A stretch of 64,000 bases of DNA from Candidatus Laterigemmans baculatus (lineage in GTDB: Bacteria; Planctomycetota; Planctomycetia; Pirellulales; Pirellulaceae), in NCBI RefSeq assembly GCF_010367455.1, contig NZ_WRPR01000042.1, forward strand, positions 62,001 to 126,000, in the 5' to 3' direction. The notes under the pieces are model-generated. The model searched no databases. It saw only the letters and a program-made list of their open reading frames with translations, and was not told the origin of the DNA. Each line of letters begins with the position of its first letter. Position 1 is the first letter of the stretch. Shown in pieces: positions 1 through 64,000 of the stretch. Position numbers and translations under genes: made by a program.

Positions 1-809
1 GCGATCTCGGCTTTGGCCTGCTCGCTCAGCCCGCGGGCGTGGACTTCGGTCACGTCTTGGACTTTGAGCAGATCCTCGACTCGGCCCAGCTCTTTCAGCT
101 CGCCCTGGTGGAGGATCGCGACTCGGTCGCAGACATCCTGGACGTCGGCCAGCTGGTGGCTGCAGAGCAGGATCGTTTTGCCGGCGTCGCGGAGGCTGAG
201 GATCAGATCCTTCATCTCGCGGGTTCCGATCGGGTCGAGGCCAGTCGTCGGTTCGTCGAGCAGGATCAGATCGGGATCATTGATCAGGGCCTGCGCCAAA
301 CCGACCCGCCGCGTCATCCCTTTGGAGAACTCGCGGAGCTGGCGATAGCGGGCCCGCTCGAGCCCGACCATCTTGATCAGCTCGTCGACCCGCCGCTGGC
401 GATCGGCCGCCGACATGTTGAACAGCCGCCCATAGAAGTCGAGCGTCTCTTCGGCCGTCAGGAACTTGTAGAGGTACGACTCTTCGGGCAGATAGCCGAC
501 CCGCTCGTTCTTGGACGTTTCCGAGGCGTCTTTGTCGAACACCAGCACCCGTCCGCTGGTTGGAAACAGCAGCCCGAGAATGAGCTTGATGGTCGTCGAC
601 TTGCCGCTGCCGTTCGGTCCGAGCAACCCAAAAATCTCGCCTTGCCGAATCTCGATGTCGAGCGAGTTAAGGGCTTGGACCTTCTTCCGGCCCCAAAAGT
701 CGCGATATATCTTGCTGAGGTTGCGAGTCTCGATGACCACCTGCGACGCGGTGGCGTCGGGCGAGGTGGGAGCGGGCCGCTCGGCGACGGCGACTGGATC
801 GGTTTCCAA
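1..809 (-). CDS. ABC transporter ATP-binding protein (3' end cut by window edge)
   Basis: Partial ATPase subunit of an ABC exporter, 269 codons visible, running off the left edge. Walker A (GPNGSGKST), a degenerate signature (FSKGM in place of LSGGQ) and Walker B ([13 protein letters not shown]) are present in the right order, followed by the switch histidine ([10 protein letters not shown]). The fold and spacing match CcmA/NatA-type ATPases that pair with a separate ABC-2 permease; the permease would lie beyond the left edge. I chose TTG at 809 because GAGGG lies 7 nt upstream and there is no ATG before the conserved region; GTG further in is possible. The N-terminal ~25 residues are Ala/Pro-rich and probably disordered. 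Substrate unknown. Confidence 0.9.
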
Positions 810-993
810 CGGAACCCTCGGGGAAGCGGGGGTTAAGGGGTACAAAGAGAACGGAGCGATGGTGTTACGGTGGACCGCCAACGACGGTTCGAACCGCTCA
901 CAGTCTAATCGTCCCGACGCAAAAGGGGGCCGCCGGAATCATTCTTCTGAGCTTAATTGTCCGATCGTTCGCCATAGGAAAAGTACATCCGCG
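810..993. promoter_or_regulatory. Divergent gap between ABC ATPase and folC
   Basis: This 184-bp stretch separates the leftward ABC gene from the rightward folC and must carry both promoters. I see no convincing -35/-10 pair, operator or hairpin. The open frame upstream of folC runs through it, but its composition there does not look like folate-ligase sequence. Confidence 0.3.
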
Positions 994-2670
994 ATGACCA
1001 CACCGGCGACAGCCCCAGCAGACGCGGGAGATGCATCGAGAGAGGATCGTAAAAATCCGCTGCCCGGCCAGCAACCGACCGCCGCGGAACCCGCAAGCGC
1101 CACCGGGCAGGCGAGCGCCACCGGGCAGGCGAGCGCCACCGGGCAGGCGAGCGCCACTGGGCAGGCGAGCGGGGAGCGGGCCGCGGCGCTCGAGTATCTG
1201 TTCGGCCGCTTGAATTACGAGCGGATCGCGCCTCCCACCCAGCAAGGCGCTTTTCGTCTCCGGCGGATGCGGCACTTGCTGGCCGAGCTCGGCCATCCCG
1301 AACGGGCGACCCAGATCGTGCACGTCGGCGGGACCAAGGGCAAAGGGAGCACGTCGAGCATGATCGCGGCGATGCTCACCGGCGGCGGGCGGCGGGTCGG
1401 GTTGTACACCTCGCCCCATCTGGAGCGGTTGGAGGAGCGGTTCAGCGTCGACGGCGAGCCTTGCAGCGAACAGGAGTTGGTCGAGCTGGTCGCCGTGGTC
1501 GCCGCGGCGGCCGACGCGATCGAAGCCCGCGGCGAAGGGCCCGCCACCTTCTTCGAGCTGACGACGGCGATGGCGCTGGAGCACTTTCGCCGCCGCGAGT
1601 GCGAGATCTCGGTTATCGAAGTCGGTCTCGGCGGGAGGCTCGACAGCACCAACGTCTGCGATCCGGTCGTCACGGTCGTGACCACCGTGGGGCTCGACCA
1701 CCAGCATCTGCTGGGCGACACGGTGGAGAAAATTGCGGTCGAGAAAGCGGGGATCATTAAACCGGGCGTGCCGGTGATCACCGGCGTGCGGGATTCGACG
1801 GGAGGCGGAGTGCCCACGGGAGGCGGGGCGTTTGAGGTGATCCGCCGCACGGCCGAGGAGCGAGGAGCGCCGCTGTGGGCGCTCGGCCGCGACTTCCGCC
1901 TCGAACTGCATCCCAGCGAGCCGGGGGGCTCCAGCGAGCCGGGGGGCTCCAGCGAGCCGGGGGGCTCGAGCGAGTGGGGGGGCTCGAGCGAGCCGGGAGA
2001 GCGCTTCGATTTCCGCCCCCAGTCGCATCGCTCCGGCGCGGGGCAGTTGGAGCCGGGTCAACCCGAGGCGGAGGGGCCCGCTGCAAAGGGGCCTGCTGCG
2101 GAGGGGCTGCGGCTGCGGGAGAATTGGCGGGTGGGGCTTGAAGGAGCCCATCAGGTGGACAACGCGGCCCTGGCCCTGGCGGTGCTCGACGCGCTCGAGC
2201 CGCTGGGGCTGGGGGTTCCGCTGGAGCGGCAGCGCGCGGCGCTGGCGGCGGTCCGCTGCAGCGCGCGGGTCGAGCGGTTTGGGGGAACTCCTGAAATAAT
2301 CCTCGATGCGGCCCACAACGTCGATTCGATTCGGGCGCTGCGAGCGGTTCTGCTGAATCGTCCGGTCTCGGGGAAGACGGTCGTGGTCTTCGGCACCAGC
2401 GCCGATAAAGATGCCCAGGAGATGCTGGCATTGCTTTGCGAAGCCGCCGACATCCTGGTCCTGACCCGATACTGGTCCAACCCGCGTTGGTTCGATCCGA
2501 CGGTACTGGCGGGTTTCGCGCGAGATACACCGACAATGATTCAAGAGCGACCCAGCGAGGCTCTCGAGATCGCCCGCCACGCCGCCGGCCGAGAGGGCCG
2601 CGTCGTGATTTGTGGCTCCTTCTTCCTGGCCGCCGAGCTGCGGCCCATCCTGCGAGCTAGACTGCCGTAA
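994..2670 (+). CDS. folC: Folylpolyglutamate synthase / dihydrofolate synthase
   Basis: Mur-ligase-family enzyme that adds glutamate to dihydropteroate and to folates using ATP. The P-loop GGTKGKGSTSS, the TSPHLERLEERF motif and the VIEVGLGGRLDSTN segment are FolC hallmarks, and the C-terminal domain follows with LDAAHNVDS. The product is 558 aa, longer than the usual ~420-450, because of low-complexity insertions: four ASATGQ units near residues 34-57 and almost five SEPGGS units near residues 308-335. I chose ATG at 994 because the frame upstream (open to 511) has no folate-ligase similarity and overlaps the divergent ABC gene. Both inserts are built from 18-bp tandem DNA repeats and lie outside the catalytic motifs. 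Confidence 0.92.
   Translation: MTTPATAPADAGDASREDRKNPLPGQQPTAAEPASATGQASATGQASATGQASATGQASGERAAALEYLFGRLNYERIAPPTQQGAFRLRRMRHLLAELGHPERATQIVHVGGTKGKGSTSSMIAAMLTGGGRRVGLYTSPHLERLEERFSVDGEPCSEQELVELVAVVAAAADAIEARGEGPATFFELTTAMALEHFRRRECEISVIEVGLGGRLDSTNVCDPVVTVVTTVGLDHQHLLGDTVEKIAVEKAGIIKPGVPVITGVRDSTGGGVPTGGGAFEVIRRTAEERGAPLWALGRDFRLELHPSEPGGSSEPGGSSEPGGSSEWGGSSEPGERFDFRPQSHRSGAGQLEPGQPEAEGPAAKGPAAEGLRLRENWRVGLEGAHQVDNAALALAVLDALEPLGLGVPLERQRAALAAVRCSARVERFGGTPEIILDAAHNVDSIRALRAVLLNRPVSGKTVVVFGTSADKDAQEMLALLCEAADILVLTRYWSNPRWFDPTVLAGFARDTPTMIQERPSEALEIARHAAGREGRVVICGSFFLAAELRPILRARLP
1093..1164 (+). repeat. In-frame 18-bp tandem repeat in folC (4 copies)
   Basis: Four head-to-tail 18-bp units encode ASATGQ four times; only one or two bases differ between copies. 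They sit before the first conserved folate-ligase block, so they are likely tolerated as a flexible linker. Confidence 0.95.
1915..1998 (+). repeat. Second in-frame 18-bp tandem repeat in folC (about 4.7 copies)
   Basis: Head-to-tail 18-bp units encode SEPGGS; one copy has changed to SEWGGS. They lie between the ATPase domain and the C-terminal domain. This unit differs from the 1093 array, so the two arose separately. Confidence 0.95.
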
Positions 2671-2823
2671 CTTCTAGCAACTTTTTTCCGGCAGCATGAC
2701 CAAACGTGTCCGGAGCCCTGGCGATAACTTCTCCTGTCCCCGGGACGCAGGTGAAAACCCTCCCTGCTTTGCTCGACGGCTTCGGAACACGTCCCTCCAG
2801 CACAGATTCAAAGGAACGGAAGA

Positions 2824-3147
2824 ATGGCCAAGTTCTACATTCAATCGGGAACGATGCGAGCAACGCTTGCCGCCGAAGATTCTCGCCGCGCCGCGCTGTG
2901 GGCCGTCCACCAGGCGATGCAGCAGATCGTCCCGGTCTACGACGATCCCGATCTGACTCCCGAGCAGAAAAGCGACTCGGCGATGATCGAAGGAATGCTG
3001 GTCCTCGGCGATACGATCCGGCTGAGCGAACAGGGCTATGACCGCGAGGACGCCGAAGAGCTGCCGACGTTCGACGTCGTGACCGAGTGGAACCAGCTGA
3101 TGATCGCCCTCGATCGCCTCGAACGCCTGTTCGGCGGCAAAGAGTAG
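2824..3147 (+). CDS. Conserved hypothetical protein (107 aa)
   Basis: Small acidic soluble protein starting MAKFYIQSGTMRATLAAEDS, with no signal peptide, membrane segment or cysteine. The codon usage matches the neighbours and GGAACGGAAGA lies just upstream of the ATG, which supports a real gene. I do not recognise a named family, although the sequence has the look of planctomycete-conserved proteins. It is separate from folC (153-bp gap) and faces the leftward 143-aa gene across a repeat-filled convergent gap. Confidence 0.75.
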   Translation: MAKFYIQSGTMRATLAAEDSRRAALWAVHQAMQQIVPVYDDPDLTPEQKSDSAMIEGMLVLGDTIRLSEQGYDREDAEELPTFDVVTEWNQLMIALDRLERLFGGKE

Positions 3148-3192
3148 GGGGCTCCGCGGTTCGGAGGCATGGTTCGGGGCGGCACCCGATGT

Positions 3193-3472
3193 CACCCTCC
3201 CCCCGGGAGGGTCGCGAGGAACGAGCGGGGAGGGGCCGGTAGACGCTCGCGCGATGAGTGCGTGTGACCCTTTTTCCTCAACGAATTGGCGTCTTTTCTA
3301 ACGGCTCAGTCGAGAGTTCGTGCTGAAACCCATTGCCCTCCCCGGGCCTAAGAGCCCGACCCTCCCGCATGCGGGAGGGTGATGTTTTGGACTCGCCGTT
3401 TCTACTTCTGGCGACCTTTTCTTCCGGGCTTTTCACCATCCCAGCCCGACCCTCCCGCAAGCGAGAGGGTGA
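3193..3472. repeat. Palindromic repeat family A, three copies in a convergent gap
   Basis: Three G+C-rich palindromic elements at about 3193-3235, 3335-3381 and 3444-3472. They share the modules CACCCTCCC...GGGAGGGT, GGGCCTAAGAGCCC and TCGCGAGGAACGAGCGGGGA. Related copies occur near 14.1, 24.8, 32.0, 33.0 and 44.9 kb. Each can fold into a stem-loop, so they may act as bidirectional terminators or mRNA end structures. No gene is visible in 3148-3486. Confidence 0.85.
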
Positions 3473-3486
3473 AATCGGAAGGATGT

Positions 3487-3918
3487 TTACTGCCGGTCCT
3501 CGGCCTGCCGGCGGGAAAGGTAGCCCGCGCTGGTTTCAAAATACCGCCGGCGGCGCGTCTCGCGGTGCTCGGAGGTTTCCTCCCGCTTGGCCGCTTCCCG
3601 CTCGCGCTCCAGGTCGGTCAGGTTGGCGGTGCAGAAGCGGCAGCCGATCCGCTCCAGATGAAACCGAACGTAGCCCTCGGCCGCGGGATCCATCACGCCC
3701 AGCAGATACTGGCTGAGCTGTTCGCGGTCGGGGCAGGAGAGTCGATGCCGCCGCCAGATCGCCCCGATCGAGTGCATCCCCGCATCGACCTGCCCGCGAA
3801 TCGTCGCCAAGCGGTGATGGAGTTCCTCGTCATCCCGCAGTCGCAGCTCGATCTCCGCCATCTGGTCGGGCGGCAGGACCTCGTCGAGGAAGCCGCGGAG
3901 CTGAGAATCGGTGAACAT
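3487..3918 (-). CDS. Small Cys/His-motif protein at the end of the fab operon
   Basis: 143-aa soluble protein beginning MFTDSQLRGFLDEVLPPDQM. A motif near residues 89-101 (RFHLERIGCRFCTANLTDL) places a His six residues before a C-x2-C pair, resembling a zinc-binding or anti-sigma-like site but not the canonical H-x3-C-x2-C spacing. The C-terminus is rich in charged residues and probably helical. Its ATG lies 10 nt after the fabF stop on the same strand, so the two are probably cotranscribed and translationally coupled. Function unknown; a regulatory role in the operon is inference. Confidence 0.75.
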   Translation of the reverse strand: MFTDSQLRGFLDEVLPPDQMAEIELRLRDDEELHHRLATIRGQVDAGMHSIGAIWRRHRLSCPDREQLSQYLLGVMDPAAEGYVRFHLERIGCRFCTANLTDLEREREAAKREETSEHRETRRRRYFETSAGYLSRRQAEDRQ

Positions 3919-3928
3919 GGCGAGCCCT

Positions 3929-5212
3929 TTACACGTCCCGAGCCAGGCAGAGCGTGACGTTTTGGCCGCCGAAGCCGAACGAGTTGTTCAGCGCGTAGGC
4001 GATTTCCGCGTCGCGCGCCTCATTCGGCACGTAGTCCAAATCGCATGCCGGATCAGGGTTTTCGTAGTTGATCGTCGGCGGCAGGACCGAATCCCGCATC
4101 GCCAGCAAGCAGACGATCATCTCGGTCACGCCGGCCGCGGCGATCAGGTGCCCCATCATGCTCTTGGTGCTGCTGACCGGAACTTGAGCGGCCGCCTCGC
4201 CAAAAACTTCCTTGCAGGCCTGGGTTTCGACTTTATCGTTGACCGTGGTGCTCGTGCCGTGGGCGTTGACGTACCCGATGTCGCCCGGGTTGAGTCCGGC
4301 ATCGGCGATCGCCATCCGCATCGCTGCGATCGCGCCGTGCCCATCGGGGGGAATATCGGTGATTCGGTAGGCGTCGGCCGTGGTCCCGTAGCCGACCACT
4401 TCGCCGTAGATCGTCGCTCCGCGGCGGCGGGCCTGCTCGTACTCTTCGAGAATCACCATCCCGGCGCCTTCACCGAGCACGAACCCGTCGCGGGTTTTGT
4501 CGAACGGCCGGCTCGCTTTGGTCGGCTCGTCGTTCCGCGTCGAGAGGGCGGTGAGGAGATTGAAGCCGGTCACGCCGAACGGGTGGATCATGCTGTGGGT
4601 GCCGCCAGCGAGCATCGCATCGGCGTCGCCCCGGCGGATGATCTCGCTCGCTTCCCCGACGGCTTGGCTGCTCGCGGCGCACGCGGTCAAGCAGTTGTAG
4701 TTGGGGCCTTGGGCATTGAACATGCCCGCCAGGTGGGCGGCCGGCATGTTCGGCTCCTGCTCGAGTTCGGCCGACGGATTGAGCAGTTCCAGTCCGCGGG
4801 CGATGAACTTGGCGACGTCGTATTCTCCCTTTTCGAGAGCCGCGGCCATCATCCGCGTGAACGTCAGAAAGTCCTGGTTCCCTTCGCCGCTGCCGAGGTA
4901 GATCCCAAACCGCACCGGATCGATCGAGGTTTCGAGGATCCCGCTGTCGGTCACCGCCTGCTTGGCCGCGCCGGCCGCGAAGCGGGTGTGGCGACCGCGG
5001 AGCTTCCAGACTTCCGGGTCTTCACCGGAGTCGGTGATGTCCCAGTTTTTGACTTCGGCGGAGATCTTCGTGGGAAAGCCACTGGCGTCGAAGAGCGTGG
5101 TGTAGCCCACCCCGCTGTGCCCCTCGCGGAGCCCGTTCCAGACCGTCTGGGCATCATGTCCCATTGGGTTAATCAGGCCAATTCCAGTGACGACAACGCG
5201 GCGGCGGGACAT
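3929..5212 (-). CDS. fabF: 3-oxoacyl-ACP synthase, KASII/FabF type
   Basis: 427-aa condensing enzyme that elongates acyl-ACP with malonyl-ACP. The catalytic triad is intact: Cys178 in LTACAASS, His318 in VNAHGTSTT and His355 in MMGHLIAAAG, with the C-terminal NNSFGFGGQN loop. Residues ~140-162 hold a short insertion (LELLNPSAELEQEPNMP). It is the fourth gene of a leftward cluster: FabZ-like, ACP, His-less FabZ-like and FabF, 68 nt downstream of the previous gene. The dedicated ACP suggests a specialised acyl pathway rather than bulk fatty acid synthesis; that is inference. Confidence 0.92.
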   Translation of the reverse strand: MSRRRVVVTGIGLINPMGHDAQTVWNGLREGHSGVGYTTLFDASGFPTKISAEVKNWDITDSGEDPEVWKLRGRHTRFAAGAAKQAVTDSGILETSIDPVRFGIYLGSGEGNQDFLTFTRMMAAALEKGEYDVAKFIARGLELLNPSAELEQEPNMPAAHLAGMFNAQGPNYNCLTACAASSQAVGEASEIIRRGDADAMLAGGTHSMIHPFGVTGFNLLTALSTRNDEPTKASRPFDKTRDGFVLGEGAGMVILEEYEQARRRGATIYGEVVGYGTTADAYRITDIPPDGHGAIAAMRMAIADAGLNPGDIGYVNAHGTSTTVNDKVETQACKEVFGEAAAQVPVSSTKSMMGHLIAAAGVTEMIVCLLAMRDSVLPPTINYENPDPACDLDYVPNEARDAEIAYALNNSFGFGGQNVTLCLARDV

Positions 5213-5279
5213 GGGAGGTCCAGGCTTCGTAAAAAATGAGGAAACAATCCGTAGCGGCCAGAGCCCTTTGTGGGGGCTC

Positions 5280-5804
5280 TTACCGCTCGACCGTCACCGG
5301 CAGCGGTTGCCCGGAGGCATCCACGGCGACTTCAAAGAAATTCATCAGCTGCAGCATCGTTTGCAGCTCATCGGGCGGGAACAGCGTGTGCTCTCCAAAC
5401 CGTTCATCGTCGAGGAACGCAAACATCAGTTGGACGTCCGCTTGGGGGCGGCCCCCACTCAAGGGACCCTCGCTCAGATGGCTCGTGCAGCTCACCATCG
5501 CCCCATCCTCTTGGACCGTCTCCAAGCGGGCGTGGTAGCGGAGCTGGTCGCCGGGGGTCGCTGGAAGATAGAACTCGGCTTTGGCAACTTTGGCCAGCAC
5601 GACGCGCTTGCGAAAATCGAGGTGCTCCGACACCAGAATCCCCCCCAGCTGCGCCAGCCCTTCGATAATCAAAGTGCTGGGCAGGTAAGGGTATCCCGGG
5701 CAGTAGCGATCGAGCGCTTCCTCGTCGAGCGCGACGTTTTTCACCGCCGTGGCCTCGCTGCCGCTGTGAAAAGTTTCAAAGCGATCGATCCAAAACCAAC
5801 GCAT
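5280..5804 (-). CDS. FabZ-like hot-dog protein lacking the catalytic histidine
   Basis: 174-aa single hot-dog-fold protein related to 3-hydroxyacyl-ACP dehydratase FabZ. In the active-site helix it reads YCPGYPYLPSTLIIEGLAQ: Glu48 is kept but the catalytic His is Tyr34. The second family member of the same operon (6486-6974) has His34 and Glu48 at identical positions. It may therefore be the inactive partner of a heteromeric dehydratase, or a thioesterase or binding subunit. The start is ATG at 5804; an open frame extends upstream but overlaps the ACP gene with no similarity. It lies 41 nt after the ACP stop. Confidence 0.85.
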   Translation of the reverse strand: MRWFWIDRFETFHSGSEATAVKNVALDEEALDRYCPGYPYLPSTLIIEGLAQLGGILVSEHLDFRKRVVLAKVAKAEFYLPATPGDQLRYHARLETVQEDGAMVSCTSHLSEGPLSGGRPQADVQLMFAFLDDERFGEHTLFPPDELQTMLQLMNFFEVAVDASGQPLPVTVER

Positions 5805-5845
5805 AGCAGGGGTCGCTCGGGGAGAAAGCGGTCGGTGGGAAAACG

Positions 5846-6238
5846 CTAGCTGCCGATTTTCGATTCGACGTAGCGGCACATGTCCTGAACGGTCAGCAGG
5901 TCGCCGAAATCCTGGACGCGGGGGTTCTCTTCGAACTTGCTCAGGTCGGCCCACGGCATCCGCCGCTTCAGTTCGGTCAGCCCTTCCGGGGTGACCTTGC
6001 CGTCCTGGACATACTGGCTGTTGGTCAGGATGTCTTCGGGCGACAGTTCTTCGCGGGGAATCTGGATGTTGAAGGCTTTTTCGAGCTTGAAGACGATGTC
6101 CAGGAAGTCGATCGATTCGGCGCCGAGGTCGCCGACCAAGGTCGCTTCCGGAGTGACTTCTTCATCATCGACACCCAGAGCGTCGACGAGCGCTTCCTGG
6201 ACCTTCTCGAAAACTTCCTCGCTGGTATGCGCCATCAT
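5846..6238 (-). CDS. Acyl carrier protein, elongated form
   Basis: 130-aa ACP; the usual length is ~80. The phosphopantetheine-attachment serine is Ser42 in GDLGAESIDFLD (ESI rather than DSL). Helices 1 and 2 look standard (FEKVQEALVDALGV...; FKLEKAFNIQIP). About 45 extra residues, NSQYVQDGKVTPEGLTELKR onward, separate helix 2 from the last helix (LLTVQDMCRYVESKI). ATG at 6238 is preferred over 6235 because AGAAGGAA is closer to ideal spacing. It sits between the two hot-dog dehydratase-like genes and fabF, so it is presumably their dedicated carrier. Confidence 0.9.
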   Translation of the reverse strand: MMAHTSEEVFEKVQEALVDALGVDDEEVTPEATLVGDLGAESIDFLDIVFKLEKAFNIQIPREELSPEDILTNSQYVQDGKVTPEGLTELKRRMPWADLSKFEENPRVQDFGDLLTVQDMCRYVESKIGS

Positions 6239-6485
6239 CCGGTTCCTTCTAAAAGGCAATGGAGTAACTTGATTTCAAACGTATCGTCGCCATCGGGGCG
6301 GTGACTTTGACGGCAATCGGCCGCTGCGGTCCCGCCGCTGGGGTTTTGCCCGCCGCTGGGGTCCTGCACAAGTTCCGCTCAGGGGCCGACCTCGCCTGCT
6401 GCTCTACCCAGTCATCCCAGGGTGCCCAAGCTGCCTCGGTGTTGCGGCGAGCCCAAGCTGCGCGGTAAGCCCAGCCCGCTGCGGC

Positions 6486-6974
6486 TTATGCCAAAGGTAC
6501 AGTGGCGGGGACTTCGCCGAAAAGCTCAGTAAATTGTTTTCGCACTCGGCTGCGGACATCCTCGTTCCGCTTCAGCCGCGGATCGCTCGGCAGTTCGCCC
6601 CGCTCGAGCACGAGCCTGGCCGAAACCGTCGTCCGCTCTCCCTTGCGTGCGAGCGTCTTGACGGTCACCAGCGGGCCCGCTTCGCGGACCAGTTCGGCAA
6701 CGATCTCGAGCGTTTCGCCGGGGGCAAGAAAATCGGCGAATTTGACGCTCTTGGCCTCCCGCATCATGACCAGCGGGTGAGCGAAATCGTCGCCCGTGCG
6801 GACCATCCACATCGCCGCCTGATAGGCCGCTTCCAGCATCATCACTCCGGGCATCACCGGAAAATGGGGGAAGTGGTCGCGGAGGTATTCCTCCTCGGCC
6901 CGCAGGGTGCGACGGGCGACGATCCGTCGACCAGGCTGCAGTTCAGTAATGGAATCGAGCTGGGAGAAACGCAT
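6486..6974 (-). CDS. fabZ: 3-hydroxyacyl-ACP dehydratase, FabZ family
   Basis: 162-aa hot-dog protein with the full FabZ signature DHFPHFPVMPGVMMLEAAYQ: catalytic His34 and Glu48. It dehydrates 3-hydroxyacyl-ACP in the elongation cycle. ATG at 6974 was chosen because homology begins there; a longer frame to 7151 lacks family similarity. It is the first gene of the FAS-like operon, separated from the ACP gene by 247 bp that holds only a duplicated CCCGCCGCTGGGGT module. The His-less paralogue at 5280-5804 aligns without gaps around the active site. Confidence 0.9.
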   Translation of the reverse strand: MRFSQLDSITELQPGRRIVARRTLRAEEEYLRDHFPHFPVMPGVMMLEAAYQAAMWMVRTGDDFAHPLVMMREAKSVKFADFLAPGETLEIVAELVREAGPLVTVKTLARKGERTTVSARLVLERGELPSDPRLKRNEDVRSRVRKQFTELFGEVPATVPLA

Positions 6975-7189
6975 GGGCGGCGACGGTTCCAAAGGTCCCG
7001 GAAGCGATAGAGGCGGCCCTAGAATAGTTTCCCCGTTTTTCCCACTCAACCGCAGTTGCGAAACTCTGCCCATGCTCGGCAAATTCGCGTTGCGGTGAGT
7101 CGAATCCGAAAGCACTACCCCGCGCCGGAAAATAACTCGCGTGGGGCGCATATCGGATTCGCACGGAAAGCGTCAATCCCGATCGCCGC

Positions 7190-7477
7190 TCAGCTGAGGG
7201 CGAACAGCACGATGCCGATCAGCAAGCCGATCACGGCGAGCACGGCGAGGTAGGCGAGGCCCACCAAGGCGAACGGAGCCTGCGGCGCTTTCCGCTCCAT
7301 CGGCTTATCATGCGAGACCGCCGACTCCTGGACTGTCTCGGCCATGCCGTGCTTCTCCGCAGGCTCGTTGCCGACTCCGTCCGAGCCGCGACGAAGCGCT
7401 CCTTCCCGCCCTGCAGCGGATTCGGGTTTCACGTTTTCATACTCCGCGCCGCGGCCTGATTCCTTGAGCGATGTCAT
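7190..7477 (-). CDS. Small single-span membrane protein (95 aa)
   Basis: Hydrophilic N-terminal two thirds followed by one strongly hydrophobic segment (FALVGLAYLAVLAVIGLLIG) ending at the C-terminus, which suggests a tail-anchored membrane protein. No recognised family. ATG at 7477 is used; the Met at residue 44 is an alternative start. It is co-directional with the fab operon but 215 nt upstream of it, so membership is uncertain. Its 5' leader would overlap the predicted structured region at 7510-7652. Confidence 0.6.
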   Translation of the reverse strand: MTSLKESGRGAEYENVKPESAAGREGALRRGSDGVGNEPAEKHGMAETVQESAVSHDKPMERKAPQAPFALVGLAYLAVLAVIGLLIGIVLFALS

Positions 7478-7509
7478 CGCAACGACCCTGCTTACGAGTT
7501 CTTTCTGAG

Positions 7510-7652
7510 GGGCAGCCGGTGCGTCTTCGCAACCGGTGGTGCCACGTTCGGCGGCAGACGGGCGAGTGCGAAAGCCTTCAGTAAAGGCTTAGCGAAGGCT
7601 CAGGGGAGTCCCCGTGAAGCCTTAGCAAAAGTCTTGGCTCGCCTCTGCCGGA
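7510..7652. ncRNA. Candidate structured RNA in a divergent gap
   Basis: A closing stem pairs GGCAGA-(CG)-GGCGAG near 7553-7566 with CTCGCCTCTGCC near 7638-7649. Inside it are AGCCTT/AAGGCT, AAGGCT/AGCCTT and GGGG/CCCC stems. A further hairpin (CCGGTGCG...CGCAACCGG) lies just outside at ~7514-7547. The strand cannot be decided; it would be the leader of either the 95-aa membrane protein or the phosphodiesterase gene. It matches no riboswitch consensus I know. It could also be a copy of an interspersed palindromic repeat. Confidence 0.35.
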
Positions 7653-7769
7653 AGAAAAACTTCGCAACTGGCGTACCAAATGCTGGTTCGTTGGCTGGGG
7701 CTGTACGTCTCATCGGCTCAACGCATCAGCTCAACTTGCCACTCGGACTGCGAATAGGAGAAAGCCTGC

Positions 7770-9629
7770 ATGACGAGCTCCACGGTCTCCCACTCGAACG
7801 GTTCCGCCTCGAACGGTTCTGCCCGCGATGGGTCCGATCACGAGGTCGCCCGCGAGCTCCAGGCGGACGGGAAAGCTGCCGCGGGAAAACCTCGACGGCG
7901 GTGCCTGTTGTTCGTGGTCGACGCGCTGGCCGAGGCCTACATCCGCGAGGCGATCGCGGACGCTCGCTTGCCGCACTTGGCCGAGTTGCTTGAGGAGGGA
8001 GGGCAGCTGGTCCGCTGCACCTCCATTTTTCCGTCGATCACGCCCGCTGCCACCTGCACGCTGGCCACCGGGGCCTATCCGCAGGAGCACCGCGTCGAAG
8101 GGGCCTACTGGATCGATCAATCGAGCGGAGAAATGGCCTATTTCGGGGACGATTTCGAGCTGGTCCGCAAACGCGGGCTGCACCGCTACTTGGTCGACTT
8201 TGGCGAGCGTCTGAATGCCCAGCGTCTCGACGCCCCAACGATTTTCGAACGCGTCGAAGCGGAAGGTTTGAGTTCGGGCTGCGTCAATTACATGTGGTTC
8301 CACGGCGACCATCTGCACCACCGAGCGACTCCCTGGAGCTTGCGGGCTCTGGCCGGGCGGCTCTCGGGTTCGACCCGCGGCCCCGAGGTCTTGTTGCTCG
8401 GCGATTTCGTCACCACCTGGCCGCGGTCGATGCGTCCGCCGCGCTGGAACCGCTGGGGATTGTGGCATCGCTATGGGTTTGACGACGCCACCACGATGGG
8501 GCGGTTGATGGAGATGGCCAAGCAGGACTGCCTCCCCGACTTCACCTTGGCGTACTTTCCCAACAACGACTACGAAAGCCACGGGAAAGGGCCCCGCCGC
8601 GCCCTGGAGACCGCAATCCGCCCCTTCGACGAATTTCTCGGCCGCTTCGTGCGGTGCCTGGGAGGCTGGAAGAAATTCCGCGAAGCGTACTCGCTCCTGA
8701 TCGTCGGCGATCACGCCCAGAGCCGCACGGCCGACGATCCGCTCGAGCGGGGAGTGGAGCTCGAGGAACTCCTCGATGGACTGGGCATCGCCGACGCGGC
8801 GGGAAATTGGCAGGAGGGGGAGCGGATCTATATCTGTCCCAACATGCGGGCCGCGGCGGTCTACCAGCGAGAGCCCGAGGACGTCCAGCTGAGGAAGGAG
8901 ATCGTCACCCGATTGCTCGCCGACAAACGGGTCGATCAAGTGCTTTGGGAAGAGCTCGCCAGCCACGATCGCCCGGCTGCGGACGGCAGTGCGGGGAGCA
9001 GTGCGGGGAGCAGTGCGGGGAGCAGTGCGGGGAGCAGTGCGGATGGCCCGCGGTGGTACTGCGTTAAGACGGCGGACCGCGGCCAGTTCCGCTTCGCCCG
9101 GGCCGAGGCCCATTCAGCAGCCGAATCAGGAGCAGCCGCGGGACGGGGCGAGGTAGTCCGGGACGAGCGGGGAAACCGCTGGCGGGTCGAAGGGGACTGG
9201 CGGGCGCTCGATTTATCGCTCGCCGACAGCGACTCGGGAGGGGGGGACTCGGGAGGGGAGGGCTCGGCCTCAGGTGCCGCCGCCGCGGGGGCGAGCGGCC
9301 AGGAGCGGCAGCTGGCCTGTGGCAATTACCCAAACGCCTTGGAGCGGATCGCCCACTGCTTTCCGGCCGGCTCTTCGCCGGTCTGGGCCACGGCCCGGCT
9401 GGGGTGTGAATTCAAGACTTCTGAAACGAGTACCCATCCCGGCGGCAGCCACGGAGGGCTCAACTGGGAGGACTCCGACGCGGCGCTGCTCGTGCTCGGG
9501 CTGCCGCAGACGATTCCCGAGCGCGTCGCTTCTGTCGACGTGGTGCCCCTTTGCCTGCAGGCTCTGGGGATCGGCGATGGCGGCTTGGGGGAGATGACGG
9601 GGACCCGGCACATCACTTGCAACCCGTAA
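7770..9629 (+). CDS. Type I phosphodiesterase / nucleotide pyrophosphatase family protein
   Basis: 619-aa alkaline-phosphatase-superfamily enzyme. Asp51 in LLFVVDALAEAY and the FPSITPAATCTLATG segment (87-101, probable Thr nucleophile) form the first metal/nucleophile block; FPNNDYESHG and LLIVGDHAQS supply further metal ligands. No signal peptide is visible, so it is probably cytoplasmic. The substrate is unknown. The N-terminus carries a 15-bp duplicated SNGSA unit, and residues ~407-426 are a 12-bp DNA repeat encoding SAGS. A second Gly/Ser-rich patch is near residue 490. These insertions lengthen a family whose members are usually ~450-550 aa. Confidence 0.82.
   Translation: MTSSTVSHSNGSASNGSARDGSDHEVARELQADGKAAAGKPRRRCLLFVVDALAEAYIREAIADARLPHLAELLEEGGQLVRCTSIFPSITPAATCTLATGAYPQEHRVEGAYWIDQSSGEMAYFGDDFELVRKRGLHRYLVDFGERLNAQRLDAPTIFERVEAEGLSSGCVNYMWFHGDHLHHRATPWSLRALAGRLSGSTRGPEVLLLGDFVTTWPRSMRPPRWNRWGLWHRYGFDDATTMGRLMEMAKQDCLPDFTLAYFPNNDYESHGKGPRRALETAIRPFDEFLGRFVRCLGGWKKFREAYSLLIVGDHAQSRTADDPLERGVELEELLDGLGIADAAGNWQEGERIYICPNMRAAAVYQREPEDVQLRKEIVTRLLADKRVDQVLWEELASHDRPAADGSAGSSAGSSAGSSAGSSADGPRWYCVKTADRGQFRFARAEAHSAAESGAAAGRGEVVRDERGNRWRVEGDWRALDLSLADSDSGGGDSGGEGSASGAAAAGASGQERQLACGNYPNALERIAHCFPAGSSPVWATARLGCEFKTSETSTHPGGSHGGLNWEDSDAALLVLGLPQTIPERVASVDVVPLCLQALGIGDGGLGEMTGTRHITCNP
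8986..9045 (+). repeat. In-frame 12-bp tandem repeat in the phosphodiesterase gene (5 copies)
   Basis: Five consecutive 12-bp units GCAGTGCGGGGA, the last diverged, encode repeated SAGS. The repeat lies between two conserved enzyme blocks. Confidence 0.95.
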
Positions 9630-9677
9630 GGCACCTGGGCTGATTTATCGAACCAACTTCCCCGAGAGGACAATCCG

Positions 9678-10145
9678 ATGTCGCTGGAAACTGCACATAC
9701 GCTGGCACCCGAGACGGTCGACGCGCTTCAGGAACTGACGCAGATGAATATCGACAGCCGCGACGGGCTGCGCTATTCGGCGGAGCAACTCAAGGATTCG
9801 CCGATCGCGACGATGTTCCGCGAGGCGGCAGAGGAGCGGGCCCGGCAAGCGGCCGAGCTGCAGCATTACGTGTCGCTCAATGATCAAGACCCGCAGCGCA
9901 AGGGGTCGCTCGCCGCAGCCGTGCACCGCAGCTGGATCGCGATCCGCGACTCGATCTCAAGCGACGACGTGCACGCCGTGTTGGCCGAAGCCGAACGAGG
10001 CGAGGATCACATCAAGGCAGCCTACGAAGACGTGCTCAAGCGGACCGCCGGAAGCGCCGTCAACGACGTGCTTCAGCGGCAGTACGCGGCGGTCAAGAAA
10101 ATCCACGATCGGATTCGCGACCTCCGCGACAGTACTCGCAAGTAA
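9678..10145 (+). CDS. DUF2383 / PA2169-type four-helix-bundle protein
   Basis: 155-aa all-helical protein. Residues ~12-110 (ETVDALQELTQMNIDSRDGL..., Glu/His-rich helices) match the ferritin-like DUF2383 family. No metal function has been established for this group as far as I know. ATG at 9678 follows GAGAGGACAATCCG. It lies 48 nt after the phosphodiesterase gene on the same strand, so the two may be cotranscribed. A strong intrinsic terminator follows 36 nt downstream. Confidence 0.85.
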   Translation: MSLETAHTLAPETVDALQELTQMNIDSRDGLRYSAEQLKDSPIATMFREAAEERARQAAELQHYVSLNDQDPQRKGSLAAAVHRSWIAIRDSISSDDVHAVLAEAERGEDHIKAAYEDVLKRTAGSAVNDVLQRQYAAVKKIHDRIRDLRDSTRK

Positions 10146-10180
10146 GTTGCTGAAATTGCTCAGCAGCGAAAGTTAACGAC

Positions 10181-10231
10181 ACCGCCAATCCACCTCCCAC
10201 CGCAACGGGTCGTGGATTGGCGGTTTTTTTT
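10181..10231 (+). terminator. Intrinsic terminator after the DUF2383 gene
   Basis: Perfect 13-bp stem: 10181-10193 (ACCGCCAATCCAC) pairs with 10212-10224, an 18-nt loop lies between, and the stem is followed directly by a run of eight T. It ends the 7770-10145 transcription unit. Confidence 0.9.
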
Positions 10232-10486
10232 GGGCTCCGAGCCGATCTTCGAAGCCGCGGGAGGCGTAGTGGGGGAGAACTTTCTCTGGGAGAAGGGGAC
10301 GCTGTGGGATCACTGGATCGGATCGGCTGGACCGCTGTGGCCGCTCATGGGGCCGCGTCGAAACCCCGCTGATGGCCATCATGCCTGTTTTTTCAGCCCT
10401 TCCAGCTGTTATCATTTTCTGTACCGAAGCCAGCCGTCCGGCTCCGTCCTCCGCTCTGTGATCGCTACCTCCCTTTTCGGATCCCG
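10232..10486. promoter_or_regulatory. Promoter region of the response-regulator gene
   Basis: Non-coding stretch between the terminator and the sigma-54 regulator. The last 120 bp are T-rich on the + strand (TGTTTTTTCAG, GTTATCATTTTCTGTACCG), consistent with a promoter, but no consensus element can be assigned. Confidence 0.3.
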
Positions 10487-11944
10487 ATGGAACACACACA
10501 GCTCGCGAAGATCCTCGTCGTCGACGACGATCGATCGGTGCATTTGTTGGTGCAAAAGTCACTTGCGGACATCGCGGAGGTGCTCTCGGCGACGACAGCC
10601 CAGGAGGGGCTTCGCCTGGTAGCCGAGAAATCGCCCGACGTGGTGCTGCTCGACATCCAGCTGCCCGACACCAACGGACTAGCGCTGTTTTGCCAGATCC
10701 ACGAATTGGACAACCGGTTGCCGGTGATTTTCATCACCGTCGATGCCGGCAGTGAAACGGCGATCGAAGCGATGCAGCTCGGAGCCTACGACTACGTGGG
10801 CAAGCCGTTGCGGGTGCAGGCGCTGGTGGAGCTGGTCAATCGAGCGATCACCACGCGGCGGATGGTCAGCACGCCGGTGGCAATCGCCGCCGACGAAACG
10901 GGACCCTCCTCAAAGGGCGAGTTGTTTGTGGGCCGCAGCCCGCAGATGCTGGAAGTTTTCAAAGCGATCGGCCGCGTCGCCAAGCAGAACGTGACGGTGC
11001 TGGTGCGGGGCGAGAGTGGCACGGGCAAGGAATTGGTCGCTCGGGCGCTGGTCCAGTACGGCGACCGCTCGGATGCTCCTTTTTTGGCGGTCAACTGCGC
11101 TGCGCTTCCGGAAAACCTGCTCGAAAGCGAACTGTTTGGGCACGAAAAGGGAGCCTTCACCGGGGCCGAGAACCGCCGGATCGGGAAGTTCGAGCAGTGC
11201 AACGGAGGGACGCTGCTGTTGGACGAGATCGGCGACATGTCGCCGACGGTCCAGGCCAAGGTGCTGCGGGTCCTGCAGGAACAGCACTTCGAGCGGGTCG
11301 GCGGCACCAAGCTGCTGAAGACCGACGTGCGGCTGATCACCGCCACCAACCGCGACCTGGAGACGATGGTCGAGGAAGGGGAGTTCCGCGAAGACCTGCT
11401 GTACCGATTGAACGGGGTCACGATCAATCTGCCGCCGCTTCGCGATCGCGTCGGTGACATCCCCGATTTGCTGCACTACTTCCTCAAGCGAGCCAAAATC
11501 GACCTTAAAAAGCCGGAGCTCGAAGGAATTTCGGCCGAAGCGACTGAGTTGTTGTGCGCCTTCGACTGGCCGGGAAACGTCCGGCAGCTGCAGGCGGTGA
11601 TTCGCCGGGCAACGCTCAACACGACCGGACCCGCGATTCTGCCCGAAGCGCTGCCGGAAGAAATTCAGCATCTGGAAAAGAAGCCGAAAGCCCCTAAAAC
11701 GCCCGAATTGGACCACGAATCCGACCTTTCGCGGTTCATCGACGAGCGGTTTCGCAGCGGCTCGACGAACATGTATGCCGAGACGATCGAGTACGTGGAA
11801 CGCTATTTGCTTTCTCGAGTGCTCGGTGAAACCGAAGGCAACCAGTCGCAGGCGGCTGAGATCTTGGGGATCACTCGCGGCAAGATCCGCGACCGGATCG
11901 CTGCGTACGACATCCAGATCGACCGCAAAGTGTCACTCAGCTGA
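10487..11944 (+). CDS. Sigma-54-dependent response regulator (NtrC family)
   Basis: 485-aa transcription activator with three domains. The receiver (1-125) has acidic pocket Asp13-15, phospho-acceptor Asp56 in VVLLDIQLPD and Lys106. The AAA+ domain (~148-385) has Walker A GESGTGKE (175-182), the sigma-54 contact loop GAFTGA (222-227) and the LLLDEIGD Walker B. A Fis-type helix-turn-helix (~450-475, NQSQAAEILGITRGKI) follows. It would activate RpoN promoters after phosphorylation. No histidine kinase is adjacent; an Hpt protein is encoded 134 bp downstream, which suggests a branched phosphorelay fed from elsewhere. Confidence 0.95.
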   Translation: MEHTQLAKILVVDDDRSVHLLVQKSLADIAEVLSATTAQEGLRLVAEKSPDVVLLDIQLPDTNGLALFCQIHELDNRLPVIFITVDAGSETAIEAMQLGAYDYVGKPLRVQALVELVNRAITTRRMVSTPVAIAADETGPSSKGELFVGRSPQMLEVFKAIGRVAKQNVTVLVRGESGTGKELVARALVQYGDRSDAPFLAVNCAALPENLLESELFGHEKGAFTGAENRRIGKFEQCNGGTLLLDEIGDMSPTVQAKVLRVLQEQHFERVGGTKLLKTDVRLITATNRDLETMVEEGEFREDLLYRLNGVTINLPPLRDRVGDIPDLLHYFLKRAKIDLKKPELEGISAEATELLCAFDWPGNVRQLQAVIRRATLNTTGPAILPEALPEEIQHLEKKPKAPKTPELDHESDLSRFIDERFRSGSTNMYAETIEYVERYLLSRVLGETEGNQSQAAEILGITRGKIRDRIAAYDIQIDRKVSLS

Positions 11945-12078
11945 TCGAGCCGACCGCGAGCCCCCCTTCGCTTTGCCGCTGGGGCCGCAGCGCCTCGATC
12001 AGTCCCGCTGATTGGTGAGGCCGCCGATTGGTGAGGCCGCTGGGTTCACCCGACCCGCTCGCAGCAGGGACTCACGTG

Positions 12079-12489
12079 ATGAGTACTTTTATGACCGACG
12101 GATCTTACATGTCACCGACGCCCTACCCGCCGAATTCGGCCGTCGCGAACTTCTCTGGCGCCCTGGAGCGTCTTGACGGTGACGTGGAACTGCTTCGCGA
12201 GATGGCGCAGTACTTTTTGGCCGATGCTCCCCCTCTGATCGCCCAGCTCAATGCCCAGTGGGATCGCGGCGGGGACTGGGAGGAAATGTCGTTCACGGCC
12301 CACAAGTTGAAAGGTCTCGTCGTGACCTTTGACGATTCCCGCGCCGGCCAGCTCCTGCAAGATCTCGTCGACGCCACCCGGGCTGGCGACGAAGCGACGA
12401 TCCGCGAACTTCGCCCAGAGACGAACGCGGCGATGACCGAGCTGCTGCGAAGCGTTCACCGGTTGGTGGATACCCGCGGCCGCGGCTAA
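12079..12489 (+). CDS. Histidine phosphotransfer (Hpt) domain protein
   Basis: 136-aa protein whose residues ~25-125 form a helical Hpt domain; the phosphorylatable His75 is in SFTAHKLKGL. It would shuttle phosphate between a hybrid kinase and a response regulator. ATG at 12079 is used because CAGGGA lies 8 nt upstream and the preceding frame has only a TTG start. Its position behind the NtrC-type regulator suggests, but does not prove, that the two work together. Confidence 0.88.
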   Translation: MSTFMTDGSYMSPTPYPPNSAVANFSGALERLDGDVELLREMAQYFLADAPPLIAQLNAQWDRGGDWEEMSFTAHKLKGLVVTFDDSRAGQLLQDLVDATRAGDEATIRELRPETNAAMTELLRSVHRLVDTRGRG

Positions 12490-12578
12490 CGCTCCCTCTT
12501 GCGGGCGATCTATAGTCCCCTGGCTGTTCAGTGGTTCAGACGCTTTGCTGGACCACGTTCCACGCAGGGGTCTTGGTT

Positions 12579-14117
12579 ATGCTCGCTCGCCTGAGAACAT
12601 ACACGCTGCTGGGGATCGACGCGCTGCCGGTGGAGGTCGAAGTCGATCTTTCGCCCGCGGCTCTTCCCAAGACGATCCTGGTCGGACTTCCCGAAGCGGC
12701 GGTTCGCGAGAGCACCCATCGGGTCGAGCGGGCGATCGTCAACAGCGGCTTCGTCCGTCCGCAGGACCGCGTGGTGATCAACCTCGCTCCGGGCGATCTT
12801 CCCAAGCAGGCTCCGTCGTTCGATCTGCCGGTGGCCCTGGGGGTGCTCGCCGGCAGCGGTCAATTCGCTTCCGATCGGCTCGAGCATTATGCGGTCGTCG
12901 GTGAGCTCGCGCTCGAGGGTTACACGCGGCCGGTCAAAGGTGCTCTCTCGATGGCGATGGCCGCGGCGGCTCAGGAGGGGCTGCGGGGGATCGTCGTCCC
13001 GGCAGCGAGTGCTCAGGAGGCGGCGGTCGTCGAAGGGCTCGATGTGATTCCCGTCGAGACGCTCGCCCAGGCGGTCGGGTTCTTCTCCGGATCGCTGCAC
13101 ATCGACCCCGCTCCGAGCCGACTCGAAGAATGGTTTGCGGAGCTGAGCACTTATGAGCTCGACTTCGGAGACGTCCGCGGGCAAGAGATGGCCAAGCGCG
13201 CCCTGACCCTCGCCGCCGCCGGGATGCACAACCTGCTGATGATCGGTCCGCCGGGGAGCGGGAAGACGATGTTGGCCAAACGGCTGCCGACGATCCTGCC
13301 GGAGCTGACGGCGGCCGAGTCGCTCGAGACGACGCGGATCTACAGCGCGCTCGGGCAGCTCACCCCCGGCCAACCGCTGCTGGCGACGCGTCCTTTTCGC
13401 AGCCCCCACCATACGATCAGCGACGCGGGGCTGGTCGGTGGCGGCAGCCCGCCCGGGCCTGGCGAAATCTCCAAAGCCCACCACGGGATCCTGTTTCTCG
13501 ACGAACTTCCCGAGTTCAATCGCAAGACGCTCGAAGTCATGCGACAGCCGCTCGAGGATGGCGTGGTCACGATCTCCCGCGCCCTTCGGAGCACGACCTT
13601 TCCCGCCGATTTCATGCTGATCGCCGCCGCCAATCCCTGCCCCTGCGGGTATCGGGGAGACGCCCGCAGGACCTGCAACTGCACGCTGCCGCAGATCGAA
13701 AAGTACGTCAATAAGATTTCGGGGCCGCTGCTCGATCGGATCGACATCCATATCGAAGTTCCGGCGGTGCCGTTCGAGGAGCTGGCGGGAACGGGAACCG
13801 GAACCGACAGTCAAAAGATGCGCGACGACGTGCTGCGGGCTCGCGTCGCCCAGTCGAAACGGTTTGCCGAGCAGCTGACCAGCTACAACGCGCAGATGTC
13901 ATCGCGCGAAGTCCGTCGCTACTGCCCGCTCGACGACGCGTCAAAAAACCAGCTTCGCGACAGCGTCGAGGAGCGGGGGCTTTCGGCCCGGGCGCACGAC
14001 AAAATCCTCCGCGTCGCCCGCACGATCGCCGACATCGACGGCGCCGACGAAATCTCCCTCGTCCACCTCAACGAAGCGATCAACTACCGCAGCCTCGACG
14101 CCAACATCTGGACGTAG
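12579..14117 (+). CDS. comM: Mg-chelatase-like AAA+ protein (YifB/ComM family)
   Basis: 512 aa, the usual length for the family. An N-terminal ChlI/Lon-protease-like domain (LVGLPEAAVRESTHRVERAI, ~35-52) precedes the AAA+ domain with Walker A GPPGSGKT (223-230), GILFLDELPEF Walker B and the NPCPCGY/TCNC cysteine motif, and the C-terminal Mg_chelatase_C domain. In Gammaproteobacteria ComM is a helicase aiding branch migration during natural transformation; a role here is inferred only from the family. ATG at 12579 has GCAGGGG 8 nt upstream. Confidence 0.93.
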   Translation: MLARLRTYTLLGIDALPVEVEVDLSPAALPKTILVGLPEAAVRESTHRVERAIVNSGFVRPQDRVVINLAPGDLPKQAPSFDLPVALGVLAGSGQFASDRLEHYAVVGELALEGYTRPVKGALSMAMAAAAQEGLRGIVVPAASAQEAAVVEGLDVIPVETLAQAVGFFSGSLHIDPAPSRLEEWFAELSTYELDFGDVRGQEMAKRALTLAAAGMHNLLMIGPPGSGKTMLAKRLPTILPELTAAESLETTRIYSALGQLTPGQPLLATRPFRSPHHTISDAGLVGGGSPPGPGEISKAHHGILFLDELPEFNRKTLEVMRQPLEDGVVTISRALRSTTFPADFMLIAAANPCPCGYRGDARRTCNCTLPQIEKYVNKISGPLLDRIDIHIEVPAVPFEELAGTGTGTDSQKMRDDVLRARVAQSKRFAEQLTSYNAQMSSREVRRYCPLDDASKNQLRDSVEERGLSARAHDKILRVARTIADIDGADEISLVHLNEAINYRSLDANIWT

Positions 14118-15097
14118 AAGTTTCCATCACCCTCCCGCCTGCGGGAAAGTCGGGCTCTCAGGCCCGGGGAGGGCTGATGAAAATGTTTGGGAAGCTAGAT
14201 GATTCTGCGCGGCACTTTACCCTCAGCCCGAAGGGCTCAAACAGAACAGCCCAGGGCACAGCGTCGCGGCGAAGCCGCAGAGCGCCGCCCTGGGTATCGG
14301 AGCGCACCAGTGCGTGAAGCCCTGAAGGGGCGACACAGGCTCGGACGCGTTGCGTGGAGGTGTGTTTCGCCCTTTCAGGGCTGTTGTGGGTGTGCGGGAC
14401 ACGCGTGACCCAGGGCGTCGCTCTGCGGCGTTGCCGCGGCGCTGTGCCCTGGGCTGGATTGTTTGGGCCCCTGCGGGGCGGGAAGACTTGAGCAGAATGC
14501 CTCGCTGTCGCCAGCCGTAGCAGTTTCTAACCCTGTACCCTCTCCACTTCGCCCAGAACTGGGCATTTTCATCAGCCCAGGCCCGGGGAGGGTTCTGCGG
14601 AGATCTCATTCGTGTCGAAATGATATCCCAAGCACTACCCACCTCCGAAGTGCATTCCAACTGACGCTACGGCAGTCTCATCCTATGCGAGGTGTCTACG
14701 ACGATCGCAGAAAATGGCCTGTCGTTGGTGCTCCACAGTGTTCGAGCCAGAAAGGCTCCGAGATACGCCGGGCCAAACCGGCTGGGTGTGGGTGTAGGCT
14801 CATTTTCCACATCTCCCTCTACCGGGTTGCCCGATGCAGGCTGTGCCGGGACAATCAGAGGGTGAGGGGTCGGTGACCCGATTGCGTGTCATAGCTCCAA
14901 ATCCCCCGTCTCTCTCTATGTTTCCAGCTCTGTAGCTCCTGCTGCGGTAACCGGAGGGGATGTGTGGGGTGCGTCCTCCCAGGCGACTGCCGCAACGGCT
15001 TCTTGCTTTCTTCCCTGTTCCATGTGGTGACGTTTCCTCTTTGTCATTCACATGGTCTTGTTGTTTACTTCGCTGAAATCGCGACGGCGTGCTAGTT
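14118..15097. other. Repeat-rich, gene-poor gap before the HEPN gene
   Basis: A family A palindrome lies at ~14124-14177 behind comM, and a family G palindrome covers ~14231-14480, with another family A fragment near 14571-14590. From about 14600 to 15097 base composition drops, and I see no reading frame with normal codon usage and no recognisable RNA. Confidence 0.6.
14231..14480. repeat. Palindromic repeat family G (long imperfect inverted repeat)
   Basis: The module CAGCCCAGGGCACAGCG...AGCGCCGCCCTGGGT near 14250-14292 returns inverted near 14407-14457. The interior also contains inverted CCTGAAGGGGCGA/CGCCCTTTCAGGG modules. A single related half lies at 16930-17005, on the other side of the HEPN gene. 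Confidence 0.7.
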
Positions 15098-16429
15098 ATG
15101 AAATACGATCAGATACGAGAGGTATTGCATAAGACTATGAAGGCGAGTTCCAGCAGTTTTTGCAATGAGATGAGCCGGCTAAGCTTCGATTTCTACTGGT
15201 CAGTAGACGCAGTCGTTAGGCCTGTAGATGACATACTAAATGCATTGGACGACCTTGGGCGATCGTCACAGGAGCAAGCCGGACACGCATACAAGACACT
15301 GACCGAGTTGATGAGCAAGGGAGCGGATGAATTTGTCGTAAGTGCGGCACACCACGAGGCCTATTCCGCGACCCAACGTATCGCAACTTACTATGGCGCA
15401 GTAGACGCACTGCCGCGGACGCTGCTGGTTGCGCTCGTCAGTCAAATGGAATGCCTGCAGGGCACGCTGATAGGTTGGATGCTTAAGGTAAAGCCTGATC
15501 TCGTGAGGGAAGACCGCAGGGGAGAGATCACTTTCGAGCAATTGTTGAGTTACGCTTCCATCGAGGAGGCGAAGAACGACCAGATTGAGCGCTTCGTTCG
15601 CAAGCGCACCTCAGGGGGTCCTGAAGCTGATATTCGTTGGTTCACTCGCCACCTAAACGTGGCGATTGAGGAGATGCCATGTTTTAAGGTATATTTGGAG
15701 GTAAACGACCGCAGGAATAGGTTTGTCCACCACAACGGTCTGGTGTCGCCTGCGCATTTGGAGCAGCGAAAAGCACGCGGAATGTCTACGCATGGCATGA
15801 AAACCGGCGAAATCATTCCTTGCGACAGCAGTTACCTCAGGGAAGCGCAGCGGGCCATAGTGCAACTTGGGGTCGTACTAACGCAATTGGTCTGGCGCAA
15901 ATTTCTGCCCGGCGAGGGAGCGGATAGTGGCCAGGCGACATTCACGCTCGCGACGCTACAGAAGGATCTAATTTATAACCGCGAATACGATCTAGGCGCC
16001 TTTATTGGCGAGTTCTACCGAACAAAAATTGCAGAGAGTGACGAAAGTGGCAGTGATTATTCCATTTTCGTCAATGAATGCAGTGCCCTAAGGCAACTTG
16101 GGAAAATGGAGGAATCTCGGCGAGTGTTCGATGCGTTTGTGCAAGGCGAGGGCAAAAGTTTGGCGGGACGCTCGCACACGGCCGCATTCATCGAGGCTTA
16201 TTTGAACGACAAAAAAGATCAGGCGATGAACCATATGGTCACGTTGATCGAAACTAGGCCTAACGAGAAAGTGAGTCTCAGCATCTTCCCTGCTGTCGCG
16301 GTGGAAGTGTTCGGCGACGTAGACTTTCAGAAACGCTACAAGCAAGTGACCGGCAATAATCTCGTCAGCGATGTCGAAAGTCTGATTGGAACGTCCGGTG
16401 GCATAGATAAGGGGCTGCGAAATGAATAG
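15098..16429 (+). CDS. HEPN-motif protein of unknown function
   Basis: 443-aa soluble protein, predicted largely helical. The motif RNRFVHHNG at residues 206-214 fits the R-x4-6-H active site of HEPN domains; many HEPN proteins are ribonucleases in toxin-antitoxin or phage-defence systems. Residues ~310-420 look like TPR-type helical repeats (ECSALRQLGKMEESRRVFDA). G+C is visibly lower than in all neighbours, with frequent ATA, CTA and TTA codons, so it was probably acquired horizontally. ATG at 15098 is preferred over GTG at 15089; neither has a clear Shine-Dalgarno. No partner gene sits beside it. Nuclease activity is inference from the motif only. Confidence 0.75.
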   Translation: MKYDQIREVLHKTMKASSSSFCNEMSRLSFDFYWSVDAVVRPVDDILNALDDLGRSSQEQAGHAYKTLTELMSKGADEFVVSAAHHEAYSATQRIATYYGAVDALPRTLLVALVSQMECLQGTLIGWMLKVKPDLVREDRRGEITFEQLLSYASIEEAKNDQIERFVRKRTSGGPEADIRWFTRHLNVAIEEMPCFKVYLEVNDRRNRFVHHNGLVSPAHLEQRKARGMSTHGMKTGEIIPCDSSYLREAQRAIVQLGVVLTQLVWRKFLPGEGADSGQATFTLATLQKDLIYNREYDLGAFIGEFYRTKIAESDESGSDYSIFVNECSALRQLGKMEESRRVFDAFVQGEGKSLAGRSHTAAFIEAYLNDKKDQAMNHMVTLIETRPNEKVSLSIFPAVAVEVFGDVDFQKRYKQVTGNNLVSDVESLIGTSGGIDKGLRNE

Positions 16430-16665
16430 CGCGGGGCGACTGAATGGAGTCAATTGTTAGAAAGTAGTTCAGCGTAAGTCCACCGCCTCCGAGCCAAGTA
16501 GGGTACACAAGTGAGCTCTGCTTCCCTCGTGCCTCGTCGGTCTTGAACTCGAAAACAGCGTCATGCACATCTTCTGCTTCCGGTGCGGGGGTGGCGACGT
16601 TACTGGTGATCGGCCGCGGGCGTTTTGCTTTTTCGACTTCGTTTTCCATTCCGTTGCTGGCGAGC

Positions 16666-16761
16666 CTCGCCGACACTCTTGCCGGCGGCCAGCATCGTAT
16701 CGGCGTCCCGCAGCTTCTTGACGATCCGCTCGGGCGTGTGCCGTCTTGGTTTCTTGCTCAA
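16666..16761 (-). pseudogene. IS3-family transposase OrfA remnant
   Basis: The minus strand reads LSKKPRRHTPERIVKKLRDA followed by DTMLAAGKSVGE, closely resembling the N-terminus of IS3-family OrfA proteins (helix-turn-helix subunit). A TTG start at 16761 has GGAGGA 7 nt upstream. After codon 32 similarity stops abruptly and the frame runs into unrelated sequence, ending at a stop. No OrfB or terminal inverted repeats were found, so this is a dead fragment. Confidence 0.7.
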
Positions 16762-16929
16762 GTGAAAATCCTCCAGCCGGAACTGGCTTCAGACTTTCAT
16801 AACCGCTGGATCAGGATTTGAGGAGCATTCCAACTCCACCTTTCGCTGGCACAGTAGCCTCGCGATTGCTTTTTAGTAGCTTGATTAGCTGTTCAAGGCT
16901 GCAGGCGAGGCGGAGCTTGATGCAGCAAA

Positions 16930-17005
16930 TCCAAACGCGGCGCTCTGCGGCTTCGCCGCGTTGCTTTGCCCTGGGCTGGTCTGTTTCCGCCCTTCGGGCT
17001 GCGGG
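16930..17005. repeat. Palindromic repeat family G, single half
   Basis: Contains CGGCGCTCTGCGGCTTCGCC and TTGCCCTGGGCTG modules shared with the 14231-14480 element, followed by CGCCCTTCGGGCTGCGG. It lies directly behind the stop codon of the NamZ fusion gene. Confidence 0.7.
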
Positions 17006-17016
17006 TGAGGCGCGGC

Positions 17017-19416
17017 TTAGTAGAGCAAGTGCTTGTCTCGACGCTGTTTGAATTCTTTCATGCCTTGGGCGGCGACTTCTCGGACTTGCTCGAGCGATTG
17101 GAGTTCGTCGATCGCTTGGTAGGTTTTCGACGAGTTCAAAAGCCTTGCATACGGCTTCATGTCCCAGTCTTCAGGGTAATCCCGGTGCAGGGCGAGCGCG
17201 ATGGCGAATCCGACTTGCAACGGTTCGATCTGCTCCCGGTCGGTGATCAGGATTTGAATCCCCTCACACACCTCTCCCTCATACTTGCTGCTCTCCGGCG
17301 TGAACCGTTCCGGAATGAAGGTGACGCCCGGCAGGTCGAGCGCATTTAAGTCGCTGGCCAGTTTTCCCGCATCGATCCAGGGGGCGCCGATGTGCTCGAA
17401 CGGGGTATCGGTGCCCCGACCGACCGAGAGATTGGTGTATTCGAGCAGGCCGATGCCGGGATAGAGAATCGCCTGATTCAAGTTCCGCATATTGGGCGAG
17501 GGATTGATCCAGTAGAGCCCCGTCGCATCGAAATATTCGTCGCGCTGCCAGCCCTCACACTCGATGACTTGCAGGTCCAGCTCGGGATACTTTTCGCTCT
17601 TGAGCATCTTGGCCAGTTCGCCGGTGGTCATCCCATGCCGCACCGGCAGGGTGTGGTAACCGACGAAAGTCTGCTCGCCTTCGTCGAGGACCGGGCCGGC
17701 GATGTCGACGCCGTTGATCGGGTTGGGGCGATCGAGGACGACGAACCGAATCCCCTTTTCCGCGGCGACTTCCATGGCACCGCCCATCGTGGAGATATAG
17801 GTGTAAAAGCGGGTTCCGATATCTTGAATATCGAAGACCAGGGTATCGATTCCCTCGAGCGACTCGTCAGTGGGTTTCCGCGAGGCTCCGTAAAGGCTGA
17901 AGACTTTCACTCCAGTGACCGGATCGATCGTGTCGCCGATATCGGATTGGTCGAGCTTGCCGGCAAAGCCGTGTTCGGGGCTAAAGAGTGCGACCAGGTT
18001 GACCGCAGGGGCTTTGGCCAGGAACTCGCCAGTGGTCTTGCCGCTGCGGGTCACGCCGGTGTGGTTGGTGATCAGACCGATCTTGCGCCCGCGGAGCAGC
18101 TCGGCGCCATCACGCTCGAGCACATCGACGCCGCACAGCACCGGCTCGGTGTCGGGCTTGCCAGTCTTGTTCTCGGGCTTCACGGGCTTCACGGCTTGGG
18201 CGTCTTCGTCGCCAGCAGCCAGCACGGCGTCAGCGGCGATCGTGCCAATCGCTCCGGCCAGCGGATTGACGCTTCCCTTGCCGTTGGGATGCACGCGATT
18301 GCTGAGGAAAATCACGAACAGCTCGAGCTCGGGATCGATCCACATTGCGGTGCCGGTAAAACCGCCGTGGCCAAACGCCGAGGGACTCATCGTGGCCCCG
18401 CGATTGGACGAGTAGCCCGAACGTTTGTCCCATCCCAGGCCGCGCTGGCCCTGGGGCACGCTGTAGCCGGCGGTCATCGTCCGCACGGTAGCTGGACTGA
18501 GGATCGAGACTCCGCCGTACGCTCCCTGGTTGATCATCATCTGCGCGTAAACCGCCAGGTCAGTCGCGGTGCTGAACAGGCCGGCGTGACCAGCGATACC
18601 GTCCATGGCGTAAGCCCGCGGGTCGTGGACTTCGCCCCGCATCCATCGCCCCTCACGCTGCTCGGTCGTCGCCGCCCGCTCCTGCAATTTTTCCGGCGGG
18701 AGGTAGCCGGTTTCTTGCATTCCTAACGGTTGAAAGATTGCCTCTTGGGAAAACTCATGCACGGTTTTCCCCGTCACGCGATGGACGAGTTCACCCAGAA
18801 TCTGAAAGCCGACATCGGAATAACGAAAACGCTTTCCAGGTTCATAATTCAAACCAATATTCAAGAGGTTCTCGACCGCCTTGTCTCGACCTTCCTTGTA
18901 TTCCGAGAGTGAGTTATCCGGGATCATGCCACCGACATGTAGAAGCAGTTGTTCGATGGTGATGTCTTGTTTCTCATTGGCAGCAAACTCGGGAAGGTGT
19001 TTGCTGACCTTATCATGCAAGCAGATCTCTCCCCGGTCGCGAAGGATCATCACGCTCGTTGCCGTGGCGACCGGTTTGGTGATCGATGCCATGTCGAACA
19101 CCGTATCCGGCTTCATCGGCAGCCGTTCCGGTTGGAGCTGGCGGTGTCCATAGGCTCGGTGAAAGACGATCTCTCCGGCGTGGCCGATCATGACCACCGC
19201 TCCCGGCATCTTTTCCTCTTCGAGGGCTTGTTCGACGAGTCCGTCGATCGCTTCAAGCGAAGTGGTATCGATACCCTTGGCGTCGGTAGCCACCGGTAGC
19301 TTGGTCGGTTTCGAGCTCGCCGCTGCTTGCGGGGACGCTGGTTCCGCAGCGGAGCTCTCGGCTGCTAGGAAAAGAGAGAGGGAACTGAGAAGAAAAATAC
19401 GGAAGTAGCTATTCAT
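17017..19416 (-). CDS. Secreted serine hydrolase fused to NamZ-type exo-N-acetylmuramidase (DUF1343)
   Basis: 799-aa two-domain exported protein. A signal peptide (IFLLSSLSLFLAAESSAAEP) is followed by a class-C beta-lactamase-like domain (~50-395) with Ser111-x-x-Lys114 in MASITKPVATA, a Tyr motif RYSDVGFQ and HGGFTG. Residues ~412-799 form the DUF1343 domain: GLITNHTGVT, FSPEHGFAGK, DIQDIGTRFYTYI, VLDRPNPINGV. DUF1343 includes NamZ of Bacillus, which releases MurNAc from the non-reducing end of peptidoglycan chains. The first domain could trim peptides or esters. The fusion lies beside a symporter, MurQ and a sugar kinase, which supports a muropeptide-sugar salvage role. Confidence 0.9.
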   Translation of the reverse strand: MNSYFRIFLLSSLSLFLAAESSAAEPASPQAAASSKPTKLPVATDAKGIDTTSLEAIDGLVEQALEEEKMPGAVVMIGHAGEIVFHRAYGHRQLQPERLPMKPDTVFDMASITKPVATATSVMILRDRGEICLHDKVSKHLPEFAANEKQDITIEQLLLHVGGMIPDNSLSEYKEGRDKAVENLLNIGLNYEPGKRFRYSDVGFQILGELVHRVTGKTVHEFSQEAIFQPLGMQETGYLPPEKLQERAATTEQREGRWMRGEVHDPRAYAMDGIAGHAGLFSTATDLAVYAQMMINQGAYGGVSILSPATVRTMTAGYSVPQGQRGLGWDKRSGYSSNRGATMSPSAFGHGGFTGTAMWIDPELELFVIFLSNRVHPNGKGSVNPLAGAIGTIAADAVLAAGDEDAQAVKPVKPENKTGKPDTEPVLCGVDVLERDGAELLRGRKIGLITNHTGVTRSGKTTGEFLAKAPAVNLVALFSPEHGFAGKLDQSDIGDTIDPVTGVKVFSLYGASRKPTDESLEGIDTLVFDIQDIGTRFYTYISTMGGAMEVAAEKGIRFVVLDRPNPINGVDIAGPVLDEGEQTFVGYHTLPVRHGMTTGELAKMLKSEKYPELDLQVIECEGWQRDEYFDATGLYWINPSPNMRNLNQAILYPGIGLLEYTNLSVGRGTDTPFEHIGAPWIDAGKLASDLNALDLPGVTFIPERFTPESSKYEGEVCEGIQILITDREQIEPLQVGFAIALALHRDYPEDWDMKPYARLLNSSKTYQAIDELQSLEQVREVAAQGMKEFKQRRDKHLLY

Positions 19417-19507
19417 TATTCTAATGCTTGCGCAGAGATGGTGGATGCAGACGGACCCTGATGTTAGTCGGTCGAGACGCGGATTCGAAGTCTAGGGTGG
19501 ATTCCAG

Positions 19508-19812
19508 GCTCTGTCAGAAAACCCTGAGCCGACGGCGCTAGCCGCGGGTGCTGCAGCGGAAATCCCGGGGCTGCGAGGCCCGAGGCTAGCGCCTACGGCT
19601 CAAGAGACGGCCCGAGCTAGGCTCTGTCAGAAATCCCTGAGCCGACGGCGCTAGCCGCGGGCGCTGCAGCGGAAATCCCGGGGCTGCGAGGCCCGAGGCT
19701 AGCGCCTACGGCTCAAGAGACGGCCCGAGGCTAGCGCCTACGGCTCAAAAGACGGCCCGAGGCTAGCGCCTGCGGCTCAAAAGACGGCCCGAGGCTAGCG
19801 CCTACGGCTCGG
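19508..19812. repeat. Palindromic repeat family B: tandem ~112-bp unit x2 plus ~33-bp units
   Basis: Two head-to-tail copies of a unit running from GGCTCTGTCAGAAA through GAGCCGACGGCGCTAGCCGC to GAGGCTAGCGCCTACGGCTC occupy ~19508-19730. At least three shorter ~33-bp partial copies follow. The last partial copy contains the TAG stop codon of the symporter gene. Related copies are near 49400 and 62646-62745. Confidence 0.9.
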
Positions 19813-21343
19813 GCGAGGGGGCTGGGGCTGGAAAGGCGAGGTCGACCGCCCAGGCGACGACGAAGGTCGTACCGCTGGCGATCACCGCGGCCCACCAGCC
19901 ATGGACTGCCCAGGCGGCTTCGGGAGGGGGCATGATGCAAAGGACGGTGACAAAAAAGCCGGAGAGCATCGCGATCAGGATCGAGCGCTCGGCGAATCGC
20001 CGCCGGGCATGCCCGAGAATGAAGACGCCGAGCACCAATCCCGAGGTCAGGGCGGCGACCGTGATCACTTGGTTGACGACCGATTTGGAGGCCAGGCTGG
20101 GGCTGTTGACGACGATCACCCCCACCAGGATTTGGCAGCCGCCGAAGATCGCGGTCCAGAGGCGGCTGGCTCGGGTGAGCCGCCGGTCGAGCCAGGTATT
20201 GCCTTCGACCGAGTCGCGGTCGACCAGGTGGGAGGAAGGTCGCTGTCGCTCGTAGCGCGGTTTGAGGAAATCGTTGACGACTGCCGAAGCACTGCTGCTG
20301 AGGGAGCTGGAGAGGGTCGACATGGCGACGCTGAACACGGCGGCGAGCGTCAATCCGCACAGCCCCATCGGCATTACATCGACGATGAAGCGAGCAAACA
20401 CTTCGTCTTTCTCGAGCGTCACCTCGGTCCCCAGGTGCTGATAATGGGCGGCAAGGGCAACGCCCACGAACAGGAACAGTGCGAACTGGAGGAACACCAG
20501 CGGCCCGCTGCCGCCGAGCGCGAGTGCCGCGCCGCGGCGATTGCGAGCACACAACAACCGCTGGACCATCATCTGGTCGGTTCCGTGGCTGGCCAACGAG
20601 ATGAAGCTGCCGCCGATGACGCCTGCCCAGAGATTCGCCGAAGCGAGCGAAAAGCTCCCCCGGATCCACTGGAATTTTTCACTCGCTCGGCCACTGTCGA
20701 CGATTTCTTGAAGGCCCCCGGGGAGCCCGCTGGCGATTACCCAGATCGCGGCCACGGCGCCGGCGAGATAGACGATCAGCTGAATGCAGTCATTCCAGAC
20801 GACGCTCTTGATGCCCCCGAGCGTGGCGTAGACGATCGTTGCGGCGCCGATGGCCGCGATGCAGATCGAAGTGTCAATTCCCGTGACTTTTTCTAATACC
20901 AGCCCGGTGAGGTACAAACGCAAACCATCCGCGACGGTTCGCGTGATCAGGAAGATCAGCGAAGCCGTCCGCTGGGTCAGGCCGCCGAACCGCTGGTGCA
21001 GCACGTCGTAGGCGGTAAAGATTTCGCCCTTGAAGTAACTCGGCAGCAGCCAGCCGATCACGATGAAGCGACCGAGGATGAAGCCGAGGGCGAGCTGTAG
21101 AAAACCGAAGTTCCCATCCTCGGCGAAGGTGATTCCGGGAACGCTAAGAAAGGTGACGGCGCTCGTCTCGGTGGCGATGATCGATCCGAGGACAGCGAGC
21201 CAGGGGAGGCTCCGTCCGCCCACTAAAAATCCGCTGAGAGTATTTGAGCTCCGGCCGATCCAGACTCCCATCGCCAACGTCGCCGCGACATACAGTAGTA
21301 CGATTGCGGCATCGACGCTTGAGATATTGAGATTCAAAGACAT
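19802..21343 (-). CDS. Sodium:solute symporter (SSS family), probable amino-sugar uptake
   Basis: 513-aa integral membrane protein with about 13 hydrophobic segments. It starts MSLNLNISSVDAAIVLLYVA and has typical SSS blocks: GRSLPWLAVLGSIIATETSA, GGIKSVVWNDCIQLIVYLAG and SHGTDQMMVQRLLCARNRR. It would couple Na+ to uptake of an organic solute. In Tannerella the MurNAc transporter MurT is encoded next to MurK and MurQ; here the symporter lies between NamZ and murQ, so MurNAc or a MurNAc-containing sugar is the likely substrate (inference). The stop codon and last codons lie inside a family B repeat. It is divergent from murQ. Confidence 0.88.
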   Translation of the reverse strand: MSLNLNISSVDAAIVLLYVAATLAMGVWIGRSSNTLSGFLVGGRSLPWLAVLGSIIATETSAVTFLSVPGITFAEDGNFGFLQLALGFILGRFIVIGWLLPSYFKGEIFTAYDVLHQRFGGLTQRTASLIFLITRTVADGLRLYLTGLVLEKVTGIDTSICIAAIGAATIVYATLGGIKSVVWNDCIQLIVYLAGAVAAIWVIASGLPGGLQEIVDSGRASEKFQWIRGSFSLASANLWAGVIGGSFISLASHGTDQMMVQRLLCARNRRGAALALGGSGPLVFLQFALFLFVGVALAAHYQHLGTEVTLEKDEVFARFIVDVMPMGLCGLTLAAVFSVAMSTLSSSLSSSASAVVNDFLKPRYERQRPSSHLVDRDSVEGNTWLDRRLTRASRLWTAIFGGCQILVGVIVVNSPSLASKSVVNQVITVAALTSGLVLGVFILGHARRRFAERSILIAMLSGFFVTVLCIMPPPEAAWAVHGWWAAVIASGTTFVVAWAVDLAFPAPAPSPEP

Positions 21344-21539
21344 GCAGTCTCTGGTGGTTGCATGGAGAGACGTTATATTTTAATGCAAGCAGGCCCATCA
21401 GTAGTTCATCGAGCCATTCACTCAGCTCCCGGCGATCCTAAGTTCCCGGTGAGTGGGGGCTGCGATGGTCCCGCCGAGCGGGGGTTTTTGATTCTCTTGG
21501 AGAAGGGGCCCGTTGGGCGACATCAGCGAACGCGGAATT
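21344..21539. promoter_or_regulatory. Divergent promoter gap between symporter and murQ
   Basis: The 196-bp region must drive both arms of the salvage locus. A GC hairpin followed by GGGGGTTTTTGATTCTC lies at ~21468-21500, close to murQ, and could attenuate it. No operator dyad is clear. Confidence 0.35.
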
Positions 21540-22427
21540 ATGTTACACCATCTTACTACCGAAAGCGTCAATCCGGCCTCCGCAGAGATCGATAGTCTGT
21601 CGGCGCTGGAAATCGTGCGGCTGATCAATGCCGAGGACGCGGGCGTGGCAGCGGCGGTCGGCCAGGAGGCTGAGCCGATTGCCGCGGCGATCGAGCTGAT
21701 CACCGAGGCGCTGCGGCAGGGGGGGCGGTTGGTCTACATTGGGGCAGGTACCAGTGGACGGCTGGGAGTGCTCGACGCGAGCGAATGCCCACCGACGTTC
21801 AATTCCGAGCCTTGGCAAGTGGTGGGAGTGATCGCCGGCGGACCGACCGCGCTGACTTCGGCGATCGAAGGGGCTGAGGATTCGCCGGAGCAGGGCGTCG
21901 AGGATCTGCGGAAGCTGCAGTTCTCCTCCCGCGACGTGCTGGTTGGGATCGCCACCAGCGGCCGCACCCCCTACGTAATCGGGGCGTTGCGTTACGCGCA
22001 GCAGATCGGTGCTCCGGCGATTGGGCTGACCTGCAACGCGGCTTCGGAGCTGGCGTCGGTCTCGGACGTGGTGATCGCACCGGTCGTCGGCCCGGAGGTG
22101 ATCAACGGCTCGACGCGGATGAAAGCCGGGACGGCGACCAAGATGGTGCTCAACATGTTGACCACCGGAGCGATGGTCCGGCTCGGGAAAACCTATGGCA
22201 ACTATATGGTCGATCTACGCTCGACCAACACCAAGCTGGTCGCCCGGGCCAAGCGGATCGTCGCCCGGCTGACCGAGCTCGAGGAAGCGGAAGCCGAACG
22301 GTTGCTGGGCGACTGCGACGGCGAAGTGAAGACGGCGATCGTCATGCACCGCCGCCAGGTCGATGCGGAGCAGGCCCGGGCGCTGCTCGCCGAGGCCGGA
22401 GGCCACCTCCGCCGCGTCATCGGCTAA
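21540..22427 (+). CDS. murQ: N-acetylmuramic acid 6-phosphate etherase
   Basis: 295-aa SIS-domain enzyme that cleaves the D-lactyl ether of MurNAc-6-phosphate, giving GlcNAc-6-phosphate and D-lactate. GAGTSGRLGVLDASECPPT is the family signature with catalytic Glu82, and INGSTRMKAGTATKMVLNML is the second conserved block. The ATG at 21540 aligns with the start of E. coli MurQ; a TTG at 21513 with a better-spaced AGAAGGGG is an alternative adding nine residues. It forms the right arm of the salvage locus with the kinase gene 181 bp downstream. Confidence 0.96.
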   Translation: MLHHLTTESVNPASAEIDSLSALEIVRLINAEDAGVAAAVGQEAEPIAAAIELITEALRQGGRLVYIGAGTSGRLGVLDASECPPTFNSEPWQVVGVIAGGPTALTSAIEGAEDSPEQGVEDLRKLQFSSRDVLVGIATSGRTPYVIGALRYAQQIGAPAIGLTCNAASELASVSDVVIAPVVGPEVINGSTRMKAGTATKMVLNMLTTGAMVRLGKTYGNYMVDLRSTNTKLVARAKRIVARLTELEEAEAERLLGDCDGEVKTAIVMHRRQVDAEQARALLAEAGGHLRRVIG

Positions 22428-22470
22428 GCGGATAGCGAAACCCACAGTGCCCAGCGGTGAGTGGCACCGT

Positions 22471-22537
22471 CGTTTAACGGCAAGCCGCAGGCGACTGCTT
22501 AGTCGAAACTCAGTCGCCTGCGGCTTGCCGTTAAACG
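22471..22537. repeat. Perfect 27-bp inverted repeat between murQ and the kinase gene
   Basis: 22471-22497 (CGTTTAACGGCAAGCCGCAG...) is the exact reverse complement of 22511-22537, with a 13-nt loop. A short T-rich tract (ATTTTCT) follows. The transcript would form a very stable hairpin that could separate murQ and kinase expression or protect the murQ mRNA. It is distinct from families A-D and could equally be a miniature mobile repeat. Confidence 0.9.
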
Positions 22538-22608
22538 ATTTTCTGCGAGCGGTTTCGGAAACCGAGGGTCAGCATCCGGCGACTAACCCATTGCTAGGAA
22601 TAACTGCT

Positions 22609-23592
22609 TTGCAACCGACCGACGTGCAACCGGCCGACGCTGAGAATCGTCCTCTGGTGATCGGGGTCGATGGTGGGGGGACGAAGACCGAGGCGGTGCT
22701 TGCTGGCGTGGAAGCCGATGGGGGGCTCCGCGTGCTGCACCGCTGCACCACCGGACCGAGCAATCTGCAGCTGGCTTCGTTCGACGCGATTGCCAACGAG
22801 GTTCGGGGTGCGGTCGAGGGGCTGTTCGCCGATCATCCGGAATGGCGGCGACGGGTCCAGGCGATTTGTTTCTGTATGGCGGGGGCCGGAAATGAGACGC
22901 TCCGCCAGAGGTTCGAGGGTTGGGCTCACGCCGAACGGCTGGCGCCGCAGATTCAGGTCACCCACGACGCCCGGTGCCTGATTGCCGCCGGGACGCGGCG
23001 GGGGGTGGGCGTGGCGCTGATCGCCGGGACCGGCTCGCTGGCGTATGCGCGCAATGCGGCCGGGCATCAATCGCGATGTGGGGGCTGGGGCAGTTTGTTC
23101 GGCGACGAGGGGAGCTCCTACTGGTTGGCGTTGGCGGCTTTTCGCGCGGCGAGCCAAGCGCTCGACGGTCGGGGGACACCCACCCAGCTCGTCGCCGCCC
23201 TCTCGGAGTGGCTCGAGTGCGGGCGTCCCGAGCAGTGGCTCGTCAAGCTCCGGACGCTCGAGTCGCACGCGATCGCTTCGGCGGCACGGATCGTGAGCCG
23301 GTTGGCCGAGTCGGGGGACACGGTCGCTCGCCGGCTGCTCGAGCAGTGCGCCGAGCAGCTGTCGTTGATGCTGGTGACGCTCGCTCACCGCTGTTTCCCC
23401 AACGAACCGATCGACTTGGCGTTGGCCGGGGGGTTGATCCTTCACAACGAGACGCTTCGCGAGGCTGTGCTGCGCCGGACCGGCGACGCGGGAATCCGAA
23501 TCGAGCACTGCCAGCAGGTCGCCCATCCGGTCGACGGCGCGGTGCGGTTGGCCGCCGAGTCGCTCCGCGATTTGCACCCCACCTTGGACTGA
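22609..23592 (+). CDS. BadF/BadG-type N-acetylhexosamine kinase, probable MurNAc/GlcNAc kinase
   Basis: 327-aa ASKHA-fold kinase. The phosphate-1 loop is DGGGTKTEAVLAG (21 onward) and the adenosine/phosphate-2 regions include LIAGTGSLAYA and GGWGSLFGDEGSSYW. Family members phosphorylate GlcNAc or, as MurK, MurNAc at C6. The context behind murQ suggests it makes the MurQ substrate MurNAc-6-phosphate. No ATG exists near the homology start; TTG at 22609 with AGGA upstream is the best choice. It lies behind the 27-bp inverted repeat. Confidence 0.88.
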   Translation: MQPTDVQPADAENRPLVIGVDGGGTKTEAVLAGVEADGGLRVLHRCTTGPSNLQLASFDAIANEVRGAVEGLFADHPEWRRRVQAICFCMAGAGNETLRQRFEGWAHAERLAPQIQVTHDARCLIAAGTRRGVGVALIAGTGSLAYARNAAGHQSRCGGWGSLFGDEGSSYWLALAAFRAASQALDGRGTPTQLVAALSEWLECGRPEQWLVKLRTLESHAIASAARIVSRLAESGDTVARRLLEQCAEQLSLMLVTLAHRCFPNEPIDLALAGGLILHNETLREAVLRRTGDAGIRIEHCQQVAHPVDGAVRLAAESLRDLHPTLD

Positions 23593-23703
23593 CGCTGGCA
23601 GCCGCTACGATCGAGCCCGCAGTGCGAGCCGTTGGCGATCGGGCCCGGGGGACGGCTCGAGCCGCATTTCGCCCGCAACTGAATTCCTGGGGTGACGCAC
23701 GCG

Positions 23704-24789
23704 ATGATGTTCTTAATGATGCTCGGCGGCTTGGCATTTCTGGTCGTCGGGGCCGAATTCTTGGTCCGCGGAGCTTCCCAGTTAGCCGCCGCGTTGGGAG
23801 TTCCCTCGCTGATCATCGGGCTGACAGTCGTCGCCTTTGGCACCAGCGCCCCGGAGCTGGCCGTCAGCATCCAATCGGCGCTTGCCGGCGAGGCCGACAT
23901 CGCCTTGGGCAACGTCGTCGGCAGCAACATCTGCAACGTCCTCTTCATCCTCGGGCTCTCGGCGCTGGTCACGCCTTTGATCGTTTCCAAGCAGCTGATC
24001 CGGATCGACGTTCCGTTCATGATCGGGGTCTCCTGTCTGCTCTACCTCTTGATGTGGGACGGGGAGCTGAGTCGGCTCGACGGAGTGGTGCTGACGATCG
24101 GCTTGATCCTCTACACCGGATTGCAGGTCGTGCTCGGCCGCCAAGGCGACGGCGAGCTGGAAGGGATTTTGGACGACGAGCCCGAGAAAGGAGGGCAGGC
24201 CGCGTTGTTTTTCCGGCGAATCGTCTACCTCGTCGGCGGCTTTGCGATGCTGGTCTTCGGCGCCCGGTGGTTGGTCGACGGAGCGGTCTCGCTGGCGCGG
24301 TACCTGGAGTTCAGCGAGGCAGTCATCGGGCTGACGATCGTGGCGGCTGGGACGTCGATGCCCGAGGCGGTCACCTCGGTGGTGGCGAGTCTTCGCGGAG
24401 AGCGGGACATCGCCGTCGGCAACATCGTCGGCAGCAATCTCTTCAATATTCTGTCGGTGCTCGGGATCGCCTCACTCGTCTCTCCCGCCTCGATCGCCAT
24501 TCCCCCTGCGATGCTCTCTTTCGACATGCCCGTGATGCTGGCCGTGGCGTTCGTGTGCATGCCGATCTTCTTCACCGGCGGAGTGATCACCCGCTGGGAA
24601 GGTGGGATTTTGTTCGCCTATTACTTCGCCTACACGATCTATTTGGTGCTGGACGCCCAGGAACACGAGCAGCTCTCGACCTATGGCACGGCGATGCTGT
24701 ACTTCGTGATCCCCATCACCTGCCTGACGCTGGTCGTGCTGTTCCTCCGCGCCCACCGCCAAGGGCCCCCCAGCACCGAACAGGGTTAG
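23704..24789 (+). CDS. Calcium/sodium antiporter (CaCA family, YrbG-like)
   Basis: 361-aa inner-membrane exchanger with ten or so hydrophobic segments. The two alpha repeats face each other across the protein: GLTVVAFGTSAPELAVSIQS with GNVVGSNICNVLFILG (~45-95), and GLTIVAAGTSMPEAVTSVVA with GNIVGSNLFNILSVLG (~207-257). The acidic Glu in each (APE, MPE) binds cations. It exchanges Ca2+ for Na+ or H+. ATG at 23704 is preferred over GTG at 23692 because GGGGTGA is then well spaced. Confidence 0.93.
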   Translation: MMFLMMLGGLAFLVVGAEFLVRGASQLAAALGVPSLIIGLTVVAFGTSAPELAVSIQSALAGEADIALGNVVGSNICNVLFILGLSALVTPLIVSKQLIRIDVPFMIGVSCLLYLLMWDGELSRLDGVVLTIGLILYTGLQVVLGRQGDGELEGILDDEPEKGGQAALFFRRIVYLVGGFAMLVFGARWLVDGAVSLARYLEFSEAVIGLTIVAAGTSMPEAVTSVVASLRGERDIAVGNIVGSNLFNILSVLGIASLVSPASIAIPPAMLSFDMPVMLAVAFVCMPIFFTGGVITRWEGGILFAYYFAYTIYLVLDAQEHEQLSTYGTAMLYFVIPITCLTLVVLFLRAHRQGPPSTEQG

Positions 24790-24798
24790 CCGAAAGGC

Positions 24799-24933
24799 AT
24801 CCTCCCGCTTGTGGGAGGGTCGCGAGGAACGAGCGGGGAGGGCATCCGCGACTCAGTTCACGGAGAAGCTGTCTTCGTAGGATGCCATTGGCCCTCCCCG
24901 GGCCTGAGAGCCCGACCCTCCCGGGGGGAGGGT
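24799..24933. repeat. Palindromic repeat family A, two facing copies in a convergent gap
   Basis: Copies at ~24799-24842 (containing TCGCGAGGAACGAGCGGGGA) and ~24890-24933 (containing GGGCCTGAGAGCCC) lie between the stops of the antiporter and the MFS gene, which converge. Confidence 0.85.
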
Positions 24934-24985
24934 GCAATCTGAAGTCGGACCGGTTCCTGCCGTTTTCTTGCGGCACCTGTCGGCG

Positions 24986-26380
24986 TCAGTGGCCGGTGTC
25001 GCTGTCGCCCAGCGGCAGCATTCGGCCGGCGGCGATCGAAGCGAGCAGCACGAGCGAGGCTGTCGCCAGGGCGGTCGACAGGCCGCAGGCTCGGGCGACC
25101 CCGCCCCAGAGGAGCGCTCCGCCGCTCATCGCCGCGGCAAAGGCGGTTAAGTAGCTGCCCATTCCCCGGGCCCGCAACTTCCGCGGAAGCGTCATCTGCG
25201 CGGTCGAGTTGAGCGTCGTCAGGGTCATCATCCAGCCGCCGCCGGCGAGCAGCATCAGTAGCGCCGTCCCCGTGCGGCTGGGGCTCAAGGCGGTCAGGGC
25301 CAGAGCCGCGGCCGTCGCCAAGTGAGAGACGACGAGCGTGCGGTCCGCTCCCCAGCGACCACGGACCAGCGGAAGGACGATCGCCGCAAGCACTGCTCCC
25401 AAACCGATTCCGCCGACCAGCACGCCATAGCCCAAGGCGTTCCACTGCAGCATGTCGTGGGCGACCAGCGGAAGCAGCGACCACAGGGCGCCGGCCGGCA
25501 GGACGTACAATCCGACGCGGACCAGCACGTGTCGCATCGTCCGATCCCCGGAGGCAAACCGCAGCCCGTCGCCGAGCGACCCCAGGAAGGAACGCCCCTC
25601 GGCCGATTCGGTCTCGCTCCGCTTCCAGCACATCAAAACGCCGATCACGCCCGCGAACGAGCCGGCGTTGATCGCAAACGCCGACCACGAGCCGAGCCAG
25701 GCGACCATCAGCCCGCCGAGCGCCGGCCCGGCCGAGCGGGCCAGGTTGAAGCTGATCGAACCGAGCGCGATGGCCGAGGCGAGCGAATGGCGGGGAACCA
25801 GCTCCGGGATCGACGCTTGCCACGTCGGCCCGTGGAGCACCATCCCCAGCCCCGTGGCGGCGGTCAGCATCAGCAGCACCCACGGCGTGACCCAGCCCTG
25901 GAAGGCGAGCGTCGCGAGCAGCACCGCGGTGAGCAGCATCCACCACTGCGTGCCGATCAGCAGCCGGCGGCGGTCGATCCGGTCGGCCAGCACCCCGGCC
26001 GGCAGGGCCAGCAGCAACATCGGCAGCGCCATCGCCGCACGGACCGAGGAAACCATCACCGGGGATGGATCGAGCTGGGTCATCAACCACGAGGCGCCGA
26101 CCTCATGGATCCACGTCCCCAGATTCGACATCAGCGAAGCCATCCAAAACGCCCGATACATCGGGATCCGCAGCGGATGCCAGGCCGCTGCCAGGGCCGA
26201 CGGAGGCGGCGAGACCGGTTCCGCCTCCAATCCTCCGGCGGTCCCGTCGGGCACGAGCCGATCGCCCGTCGGCACCGCGACGTGGCCGAGCGAGCGGCGC
26301 GACTCCGGAAGATAAGTCTCCGCGCGCGGCGGACGCAAATCCGATGGGTGCAGCTCGCTGGGGGCCAGACGATCGGTCAT
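24986..26380 (-). CDS. MFS transporter (EntS / MFS_3-like)
   Basis: 464-aa protein: a ~60-residue hydrophilic N-terminal tail, then about 12 membrane spans from MYRAFWMASLMSNLGTWIHE. The loop motif GVLADRIDRRRLLIGTQ is the MFS motif A. The family contains exporters of siderophores and drugs; substrate unknown. ATG at 26380 is used; TTG at 26401 would add seven residues. Its upstream region, shared with the divergent DUF1207 gene, contains family D repeats. Confidence 0.85.
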   Translation of the reverse strand: MTDRLAPSELHPSDLRPPRAETYLPESRRSLGHVAVPTGDRLVPDGTAGGLEAEPVSPPPSALAAAWHPLRIPMYRAFWMASLMSNLGTWIHEVGASWLMTQLDPSPVMVSSVRAAMALPMLLLALPAGVLADRIDRRRLLIGTQWWMLLTAVLLATLAFQGWVTPWVLLMLTAATGLGMVLHGPTWQASIPELVPRHSLASAIALGSISFNLARSAGPALGGLMVAWLGSWSAFAINAGSFAGVIGVLMCWKRSETESAEGRSFLGSLGDGLRFASGDRTMRHVLVRVGLYVLPAGALWSLLPLVAHDMLQWNALGYGVLVGGIGLGAVLAAIVLPLVRGRWGADRTLVVSHLATAAALALTALSPSRTGTALLMLLAGGGWMMTLTTLNSTAQMTLPRKLRARGMGSYLTAFAAAMSGGALLWGGVARACGLSTALATASLVLLASIAAGRMLPLGDSDTGH

Positions 26381-26816
26381 GAAGCAAGGAACGCGGGGCA
26401 AGGAATCGGAAGCGGGGACCGTTCACGGTAGCGACGTGCCGCGAGGGACGGAAGAGTCGCCTTTCGCTCCGCGAAAGATGCAGGTTGGCGCCCATAGTTG
26501 CCTTTCGCTCCGCGAAAGATGCAGGTCGGCGCTACTTTCGCGGAGCGAAAGGCGACTATGGCAATCCGCGAAAGATGCAGGTTGGCGCTACTTTCGCGGA
26601 GCGAAAGGCGACTATGGCAAATCGTGTTGACCGTGAACGGTGTGGCTGGAGCAACACGCCCTCTCGGCTGCCGCGGCCGCGGACTTGAGTAAATCGCTCT
26701 CACGACCGAGCCAGCTTTTCTGATAGCCTGCGCGGTCGGAGCGAATCCCGTTCCCGCCGCAGCGTCTCTGAGTCTCTCCCGCTCCCCGTGGTAACCGCTG
26801 GAATCCGCTGACCGCC
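26381..26816. other. Divergent gap with family D repeats
   Basis: The 436-bp promoter region between MFS and DUF1207 genes. Family D elements fill ~26458-26618. The remaining ~200 bp next to DUF1207 show no gene or clear motif. Confidence 0.6.
26458..26618. repeat. Palindromic repeat family D (several copies)
   Basis: The core CTTTCGC-TCC-GCGAAAG is self-complementary and alternates in orientation, linked by GATGCAGGTTGGCGCTACTT and ending GGCGACTATGG. Four or more partial copies are present. The other locus is 28478-28620; both are divergent promoter gaps. Confidence 0.9.
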
Positions 26817-27905
26817 ATGGATGGCTTCGCGACGACCGAGCCGACGAGGTCTCCCGCCCCTCTGGGGTCCTGCGCCCGCCTGGAGTCGTGCATCCCTCTG
26901 CTCCGAGCGGTCTCCAAGGTCTTGTGCTGGGGGCTGATCGCCACCGCTTGGGCTGCGCCGTTCGGAGGGGCGCTGGGAAGCGGAGCGGCGGCGTGGGCTC
27001 AGCCGCCGGGGCTGGCGATGCCGCCCTTTCCCGAATACGTCCCGCCTGCGACGCCACCGCAATTTCCGTTGCAGTTGCCGATGGCATCGGCGTTCGCCCA
27101 TGGCCACGAGCCGCTGATTTTCACGCCGCACGCGGCCCACTCGGGGCTGCAGTTCTTGCCTCCCGAGACGCTCTACTCGGCCTACTTAGCCGGGCCGACG
27201 GAATCTCGTTTGGGGACGCAGTACTTTTCCGAGGCCGACGACGGGGCGCTGTGGGATTCGACCCTCGGCGGGCGAGCCGGCCTGTTTCGCTGGGGAGGCT
27301 TTCCGGGGGCGATCGGTTGGGAGCGGGCGGTCTGGCAGCTCGATGCCGAAGGGGCCGCGATCCTGCGGCTCGATCCGGAAGAGAACATCGACTTGACCAG
27401 CGTCGACTACCGCGCCGGAGTGCCGCTGACGATGGCCTGGGGAGCCCACCGGTTCAAGTTCGGCTACTACCACTTGAGCGCCCACATCGGCGACGAATTC
27501 CTGCTCAAGAACCCGACGTTCGAGCGGCTGAACTATGTCCGCGACGCCCTCGTCTTTGGCTACTCCCGCTATCTGACCGAGCGGCTGCGGGTGTACGGCG
27601 AAGCGAGCTGGGCGTTCTATCGCGAGATCAGCGATCCGTGGCACTTGCAGTTCGGCGTCGAGTCGGCTCCGACGCGGCCCACCGGCATCCTCGGCGTACC
27701 CTTCTTTGCCATCAACGGCTTGCTCCGCGAGGAGGTCGATTTCGGCGGGACTGTCACGATGCACGCCGGATGGGCGTGGCGCGAAGCCCGCGTCGGCCGA
27801 ATGCTGCGGACCGGACTGTTCGTGCAGGCGGGGAAAAGCCACCAAGCCGAGTTCTACGACGAATCGGAACGGCAAATCGGCGTCGGCTTGTGGTACGACT
27901 TCTAG
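26817..27905 (+). CDS. DUF1207 family outer-surface/secreted protein
   Basis: 362 aa. An N-terminal hydrophobic stretch (VLCWGLIATAWAAPFGGALG, ~36-55) looks like a signal sequence after a ~30-residue charged extension. The rest resembles DUF1207: LYSAYLAGPTESRLGTQYF, FKFGYYHLSAHIGDEFLL, RDALVFGYSRYLTERLRVYG and ...ERQIGVGLWYDF, with alternating aromatic residues and a C-terminal Phe as in beta-barrel proteins. Function unknown. It is divergent from the MFS gene and convergent with the TM2 gene, whose stop codon overlaps its end by a few bases. Confidence 0.82.
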   Translation: MDGFATTEPTRSPAPLGSCARLESCIPLLRAVSKVLCWGLIATAWAAPFGGALGSGAAAWAQPPGLAMPPFPEYVPPATPPQFPLQLPMASAFAHGHEPLIFTPHAAHSGLQFLPPETLYSAYLAGPTESRLGTQYFSEADDGALWDSTLGGRAGLFRWGGFPGAIGWERAVWQLDAEGAAILRLDPEENIDLTSVDYRAGVPLTMAWGAHRFKFGYYHLSAHIGDEFLLKNPTFERLNYVRDALVFGYSRYLTERLRVYGEASWAFYREISDPWHLQFGVESAPTRPTGILGVPFFAINGLLREEVDFGGTVTMHAGWAWREARVGRMLRTGLFVQAGKSHQAEFYDESERQIGVGLWYDF

Positions 27906-28414
27906 GGTGCCGTGTTGGCTTCTTCGATCTGCTCGTTCAGAGTCAGCATGTCGTAGATGTAGCCCAGCCCGAACAACCCGCCGGTCAGCAGCCAGACGAC
28001 GCCGCTGATGATTTTGCCCAAGTAGAAGCGGTGGATCCCAAAAATCCCCAAGAAGACCTGCAGCAACCAAGCCACCGAGTAGTCATAACGTCCCGGGGCA
28101 TAGCGACGGGAGGCGACGTCGGCCATCGAGGGAATCAGGAACAGGTCGACGATCCAGCCGATCAGCAGCAGCCCGCCAGTGAAAAACCACAGGATCCCGG
28201 TCAGCGGTCGGCCAAAATAAAAGCGGTGGGCTCCGGTGAATCCGAGGATCCAGAAGATGTAACCGATGAGCGCCGGATGAGTCGGTTCGGCTTGCCGGGA
28301 AGGATCCGTCACGCCCGCGGGGCGAGCCGCCATCGAGGGGTGGGCCTGAGGGGGAGCCGGTTTCTCGGGTGCCCCCGGTTTTTGAGGGGGTAGGGCGGAA
28401 TCGGGCGAGGACAC
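27902..28414 (-). CDS. Tandem TM2-domain membrane protein
   Basis: 170-aa membrane protein with two TM2 domains in series: FWILGFTGAHRFYFGRPLTG...WIVDLFLIP (~65-115) and LQVFLGIFGIHRFYLGKIIS...YIYDMLTL (~118-163). Each has the GxHRFYxG and (I/Y)xD signatures. The N-terminal 60 residues are Pro-rich. GTG at 28414 with AGGAA 6 nt upstream is preferred; an ATG further up falls near the family D repeat. Most bacterial TM2 proteins have one copy. Its 3' end overlaps the convergent DUF1207 gene by 4 bp. Confidence 0.85.
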   Translation of the reverse strand: MSSPDSALPPQKPGAPEKPAPPQAHPSMAARPAGVTDPSRQAEPTHPALIGYIFWILGFTGAHRFYFGRPLTGILWFFTGGLLLIGWIVDLFLIPSMADVASRRYAPGRYDYSVAWLLQVFLGIFGIHRFYLGKIISGVVWLLTGGLFGLGYIYDMLTLNEQIEEANTAP

Positions 28415-28477
28415 GGCAGTTTCCTGAGCAAGAGTGAGGCGGGTCGGTGCGTGGATTCTAAAGCACATCGTCCATAG

Positions 28478-28620
28478 TCGCCTTTCGCTCCGCGAAAGTA
28501 GCGCAGACTCTCTCGCAACTTTCGCGGAGCGAAAGGCGACTATGGACCTCCGCAACTTTCGCGGAGCGAAAGGCGACTATGGACCTCCGCAACTTTCGCG
28601 GAGCGAAAGGCGACTATAGC
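28478..28620. repeat. Palindromic repeat family D, second locus
   Basis: One inverted and three direct copies of the ACTTTCGCGGAGCGAAAGGC module, linked by GACTATGGACCTCCGCA. They lie between the divergent TM2 and dnaE2 starts. Confidence 0.9.
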
Positions 28621-28651
28621 TTCCCGTTGCTCGACACTCGGCTTCTTCTGT

Positions 28652-28675
28652 ATGTTCGTTTGTCTAGGTAAACAT
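28652..28675. promoter_or_regulatory. Weak dyad upstream of dnaE2, possible operator
   Basis: ATGTT (28652-28656) and AACAT (28671-28675) are inverted around a 14-nt centre, 31 bp before the dnaE2 ATG. dnaE2 is LexA-controlled in many bacteria, so this may be an SOS operator, but only about half of each arm is complementary. Confidence 0.2.
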
Positions 28676-28705
28676 GCGACTACGGGTCCAGCCACGGGGC
28701 TTTTG

Positions 28706-31700
28706 ATGCGCTACGTCGAGCTGCACTGCAAAACGAACTTCACCTTTCTCCAGGGCGCCAGCCATCCCGACGAACTGGTCGAGCGGGCGGCCCAGCTTGG
28801 CTATGCGGGGCTGGCGATCACCGATCAGGCTTCGCTGGCTGGCGTCGTGCGGGCGTGGGGACCGGCGAAAGAGCACGCGCTGAAGCTGATCATTGGCACC
28901 GAGCTGGCCCCGCTCGACGGTCCCCCGCTGGTCCTCTGGGCGACCGATCGGGGCAGCTACGGTCGGCTCTGTCGGCTCATTTCTCGGGGGCGGCTGCGGT
29001 GTGAAAAAGGTGCGGCCGAAATCCGCTGGGACGACATCGCCGAACTCGGAGCAGGGCTGCTCGCCGGAGTCTGCAGCGGTGCAGGCGGAACCGGCGGAGC
29101 GGGGGGAAGCGGCGGAGCCACGGGGAGCCAGGCCGCAGTGGAGCTGACGGCGACTCAGCTGGGGAAGTTCCGCGACACGTTTGGCGACCGCGGCTATCTG
29201 CTCTGCGAGCTACTCCGGGGCGTGGACGATGCGGGGCAACTCCAGCGGATGCGGGAGTTGTCGCTGCGGACGGCCGTGCCGTTGGTCGCGGCGGGCGATG
29301 TGCATTACCACCGTAGCGAGCGGATGCTGATGCACGACTGCGTCACGGCGATTCGCAACGGCACGACCATCGACCGCGTGCATCGGGAGCGGTTTGCCAA
29401 CAGCCAGCGGCATCTGCGGACGTTGCCGCAGATCGCCCACATCTATCGCGAGGCGACGGACCTGATCGCCCGCACTGTAGAGATTGCCGACCGCTGCACG
29501 TTTCGCTTGGACGAGCTGCGGTATGAGTATCCCGAAGAATTGGTGCCGGAGGGAAAAACGCCGATCGAGCATCTCAAGCGGCTCGCTTGGGAGGGAGCCC
29601 GCCAGCGGTGGCCGGAAGAGGTGCCTGAGAAAATCATCGAGGCGCTGCGGCATGAATTCGAGTTGATCGAGGCGCTGCGGTATGAGGCTTATTTTCTAAC
29701 CGTATGGGACATGGTCCGGTTTGCTCGGTCACGCAATATCTTATGCCAAGGCCGCGGTTCGGCAGCGAACTCCGTCGTCTGTTATTGCTTGGGGGTGACC
29801 AGTGTGGATCCCAGCAGTACGGATTTATTGTTCGAGCGATTTATCAGCCGCGAGCGCGACGAGGCTCCCGACATCGATGTCGACTTTGAGCACGAGCGTC
29901 GCGAGGAGGTGTTGCAATATCTGTATGAGAAATATGGGCGTTCCCGAGCCGGGATGACCGCCACGGTGACCACGTATCGGGCCAAGAGCGCCGTCCGCGA
30001 AGCGGGCAAGGCCTTGGGGGCGTCGCCCGATGCTATCGATCGTTTAGCGAAAATCTCGGAGAGCTACAGCCGACAGATCGATCTGCGAGAACGCTGCGTG
30101 GAAGCAGGCATCGATCCCGAATCGGAACTGAGCCGCCGATGGCTGTACTTGATTGAAAACTTGGTCGGTTTCCCGCGGCATTTATCACAGCACGTTGGCG
30201 GGATGGTCATGACGGCTGGCCCGCTGTGTGAGCTGTGTCCGATTGAGAACGCGGCGATGGAAGGCCGCACCGTGATCCAGTGGGATAAGGACGATCTGGA
30301 AGAGCTGGGGATTTTGAAGGTCGATTGCCTGTCGCTGGGGATGCTGTCGGCGATCCACCGAACATTTGATTTGGTAGAAAAACACCACCACCGCAGCCTT
30401 TCCTTGGCGACCATCCCTCAGGATGACAAGCCAACGTATGAGATGATTTGCCGCGCCGACACGATGGGGGTTTTCCAAATTGAGAGTCGGGCGCAGATGA
30501 GTATGTTGCCGCGGCTCCAGCCTCGCTGCTACTACGATCTGGTCATCGAGATCGCCATCGTGCGGCCCGGTCCGATCCAAGGTCAGATGGTGCACCCGTT
30601 TCTTCGCGCCCGTGAAAATCCTGCCGCGGTCGAATATCCCAGTCCCGAAATTCGCCAGGTCTTGGAAAAAACGCTGGGGGTGCCGATCTTTCAAGAGCAA
30701 GCGATGCGGTTGGCCGTGGTCGCGGCCGGGTTTACTCCCGGAGAGGCAGACCAGTTGCGGCGCGCCATGGCTGCTTGGAGACGGCCCGGCGTGATCGATC
30801 GCTTTCGGATTAAGCTGCTCGAGGGGATGCGGGCGGGCGGCTTAAGCGAAGCATTTGCCGAGCAGGTCTTTCATCAGATCCGCGGGTTTGGCGAGTACGG
30901 TTTTCCGGAGTCGCATGCCGCCAGCTTTGCTTTGTTGGTATACGCGTCGGCGTATCTCAAGCGGCATTATCCGGCCGCCTTTTGCGCGGCGCTGCTGAAC
31001 AGTCAGCCGATGGGTTTTTATGCGCCGGCTCAATTGATCGGCGACGCGCGGCGGCAGGGGGTCGAGGTTCGTCCGCCCGACGTGAACGCCAGCGATTGGG
31101 ATTGCACGCTCGAGGAGAGCGGACGGGCAAGTCCCGCGATCCGCTTGGGGCTGCGGATGATTCGCGGGCTGGCCCAAGGCGATGCCGAGCGGATCCTGGA
31201 GGCGCGCGGGCAAGCTGGTTGCGCTGCCGAGGAAAGTGTCGAGGGGAGCGCCCAACGCAGCGGGAAGAGAGGGGCCGGCCGCTTTGAGAGTCTGGCGGAG
31301 CTGGCTCGCCGGACCCGGCTCGGCCAAGCCACGCTCGCTCGCTTGGCCGATGCCGACGCGCTCGGTTCGCTGGCCGCCGATCGCCGCGCGGCGCTTTGGG
31401 AGACGCTGGCCCAGGAGCGGCGACCGCGCGAGATGCCGCTGCTCGAGGGACTCGATGCGGGGGAGGGACTTGAGGGAGCTGAGGGGCTGGAGGGGCTCGA
31501 TGCGGGGGAGGGGGGCGACTGGGGAGCCGCGGTGCCAGCCACGGGGGAAGGCCCGTGGCAGGGGTTACCGGCGATGTCGCCGCTGGAGGAGGTGTATGCG
31601 GACTATCACACGACGGGGCTGAGTCTTCGCGGGCACCCGCTGCAATTTTGCCGCGAGCAATTACGGGAGATGCGGTGTGTGAGCGCCGCGGAGTTGCCTG

Positions 31701-31996
31701 CGAAGCGGCACGGTCGGCGGGTCCGCGTTGCGGGTTTGGTGTTGCTCCGGCAGCGTCCCGGGACGGCCAAAGGAATCACTTTCGTGACGCTCGAAGACGA
31801 AACGGGGACGGTCAATCTGGTGCTCTACCCCGCGGTCTGGCAGCGTTTCTCGTCGGTCACGCGGGCGAGCAATGCTTGGTTGGTCGAGGGCCAACTGGAG
31901 AACCGGCGAGGCGTGATCCACGTGGTCGCCGGTCGCGTCGAGGATCTCTCCTCCCGCGTCGAGGGGCTGGTGATCCGGTCCCGCGACTTCCACTGA
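28706..31996 (+). CDS. dnaE2: Error-prone DNA polymerase III alpha, DnaE2/ImuC type
   Basis: 1,096-aa translesion polymerase. The PHP domain opens with YVELHCKTNFTFLQGASHPD, and the catalytic acidic motif is PDIDVDFEHERREEVLQYLY. GRGSAANSVVCYCLG and GIFQ-like DTMGVFQIESRAQMSMLPRL match the C-family fingers/palm, and an OB-fold (VAGLVLLRQRPGTAKGITFV) lies near the C-terminus. Length and the absence of a long tau-binding tail favour DnaE2 over DnaE1. Usual partners ImuA and ImuB are not adjacent. Low-complexity inserts occur near residues ~125-140 (Gly/Ala) and ~910-940 (LEGLDAGEG repeats). Confidence 0.92.
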   Translation: MRYVELHCKTNFTFLQGASHPDELVERAAQLGYAGLAITDQASLAGVVRAWGPAKEHALKLIIGTELAPLDGPPLVLWATDRGSYGRLCRLISRGRLRCEKGAAEIRWDDIAELGAGLLAGVCSGAGGTGGAGGSGGATGSQAAVELTATQLGKFRDTFGDRGYLLCELLRGVDDAGQLQRMRELSLRTAVPLVAAGDVHYHRSERMLMHDCVTAIRNGTTIDRVHRERFANSQRHLRTLPQIAHIYREATDLIARTVEIADRCTFRLDELRYEYPEELVPEGKTPIEHLKRLAWEGARQRWPEEVPEKIIEALRHEFELIEALRYEAYFLTVWDMVRFARSRNILCQGRGSAANSVVCYCLGVTSVDPSSTDLLFERFISRERDEAPDIDVDFEHERREEVLQYLYEKYGRSRAGMTATVTTYRAKSAVREAGKALGASPDAIDRLAKISESYSRQIDLRERCVEAGIDPESELSRRWLYLIENLVGFPRHLSQHVGGMVMTAGPLCELCPIENAAMEGRTVIQWDKDDLEELGILKVDCLSLGMLSAIHRTFDLVEKHHHRSLSLATIPQDDKPTYEMICRADTMGVFQIESRAQMSMLPRLQPRCYYDLVIEIAIVRPGPIQGQMVHPFLRARENPAAVEYPSPEIRQVLEKTLGVPIFQEQAMRLAVVAAGFTPGEADQLRRAMAAWRRPGVIDRFRIKLLEGMRAGGLSEAFAEQVFHQIRGFGEYGFPESHAASFALLVYASAYLKRHYPAAFCAALLNSQPMGFYAPAQLIGDARRQGVEVRPPDVNASDWDCTLEESGRASPAIRLGLRMIRGLAQGDAERILEARGQAGCAAEESVEGSAQRSGKRGAGRFESLAELARRTRLGQATLARLADADALGSLAADRRAALWETLAQERRPREMPLLEGLDAGEGLEGAEGLEGLDAGEGGDWGAAVPATGEGPWQGLPAMSPLEEVYADYHTTGLSLRGHPLQFCREQLREMRCVSAAELPAKRHGRRVRVAGLVLLRQRPGTAKGITFVTLEDETGTVNLVLYPAVWQRFSSVTRASNAWLVEGQLENRRGVIHVVAGRVEDLSSRVEGLVIRSRDFH
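31441..31520 (+). repeat. Degenerate in-frame repeat in dnaE2
   Basis: CTCGATGCGGGGGAGGG occurs twice, separated by related GAG/CTG-rich triplets, encoding LEGLDAGEGLEGAEGLEGLD. It lies in the linker before the OB-fold. Confidence 0.85.
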
Positions 31997-31998
31997 CC

Positions 31999-32044
31999 AG
32001 TCACGCTCCCCGCTCGTTCCTCGCGACCCTCCCGGGGAGAGGGT
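31999..32044. repeat. Palindromic repeat family A in a convergent gap
   Basis: Modules CCCCGCTCGTTCCTCGCGAC and CCCTCCCGGGGAGAGGGTGA lie immediately behind the dnaE2 stop, facing the leftward 252-aa gene. Confidence 0.85.
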
Positions 32045-32096
32045 GATGGGAAAAGCGGTTTTCTAAGACAGCTTAGCCCTCTCGCCCGCGGCTGAT

Positions 32097-32855
32097 TCAG
32101 TCGGCGTACCGGATGTTGAACACGTGCCACTGCACGAGGTCCGCCGTGGCCGGGTCGTCCTCCTCGTAAAAGCCGCGGGTGGCTTCATCTTGCGGCAGCG
32201 GCGGGATGCGGAGCAGGGCCACGTTGATGGCCTGCGGCACTTGTTCGCTGCGGTCGCGGAACTGGAGGATGATCATCTCCGCCTCCTCGTACCGCACTGG
32301 ACCGCTGCGATCGACCAATTCCCACTCGAGCGGCGCGTCGGCGGCGAGGATCGCTTGAACGACGTCCTGCGCGGTAAAGCCCTTGAAGTTCTCGAGCGCC
32401 GGGGTGTCGGTCTGGTAGAACTCGACGAGCGACATCGACTCGAGCTGCCGCTCGTTCGGCGGGAGGGTCAATTCGAAGGCCAACTCGCGCTGGCCCGCTT
32501 CGAGAACGGCCAGCCAGTTGCGTGCAAACGTCTCACCGTCGTCGCTCATGTAACGCGTCTGGACCATCCGCTGGGCCAGCGCCCAGCCGCCGAAGAAGAT
32601 GGCCAGCGACGCCCCGGCGACGGCCAACATGCGACCGGCGGGGACGACGCTCGGGTCGCGCGAGGGGCGGAAGGCGAACAGCGCGAACAGGATCGCGATC
32701 AGCGGGAGAAACAGCAGCACGGTGCTCGCCAGCACCCCGACGCTGATCAGCCCGAACAGCAGCGACAGCAGACCGCTGACGCGAAACGGACGCTGCGGTT
32801 CTTCGGGACCGAGCGAGCTGTCGGAGAAGACAGGGCGAGCGGGAAGGGAGTCCAT
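32097..32855 (-). CDS. Membrane-anchored hypothetical protein (252 aa)
   Basis: Two or three hydrophobic segments (SGLLSLLFGLISVGVLASTV, LPLIAILFALFAF, MLAVAGASLAIFFGGWAL) at residues ~27-100 are followed by a soluble, probably extracytoplasmic domain rich in acidic residues. The first part resembles DUF4190-type membrane modules. No catalytic motif is visible. ATG at 32855 is the only reasonable start. The gene converges on dnaE2 and lies downstream of lpxB on the same strand. Confidence 0.75.
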   Translation of the reverse strand: MDSLPARPVFSDSSLGPEEPQRPFRVSGLLSLLFGLISVGVLASTVLLFLPLIAILFALFAFRPSRDPSVVPAGRMLAVAGASLAIFFGGWALAQRMVQTRYMSDDGETFARNWLAVLEAGQRELAFELTLPPNERQLESMSLVEFYQTDTPALENFKGFTAQDVVQAILAADAPLEWELVDRSGPVRYEEAEMIILQFRDRSEQVPQAINVALLRIPPLPQDEATRGFYEEDDPATADLVQWHVFNIRYAD

Positions 32856-32983
32856 CGGGAGAGCGGCGCGTGGTGAGCGGCGAGAAGCGAGGGGCTGAAA
32901 TCCAGATCGCCACTATCTTAAGTGCTTTGGCTCGGCAGTGCCGCACCGCGAGTGGCTGAATTTTTTCTCGCGTCCGTCACCGA

Positions 32984-33110
32984 CACCCTCCCCCGGGAGG
33001 GTCGGGCTCTCAGGCCCGGGGAGGGTCAGCTGAGTCTAGCCGCGTTCACTGCCCAAAATCGCAGACGGCCCTCCCCGCTCGTTCCTCGCGACCCTCCCGG
33101 GGGGAGGGTG
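32984..33110. repeat. Palindromic repeat family A, two copies
   Basis: Copies at ~32984-33030 (GGGCTCTCAGGCCC) and ~33070-33110 (CGCTCGTTCCTCGCGACCCT) lie behind the lpxB stop. The rest of the 296-bp gap 32856-33151 shows no gene. Confidence 0.85.
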
Positions 33111-33151
33111 TCGTTGTGCGTTTCCGGCAGAGCCTCGCCACTTGCTGCTGC

Positions 33152-34363
33152 TCAGGCCGCCGCTCGTTCGGTCTCGCAGTTCGCTGCTTCGCCGCAGGCG
33201 GTCGGCAGGATCCCCAGCGACTGGCTGAGCACGTCGGCGGTCCGTCCGGTCGCTCCGGGGCGGCCGTAGCGGAGCCGCAGTTCCTGGAGCTGAGTGCCGA
33301 GCTGTTGGCGATAGGAGTGATCGGTGAGCATCCGGCCGACCGAATCGCGGAGGAAGCGGACAGCCGGTTCAGGATTTCCGACGCTGGCGAATTCCGGAAA
33401 CACCGTCTTGCCAGCGATCAGATTCGGCAGCGTGATGCTGGGCACGCGGACCAGCGCCCGTCCGGTGGCGTAGAGCACCCGGCCGGCTCGGTAGATGACC
33501 GCGGCGGGGGTGTTCCGCGCCATCAGCTCCAGGCTGACCGAGCCGGAGACCATCATCGCGCATTCGGCGGCCTCGATCGCTTCGCTCGTCTTGCCGACGA
33601 AGAAGTCGATCGGCAGCGAAGCGTCGGCCGGGTTCATCTGATCGCGACACCACAGGCAGTGGGAATCGCGGAAGGCGGCGACCAGGAAGTGGACGTCGCG
33701 GTGCTGGGCCGCCAGGCGGCGGATCGCTTCGAGCATCACCGGCCAGTTGCGGTGCACTTCGTGCTGTCGCGAGCCGGGGAGCACGGCCACCAAGCGACGC
33801 CCGCGGCTGCGGTGTTCCTCGAAGCGGCGGAGGACCGTTGGATCCAAGGGCCGCTCGGCCACCGCGTCGAAGAAGGGATGGCCGACGAATTGGGTGTTGA
33901 GTCCTTGGTCCGAGTACCACTGGTGTTCGAACGGCAGCACCGAGAGGACGTGGTCGACGTACCGCCGCATCTTGCGAATCCGCCACCGGCCCCAAGCCCA
34001 GAGTTGGGGCGGGAGGTAGTAGTAGACCGGAATCCCAAACTTTTTGGCCCGCTTGGCGATGTGCCAATTGAAGCCCGGGAAGTCGACCAGCACGACCGCA
34101 TCGACTTGGCCGCTGGCAAACGCGTCGGTTGCCAGGTCGGCGATCGAGAAGAACTTGCGGAGCTGAGGCAGAACCTCGACGATGCCCATCACCGCCATCT
34201 GCGTCAGCTCGTAATCGAGCTTGCAGCCGGCACGGCGCATTTCAGGGCCGCCAAAGCCGCGGAAGCGGAATTTGGGATGGCGGTCCGCCAAGGCTTCGAT
34301 CAACCGCGCGGTGTGTTGGTCACCGCTCGGTTCACCCGCCGAGAAGAAGATCGTTTTGGTCAT
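33152..34363 (-). CDS. lpxB: Lipid-A-disaccharide synthase
   Basis: 403-aa GT19 glycosyltransferase joining UDP-2,3-diacylglucosamine and lipid X. Typical blocks: FSAGEPSGDQHTARLIEAL at the N-terminus, FRGFGGPEMRRAG, MGIVEVLPQLRKF, VLVDFPGFNWHIAKRAKK, YYLPPQLWAWGRWRIRKM and LPFEHQWY, plus the late VSGSVSLELMARNTPAAVIY. Its presence indicates lipid A synthesis, as expected for planctomycetes. Other lpx genes are not in this window. ATG at 34363. Confidence 0.95.
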   Translation of the reverse strand: MTKTIFFSAGEPSGDQHTARLIEALADRHPKFRFRGFGGPEMRRAGCKLDYELTQMAVMGIVEVLPQLRKFFSIADLATDAFASGQVDAVVLVDFPGFNWHIAKRAKKFGIPVYYYLPPQLWAWGRWRIRKMRRYVDHVLSVLPFEHQWYSDQGLNTQFVGHPFFDAVAERPLDPTVLRRFEEHRSRGRRLVAVLPGSRQHEVHRNWPVMLEAIRRLAAQHRDVHFLVAAFRDSHCLWCRDQMNPADASLPIDFFVGKTSEAIEAAECAMMVSGSVSLELMARNTPAAVIYRAGRVLYATGRALVRVPSITLPNLIAGKTVFPEFASVGNPEPAVRFLRDSVGRMLTDHSYRQQLGTQLQELRLRYGRPGATGRTADVLSQSLGILPTACGEAANCETERAAA

Positions 34364-34526
34364 CGTGCGGTTTGCCCAATGGGGGATCCGGGTTGCTCGG
34401 CGACCGTAATTAGCAGCCGGCGGGAAAGCGGGTCAAGAGAAACCCGATCCGCCAGGAGCCCCAGAGTCGTTATCCTGGACCAAGAGCAGACAACGCGAAC
34501 ACCGCCCGGTGGGGGAACAAACGGGG

Positions 34527-35012
34527 ATGGATTGGCCAGAGTCGGATTTTCATGGGCAGATGGCTGGCAGCTGGGAAGCGCTCGGCGAGGGCGCTCCGAC
34601 GCTTGCCGCGCTTGCCGGGGTCTGTGCCCGGGCGGTGGTGCATCCGCCGGCCCCGGTGGCGCTCGAGGAGCTCAGCGGCGAAGCCCAGGCGATCCTGTTT
34701 GCCGCTGGCGAGCGGGGGGTGATCGAGGTGCGGGGGGTGAGCACCGCGTTCGAAGCGCCCGCCCGGATGCTGGCGATCTACGTCGAGGAAGACCCGCAGC
34801 GAACGATCGCGTTTCGCGACCGCGAGCGGCCCGAAGTCACGCTGCGGTTTTTCGAAGGGTTTTGTGAGCTGTGCCGCGGAGGGCTCGTGCTGCATCACCT
34901 GCACCGCGACTTCTCGCTCACCAAGCGGGGCTTTGAGCTGGCCCGGCGGGTCGAGCGGGAGAAAGTCGCCGAGCTGCTCGAGCTAGCGACCGAATTCGGG
35001 CTGCACGATTGA
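34527..35012 (+). CDS. Conserved hypothetical protein (161 aa)
   Basis: Soluble acidic protein. Residues ~48-110 (EAQAILFAAGERGVIEVRGV ... TLRFFEGFCELCRGGLVLHH) hold a C-E-L-C pair; the C-terminal helix reads FSLTKRGFELARRVEREKVA. The last part resembles a small winged-helix end, but I cannot assign a family. ATG at 34527 is used, with GGGGGAA upstream; the earlier in-frame start at 34509 is less likely. It converges on the Cys-rich gene across a hairpin-rich gap. Confidence 0.7.
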   Translation: MDWPESDFHGQMAGSWEALGEGAPTLAALAGVCARAVVHPPAPVALEELSGEAQAILFAAGERGVIEVRGVSTAFEAPARMLAIYVEEDPQRTIAFRDRERPEVTLRFFEGFCELCRGGLVLHHLHRDFSLTKRGFELARRVEREKVAELLELATEFGLHD

Positions 35013-35021
35013 GAGCGGCTT

Positions 35022-35155
35022 CAACTCGTACTCAGCGAAGCGGTACTCGTACTCAGCGAAGCGGTACTCGGGGGCGAATCGAGTGCGGTGACTGCTCGGC
35101 TCAAGGGAGTCGAGTACGAGTACGAGTACCGCTGCGCTGAGTACGAGTACGAAAG
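35022..35155. repeat. Palindromic repeat family F (TACTC/GAGTA arrays)
   Basis: Two direct copies of TACTCAGCGAAGCGGTACTCG are followed ~50 bp later by inverted CGAGTACGAGTACGAGTACC and GCGCTGAGTACGAGTACG. The whole block can fold into one long imperfect hairpin. No gene lies in 35013-35258. Confidence 0.85.
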
Positions 35156-35170
35156 GAAATCGGAGACTGG

Positions 35171-35218
35171 AAAACGAAAAAAAGCGGCCCCGGGGGTTTG
35201 CACCCTCGGGGCCGCTTT
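35171..35218 (-). terminator. Intrinsic terminator of the Cys-rich gene
   Basis: AAAGCGGCCCCG (35181-35192) pairs perfectly with CGGGGCCGCTTT (35207-35218). Read leftward, the stem is followed by T-runs (complement of AAAACGAAAAAAA), about 40 nt after the leftward stop codon. Confidence 0.88.
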
Positions 35219-35258
35219 CGAGTTCGCATCTTAAGGGATCAGTACCCCACTCGCTAAA

Positions 35259-36077
35259 TTAGCGGGTGTAGTGGGTGCTGGCCTGAATGACGCGACGCTT
35301 GCTGTGCAGGTAAGCACTGGGGTCGACGACCGGTGCCGGGGGCATCGGCGAGACTTCCTGGGCCGGGTCGGCTTCGATCGCCGGGGCCTGGGTGGGAACA
35401 CCGACCGGGGTGCTCATGCAGCTGGTGCAGGCGGGGCCCGCTTCGCAGCCGATTTCGCAGCAGTCGCTGTTCTTGTGGCGGAGGTGTCCGAAGAGTTTCT
35501 TCAGCAGCCCGCCGTGACCTTTGCCGCAGCACGACGCGGTGTCACAGCCGCCACAATCGGAAACGACTTCCAGCCCGCAGGCCGGTTCGCAGCTGCCACA
35601 GCCGCAAGCCGACGCTTCCAGCCCACAAGCCGGTTCGCAGCTATCGCAGCCGTGGTGTCCCCGCTTCAGCTTGCCGAACAGCTTGCCGAGCAGGTGGTGT
35701 TTCTTGCCACCGCAGTGGCCGGCATCGCAGCCACCGCAGGGAGCTTCGAGGCCGCAAGCCGGTTCGAAGCAGTCACCGCAGGGAGCTTCCAAACCGCAAG
35801 CCGGTTCGAGGCAGCCACCGCAGGGAGCTTCCAACCCGCAAGCCGGCTCGAGGCACTCGTTGCAGCCACCGCAGGGAGCTTCCAAGCCGCAAGCCGGCTC
35901 GAGGCATCCGCCGTGTCCGCCGAACAGCCCGTGTCCGCCGACAGCCGTGTCGCAGCAGGTGCTGTCGCAGCCGCTGCCTTTGAGTCCGAGCATACGATCG
36001 AGCAGGTCAAAGCCAAAGCTCTGGGAACAGATGCTAGTTCCGAGAACCATGACGCCGACGAGAATTGTCCGTTTCAT
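35259..36077 (-). CDS. Exported cysteine-rich tandem-repeat protein
   Basis: 272-aa protein with a signal peptide (MKRTILVGVMVLGTSICSQS). Six copies of EPACGLE occur, four in near-identical 14-17-residue units of the type LEPACGLEAPCGGC, with many further C-x-x-C pairs. Two basic helices (HHLLGKLFGKLKRGHH; GLLKKLFGHLRHKN) separate the repeat blocks, and the C-terminus is Pro-rich (VPTQAPAIEADPAQEVSPMP). The density of cysteine suggests a disulfide-linked or metal-binding envelope protein. ATG at 36077 has AGGAGA 8 nt upstream. The opposite-strand open frame here is a by-product of the repeats. Confidence 0.85.
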   Translation of the reverse strand: MKRTILVGVMVLGTSICSQSFGFDLLDRMLGLKGSGCDSTCCDTAVGGHGLFGGHGGCLEPACGLEAPCGGCNECLEPACGLEAPCGGCLEPACGLEAPCGDCFEPACGLEAPCGGCDAGHCGGKKHHLLGKLFGKLKRGHHGCDSCEPACGLEASACGCGSCEPACGLEVVSDCGGCDTASCCGKGHGGLLKKLFGHLRHKNSDCCEIGCEAGPACTSCMSTPVGVPTQAPAIEADPAQEVSPMPPAPVVDPSAYLHSKRRVIQASTHYTR

Positions 36078-36679
36078 GGAGCCACGTCTCCTACGCTTTT
36101 TCACTGGGTCGGCACGTTGCCACAGTTGATTCCACTTCTTCCGGATGGCCGCGGACGCGATCGGTGGACGAAGTCGCCGCCGATCGAGCCCTGCCTAGCC
36201 GGCGAGCACTCTCGGACGAGCCGCTCGCATCGCGAGCCGCTCGCCGATCGACTTCGTTCTGCTTGCCATGTCCGGACGGTGAGGCTCCTCGAGAGGGGGA
36301 GCCGCCGCCGTTTCCGTGTATTCTGTGGGCCGTGCTGCAAATGTCCGTTCCATCCGATGGTCCGGATCGCAAACTCTGCCGCGGGTCCTGCGGGCAACCG
36401 TCTCGAGGGTGAGCCGGAGGTGCCGAACAAGCGACACACACAATATCGGCGCGAGTCCCGCAACGGATGAGTCTCGCCCTGGGATTTTGGGCGGTTGGTA
36501 AAGAGTTACGACTGGGTGGAGATTGCACTCGCGGCCGTCCGCAGCGGTCGCGCCCGGGGGGGTGGGACCCGAGCAATGGAAGTTTGCTCGCGGCCGGTAT
36601 AAACTCTGCAAGTGCGGGATCCGCTCCCGCCGCGAGAATTCTTCCGACCCCAGCGACCTGCTCGGTGCGTAGCGTGAGT
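36078..36679. other. 602-bp divergent gap, no gene seen
   Basis: Lies between the Cys-rich gene and the cupin gene. Frames crossing it have no family similarity. One small perfect hairpin, CGAGCAA (36570-36576) with TTGCTCG (36584-36590), sits about 90 bp before the cupin ATG. No other structure was identified. Confidence 0.45.
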
Positions 36680-37063
36680 ATGCAACCGTCGATCCGAGAG
36701 GACCTCTCGACCCACTCCCCGCCGCCCGAGGTGGTCGATTTGGCCAGCTTGCCTGGCGTCGCCTGCCCCTGTGGAGTCGCCCGGCGAGCGTTCGCCGAGC
36801 GAAGCGATTTTCCCGCCACGGTTCATCTGACCGAAATCAGCACCGCCGCCCGCACGCACTACCACCGCCACTCGACCGAGACCTACGTGGTGCTCGAGTG
36901 CGGACCGGGGGCGGCGATCGAGCTGGACGGGGTACCCCGTCCGGTTCAACCGGGAGTCGCGGTGCTGATTCCGCCGGGGGTGCGACATCGAGCGGTCGGA
37001 GAAATGAAAGTGATCATTTTCTGTCTCCCCAAATTCGACCCCTCCGACGAGCACTTCGACTGA
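36680..37063 (+). CDS. Single-domain cupin protein
   Basis: 127-aa cupin. Metal-binding motif 1 is THYHRHSTETYVVLE (His, His, Glu) and motif 2 covers PGVAVLIPPGVRHRAVG with its His. It probably binds Fe, Zn or Mn; function unknown. ATG at 36680 is used because the upstream frame (open to 36467) lacks similarity. It precedes the PQQ-propeller genes by 180 bp. Confidence 0.8.
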   Translation: MQPSIREDLSTHSPPPEVVDLASLPGVACPCGVARRAFAERSDFPATVHLTEISTAARTHYHRHSTETYVVLECGPGAAIELDGVPRPVQPGVAVLIPPGVRHRAVGEMKVIIFCLPKFDPSDEHFD

Positions 37064-37243
37064 CCCGACTCCTTTGCCGATCGCCCCTTTGCCAAGTGGG
37101 GCTCTGCCAAGTGGGGTGGTCCCCTCGACGAGGGCCGCAAACGGTCGCCCCAATCCCCCTCCCCAAAAACCGGGCGCCGCTGGCCTCCAACCGCGGCGCC
37201 CGTCTCCTGGCCCCGCCTTCCCTCCATCAACCACTGAGCACCC

Positions 37244-39592
37244 ATGCACCGATCTTCCTCTGCTTTGGTGATCCTCACTTTGCTGTGGGCGACGCTCCTC
37301 CCTTCCGCCCCCCCGCTCGAAGCTGCTGAGCCGCTTGAGGCTGCTGAATCCGGCGGGGCGGCTGAGTCTGGCGGGGCTGCAAAGGCGACCGCCCGCGAGG
37401 GCGACTGGACGTACTGGCGGGGACCGAATTTCGACGGCATCTCGCCGGCGACCGGGTTGCCTGAAACCTGGGATTCCGAGGGAGGCGAAGGAAGCAATCT
37501 GCTCTGGAAGCGAGAGGACCTCGGGGGCCGCAGCACGCCGGTGGTGATGAACGGCCGGCTGTACACGGTGCTTCGCTCGGAGCCGGGCACCCGCCGCGAA
37601 GGGGAGCGGGTCGTGTGCCTCGATGCGGCCAGCGGCGAGCTGCTCTGGGAGAATCGGTTCAACGTCTGGCTCTCGGACGTCCCGGCTGAACGGGTCGGTT
37701 GGTCGAGCGTCGTGGCCGATCCTGAAACCGGGTACGTCTATGTGCTCGGCGTCTGCGACTACTTTGCCTGCATCGACGGCGAGACCGGGGAAACCGTTTG
37801 GGATGTGCCGCTGCACGAACAGTACGGGATGCTCAGCACCTACGGCGGGCGGACCAATTTCCCGGTGATCAGCGACGAGCTGGTGATCATCAGCGGAATC
37901 ATCATCAACTGGGGCGACCGGGCGCGACCGAACCATCGTTTGCTGGGGTTTGACAAGCGATCGGGCGAGCTGGTGTGGTTCCAGGGCTCCCGCGATCTGC
38001 CCGACGACACGACCTACTCGGCTCCGAGCGTCGTCACGATCGACGGCCAAAAGCAAATCATTCTCGGGCTCGGTGACGGAGCGGTGTGGGGTTTCCAGCC
38101 CCGCACCGGTCGCCCGCTGTGGCACTACGACCTCTCCCGCCGCGGCCTGTTCGCGACGCCCCTGGTCATCGGCGACCGCGTTTTCGCCAGCCATAGCGAA
38201 GAGAACATCAACGGGGCCACGATGGGGGCCATCGCAGCACTGAAAATTTCCGGCACCGGTGAGAACACCACCGCCGAAGAGCTCTGGAAAATCGAAGAGC
38301 TGGTCGTCGGTCGCAGCAGCCCGATCCTGCTCGACGGACGGCTGTACGTCGTCGACGACCGCTGCAAGCTGTGGATCATCGATGCCGAGACGGGCGAGAT
38401 GATCGCCGAGCGGATCACGATCGGCGACCGCAAACAGTGGGCGAGCCTGCTGTATGCCGACGGCAAAATCTACGTGCTCACTGAAAACGGCCGCTGGGCG
38501 GTGCTCAAGCCAACCGACGAGGGAGTCGAATTCCTCGACAAAGGTCGGCTCCGCGAGGAAGCCTTCCATGGCTCGCCGGTCGCCGTCGACGGCCGACTGT
38601 ACTTCCAGGGCACCTCGGCGCTGTACTGCGTCGGCTTCCCCGAGCCGTCCCAGGCGTCCGCTGCAGCCAAGTCGTCCGAAGCCGTCGCCGCCGCGACGAG
38701 CCGCGAGAGCGCCGCGGAAGCTCCGGTTTCGAAAAACCCCGAACCGGCGTGGCTGCAGATCGTGCCCGCCGAATCGCTGATCGAACCTGGCCAGACGGTC
38801 GAGCTCCAGCCGCGGCTGTTCAACGCCCTCGGGCAACCGCTGGAGGCTTCGACCGAAGGGATCAGCTACGAGGTCGAAGGAGCCGGGAGCGTCTCGGGCA
38901 ATACCTACACCGCACCGAGCGGCTCGGAGCACCTGGCGGCGACGATCACCGGCCGGATCGGCGAGCTGACCGGAGTGACCCGCGTGCGGGTGATTCCGCC
39001 GCTCCCCTGGAAGTTCAATTTCGATGAAGCGGACGACGCGCCGGAAACCTGGGTCGGCGTCCGTTATCGCCACACGATTCGGCCGGTCGATGGTTCACCG
39101 GCGCTCGTCAAAGTCACCACGATCCCCAAGGGTGCCCGCAGCCAATCGTGGATGGGGCCGAGCGACCTCTCCAACTACACGGTCTCGGCGGACATCCAGG
39201 GCACGACCAGCGAAGGGCAGATGCCCGACATCGGGGTGATCGCCCAGGGCTACACCTTGGACCTCCAAGGCAACGCCCAGGTGCTGCAGATCCGCACCTG
39301 GACCCCTCAGCTGCGGATGGCCCAGACGGTCCCGTTCGCCTGGGAGCCCAACAAGTGGTACCGGATCAAGTTCCAAGCCTCCACCGAGGAAGACGCGTCG
39401 GTGCCGGGCGGCAAGGTCGCCGTCCTGCGTGGCAAAGTGTGGCCCCGTGACGCCGAGGAGCCGGCCGAATGGACCGTCACCGCTCGCGACGAATCTCCGC
39501 AGCTCGCCGGTAGCCCCGGGCTGTTCGGAAACGCCCAAGTCACCGAGCTGTACGTGGACAACCTGGAAGTCACTCCCAACGAAAGCGAGTAG
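37244..39592 (+). CDS. Secreted PQQ/BamB-like beta-propeller with C-terminal LamG-like domain
   Basis: 782 aa with signal peptide (SALVILTLLWATLLPSAPPL). Residues ~50-460 form a PQQ-type propeller: WTYWRGPNFDGISPATGLPE, VCLDAASGELLWENRF, FACIDGETGETVWDVPLHEQ, LLGFDKRSGELVWFQGS. Residues ~500-580 look Ig-like, and ~590-782 resemble a concanavalin/LamG fold (PWKFNFDEADDAPETWVGV ... ELYVDNLEVTPNES). Such giant propellers are common in planctomycetes and probably act in the periplasm or on the surface; no PQQ-dependent activity is shown. A short repeat (AESGGAAESGGAA) follows the signal peptide. Confidence 0.85.
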   Translation: MHRSSSALVILTLLWATLLPSAPPLEAAEPLEAAESGGAAESGGAAKATAREGDWTYWRGPNFDGISPATGLPETWDSEGGEGSNLLWKREDLGGRSTPVVMNGRLYTVLRSEPGTRREGERVVCLDAASGELLWENRFNVWLSDVPAERVGWSSVVADPETGYVYVLGVCDYFACIDGETGETVWDVPLHEQYGMLSTYGGRTNFPVISDELVIISGIIINWGDRARPNHRLLGFDKRSGELVWFQGSRDLPDDTTYSAPSVVTIDGQKQIILGLGDGAVWGFQPRTGRPLWHYDLSRRGLFATPLVIGDRVFASHSEENINGATMGAIAALKISGTGENTTAEELWKIEELVVGRSSPILLDGRLYVVDDRCKLWIIDAETGEMIAERITIGDRKQWASLLYADGKIYVLTENGRWAVLKPTDEGVEFLDKGRLREEAFHGSPVAVDGRLYFQGTSALYCVGFPEPSQASAAAKSSEAVAAATSRESAAEAPVSKNPEPAWLQIVPAESLIEPGQTVELQPRLFNALGQPLEASTEGISYEVEGAGSVSGNTYTAPSGSEHLAATITGRIGELTGVTRVRVIPPLPWKFNFDEADDAPETWVGVRYRHTIRPVDGSPALVKVTTIPKGARSQSWMGPSDLSNYTVSADIQGTTSEGQMPDIGVIAQGYTLDLQGNAQVLQIRTWTPQLRMAQTVPFAWEPNKWYRIKFQASTEEDASVPGGKVAVLRGKVWPRDAEEPAEWTVTARDESPQLAGSPGLFGNAQVTELYVDNLEVTPNESE

Positions 39593-39705
39593 TTCGCCCG
39601 CCGTGGCCTCCCTCCCACCACCCGCTGGGAGGCCGCGGCAGGACTGTCGTTCGTTCGCAATCTCCAAAGAAAATATTCTCTCCGCGGAAAGATCCAAGGC
39701 GTCCC

Positions 39706-42003
39706 ATGAAGAAAGAACTCTCGATCTACTTAATGCTCTCCTCGTCGGTGGTCCTGGGAACCATCTCGGCGACGGCGATTGGTGGCTGCCAACCCGCACC
39801 GGTGGCCGAGCGGACTGACGCCGAGGCGGCCGAGCCGGTCGTCCCAGTCGTCGCCCCCGCGGAAGCCCCGCTCGAAGCCGAGCCCCAGCCGGAAGCGACG
39901 CCCGAGCCGGAAGCTGAAGCGACGCCCGAGCCGGAAGCTGAAGCGACGCCCGAGCCGGAAGCTGAAGCGACGCCCGAGCCCGAAGCGAAGCCCGAGCCCG
40001 AAGCGAAGCCCGAGCCCGAAGCGAAGCTCGAGCCCGAAGCGAAGCCCGTAGCGGAGCCTGCTGACCAGGCGAGCGAAGGGGCGAGTGACGCGGAGAAAGC
40101 GGAGCCGGCGGGTGAATCGGCCGCGGCAGTCGCCGAGCCCGACGATCCTCAGGCGGTGCTCGAGGCCGGTGGCGATTGGCCGCAGTGGGGCGGCACGCGG
40201 CTTCGCAACAACGTCCCCAACGTCAGCGGCTTGCCGGAGAGCTGGAACATCGGCGAGTTCGATCGGCGGACCGGCGAATGGGATAGCTCGAGTGCGGAGA
40301 ACATCAAGTGGGTCGCGAACCTCGGCAGCCAGACGTACGGCAACCCGGTCGTCGCCGATGGCCGCGTCTACGTGGGGACGAACAACGGTGCCGGCTATCT
40401 GCCGCGGTATCCCAACGAAGTCGACTTGGGCGCTTTGGTTTGCTTCGATGAAGAGACCGGCGAGTTCCTCTGGCAGCACAGCAGCGAAAAATTGATCACC
40501 GGCCGCGTCCACGACTGGCCGCTGCAGGGCATCTGTGCCGCCCCGTTGGTCGAGGGGAAGCGGTTGTGGTTCGTGACCAGCCGCGGCGAAGTCCGCTGCC
40601 TGGACACCGAAGGGTTCTACGACGGCGAGGATGACGGCCCGGTCAAGGGGGAAGTCGTTCGCCTCCTGGACGTCGAAGCCGCTTCACCCGACTACAGCGA
40701 GGCGGTTGCCCAGCTCGACGAAGGCAAGCTGACCGAGGCGGTCCGCAAGCGATTGGCCGAGGCCGGTTTGACGGTCGAGGGTGAGCCGCAGGTCGAAACC
40801 GAGACCGCCGGCAAACAGTGGAAGATGACGGTCGAGTCCGACGGCGGCTCGCGGGAAATTTCGGCCAAGGTCGCTGGTCCGCGGCTGACTTTCTTCAAAA
40901 CCCTCTCGCCCCAAGACAAGCACGAAGCCGACGTGATTTGGGTCGTCGACATGATGAAGGATCTCGGCGTCAGCCAGCACAACATGGCTTCCTGCAGCGT
41001 CACCAGCTACGGCGATCTGCTGTTCGTCAACACCAGCAACGGCGTCGGCGAGTCGCACCTCAACCTGCCTGCGCCCGAGGCCCCCAGCTTCATCTGCATG
41101 GATAAGAACACCGGCGAGGTGCTGTGGACCGACCGGGCCCCGGGCGACAACATCCTGCACGGCCAGTGGTCGAGCCCGGCGGTCGCAGTGCTCGGCGGCG
41201 TGCCGCAGGTGCTGTTCGCCGGTGGCGACGGTTGGCTTTACAGCTACAAAGCCGACCGCGGCCAGAACGGCGCTCCCGAAATGCTGTGGAAGTTCGACTG
41301 CAATCCGAAGGAGTCCGAGTGGATTCTCGGTGGTGCGGGAACGCGGAATAACTTGATCGCCACGCCGGTCGTCTACGATGGCTACGTCTACATCGCCGTC
41401 GGCCAGGACCCTGAGCACGGCGAAGGGGAAGGCCACTTGTGGTGCATCGATCCGACGAAGCGCGGTGATGTGAGCCCTCAGTTGGCGGTTAAGATCGGCG
41501 ACGACCAGCGGAAGCCGATCCCGCACAAGCGGATTCAGGCGGTGGAGCCGGAGCAGGGTGAAGCGGCGATCGATAATCCCAACTCGGCCGCCGTGTGGCA
41601 CTACTCGGTCGCCGACCAAAACGACGACGGCGAGATCGACTTCGAGGAAGAGCTGCACCGCAGCATCGGCACCGTGGCGATCAAGGACGACGTCCTGTAC
41701 TTGGCCGACTTCTCGGGGATGCTGCACTGCCTCGACGCCAAAGGGAACGAAGATGGCAGCCCCAAAGTCCATTTCACCTACGACATGCTGGCCCAGTCAT
41801 GGGGCAGCTGCCTGATCGCCGATAACAAGGTCTACATCGGCGATGAAGATGGCGAAGTGGCGGTGTTCGAGTTCGGTCCCGAGAACACGGAGCCGATCGA
41901 AGAGATCTTTATGGGGTCGAGCGTCTACAGCACGCCGGTCGCCGCCAACGGAGTGCTCTATATCAGCACCAAGGACAAGCTGTTTGCAATCGAGGACCAG
42001 TGA
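39706..42003 (+). CDS. PQQ-type beta-propeller lipoprotein
   Basis: 765 aa. A lipoprotein signal is followed by IGGC with Cys28 as lipidation site. Residues ~63-115 are a low-complexity Pro/Glu/Ala spacer made of 24-bp and then 18-bp tandem DNA units. The propeller (~150-765) shows WPQWGGTRLRNNVPNVSGLP, VCFDEETGEFLWQHSSEKL, FICMDKNTGEVLWTDRAPGD and MLHCLDAKGNEDGSPKVHF. Probably anchored to a membrane with the spacer holding the propeller away. It follows the related 37244 gene by 113 bp, so the two likely form one unit with the degenerate receiver gene. Confidence 0.87.
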   Translation: MKKELSIYLMLSSSVVLGTISATAIGGCQPAPVAERTDAEAAEPVVPVVAPAEAPLEAEPQPEATPEPEAEATPEPEAEATPEPEAEATPEPEAKPEPEAKPEPEAKLEPEAKPVAEPADQASEGASDAEKAEPAGESAAAVAEPDDPQAVLEAGGDWPQWGGTRLRNNVPNVSGLPESWNIGEFDRRTGEWDSSSAENIKWVANLGSQTYGNPVVADGRVYVGTNNGAGYLPRYPNEVDLGALVCFDEETGEFLWQHSSEKLITGRVHDWPLQGICAAPLVEGKRLWFVTSRGEVRCLDTEGFYDGEDDGPVKGEVVRLLDVEAASPDYSEAVAQLDEGKLTEAVRKRLAEAGLTVEGEPQVETETAGKQWKMTVESDGGSREISAKVAGPRLTFFKTLSPQDKHEADVIWVVDMMKDLGVSQHNMASCSVTSYGDLLFVNTSNGVGESHLNLPAPEAPSFICMDKNTGEVLWTDRAPGDNILHGQWSSPAVAVLGGVPQVLFAGGDGWLYSYKADRGQNGAPEMLWKFDCNPKESEWILGGAGTRNNLIATPVVYDGYVYIAVGQDPEHGEGEGHLWCIDPTKRGDVSPQLAVKIGDDQRKPIPHKRIQAVEPEQGEAAIDNPNSAAVWHYSVADQNDDGEIDFEEELHRSIGTVAIKDDVLYLADFSGMLHCLDAKGNEDGSPKVHFTYDMLAQSWGSCLIADNKVYIGDEDGEVAVFEFGPENTEPIEEIFMGSSVYSTPVAANGVLYISTKDKLFAIEDQ
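39895..40050 (+). repeat. In-frame 24-bp and 18-bp tandem repeats in the propeller lipoprotein gene
   Basis: Three 24-bp units (39895-39966, each coding ATPEPEAE) run into a series of 18-bp GCGAAGCCCGAGCCCGAA-type units coding KPEPEA. The change of unit length within one array suggests stepwise expansion. Confidence 0.95.
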
Positions 42004-42004
42004 G

Positions 42005-42376
42005 ATGCCAAAGCGAGTGATTGATTGCGGCAACTGCGCGCCGGATCATAGCGCCATTCGGAATATGATCCAAAGCCACTTCGATGCCGTCGTTGAGCAG
42101 ACGCACGACGGCGCCGAAACGCTCGCGCGGCTTCGCAAAGGAGGCGTCGATCTGGTCCTCGTCAACCGCAAGCTCGATCGCGATTACAGCGATGGGCTCG
42201 ACGTCATCCGGCAGATCAAGTCGGATGACCAGCTGAGCGATGTCCCGGTGATGCTGGTGACCAATTACGAAGAACACCAGCAGGCGGCAGTTGCGGTCGG
42301 CGCCGTTGCGGGGTTTGGTAAGCTGGCCCTGTCCGATCCCCAAACCCACGCGCTGCTCGAGCCGATCCTTGGCTGA
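42005..42376 (+). CDS. Degenerate response-regulator receiver (no phospho-acceptor Asp)
   Basis: 123-aa receiver-fold protein. The expected phospho-acceptor Asp is Asn in DLVLVNRKLDRD, and the acidic pocket is altered (VIDCGNCAPDHSA). The Thr (PVMLVTNYEE) and Lys (GFGKLAL) positions are kept. It is therefore probably not phosphorylated in the usual way and may act as a constitutive binding module. ATG at 42005 lies one base behind the propeller stop (TGAGATG), so translational coupling is likely. It is followed 8 nt later by panD. Confidence 0.8.
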   Translation: MPKRVIDCGNCAPDHSAIRNMIQSHFDAVVEQTHDGAETLARLRKGGVDLVLVNRKLDRDYSDGLDVIRQIKSDDQLSDVPVMLVTNYEEHQQAAVAVGAVAGFGKLALSDPQTHALLEPILG

Positions 42377-42383
42377 CGCTCCC

Positions 42384-42803
42384 ATGACGTTTCGTAAATT
42401 GCTGCACGCCAAAATCCACCGAGCGACGGTCACCGCCGCCGACCCGGATTACGAAGGCAGTTTGACGGTCCCGCCAGAATTGCTGGCGGCTGCCGATATC
42501 GTGCCCTACGAGTCGCTGCACGTGTGGAACGTCACCCGCGGCACGCGGCTCGAGACGTACGCGATCGAAGGCCGGCCGGGATCGAGCGACGTGTGCGCCA
42601 ACGGCGCCGCGGCCCACCTGATCTTTCCCGGCGACCGCGTGATCCTCGCGGCATACACGTTCGTCCCCGCCGATTCGATCCGCAGCCATCGGCCGCGGCT
42701 GATCTTCGTCGACCACGCCAATCGGATCACCCACACCGGCCCGGAAATCCCCGGACCGGAAATGCGGGCTATAGCCTCCAGTACCTCAGCCTTTCCAGGC
42801 TGA
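42384..42803 (+). CDS. panD: Aspartate 1-decarboxylase
   Basis: 139-aa proenzyme that makes beta-alanine for pantothenate and CoA. Self-cleavage at Gly25-Ser26 (DYEGSLTVP) creates the pyruvoyl group; the YESLHVWNVTRGTRLETYAI and GAAAHLIFPGDRVILAAY blocks are typical. ATG at 42384 lies 8 nt after the receiver-protein stop, so the two genes are probably cotranscribed. The tail after residue ~120 extends slightly beyond E. coli PanD (126 aa). Confidence 0.95.
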   Translation: MTFRKLLHAKIHRATVTAADPDYEGSLTVPPELLAAADIVPYESLHVWNVTRGTRLETYAIEGRPGSSDVCANGAAAHLIFPGDRVILAAYTFVPADSIRSHRPRLIFVDHANRITHTGPEIPGPEMRAIASSTSAFPG

Positions 42804-42814
42804 CGCTCGCTGGC

Positions 42815-42893
42815 GACGCCGACCAGCCGCCACGCGCTAGCGTCCGGTTTTCCCTAATCCCAGGGAACCGGATGCTAGCGCATGGCGGCTGAT
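42815..42893. repeat. Palindromic repeat family C between convergent panD and ugd
   Basis: CAGCCGCCACGCGCTAGCGT pairs with an inverted GCTAGCGCATGGCGGCTGA about 45 bp further on; GGTTTTCCC.../GGGAACCGG forms the inner stem. Related copies: 49427-49545, 52442-52516, 53709-53785 and 59188-59291. Confidence 0.9.
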
Positions 42894-42918
42894 TTTTTGC
42901 CGCGAAACCCTGGCGCAC

Positions 42919-44253
42919 TCAGACCGCTTGCGGTTCTTCGCTGACGCTGGCCAGGGGGCGGCCGATGCTGTGGTAGGTGAAGCCGTGCTCGACCATCCGC
43001 GCCGGCTCGTAGAGATTGCGGCCGTCGAAGATCACGTGCCCGTTCATGCGGGTCCGCATCTCAGCAAAGTCGGGGTTGTGATACGCCTTCCACTCGGTGT
43101 TGATCGCCAGCGCGTCGGCACCGTTGAGCGCGTCCATCGCCCCTTCACAGTAGATCAGCTGGCTGCCGTAGATTTGGCGAATATTCTCGGTCGCTTCCGG
43201 ATCGTGCACCTGCGGCACCGCTCCCCGCTGGAGCAGATAGTCGAGGAGGGTCAGTGCGGGAGCTTCGCGGATGTCGTCGGTCCGCGGCTTGAAAGCCAAG
43301 CCCCAGACGGCGATCCGTTTGCCCACGATCTCGTCGCCAAAGTGCGATTCGAATTTCTCGACCAGCACTTTCTTCTGCTCGCGGTTCACCAGGTCGACCG
43401 CGTCCATGATCCGCGGTTCGAGGCCGTGGTCGCGGGCCATGCTCGCTAGCGCCCGCACGTCTTTGGGAAAGCAGCTGCCGCCGTACCCGACGCCGGGAAA
43501 CAGGAAGGCGAAGCCGATCCGCTGGTCGTGGCCGATCCCTCGCCGCACGTCGTTGATGTCGCCCCCCATCCGTTCGCAGAGGTTGGCCATCTCGTTGATG
43601 AACGAGATCTTGGTGCTCAGCAGGGCGTTGGCGACGTACTTGGTCAACTCGGCCGATTGGGGGCTCATCGACAGGAACGGCCGATCGGTTCGCAGGAACG
43701 GACGGTAGAGTTCATGCAGCGTTTGGGCGACCTTTTCGCTGCGGACGCCGACGACGACCCGGTCGGGCTTCATGAAGTCCTCGATCGCGGCCCCTTCCTT
43801 AAGAAATTCAGGGTTGCTGGCCACGTCGACGTCGCGGCCGAGGATCGCCCGCAGACGCTCGAAAATCCACTGGTTCGTGCCGACCGGAACCGTGCTCTTG
43901 GTGACCACGATCGCGTTCTCGCGGAGGTGCGGAGCGATTGCGTCGACCACGCTGCGAAGCGCCGAGAGGTCGGCCGATCCATCGTCCGCCGGCGGCGTGC
44001 CGACGGCCAAGTAGACCAGTTTCGAAGCGCTCACCGCCTCGGCCAAATCGGTCGTGAAGCTCAGCCGCCCCGACTCGGCGTTGCGGAGCACGAGCTCGGA
44101 CAGCCCTGGCTCGTAGATAGGAATCTTGCCATTGCGGAGAGCGGCGATCTTGGCTTCGTCGATGTCGACGCAGACGACATCATTGCCGCTGTCGGCAAAG
44201 CAAGTTCCGGTCACCAGTCCGACGTAGCCGGTGCCAATCATCGCGATCTTCAT
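42919..44253 (-). CDS. ugd: UDP-glucose 6-dehydrogenase
   Basis: 444-aa enzyme oxidising UDP-glucose to UDP-glucuronate with two NAD+. The Rossmann motif is [32 protein letters not shown] and the catalytic Cys261 in [16 protein letters not shown] are conserved; [18 protein letters not shown] marks the C-terminal nucleotide site. The product feeds acidic polysaccharides, and a UDP-glucuronate-type epimerase gene lies at 61616. ATG at 44253. Confidence 0.96.
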
Positions 44254-44342
44254 GCAGAAAACTCTCTTTCTGGCTCAAACGAAATTAACATGGATTCGCT
44301 CCACGATTGTAGTCAACTGTAGTCAACCGGCTCGGGGGCCAA

Positions 44343-44900
44343 ATGGAATTCAACGAATCCAGCAGCAAGGATGCAGTCTCCCCAGCGTCCGATCAAGCGG
44401 ATAATCGTCACCATACGGACGACCGGCCTCGGGTGGGCTGCGGTGTGATCACGGTCAGCGATACGCGGACCCGAGCGGACGACCGTAGCGGCGCGGAGAT
44501 CGAGCGGTTGCTGCTCGAAGCGGGCCATCGGGTGGTCGACCGGCGCATCGTGCCCGACGCCAGCGAGCAACTGCGCCAAGCCGTGCTCACCGCCTCGGCT
44601 GACCCCCGAATCGACGCCGTGCTGATCACCGGAGGAACCGGGATCGCGCCGCGGGATCAGACTCCCGAGGTGCTCGAGCCGCTGCTCGAGGTTCAGCTGC
44701 CGGGGTTTGGGGAGCTGTTTCGCGCGGTCTCCTTCGCGGCCATCGGTCCCGCCGCGATGCTCAGCCGAGCCGTCGCCGGGAGGCGCGGCAGGACGGTGGT
44801 GTTCGCCATGCCGGGATCGACCAACGCCGTCCGCACGGCGGTCGAGCAGCTAATCCTCCCGGTCCTGACCCACGCCGTCGCCCAAGCCCAGCAGAACTGA
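44343..44900 (+). CDS. moaB: MoaB/Mog-family molybdenum cofactor protein
   Basis: 185 aa with a ~35-residue non-conserved N-terminal extension. The MPT-binding core has VITVSDTRTRADDRSGAEI, the TGGTGIAPRDQTPE signature and FAMPGSTNAVRTAVEQLILP. Members adenylylate molybdopterin (Mog) or have an uncertain role (MoaB); I cannot distinguish the two from sequence alone. It is divergent from ugd and convergent with sucA. Confidence 0.9.
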   Translation: MEFNESSSKDAVSPASDQADNRHHTDDRPRVGCGVITVSDTRTRADDRSGAEIERLLLEAGHRVVDRRIVPDASEQLRQAVLTASADPRIDAVLITGGTGIAPRDQTPEVLEPLLEVQLPGFGELFRAVSFAAIGPAAMLSRAVAGRRGRTVVFAMPGSTNAVRTAVEQLILPVLTHAVAQAQQN

Positions 44901-44907
44901 GGCGTGA

Positions 44908-45042
44908 ACGACACCCTCCCCCCGGGAGGGTCGCGAGGAACGAGCGGGGAGGGCGATCCGCGGCGTAGAGCCTAATCGCGGAGCGGATTCAGCGAGCCCT
45001 CCCCGGGCCTAAGAGCCCGACCCTCCCGGGGGGAGGGTGAAT
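44908..45042. repeat. Palindromic repeat family A, two facing copies in a convergent gap
   Basis: Copies at ~44908-44954 (TCGCGAGGAACGAGCGGGGA) and ~44996-45042 (GGGCCTAAGAGCCC) lie between the stops of moaB and sucA, with the same paired arrangement as at 24.8 kb. Confidence 0.9.
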
Positions 45043-45073
45043 TTTGGACGCCGTTCCTCCTGTTCCTCGCCCC

Positions 45074-47908
<2,835 letters not shown>

Positions 47909-48223
47909 CCCAGACAATCCGCGGTCGATGCGGACTGATTAAAAGGTGAGCCCACACAGGTTTGACGGCTCGCGCCACTGAGTGGACGTGACAGAGAAAC
48001 CGATCCGCGCCGCAGCGAGAACCTGAACAACCACGAGAGCGTCAGGGGGTAGCAATGCATGCGGCGGTTGCAGTTTGGGGGGGGCGGCAAGAGGAAGTAC
48101 GTCCTATCTTACTGAATTGGACGATTATGCATACGGCATTTTTTGCCGCGACCATCGGTTCGACCGCAGGCCGGCCGCTGCGGATAACGAGCCGCCGCTC
48201 CGGATAACCAGAAAGCGACTGCG
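47909..48223. promoter_or_regulatory. Divergent gap between sucA and the FAD oxidoreductase
   Basis: 315 bp. Leftward of centre is a G-run (TTGGGGGGGGCGGC near 48075) and a T-rich stretch (CCTATCTTACTGAATTGGAC) that could be promoter sequence. No gene or confident motif. Confidence 0.3.
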
Positions 48224-49399
48224 ATGCCCGAAGTGGTGATTGTCGGAGGAGGACTCGCCGGACTCGCCTGCGCCACGCGGCTCGCCCAAGCGGGCATCGA
48301 CTTCCGGCTGCTCGAAGCGAGCGACCGCGTTGGCGGACGCGTGCGGACCGACTCCGCCGAAGGTCTCCATCGAGCCGGGCGATTTCAGCTCGATCAGGGA
48401 TTCCAGTTCCTCGACCCCGACGATCCGCTCCTCGGCCCGTGGCTCGATTACGACCAGCTGCGGCTCCGCAAGTTCGATCCCCAGCTCTCGGTTCGCACCG
48501 GCCAAGGGTTCCAAAAACTCCCCGCTGGGACACCGCTGCCAAGCCCCTGCCGGTTCTGGACGCGGATGCTGCGGCCGTTCACCAGCGGCGAGCCAGCGGT
48601 GCCGGCCGATGGAATCGCGGCCATCCCGCGGCAGTTGGCCGAGCGGCTGCCCCGCGGCTCGCTCGCCCTGGAGCACACGGTGGTCCAGCTGCAGCTGAAC
48701 GGCATGAACGGGGACGATGTGAACGGGGACGATGTGAACGGGGGCGGTGTCAAACTGAGTGACGGTCGCTCGCTCGCGGCCCGCGTCGTGGTCCTGGCGA
48801 CCGAGAGCCCCGCGGCCCAGCGGCTCACGCAGCGGCTCGCCAGCAGCGGCTCGCCTTTCGACACGCCCTGGGACGCCGCTCTGACAATCTACTTTGCCGC
48901 CGACGCGGCAGCGCTCGGAGCGTGGCCGGCCGCCGAGCGCGGGCTGTTGCTCGCCGGCGCGGAGGATCCAGGTTCCTTTCACCCCGCGGCCCCCATTCAC
49001 CCCGCGCCGCCCATTCATCACGTAACTCTGCTCAGCCGCGTCGCCCCGGAGTACGCCCCGCCGGGCCGCGTCCTCGTCTCGGTCAGCTTGGCCATCGACG
49101 AAGGCGATCGCCGTTCGCTGCCGATCGGCACACCGCTCGTGGAAGGCGTCCGCGACCAGCTGCGGTCGTGGTTCGGCGGCGTGGTCGACGCCTGGCAGCA
49201 TCTGCGGACCTACTCCATTCCCTATGCGGCCCCGGCGGAATATTTTGGCAGCAAGGAAACGCCCCCGAGTGTCGAGCCGTTCGGCGAAGCCGGCCCGGTC
49301 GTCTGCGGCGACCATCGCGAAGCGGGGACGATGGCCGGAGCCCTCAGCAGCGGCGAGCGAGCCGCCGAAGCAGTCCAGCGGCGGCTGGGGGGACCATGA
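48224..49399 (+). CDS. FAD-dependent amine oxidase / phytoene-desaturase-like protein
   Basis: 391-aa NAD(P)/FAD-binding flavoprotein. The N-terminal dinucleotide motif is VVIVGGGLAGLACATRLAQA followed by LLEASDRVGGRVRT. A central substrate domain and a C-terminal FAD motif (GPVVCGDHREAGTMAGALSS) complete it. The substrate is unknown; relatives act on amines, protoporphyrinogen or carotenoids. Residues ~163-177 (NGDDVNGDDVNGGGV) are a 15-bp DNA repeat, and ~253-265 another Pro/His repeat (HPAAPIHPAPPIHH). Confidence 0.88.
   Translation: MPEVVIVGGGLAGLACATRLAQAGIDFRLLEASDRVGGRVRTDSAEGLHRAGRFQLDQGFQFLDPDDPLLGPWLDYDQLRLRKFDPQLSVRTGQGFQKLPAGTPLPSPCRFWTRMLRPFTSGEPAVPADGIAAIPRQLAERLPRGSLALEHTVVQLQLNGMNGDDVNGDDVNGGGVKLSDGRSLAARVVVLATESPAAQRLTQRLASSGSPFDTPWDAALTIYFAADAAALGAWPAAERGLLLAGAEDPGSFHPAAPIHPAPPIHHVTLLSRVAPEYAPPGRVLVSVSLAIDEGDRRSLPIGTPLVEGVRDQLRSWFGGVVDAWQHLRTYSIPYAAPAEYFGSKETPPSVEPFGEAGPVVCGDHREAGTMAGALSSGERAAEAVQRRLGGP
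48710..48752 (+). repeat. In-frame 15-bp tandem repeat in the FAD oxidoreductase gene
   Basis: Nearly three copies of AACGGGGACGATGTG encode NGDDV; the last copy has diverged to NGGGV. Confidence 0.92.
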
Positions 49400-49545
49400 G
49401 CCGTAGGCGCTAGCCTCGGGTGGCGCATCAGCCGCCACGCTTCTTGCGTCCGGTTCTCACGGATGTTGCATCAGCCGCCACGCTTCTTGCGTCCGGTTCT
49501 CATGGCATATTCGGGAACCGGGGGCTAGCGCCCGGCGGCTGATCA
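49398..49545. repeat. Families B and C behind the FAD oxidoreductase stop
   Basis: A fragment of family B (GAGCCGTAGGCGCTAGCCTC) begins inside the stop codon context. A duplicated family C half (CATCAGCCGCCACGCTTCTT) and its inverted partner (GGGGGCTAGCGCCCGGCGGC) follow. The gap is convergent with the ThuA-DUF1080 gene. Confidence 0.88.
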
Positions 49546-49579
49546 CCACACCGGACGCCCGCGTTACCTGACGTCCACC

Positions 49580-51229
49580 TCACTCCAGCACCGCGTCGTC
49601 GGGCAGGGGCCGGATCTGGAGGTTCCGCCAGCGGACTTCGAACGGGCCTTCGTCCTTGCCGATCGAGTGGACTTGCAGCCCGAGAAACCCTTCCTGCGAC
49701 GATTCTTTGTCGCTCAAGTCCTCGATCTTTTGGCCGTTGACCCAGGTCTGCAGGCGGGGACCGACGGCGCGGACCAAGTATTGATTCCACTGGCCGTTCT
49801 GGAACGCGTTCTCGATCGAGTGCGATTTGCTCAGCCAGTTGCGGCCGGTTCCTTCGCTGTAGAGATAACCCGCTTCGCCGGGAGACGATTCGATTTCGAC
49901 TTGGGGTCCATGCACCCGTCCATTCTTGACGCTGGAGAGGCTTTTGGAGCGGATCTGGACTCCCGAGTTCAGTCCCTCGTCGAGTTTCACTTCGAAGCTC
50001 AGCTCAAAGTTGTGATAATCCCGCTCGGTGCAGAGGAACGAATTGGGGCTGCCGACGGTGGTTCGCCCGACGATCACGCCATCCTCGACCGTGTACCGCG
50101 CGGTGCCGTTCTTCTGTGCCCAGCCCTGCAGGTTTTGCCCGTTGAAGAGGGGCATCCAGCCGGCGGTCCCGGGCTCCGGTGGGGCGCTGGCCGAAATCCG
50201 CGTGGCTGCCGGGGCATTCGATGTCTGCGAGGCTTTCCCGCGATTCGGAGCGGAGATCAGGGTCGCCGGATCGCGGACCGCCGGCGCGTCGCTCGGGAGC
50301 GTCTGGCGGTCGACTGCCGGGAGGGTGACTTCGCCGGTCGCAGCCCATTCGGTGCCGCGCTGCAAGGTGACCTGAAAAGCAACGCCTCGCATCGCCGTGG
50401 TGTCGTGGCCGAGCGTCGTATGGAAGACGCGTCCCTGGCCATACTCGACCGCCATCAGGATCGGTTCATGCTCGCCGCTGCCACCGGTGCTCGGGTCGCT
50501 GTAGGCGGTCGCCAGGACGTCCAAGTTCTCGGCCGGTCCGCGGAGCTGGCCGTACAATTCGTCCTCGGCCTGCATCCAACTTCTGGGCAACCCGCGAGTG
50601 ATCGGGTGCTCGGCGTTTCGCACGACGACCAGGAACGGGTGCCGTCGGCCGTGGCTGCCTCCGCGCCCGGGCGTCGGGTCGCGGACGATCTGGTTGTCTC
50701 GCCAGCGAAGGTACGGCCCGTCCTTCTCGGTGCGGCCTCCCCAGCCGCCGAGCCCGATCATCCGGTTGTAGGCGGGCCACTCCGGAAACGCGTTGTCGGC
50801 CGCATGGACGCTGACGAAGCCACCACCGCCCGACACGTAAGCTTCAAACGCTGCTTGCGTCGCGGGGCTCCACGGCTGGCCGTTGTAATTCGAGACGACG
50901 ACATCGTAGCGGCTGAACTCGGGCTTGAAGCCGCTCATGTCGCCGCCGGCCGGTGGCGTGGTGACGACGTCGACCGTGAACCGCCGCCTCTCCCCTGTCT
51001 CAGCATCCCCTGCCTCAGCCCCGCCTGCCTCAGCACCGCCTGCCTCAGCACCCTCAAGCGTCTGGACGATCAGCGGCGTCGTCTCTTCCCACTTGTGGTT
51101 GTTCTGGCCGTCGATCAGGAGCACCCGCAGCGGCTCGCCGGCTTCGGCAATTCCCGCTGCGTGCAGCATCAGGAATGGGGCGAAGAGCAGTCTCGCGAGT
51201 GAAGTCGGCAGCAGGGTGGGGCGAGGCAT
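49580..51229 (-). CDS. Secreted ThuA-like + 3-keto-disaccharide hydrolase (DUF1080) protein
   Basis: 549 aa with signal peptide ([20 protein letters not shown]). Residues ~30-275 form a ThuA-like (class-I amidotransferase fold) domain: [53 protein letters not shown]. Residues ~365-549 are DUF1080: [49 protein letters not shown], a jelly-roll sugar-binding/hydrolase fold. Probably acts on plant or algal glycosides outside the cytoplasm. A 15-bp repeat codes GGAEA near residues ~60-75. ATG at 51229. Confidence 0.88.
51001..51055 (-). repeat. In-frame 15-bp tandem repeat in the ThuA-DUF1080 gene
   Basis: About four copies of a GCCTCAGCACCGCCT-type unit code GGAEA on the minus strand; the end copies have diverged. 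Confidence 0.92.
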
Positions 51230-51387
51230 GGAGTGCTTTCGGGGCGACGAGGGGAGTGGAGGAGGTATTCTGTCCTTCCCAGGGCACCGGTATTTTGAAC
51301 TCCGACTGGTCCCGGGGCAACATTCGCGCAACCCGGGAAGCGCAATTCCGCCGACCCTGGCCGAGCAACGCTGGCCGATCGAAGTAG

Positions 51388-52404
<1,017 letters not shown>

Positions 52405-52441
52405 CGGCGGTTGGCATGTCGCCGGCTGCCGCGTTGCCCAC

Positions 52442-52516
52442 ACATCAGCCGCCACGCGCTAGCGTCCGGTTCCAGCCGTGTTTTGGCAAACCGGGGGCTA
52501 GCGCCCGGCGGCTGAT
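52442..52516. repeat. Palindromic repeat family C between convergent hemB and cupin genes
   Basis: CATCAGCCGCCACGCGCTAG pairs with inverted CTAGCGCCCGGCGGCTGATG, with CCGGTT.../AACCGGGGG inside. Confidence 0.9.
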
Positions 52517-52549
52517 GAACAAATTGCGGTCCCCCAGCCCCAACCAACC

Positions 52550-52900
52550 TCACTCCGCCTCGGGGGGCCGGTCTTGGGCGTTGTCCTGGGCCGGGGGGCT
52601 GGTCGCTTCGATCGCACGGAGCGGTTCGAGCACCCGGTACGCGTGCTCGGCACCGGCCGGTACGATCCAGGCATCGCCCGCTTTGAGGCTCGTCTTTTCG
52701 CCCTGAATCGTCAGCTCCACGCGGCCCTCGAGCACGTAGCCGACGGTTTCGTACGAACGGGTGCGCGGGCGATCCGGCTCGCCAGCCGGTTCGTTCCACA
52801 TCCGCATCGCGACGTGCGTGCCACGGGCGAGGTGAATTTGTCCCATCTCGCCTTTGACCGCGGTTTCGGCGTCACCGTGCTTGCGTAGATCGAGACCCAT
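52550..52900 (-). CDS. Cupin-domain protein
   Basis: 116-aa single cupin: GTHVAMRMWNEPAGE near residue 28, YETVGYVLEGRVELTIQGE and KAGDAWIVPAGAEHAYRV. Only the late His is clear; the usual HxH of motif 1 is missing, so metal binding is uncertain. ATG at 52900 is used; an open frame continues upstream but overlaps the divergent methyltransferase gene. Its start is 55 bp from the methyltransferase start on the other strand. Confidence 0.75.
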   Translation of the reverse strand: MGLDLRKHGDAETAVKGEMGQIHLARGTHVAMRMWNEPAGEPDRPRTRSYETVGYVLEGRVELTIQGEKTSLKAGDAWIVPAGAEHAYRVLEPLRAIEATSPPAQDNAQDRPPEAE

Positions 52901-52955
52901 GGGGAAAGGCTCCCTTTCGAGCTGTTGCCAGTTGAGCTGTGTGTTGCCTCCAGGA

Positions 52956-53684
52956 ATGCAAACGTTGGACCAAGCGAACCGCTCCGCCGCCGAGGACTCG
53001 CCCCCTTCTTCGCACCGCCAGTTGCGGCTGGAGCAGCGGGCTTCGCAGCGGTTCCGTTGGCACTGGGCGCCGCAGCGGATCGCTGGCCGAGTGTGGCGGG
53101 TCGCCACCGCTTCGGATCCCGATGGGATGCTGGTCGAGGCCTGCCGCCGTCAGGATGCTGGGGAGCAGGGAGTGATCGATCCCTTTTGGGCGACGGTTTG
53201 GCGAGCCGCCGCGGGGCTCGATCAGTTTCTCGAGGCGTACGAGCTCGAGAACCGCCGCGTCCTGGAGCTGGGCTGCGGAACGGGCCGCGCGGGACTCGCT
53301 GCAGCGCTACGGGGAGCCGACGTCGTGCTGACCGATGGCGTCAGCGATCCGCTGCTGCTGGTCCAGCTGACCGTTGCCCCACTCGGCCGGCGGTGCCACG
53401 TCCGTCGCTTGCGGTTCGGGATCGATCGGCTCTCGGGCGAGCCGTTTCCGCTGATCCTCGGTTCCGACGTGACCTATCTTCGCCAGCTCTGGCCCGAGCT
53501 CGATGCGTGTTTGAAGACGCATCTCGCCCCCGGCGGTGAAGTGCTGCTCAGCGACCCCTACCGCTTGATCGCCAACGAGTTTCGCGAGTGGATCGTGGGA
53601 CAGGGCTGGCGGTACGAGGAACACGCGGTGCAGCTCGCCGACGACCCCGAGCACCCGATCCGCGTAATGCGGCTCCGCCGGTAG
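52956..53684 (+). CDS. Class I SAM-dependent methyltransferase (Methyltransf_16-like)
   Basis: 242 aa. Motif I is RVLELGCGTGRAGLAAALRG and the acidic motif II VVLTDG; LILGSDVTYLRQLW matches the DLxY-type substrate motif of the family that includes METTL21/METTL23 lysine methyltransferases. The substrate is unknown. ATG at 52956 has AGGA directly adjacent, so the true start may be slightly downstream. Divergent from the cupin gene. Confidence 0.82.
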   Translation: MQTLDQANRSAAEDSPPSSHRQLRLEQRASQRFRWHWAPQRIAGRVWRVATASDPDGMLVEACRRQDAGEQGVIDPFWATVWRAAAGLDQFLEAYELENRRVLELGCGTGRAGLAAALRGADVVLTDGVSDPLLLVQLTVAPLGRRCHVRRLRFGIDRLSGEPFPLILGSDVTYLRQLWPELDACLKTHLAPGGEVLLSDPYRLIANEFREWIVGQGWRYEEHAVQLADDPEHPIRVMRLRR

Positions 53685-54174
53685 CGGCGGAGCCTTCGGC
53701 CGCATTATTTATCAGCCGCCGGGCGCTAGCCCCCGGTTCTCGAAAACGCGGTGAGAACCGGACGCTAGCGCGTGGCGGCTGATACTCGCTCTGCCTCCAG
53801 GCGGACGCCCCCCCTCATGATAGAGCCCCCGTTTTGGGCCTTCATTTTTTCTGTGTTGGGTAAGACATCTTTGCATTTTCTTAACTACGATTTTCCGCAG
53901 GCAGATTTTTCTTTCTTTCACCCGCAAATTTGCTGCGGTGGTTGTTAAGGAGATTTGCTGCTGCCGGTTAATTCCCGACGGCGGTATGCAGCAGCAGAGG
54001 CTGCCCCGGAGTCGATCGAGGTCGGTTGCGACCGGCCTCGCTCGTCGGACTCGACTCCCTCCTCGCCGGCGCTTGCCGACTCGATCTTTGTCGGCAGTTG
54101 CAAGCATCGTGTGTTAACGAAGGGTGAAATGCACTCTTCGAGTCATTGTTATTTAGATATGTCTGGAGAAAAGC
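53685..54174. other. 490-bp gap: family C repeat and AT-rich promoter region
   Basis: A family C palindrome occupies 53709-53785. From ~53820 to 53950 the sequence is markedly AT-rich, with CCGTTTTGGGCCTTCATTTTTT near 53830 that could end transcription. The DUF1559 start is preceded by TCTGGAGAAAAGC, an ideal ribosome-binding site. No gene. Confidence 0.55.
53709..53785. repeat. Palindromic repeat family C behind the methyltransferase gene
   Basis: CAGCCGCCGGGCGCTAGCCC and the inverted GCTAGCGCGTGGCGGCTGAT flank the CCGGTTCTC/GAGAACCGG inner stem. Confidence 0.9.
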
Positions 54175-55125
54175 ATGGTACGTCGCGGTCCCAGATTGGG
54201 ATTCACGCTCGTCGAGTTGTTGGTCGTTATCGCCATCATTGGGGTATTGGTCGGACTGCTGTTGCCTGCCGTTCAGTCGGCTCGCGAAGCAGCGCGACGG
54301 ATGCAGTGTGGGAACAACCTGAAGCAGATCGGGTTGGCGCTGCACAACTACGAATCGACCTTCAAAACGTTGCCGCCAGGTGGGATTGCTGCCAACGAAG
54401 CAACAACCCAGACGCTGATCCTGCCCTTCATCGAGGCGGGCAACAATCATGAGTTGTTCGATTTCAGCAGGAGATTGAACAGCGACCCAGTCAACGCGCC
54501 CGCGATCCGGCAGACGCTGTCGATCTACGAATGCCCTTCGCATCCCGATGATGCGCCCGGCTTTAGCTATGCCGGTCAAGCCGTTTACATGCAGAACATG
54601 GGCGGCTTGGCTCCTCACGACAACCGTACGGCCGTCTTTCCTTACAATCGCGCGGTCAAATTTGGTGAAATCACCGACGGCTTGAGCAACACTGTAGCCT
54701 TCTCGGAAATCAAGAAGGGCGTCTACAACGGTGGTTCCAGCCTGGGGACCTACACGCGAGATTCGCAAGAATACCTTCGGACGGCGACGAATCTGAGCGG
54801 TTGGACCACCGATATGGATACGACCTATCCGATGGCGTGTGATGATCCCGGAGCGAGCGCGTGGCGGTATCGCGGGTTGCAGTATTACCGGGCCTTGGTG
54901 GTTGCGACTTTCTACAACCACACCTTGACCCCGAATTCGCGGTTCCGCGACTGCATTAAAGGCGGGAGCTTGAATGGTGGTCACTTGGCTGCTCGTAGCT
55001 TCCACCCGGGTGGAGTGCAGTCGGTCCGCTGCGACGGCTCGGTGAGCTTTGGTGCGGAATCGATCGACGGCCGCGTCTGGTTGGCGCTCGGGACGGCCAA
55101 CGGCGGCGAAGTGGTCGAGCAGTAA
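54175..55125 (+). CDS. DUF1559 prepilin-like protein
   Basis: 316 aa. A type-IV prepilin-like N-terminus (RLGFTLVELLVVIAIIGVLV, cleavage after Gly) leads into a helical spine with AREAARRMQCGNNLKQIGLA, then the DUF1559 domain ending in the H-X9-DG motif (His in SFHPGGVQSVRCDGSVSF). This architecture is hugely expanded in planctomycetes and proposed to form pseudopilin-like surface fibres; function is not established. Strong SD GGAGAA. A terminator and a small lipoprotein gene follow, a pairing often seen in these genomes. Confidence 0.95.
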   Translation: MVRRGPRLGFTLVELLVVIAIIGVLVGLLLPAVQSAREAARRMQCGNNLKQIGLALHNYESTFKTLPPGGIAANEATTQTLILPFIEAGNNHELFDFSRRLNSDPVNAPAIRQTLSIYECPSHPDDAPGFSYAGQAVYMQNMGGLAPHDNRTAVFPYNRAVKFGEITDGLSNTVAFSEIKKGVYNGGSSLGTYTRDSQEYLRTATNLSGWTTDMDTTYPMACDDPGASAWRYRGLQYYRALVVATFYNHTLTPNSRFRDCIKGGSLNGGHLAARSFHPGGVQSVRCDGSVSFGAESIDGRVWLALGTANGGEVVEQ

Positions 55126-55174
55126 TCACGCGTCCGATTTAGCCTCGCGTAAATCTTTTTCGGTCTTCTCATAA

Positions 55175-55215
55175 CGCAGCACCACTCTCGGGTGGTGCTG
55201 CGATTGTTTTTCTTG
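55175..55215 (+). terminator. Intrinsic terminator between the DUF1559 and lipoprotein genes
   Basis: CGCAGCACCAC (55175-55185) pairs with GTGGTGCTGCG (55192-55202), loop of six, followed by ATTGTTTTTCTT. It may be leaky, since the lipoprotein gene begins 22 bp further on. Confidence 0.85.
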
Positions 55216-55236
55216 CATCTCTTATAACGGTTTCCG

Positions 55237-55665
55237 ATGAGACTTTTGCTTTTGGTGATGAATGGAGCGCTGCTCCCATTTCTGGCGGGCTGTGGAAGCG
55301 AAGCGGAGGGGCCGCATCTGGTTCCCGCTGCAGGCGAGTTGACTTATCAAGGAAAGCCGCTTGAGGGTTACGAGGTCTTCTTGCAGCCCACTTCGCCCGA
55401 GGAGCCACGGGCGGGTGGTGTGACCGATGCCGAGGGGAAGTTTGTGCTGCAGACGGTCGGCGAAGATGGAGCGCAGCCGGGAGACTATCGCGTCTACATC
55501 GTGAAGCAGATGGAAGAATTGGCGGGCGAGCCGGGCCGCGAGGTGCCGATGAGCCAGCCCGCCGCGCGATCGGTGTTGCCGAAGAAGTATGAGGATCCCG
55601 ATACATCCGGATTGGAAGTTACGATTCCCGAGGCGGGCGATCAGGCGATCGCTCTCGAGCTGTAA
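55237..55665 (+). CDS. Small lipoprotein with transthyretin/CarboxypepD_reg-like fold
   Basis: 142 aa. The lipobox is FLAGC with Cys at residue 19. Residues ~30-140 resemble the carboxypeptidase-regulatory-like beta sandwich typical of planctomycete lipoproteins next to DUF1559 genes: GELTYQGKPLEGYEVFLQPT, GVTDAEGKFVLQTVGEDGAQ, PGDYRVYIVK. It probably sits at the envelope. Function unknown. Confidence 0.85.
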   Translation: MRLLLLVMNGALLPFLAGCGSEAEGPHLVPAAGELTYQGKPLEGYEVFLQPTSPEEPRAGGVTDAEGKFVLQTVGEDGAQPGDYRVYIVKQMEELAGEPGREVPMSQPAARSVLPKKYEDPDTSGLEVTIPEAGDQAIALEL

Positions 55666-55696
55666 GACGAACGGCTTTCTTGCAGCGTCGCGGAGA

Positions 55697-58462
55697 CTAC
55701 TCCTCTTCTCCAAACTCCGCGAACAGATCCTTAAGAAGCTCCCGCTCCGCCTCGGGGTTTCCCAGCGGCGGCGGGAGGATTGCCGCCGGGGAGTTCGGTA
55801 GGCTGGCCATCGAACCAACGAGCGGGCCGGCCAAATGAAGCAGCTCGCGAACCCGCCACGCTTCCGGCTCTTCGGCTTCGGGGGTGAGTTCGCTGGCGGC
55901 GTCGCTCTTCGTCAACCCGCCGAGAAACTGCACCGCGACCCCGGCCGAGTAGCTTTCGGTTTGCTCGAAGCCGCGAGCCGCTCGGCTCTGTCCGGCATCG
56001 TTGCGGAGTTCGGTCAGCCCTGGGCTTTGGTGCCAGCGGCCCGCTCCGTGGTCGTCGGCGTAGAGCGTCGCGCGGTCGTGGCCGCCGGCGGTCGCATGTC
56101 CGGTGACCGAGTCGAAGCTGCGGGCCTGGGCGTAATATCCCTGGCCGCTGATCCAGGCCGATTCGGCCGAGGCGGTCATCCGGTCGTCGCCAGCGGAGTC
56201 GTAGAGGTTGGCCACGTCGTGGCCGCCGGCGGTGGCGTAGGCATAGACCCGCTCGAAACCGTAGGCGGAGTTAAAAAACTCGCCCCCGCGGAGGCTCACA
56301 AACTGGGGCCGAACCGCCAGCTGGTCGTCCTCCGGCGAGTCGTGCAAAAACGCCATGTCCGCTCCACCGGCAGTGGCATGCACGTAGACCCGCTGCACGT
56401 TGCTGACTTCGTAGCGGAAGCCGGCCCCCTCGAGCATCGCTTGCCCGGGACGGGCTTCGAGCCGATCGTTGCCGCGGGTGTCATAGAGATAGGCTCGATC
56501 GGAGCCGCCGCTCCCCTCGTACCGCACGTCCTCAAAGCCGCGGAGGACGAAGCTGCGGTCGCCTGCGGTGAGCGTTCCATCGGCATACGGATTGAGGACC
56601 AGTCGAGCGGCGGCCGCCGAACTGGTGATCCGCAGCGCATCGGCTCCCGAACCTCCGTCGATGACTCCCGAGGTGACTTCTCCAGCAGCGAAGGCGTACT
56701 CGAGATTGCCGATCCGCGCGACTACTCCATCGCTCACGTCGAGCCCGATCTCCGGGTCTCCCGCGACGCTGCTCAGCTGCAAACGTCCCTCGTGCACGCC
56801 GACCACGTTGGCCAGCCGGACCGCAGCCGACCCATCGGGCGAGCTGTTGAGCGGTGAAGCGATCGAGATCGAGAGCTTCTGATCAGCGACGACCCGAACG
56901 TCGATCTGTCCCGTAGCCGGAGCGTCGCCATTCCAAAGCACGTTCCCGCTGGCATCCTCGATCCGCACCGCCCCTCGATCCGCTTCGGTTTCGAAGGCGA
57001 CCGAGAACAGCCCGCTGCGAACGGCCGTGGCATGAATCGTCGTGGCATGAATCGTCGTGGCACCGCCGAGTTCGACTCGCGACCATTCGACGTGCCCCAA
57101 GTCGATCGGATCGGTGTCGAGTTGGGCGGGGTCGAGTGGGGGCGTTTGCGGCGGAGTCGAGTCGCCTGGATCTGCGGGGCCGGGCGCGGGACTCTCGGGC
57201 GTTGTCGGGCCCGGCGTGCCAGTGCTCCCCAGCACCGAATCGATCGCGGCGGCCAAGTTCACTTCGTAGTATCGCGTGCCGGTCGCTGGATCGACGCGCT
57301 CGTCAGCCGTTTGCTGCAGCCGCTCGAGCATCTCGTCGAGGGTGGCGTCGTGGCCGGTTTCCGCAAAAGCTTCGCGGAGCAGAACGGAGGCGGCGGCGAT
57401 TTGAGGGGCGGCCATGCTGGTGCCGTTGGCGGCATGATAATCGTTGACCTCGCCGTCCCAGCCGAGCACGTGGTCGGGGACCGAGCTGGTGACGCCGCGG
57501 CCGACGGTCGTGAGCATTGCGTCGCTCCGCTGCGAGAACGAGCTCAGCGAGCCATCCGCATCGACGCTGCCGACGGCCCAGGTGTGCGGGCTCGAGGCGG
57601 GATAGGTCAGACGGTCGGGAAAGGCCGAGTCGTAGGCATTACCGGCGGCAGCGACGACCAGGATGCTGGCCTCCCGCAGCTGCGCGAGTTCGTCTTCCAG
57701 CTGGATTTGGACATCGGCGGCGAGCGCGTCGGGAAGCAGCGTTCCGATCGAGATGTTGACGGTGGTGATCGGAGAAGCGAACGTGTCGCGGTTGTCGTAA
57801 ACCCACTGCAGCGCCGACTCGATCCAGTCGAGCGAGCCCACGCCGGCGTCATCGAAGACGCGGAGCGCGACCAAGTCCGCCCCCGGCGCAATCCCTGAGA
57901 GCGAGTCGCTTTGGCCGCCGATCAGCCCGGCCACGTGGGTCCCGTGAAAACCGGCCGGCGCGTCGTCGTACGGGTCCGCGTCCCCTTCGGCAAAATCCCA
58001 GCCGCCGACGACGCGGTAGCCAGGGCCGAAGCCTCCGCCGAGGGCGACGTGGTCCCAAGCGATGCCGCTGTCGATCACGGCCACCGTTTGCCCCGCGCCG
58101 CTCAAGCCATAGCTGCCGCGGACCGCTGCCGCTTGCTCGAGTAGCGGCGGAAGCTCCGCGAAGCTCGACGCCGAGCTCGACGAGAGCAGCTGCGGATCGG
58201 TGCCCTGCACGTCGCCCGCCTGCGAGTCGAAGGGTTGGCAAAAGTTCGCGATTGCGTTGGCGTTGAAATCGTTGGCGTTGAAATCGTCGCTGTGGAGGGC
58301 CGACAGGGCATCGAGCAGCAGATCGGCTCCGGGATTGGCCGAGAGGGCCAGCCGGGGTTCGAAGGCGAGAATCCGGCGAAGCGGTTTCGCGATGGCCGGA
58401 GCCGAGCGGCGCGGCGGTCGGCGCCCACAATCGTCGGCGGGAGGCTGCGAACAAGAGGCCAT
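55697..58462 (-). CDS. Subtilisin-like (S8) serine protease with C-terminal TAGGHD repeats
   Basis: 921 aa. The N-terminus has RRILAFEPRLALSA, a variant of the planctomycete LEPR/FEPR motif near the start of exported proteins. The peptidase domain (~115-430) has catalytic Asp131 (VIDSGI), His173 (FHGTHVAG) and Ser349 (NGTSMAAP). A Pro-rich linker (~435-465) leads to a beta-rich region and then repeats of ~40-45 residues around ~690-870 (YATAGGHDVANLYDSAGDDR). In-frame repeats DFNAN and IHATT are also visible. ATG at 58462 follows the end of a non-conserved upstream frame. Surface or extracellular protein processing is likely; the target is unknown. Confidence 0.9.
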   Translation of the reverse strand: MASCSQPPADDCGRRPPRRSAPAIAKPLRRILAFEPRLALSANPGADLLLDALSALHSDDFNANDFNANAIANFCQPFDSQAGDVQGTDPQLLSSSSASSFAELPPLLEQAAAVRGSYGLSGAGQTVAVIDSGIAWDHVALGGGFGPGYRVVGGWDFAEGDADPYDDAPAGFHGTHVAGLIGGQSDSLSGIAPGADLVALRVFDDAGVGSLDWIESALQWVYDNRDTFASPITTVNISIGTLLPDALAADVQIQLEDELAQLREASILVVAAAGNAYDSAFPDRLTYPASSPHTWAVGSVDADGSLSSFSQRSDAMLTTVGRGVTSSVPDHVLGWDGEVNDYHAANGTSMAAPQIAAASVLLREAFAETGHDATLDEMLERLQQTADERVDPATGTRYYEVNLAAAIDSVLGSTGTPGPTTPESPAPGPADPGDSTPPQTPPLDPAQLDTDPIDLGHVEWSRVELGGATTIHATTIHATAVRSGLFSVAFETEADRGAVRIEDASGNVLWNGDAPATGQIDVRVVADQKLSISIASPLNSSPDGSAAVRLANVVGVHEGRLQLSSVAGDPEIGLDVSDGVVARIGNLEYAFAAGEVTSGVIDGGSGADALRITSSAAAARLVLNPYADGTLTAGDRSFVLRGFEDVRYEGSGGSDRAYLYDTRGNDRLEARPGQAMLEGAGFRYEVSNVQRVYVHATAGGADMAFLHDSPEDDQLAVRPQFVSLRGGEFFNSAYGFERVYAYATAGGHDVANLYDSAGDDRMTASAESAWISGQGYYAQARSFDSVTGHATAGGHDRATLYADDHGAGRWHQSPGLTELRNDAGQSRAARGFEQTESYSAGVAVQFLGGLTKSDAASELTPEAEEPEAWRVRELLHLAGPLVGSMASLPNSPAAILPPPLGNPEAERELLKDLFAEFGEEE
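57027..57062 (-). repeat. In-frame 15-bp tandem repeat in the S8 protease gene
   Basis: About 2.5 copies of a GTGGCATGAATCGTC unit code IHATT on the minus strand. A second 15-bp duplication coding DFNAN is at ~58256-58285. Confidence 0.9.
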
Positions 58463-58628
58463 CGTTCCACGGGGGAGAGCAGGGGGGAGGGTGTTGAAGC
58501 GACCGGATGGGCAAACATAGGTCGCCGAATTCCTTCGAGAAGGATTGAACTTGGGCCGCCGGCCGATCCGAGAAAATAGGTCGAGTCGTCCCATTCGCAC
58601 CAACCGGCAAGCCGAGGAAGTTGGAGTC

Positions 58629-59168
58629 ATGTCGCTGGCCCGCTTCTGGTCCTCATTGAAACTGCTGCACTTCTCGAAACCCGCCGCAGACCGGCCGCTG
58701 TACCAGGCGGTGCGGGGGCGGGTGATCCAGAGTGTTTTGGAACTTCGCATCGGTACGGGAGAGCGGTCCGAGCGGCTGATCGGTTGGCTTCGCGAGCAGG
58801 GCTCCGAAGGCACGATCCGCTACGCCGCGGTCGACCCGTTCGAGGCTGGCGGAGCGGGGCACCTGGGGTTGAAGGAGTTCCATAGCCGACTGGGGCGGCT
58901 CGGCGCACGGCCGCTGCCGGTGCCGCTGGCCGGCTCGCTGGCGATGGCTCTGACCCGCGTCGCCCACACGATCGGAGCGGTCGACCTGCTGGTGCTCGAC
59001 GGTTCCGAGGCGGAGCTGAACGACCCGGCAGTGCTGCACGTGCTCTCGCGACTGGTCCGCGAGGACTCGCTCGTGCTCACCCGCAACGAGGCCAGCGGAG
59101 CGCTCGAGGTGCAGCCGGCGGCCCGCTTTGCCGAAGCGGGCGATCCGCAGCGGCGTGCTGCCGCCTAG
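58629..59168 (+). CDS. Conserved hypothetical protein with class-I fold features
   Basis: 179-aa soluble protein. SVLELRIGTGERSERLIGWL at ~34-54 resembles a SAM-binding Rossmann start but lacks the GxGxG pattern. IRYAAVDPFEAGG and VDLLVLDGSEAEL keep the acidic ends of strands 2 and 4. It may be a degenerate methyltransferase-like protein; activity is doubtful. ATG at 58629 has GGAG close upstream. Divergent from the S8 protease; a family C repeat follows. Confidence 0.68.
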   Translation: MSLARFWSSLKLLHFSKPAADRPLYQAVRGRVIQSVLELRIGTGERSERLIGWLREQGSEGTIRYAAVDPFEAGGAGHLGLKEFHSRLGRLGARPLPVPLAGSLAMALTRVAHTIGAVDLLVLDGSEAELNDPAVLHVLSRLVREDSLVLTRNEASGALEVQPAARFAEAGDPQRRAAA

Positions 59169-59465
59169 CGTGCAAAATCAGTGAAATCAGCCGTCACGCG
59201 CTAGCGTCCGGTTCTCACGGCGTTTTCGGGAACCGGGGGCTAGCGCCCGGCGGCTGATGATTAATCCGAGCTAGCGCCCGGCGGCTGATGAACGGACTCT
59301 GCCTAATTCGAAAAATTCATCCAAGCTGCACATTTGCCACTTTCCGGTCTGAGAAAATAGCGGTTGGGCTGGCGGTTCCGCCGAGTGCCCCTTTAGTATC
59401 GTACGCTATTGGATCTGGAGACCCCTCGATCGAAGGGGCTTCTCTTTCTCGGAAGTGAGTCCGAA
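59169..59465. promoter_or_regulatory. Gap before glmS: family C repeat and glmS leader
   Basis: A family C element plus an extra partial copy occupies ~59188-59291. In the leader, CCCCT (59422-59426) and AGGGG (59434-59438) form a small hairpin 28 bp before the ATG, followed by CTTCTCTTTCTC. It may modulate glmS translation. It does not resemble the glmS ribozyme core. Confidence 0.4.
59188..59291. repeat. Palindromic repeat family C behind the 179-aa gene
   Basis: GCGCTAGCGTCCGGTTCTCA and the inverted GAACCGGGGGCTAGCGCCCG, followed by a second truncated GAGCTAGCGCCCGGCGGCTG copy. Confidence 0.9.
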
Positions 59466-61331
59466 ATGTGCGGCATCGTCGGCTACATCGGTCCAGCCTC
59501 GGCAGCGACGTTTTTGCTCCAGGGGCTGCGGCGGCTCGAGTACCGCGGCTACGACAGTTCCGGAGTCGCGACGCTCGACGGGAACGGCCTGCAGGTCCGG
59601 CGGGCCGTGGGGCGGATCGACGAGCTGGCAGCGCGGCTCGACTGCAATCCGCCGCTCGGTTCGATCGGAATCGGCCACACGCGGTGGGCCACGCACGGGC
59701 CGGCGACCGAAGAGAATGCTCACCCGCACCTCGGCGGCGATGGTCTCGTCGCAGTGGTCCACAATGGGGTGATCGAGAACCATCAGCAGCTCAAGGACGA
59801 TCTGCTCGCCAAGGGCTACCGGTTCCATTCGGCGACCGACTCCGAAGCGATCGCCCATCTGATCGCCGAAGCCCTGCAACAGACCGCCTCCGGCGACAGC
59901 CAGGCAGGTGACGACGAGAGCCGCTATGTCGAGGCGGTTCGCCGGGCGATCGCCCAGCTCCGCGGGACGTACGGCATCGCGGTCGTTTTCCGCGACCGGC
60001 CCGATTTGATCATCGCCGCCCGCTTTGGCAGCCCGCTGGTGGTCGGTGTCGGGCGGGGGGAGCATTTCCTCGCTTCGGACGCGTCGCCGCTGGTCGGGCA
60101 CACCGACCGGATCGTCTACTTGGCCGATCACCAGCTGGCGGTGCTCAAAGCGAATCAGCTGAGCGTGATCCATCGCGACCAGGGGAAGGTCGATCTGCAT
60201 GTCCGGCCGCTAGAGATCGAAGCCGACGAGGTCTCGCTCGAGGGCTTTGATCACTACATGCTCAAGGAGATCTACGAGCAGCCCACGGCGATCCGCAACG
60301 CGATGCGCGGCCGCTTGGATGCCGAGCACGCGACCGCGCTGTTCGGCGGCCTCAACCTCACGCCCCAGCAGCTGCGGAGCATCGACCGGATCGTGCTCAC
60401 CGGGTGTGGGACGAGCTGGCACTCGGCGCTGGTCGGGGAGTACTTGATCGAAGAGCTGGCTCGGATCCCGGTCGAGGTCGAGTACGCCAGCGAGCTTCGC
60501 TACCGCAATCCGCCGCTCGATTCGGGGACGCTCGTCTTCGGGATCACTCAGAGCGGCGAGACGGCCGACACGCTCGCCGCGCTGCGGGAGATGAAACGCA
60601 AAGGGCACCGCACGCTGGCGATCTGCAATGTCGTCGCCAGCTCGATTGCCCAAGCGGCCGATGGCGGCGTCTACCTCCATGCCGGTCCCGAGATCGGAGT
60701 GGCCAGCACGAAAGCCTACACCTCGCAGTGCTGCGTGCTGGCGATGCTGGCGCTCTATTTGGGGCGGCTGCGGCATCTGAGCTTCGAGGCGGGAGAGCGG
60801 ATCATTGCCGAGCTGCAGAGCCTGCCTGGAGCGGTCCAGCAGGCGCTCGCGTGCGATGAGCAGGTCCGTCAAGTCGCCGAAAAATATAAAGACGCGACGA
60901 ACTTTCTCTATCTCGGCCGTCAGTACAACTTCCCCACGGCGCTCGAGGGAGCACTGAAGCTGAAGGAAATCAGCTACATCCATGCCGAGGGTTATCCGGC
61001 CGCCGAAATGAAGCATGGGCCGATCGCCCTGGTCGATGCCGACACGCCGAGCGTGTTCATCATTCCCCGCGGCACGACGTATGAAAAAGTGATGGCCAAC
61101 GTCGAAGAGGTCAAAGCCCGCGGCGGACCGATCATCGCGATCGCCTGTCACGACGATCCCCGCGTCGCCAGCCTCGCCGACGACGTGATTCGGATCCCCC
61201 AGATGCCCGAGTACCTGCAGCCGATCGTCTCGGTCGTGCCGCTGCAGTTGCTCTCCTACCACATCGCGCTGCTGCGGGGTTGCGATGTCGACAAGCCCCG
61301 CAACTTGGCCAAGAGTGTCACGGTGGAGTGA
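59466..61331 (+). CDS. glmS: Glutamine-fructose-6-phosphate aminotransferase (isomerising)
   Basis: 621-aa enzyme making glucosamine-6-phosphate, the entry to UDP-GlcNAc, peptidoglycan and lipid A. After Met removal Cys1 of MCGIVGYIGP is the glutaminase nucleophile; HTRWATHG and EAIAHLI complete the amidotransferase domain. Two SIS domains follow (LTGCGTSWHSALVGEY, GITQSGETADTLAALR, EGALKLKEISYIHAEGYPAA), ending in KSVTVE. The ATG at 59466 is fixed by the Cys1 requirement. Confidence 0.97.
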   Translation: MCGIVGYIGPASAATFLLQGLRRLEYRGYDSSGVATLDGNGLQVRRAVGRIDELAARLDCNPPLGSIGIGHTRWATHGPATEENAHPHLGGDGLVAVVHNGVIENHQQLKDDLLAKGYRFHSATDSEAIAHLIAEALQQTASGDSQAGDDESRYVEAVRRAIAQLRGTYGIAVVFRDRPDLIIAARFGSPLVVGVGRGEHFLASDASPLVGHTDRIVYLADHQLAVLKANQLSVIHRDQGKVDLHVRPLEIEADEVSLEGFDHYMLKEIYEQPTAIRNAMRGRLDAEHATALFGGLNLTPQQLRSIDRIVLTGCGTSWHSALVGEYLIEELARIPVEVEYASELRYRNPPLDSGTLVFGITQSGETADTLAALREMKRKGHRTLAICNVVASSIAQAADGGVYLHAGPEIGVASTKAYTSQCCVLAMLALYLGRLRHLSFEAGERIIAELQSLPGAVQQALACDEQVRQVAEKYKDATNFLYLGRQYNFPTALEGALKLKEISYIHAEGYPAAEMKHGPIALVDADTPSVFIIPRGTTYEKVMANVEEVKARGGPIIAIACHDDPRVASLADDVIRIPQMPEYLQPIVSVVPLQLLSYHIALLRGCDVDKPRNLAKSVTVE

Positions 61332-61368
61332 ACTGAATCGTTGCGTCGTAATTTCGGAGGAATGAACC

Positions 61369-61563
61369 ATGAAAACGACTGGACTGAGCTACAACTCGCG
61401 CAAAGCCCTGATGGTCAACATCGGGGAATCGGCCGGAAATGAAATCGCCAACCTGATCCAGCGGATGGCGGGCGAGATCGAGGAGTTGCGGCGGACCAAA
61501 GTGAACGTGACGAGGATCGTTCCCAGCCAAGAGCCGCATGCGGTTTTCGACGAACCGCTCTGA
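61369..61563 (+). CDS. Small conserved protein (64 aa) between glmS and the epimerase gene
   Basis: Short soluble protein: [20 protein letters not shown], then a probable helix ([20 protein letters not shown]). No family recognised. It is supported by an excellent ribosome-binding site (CGGAGGAATGAACC) and its position 37 bp behind glmS and 52 bp before the epimerase gene, all on one strand. It may be a regulatory or structural partner of glmS expression; that is speculation. Confidence 0.65.
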
Positions 61564-61615
61564 CTGCGTTGGCTTGCTCTGTGTTGTCCCAATCAGCGTT
61601 GAAGTTGACTTCTTG

Positions 61616-62626
61616 ATGCGTACATATCTCGTCACGGGTACTGCCGGATTTATCGGTTTTCATCTCGCCGAATACCTTCTCGCCCGCGGCCATCGGGTCG
61701 TCGGGCTCGACGTGGTCAATGACTACTACAGCGTCCAATTGAAGGAGGACCGGCTGGCACGGCTGGAGGCTCGCGAGGGCTTTCGGAACTACCGCGTCGA
61801 ACTGGCCGATACGGCGGCCGTGGCCGACATCTTCGACCGCCACCAGTTCGACCGCGTGGTGCATCTGGCCGCCCAGGCCGGTGTCCGCTATTCGCTGGAA
61901 AATCCCCACGCCTACGCCCAGAGCAATCTGGTCGGATTCCTGAACATCCTCGAGGGCTGTCGGCACCACCAAGTGCCCCACCTGACGTACGCCAGCAGCA
62001 GCAGCGTCTACGGGGCCAACACGACGATGCCCTTCTCGGTCCACCAGAACGTGGACCATCCGCTGAGCCTCTACGCGGCGACCAAGAAGTCGAACGAACT
62101 GATGGCCCACACCTACAGCCATCTGTACGGGCTGCCGACGACCGGGCTGCGGTTCTTCACCGTCTACGGTCCCTGGGGCCGGCCGGACATGGCGCTGTTC
62201 CTGTTCACCAAAGCGATCCTCGCGGGCGAACCGATTCAGGTCTTCAACGAAGGGCGGATGCGGCGCGACTTCACCTACATCGACGACATCGTCGAAGGGG
62301 TCTTTCGGACCGCCGAACAAATTGCCACCCCCAACCCCGAATGGTCCTCGGCCGCTCCCGATCCCGGCAGTAGCGCCGTGCCCTACCGGATCTACAACAT
62401 CGGCAACAACAACCCGGTCGAGCTCGGCGACTTCATCCAAGCCATCGAGCGGGCGATCGGCAAACCGGCCAAGAAAGAGCTGCTGCCGATGCAGCCCGGC
62501 GACGTCCCGGCGACCTACGCTGATATCGAAGCCCTCGAGCAGGCGGTCGGCTTCCGCCCCCGCACGTCGATCGAGCACGGCGTCGAACAGTTCGTCCGCT
62601 GGTACCGAGAGTACTACGGGGTCTAA
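61616..62626 (+). CDS. NAD-dependent epimerase, UDP-glucuronate 4-epimerase type
   Basis: 336-aa extended short-chain dehydrogenase. NAD motif [16 protein letters not shown], catalytic Ser/Tyr/Lys in YASSSSVYG and [13 protein letters not shown], and [20 protein letters not shown], which is typical of the CapI/LspL UDP-GlcA 4-epimerase group. It would make UDP-galacturonate from the product of Ugd (42919-44253). ATG at 61616 is used. Residues ~245-265 ([18 protein letters not shown]) form a small insertion. Confidence 0.88.
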
Positions 62627-62645
62627 GGCCCGTTGAGTCCCTTGA

Positions 62646-62745
62646 GCCGTAGGCGCTAGCCTCGGGTGAGCCGTAGGCGCTAGCCTCGGGCCTCGCAACC
62701 CCGGAATCTGCGCTGCAGCACCCGCGGCTAGCGCCGTCGGCTCAA
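62646..62745. repeat. Palindromic repeat family B
   Basis: Two copies of GAGCCGTAGGCGCTAGCCTC, then the inverted GCGGCTAGCGCCGTCGGCTC, behind the epimerase gene. Confidence 0.9.
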
Positions 62746-62760
62746 GAGGGCTGCCAGCCC

Positions 62761-62831
62761 CCCGAGCCCCGTTAGCCCTTCTGAGTTTTGGCTCGGGGAG
62801 ATAAAGTAGAGGGTTCTCCAACCTCTCTACT
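62761..62831 (+). promoter_or_regulatory. Two hairpins in the leuC leader
   Basis: CCCGAGCC (62761-62768) pairs with GGCTCGGG (62790-62797). AGTAGAGGGTT pairs with AACCTCTCTACT (62805-62831, one bulge). The second ends 22 bp before the leuC ATG. No leucine-rich leader peptide is visible, so attenuation is only a possibility. Confidence 0.35.
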
Positions 62832-62853
62832 CGCTTTAAGACTCCACACGCCA

Positions 62854-64000
<1,147 letters not shown>

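Follow-up and report, generated by a model that had tools for sequence, protein, structure and literature searches.

The active site of FabZ from Helicobacter pylori is composed of His58 of one subunit and Glu72' of the other (PMC2692856, available text), and in FabA the residues of each site likewise come from different subunits (PMC2698920, available text). The HadAB dehydratase of mycobacteria is a hotdog heterodimer of the hydratase-2 (MaoC) type with one active site, for which HadB gives both the His and the Asp and HadA the acyl channel, according to the accessible parts of PMC4491049. A heterodimeric dehydratase with a single active site has also been described from the aryl-polyene (APE) clusters, namely ApeI/ApeP (PMC8041823, in part). 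Within the accessible portions of the open-access literature, no paper was found on the pair of hotdog proteins considered here or on a composite heterodimeric FabZ, and ApeI/ApeP is the nearest precedent.

In this study, a window of 64,000 nucleotides from the genome of Candidatus Laterigemmans baculatus (Pirellulaceae) was analyzed, in which two FabZ-like hotdog proteins, A and B, are encoded together with an acyl carrier protein and a ketosynthase. The features of this operon are as follows.

6486-6974, minus strand: protein A, FabZ-like hotdog subunit with His34 and Glu48 (PF07977, 53.3 bits), the putative donor of the catalytic His
6873-6875, minus strand: His34 of A, codon CAC
6831-6833, minus strand: Glu48 of A, codon GAA (replaced elsewhere by Gln, in 12 of the 214 distinct A domains)
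5846-6235, minus strand: acyl carrier protein (ACP) of 129 amino acids, between A and B (PF00550, 45.8 bits)
5280-5804, minus strand: protein B, FabZ-like hotdog subunit lacking the catalytic His (PF07977, 39.9 bits; predicted fold similar to FabZ), the putative donor of the catalytic Glu
5703-5705, minus strand: Tyr34 of B, aligned with the catalytic His of FabZ, codon TAC
5661-5663, minus strand: Glu48 of B, codon GAA (conserved in all 233 distinct B domains)
3929-5212, minus strand: FabF-like beta-ketoacyl-ACP synthase (TIGR03150, 496.2 bits against a cut-off of 493.75)

Translation of 6486-6974 (minus strand) gives the motif L-R-D-H34-F-P-H-F-P-V-M-P-G-V-M-M-L-E48 for A, and translation of 5280-5804 (minus strand) gives L-D-R-Y34-C-P-G-Y-P-Y-L-P-S-T-L-I-I-E48 for B. 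Numbered from the Met start of each protein, the His or Tyr is residue 34 and the Glu residue 48 in both, gap-free, which bears out the coordinates and residues of the original prediction, where His34 had been set against Tyr34 at the same position with Glu48 in both proteins. The reading frame of A is open upstream to an ATG at 7151, and the start at 6974 is consistent with the MRF/MRW starts that are frequent among its relatives. The catalytic His and Glu of a FabZ are found in one chain in A and not in B. Both proteins pass the 23-bit cut-off of the FabA domain (PF07977) and both miss the FabZ equivalog cut-off of 155.15 bits (TIGR01750) by far, with 65.8 bits for A and 69.5 bits for B. A monomer model of B, calculated with AlphaFold2 from a 32-row alignment (mean pLDDT 82.4), had FabZ from E. 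coli (6n3p) and P. aeruginosa (1u1z) as its top structure matches (E 2.7e-10) and thus predicts a FabZ-like fold; the region of residue 34 is among the less sure parts of the model (mean of 66 in block 31-40).

The source genome contains four FabA-domain proteins, namely A, B and single ones on contigs C34 and C43, in both of which His and Glu are present. The ketosynthase of the window has Cys178, His318 and His355, all present in the sequence, as well as Lys350. The Pfam ACP domain match lies wholly within residues 10-64 of the ACP, with a long C-terminal part beyond. Downstream of the ketosynthase, positions 3487-3918 encode a small protein with a weak zinc-finger (zf-HC2) match below the Pfam cut-off, perhaps an anti-sigma factor, and positions 511-2670 are spanned by a long frame containing runs of the in-frame repeats SATGQA and SEPGGS, the product of which we take to resemble folylpolyglutamate synthase with inserted repeats.

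B was searched for in 294 genomes of the phylum and 100 of the family, and a profile search covered 392 genomes of the phylum; many of the genomes are metagenome-assembled (MAGs). B was present in 83 of these 392 genomes (match >170 bits, with a clear gap to the next score of 124.6) and is widespread in the phylum yet far from universal. A scan of named genomes, taken as the best 80 of 565 confirmed stretches and silent on the absence of B from other phyla, yielded 66 B by a two-profile test and 14 ordinary FabZs from other phyla. Among the 66, one is labelled Alphaproteobacteria (L187) and one Bacteroidia (L235), where our guess is wrong binning, and L179, L219 and L231 are without a phylum label.

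A, ACP and B occur in that order on one strand in 177 of the 198 loci with a B-type call, a set in which a few genomes are duplicated and two loci, L074 and L076, are B-like but belong to a different type of cluster. In a tree of 176 loci, the Tyr rows fall within one 87-row His-less clade (81 Tyr; support 95), mainly of Pirellulaceae, the non-Tyr residues at position 34 being Asn, Gln, Glu, Trp or Cys. Given the shared gene order and this prevalence of Tyr, the observation made in the window is more than chance. Since one clade holds the Tyr rows, the loss of His from B of Pirellulaceae is old and has been retained through the diversification of the family. Outside this clade most B retain His, and five rows of the family (L037, L038, L150, L154 and L159) are among the His-bearing ones. 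The original prediction had itself raised a recent, single-genome change to Tyr34 as a case against it; this was looked for and is excluded by the spread over family genomes and the 87-row clade. The His loss, the conservation of which across planctomycetes it had proposed to check by alignment, is not general but marks the Pirellulaceae clade, whereas most other B keep His and a complementary change of Glu to Gln is found in A elsewhere. B as a pseudogene is ruled out by the open frames and by the Glu in all distinct B domains.

The losses are one-sided. With exact duplicates removed, and with domains taken at >100 bits and at least 20 bits above the other model, all 214 distinct A domains had the His and all 233 distinct B domains had the Glu. 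His was lost from 97 of the 233 B domains (Tyr 87, Asn 4, Gln 2, Cys 2, Trp 1 and Glu 1), and Glu was replaced by Gln in 12 of the 214 A domains; five further A proteins, outside the 214, had His in 5/5 and Gln for Glu in 2/5. These counts exclude L087, where a deletion in B spans the His and which is counted in the 198-row set and the tree, and may exclude the B-like His/Glu proteins encoded at L074 and L076, which are counted among the 198 rows; an earlier count comprised 198 B rows and 179 A rows, plus one A cut short at a contig end (L146, a gap row). All four residues were retained in 108 of 217 loci (106 of 208 distinct pairs). As controls, FabZs of the C43 type had His and Glu in 30 of 30 loci, these being the best-scoring from 60 genomes searched, and FabZs from other phyla had both residues in 14 of 14 cases.

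Loss of His is, however, not unique to the A/B pair. Two distant, low-scoring hotdog proteins are also His-less, one at L074:2412-3557 (minus strand) without Glu and one at L076:5813-6430 (plus strand) with Glu present; the remaining proteins that were neither A nor B in the same comparison were His/Glu. The ketosynthase clusters of L074 and L076, which are of another type, also encode a His/Glu FabZ-like protein, and perhaps represent another, distinct type of dehydratase pair with unequal subunits. In L355, L359, L365, L367 and other loci, B has insertions of very variable length in the loop directly after the catalytic His, with His and Glu retained.

By parsimony on the 176-locus tree, calculated with the motif columns removed, at least six changes are needed at His of B and at least nine at Glu of A, some of which may be reversions to Glu; many inner branches of this tree are weak (48 of 167 open), and the starred branches alone give at least five changes, for the His/Gln group. 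Trees from partial data, with 175 rows each, gave six and nine changes (A plus ACP) and five and nine (B plus ACP) at the two positions, respectively. No row in these trees is without His in A or without Glu in B, and L352, an Asn case found later, is absent from them. All 15 of 15 changes fall on one composite site, for which the chance is about 6 in 100,000 if equal odds and independent changes are assumed; the comparison is made within each residue type (His of A with His of B, Glu of A with Glu of B), so that residue-type mutability is partly controlled. As a FabZ site consists of the His of one subunit and the Glu of the other, every loss spares the site that His of A and Glu of B would form in an A:B dimer.

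In a Phycisphaerales MAG (L189), both residues of the other composite site are gone, A being His/Gln (CAG) and B Asn (AAT)/Glu, and therefore neither homodimer would have a complete His/Glu dyad and only an A:B dimer would; this is a single MAG, and either change could arise from one base. Furthermore, His-less B is most strongly relaxed near the His, at positions 30, 32, 33, 35 and 41, and its Glu helix is preserved, with Glu48, Ala51, Gly55 and Leu57 at 98-100% and Gln52 at 96%, a comparison that is weak because the His-less set is mostly one clade and because the relaxation extends beyond the His loop, to positions 53, 59, 68 and 84.

Natural fusions and co-occurrence also connect A with B. 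Four A-B fusion proteins were read (L153, L172, L176 and L283), the A part being His/Glu and the B part Tyr/Glu in all of them, and three more candidates come from shared open frames (G302:C59, G362:C194 and G378:C27). Of the 100 family genomes, 97 contain A (E 1e-30), and the other three gave no B match either. A B match occurs in the same 97, the match in G314 being A itself near a contig end, and true B is present in 96 of 100 (in G332 and G310 as pieces only). Seven genomes with a His-less B have no complete A at the fetched locus, and A or part of it was found in all seven: away from the B locus in G303, G349, G363, G387 and G492, truncated at a contig end elsewhere in G393, and cut by the contig end in G388. 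Where a His-bearing B has no A nearby, A was found elsewhere in G391, G392, G394, G395, G414, G456, G457 and G493, and was searched for and not found in G390, G396, G422 and G433. The genome G433 is a single contig and 98% complete; G390, G396 (which carries the Bacteroidia-labelled locus) and G422 are fragmented, incomplete assemblies. Since G433 is near-complete and no A was found in it, B seems able to stand alone where its own His is retained.

It is considered likely that A and B form a heterodimeric dehydratase with one composite site, which would work like ApeI/ApeP and unlike HadAB. Comparative evidence, namely the one-sided loss, the fusions and the co-occurrence, gives good support to the original prediction of a heteromeric dehydratase with A as the subunit that provides the catalytic His. 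From the sequences we infer a physical pairing, activity, substrate and product as follows. The two FabZ-type hotdog subunits would pair as an A:B heterodimer, possibly inside a larger oligomer, and this pairing would be obligate at the least in genomes with one dead site, such as that of Laterigemmans baculatus. The dimer would contain two unlike sites, site 1 with His of A and Glu of B, and site 2 with His of B and Glu of A. Site 1, which alone is always retained, would catalyze the dehydration of 3-hydroxyacyl chains carried by the operon's ACP. Site 2 would be dead in this genome and most of the family, where Tyr replaces His in B, and dead or weakened in some other planctomycete lineages, where Gln replaces Glu in A, while many lineages would keep both sites. 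The Gln in A may be tolerated and not fatal, and the strong retention of Tyr in His-less B could indicate a role of its own. Together with the ACP, the ketosynthase and a ketoreductase, which lies near A and ACP in other lineages and would be located elsewhere in the genome here, the A:B dimer would constitute an elongation module for a fatty-acyl or polyene-type product.

The arrangement of A and B as separate homodimers, with A an ordinary dehydratase and His-less B a non-catalytic ACP-binding or acyl-binding protein, is improbable. The complete FabZ dyad in A of the window would fit such homodimers, as would the retention of both dyads by both proteins in half of the loci, where two homodimers and a two-site heterodimer are equally possible, and the few genomes with a His-bearing B in which A was not found; however, every A-less genome found has a dyad-complete B. 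A dead B homodimer would need no Glu48, yet all 97 His-less B retain this residue, and in the Gln48 lineages A would be a dead homodimer, yet its His is kept in 12 of 12. Homodimers are disfavoured because loss of Glu from a dead B and loss of His from a dead A would be expected to be equally harmless, and neither was found. In addition, separate homodimers would leave L189 without any intact dyad and are at odds with the natural A-B fusions. Less probable still is a B homodimer that is active by itself, with Tyr34 as a novel catalytic residue and an altered chemistry such as that of an isomerase, hydratase or thioesterase. The presence of Asn, Gln, Glu, Trp or Cys at the same position within the clade and the relaxation of the adjacent His-loop residues argue against a catalytic Tyr, which would also leave Gln48 in A of other lineages unexplained, despite the occurrence of Tyr in 87 of 97 His-less B domains from many genera and the existence of hotdog enzymes of other chemistry, such as the decarboxylase AmcE, which is itself His-bearing (PMC10698177, available text).

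A role of the A:B heterodimer in general fatty-acid synthesis, with no pathway of its own, would be mechanistically compatible with the composite-site dehydratase favoured here and is possible, if unlikely. The synthase of the operon scores barely above the general FabF cut-off and the pair is found in nearly all family genomes sampled; however, besides A and B the genome encodes two FabA-domain proteins in which His and Glu are present (on C34 and C43), and ketosynthase matches, one of which is weak, occur at seven further places; in addition, 57 of 60 family genomes gave a strong match to the C43-type FabZ (E 1e-28 or better). As for the specialized acyl or lipid pathway that the original prediction had derived from the ACP and FabF, both an ACP and a FabF-like ketosynthase are indeed present, and from this gene content such a pathway is plausible.

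Two ketosynthase genes follow B in 27 loci (L052, L055, L063, L065, L177, L181 and others). In 26 of these, Asp, Glu, Asn or Ser takes the place of the active Cys in the first of the two, which in this respect resembles a chain-length factor (CLF), two of these 26 (L074 and L076) not being A-ACP-B loci. The ketosynthase in the KS-CLF-like loci shows an asymmetric pairing akin to that of the dehydratase. No ketosynthase of >300 amino acids lies within 4.5 kb past B in 54 of 198 loci, in some of which the stretch ends. A same-strand gene family between A and ACP, approximately 1.4 kb before B, is found in 30 of 91 clustered loci, and the one representative scanned is a FabG/SDR-type reductase. 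Besides this reductase, the clustering of neighbours revealed nothing tied to the module among the larger same-strand clusters and a few others, with one representative each; it also yielded many antisense frames. The set of A, ACP, B, ketosynthase and reductase resembles a type II elongation module. Elsewhere in the source genome, a ketosynthase lies inside a 2606-residue open frame (G000:C91:41248-42006), which is probably a large polyketide synthase. As candidate pathways, the stieleriacine clusters of Pirellulaceae were rejected, as they are described, in the text available, as N-acyl amino acid synthase clusters, unlike the A/B operon, and the accessible text of PMC2649909, on ladderanes, does not describe the A/B pair. 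As regards the amx/ladderane genes of anammox bacteria, the closest PDB sequence match of A was the Scalindua FabZ 7qv0, at 48 bits too weak to speak for or against orthology.

On balance, we lean towards a two-site A:B FabZ heterodimer as the ancestral state, from which one and the same site would have been lost repeatedly and independently, through His of B or Glu of A, to give a family of one-site composite dehydratases that is separate from ApeI/ApeP by Pfam and forms the core of a widespread planctomycete acyl/polyene synthase. If true, this would provide a natural series from two sites to one, and from a symmetric homodimeric enzyme to an asymmetric heterodimer. It predicts that A plus B would be active and that His of A and Glu of B alone would matter, and it would indicate a widespread planctomycete lipid or polyene pathway. 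A practical caution is that neither gene should by itself be annotated as FabZ.

Compared with known systems, A/B shares with the homodimeric or hexameric FabZ the fold, as predicted by the model of B, and a putative composite His/Glu site; unlike FabZ, it consists of two unlike subunits, of which B is without the His, and both are well below the equivalog cut-off. The HadAB-like system named in the original prediction is the wrong model and such a mechanism is ruled out, because HadB alone bears both catalytic residues and is of the MaoC type (PMC4491049, accessible parts), whereas here B apparently supplies the Glu for the His of A. A search with the Pfam MaoC model (E 0.1) gave no match in P0001 and P0002, in which the His and Asp motif of hydratase-2 was not found, and B of L189 gave a weak MaoC match (E 0.021). 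Highly reducing type II polyketide synthases (KS-CLF, KR, DH and ACP) are similar to some other A/B loci, where the two ketosynthase genes may represent a KS-CLF pair or a gene of the FabG/SDR-type reductase family lies nearby, and differ from the window, where the operon has a single complete ketosynthase and no ketoreductase.

ApeI/ApeP, like A/B, comprises two unlike subunits of the FabA/FabZ fold, the heterodimer of A/B being deduced from sequence, and in both systems one cluster encodes a His-donor subunit and a His-less Glu-donor subunit. In the sequences from E. coli CFT073, aligned by eye, ApeP resembles B in having the Glu but no His, and ApeI resembles A in having the His; unlike A, ApeI is short (117 amino acids) and has Asp in place of Glu 14 residues after the His. 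Neither A nor B matched PF22818 (ApeI-like) or PF22817 (ApeP-like), and the sole PF22818 match in the whole genome, on C34, was below the cut-off. Unlike ApeI/ApeP, most B outside the Pirellulaceae clade are His-bearing, and the single-site state would have been reached by repeated separate losses. The principle of a one-site heterodimer is thus already known from ApeI/ApeP; what looks new in A/B is a separate case, in which a likely ancestral two-site state survives and the one-site state has been reached repeatedly via two complementary routes.
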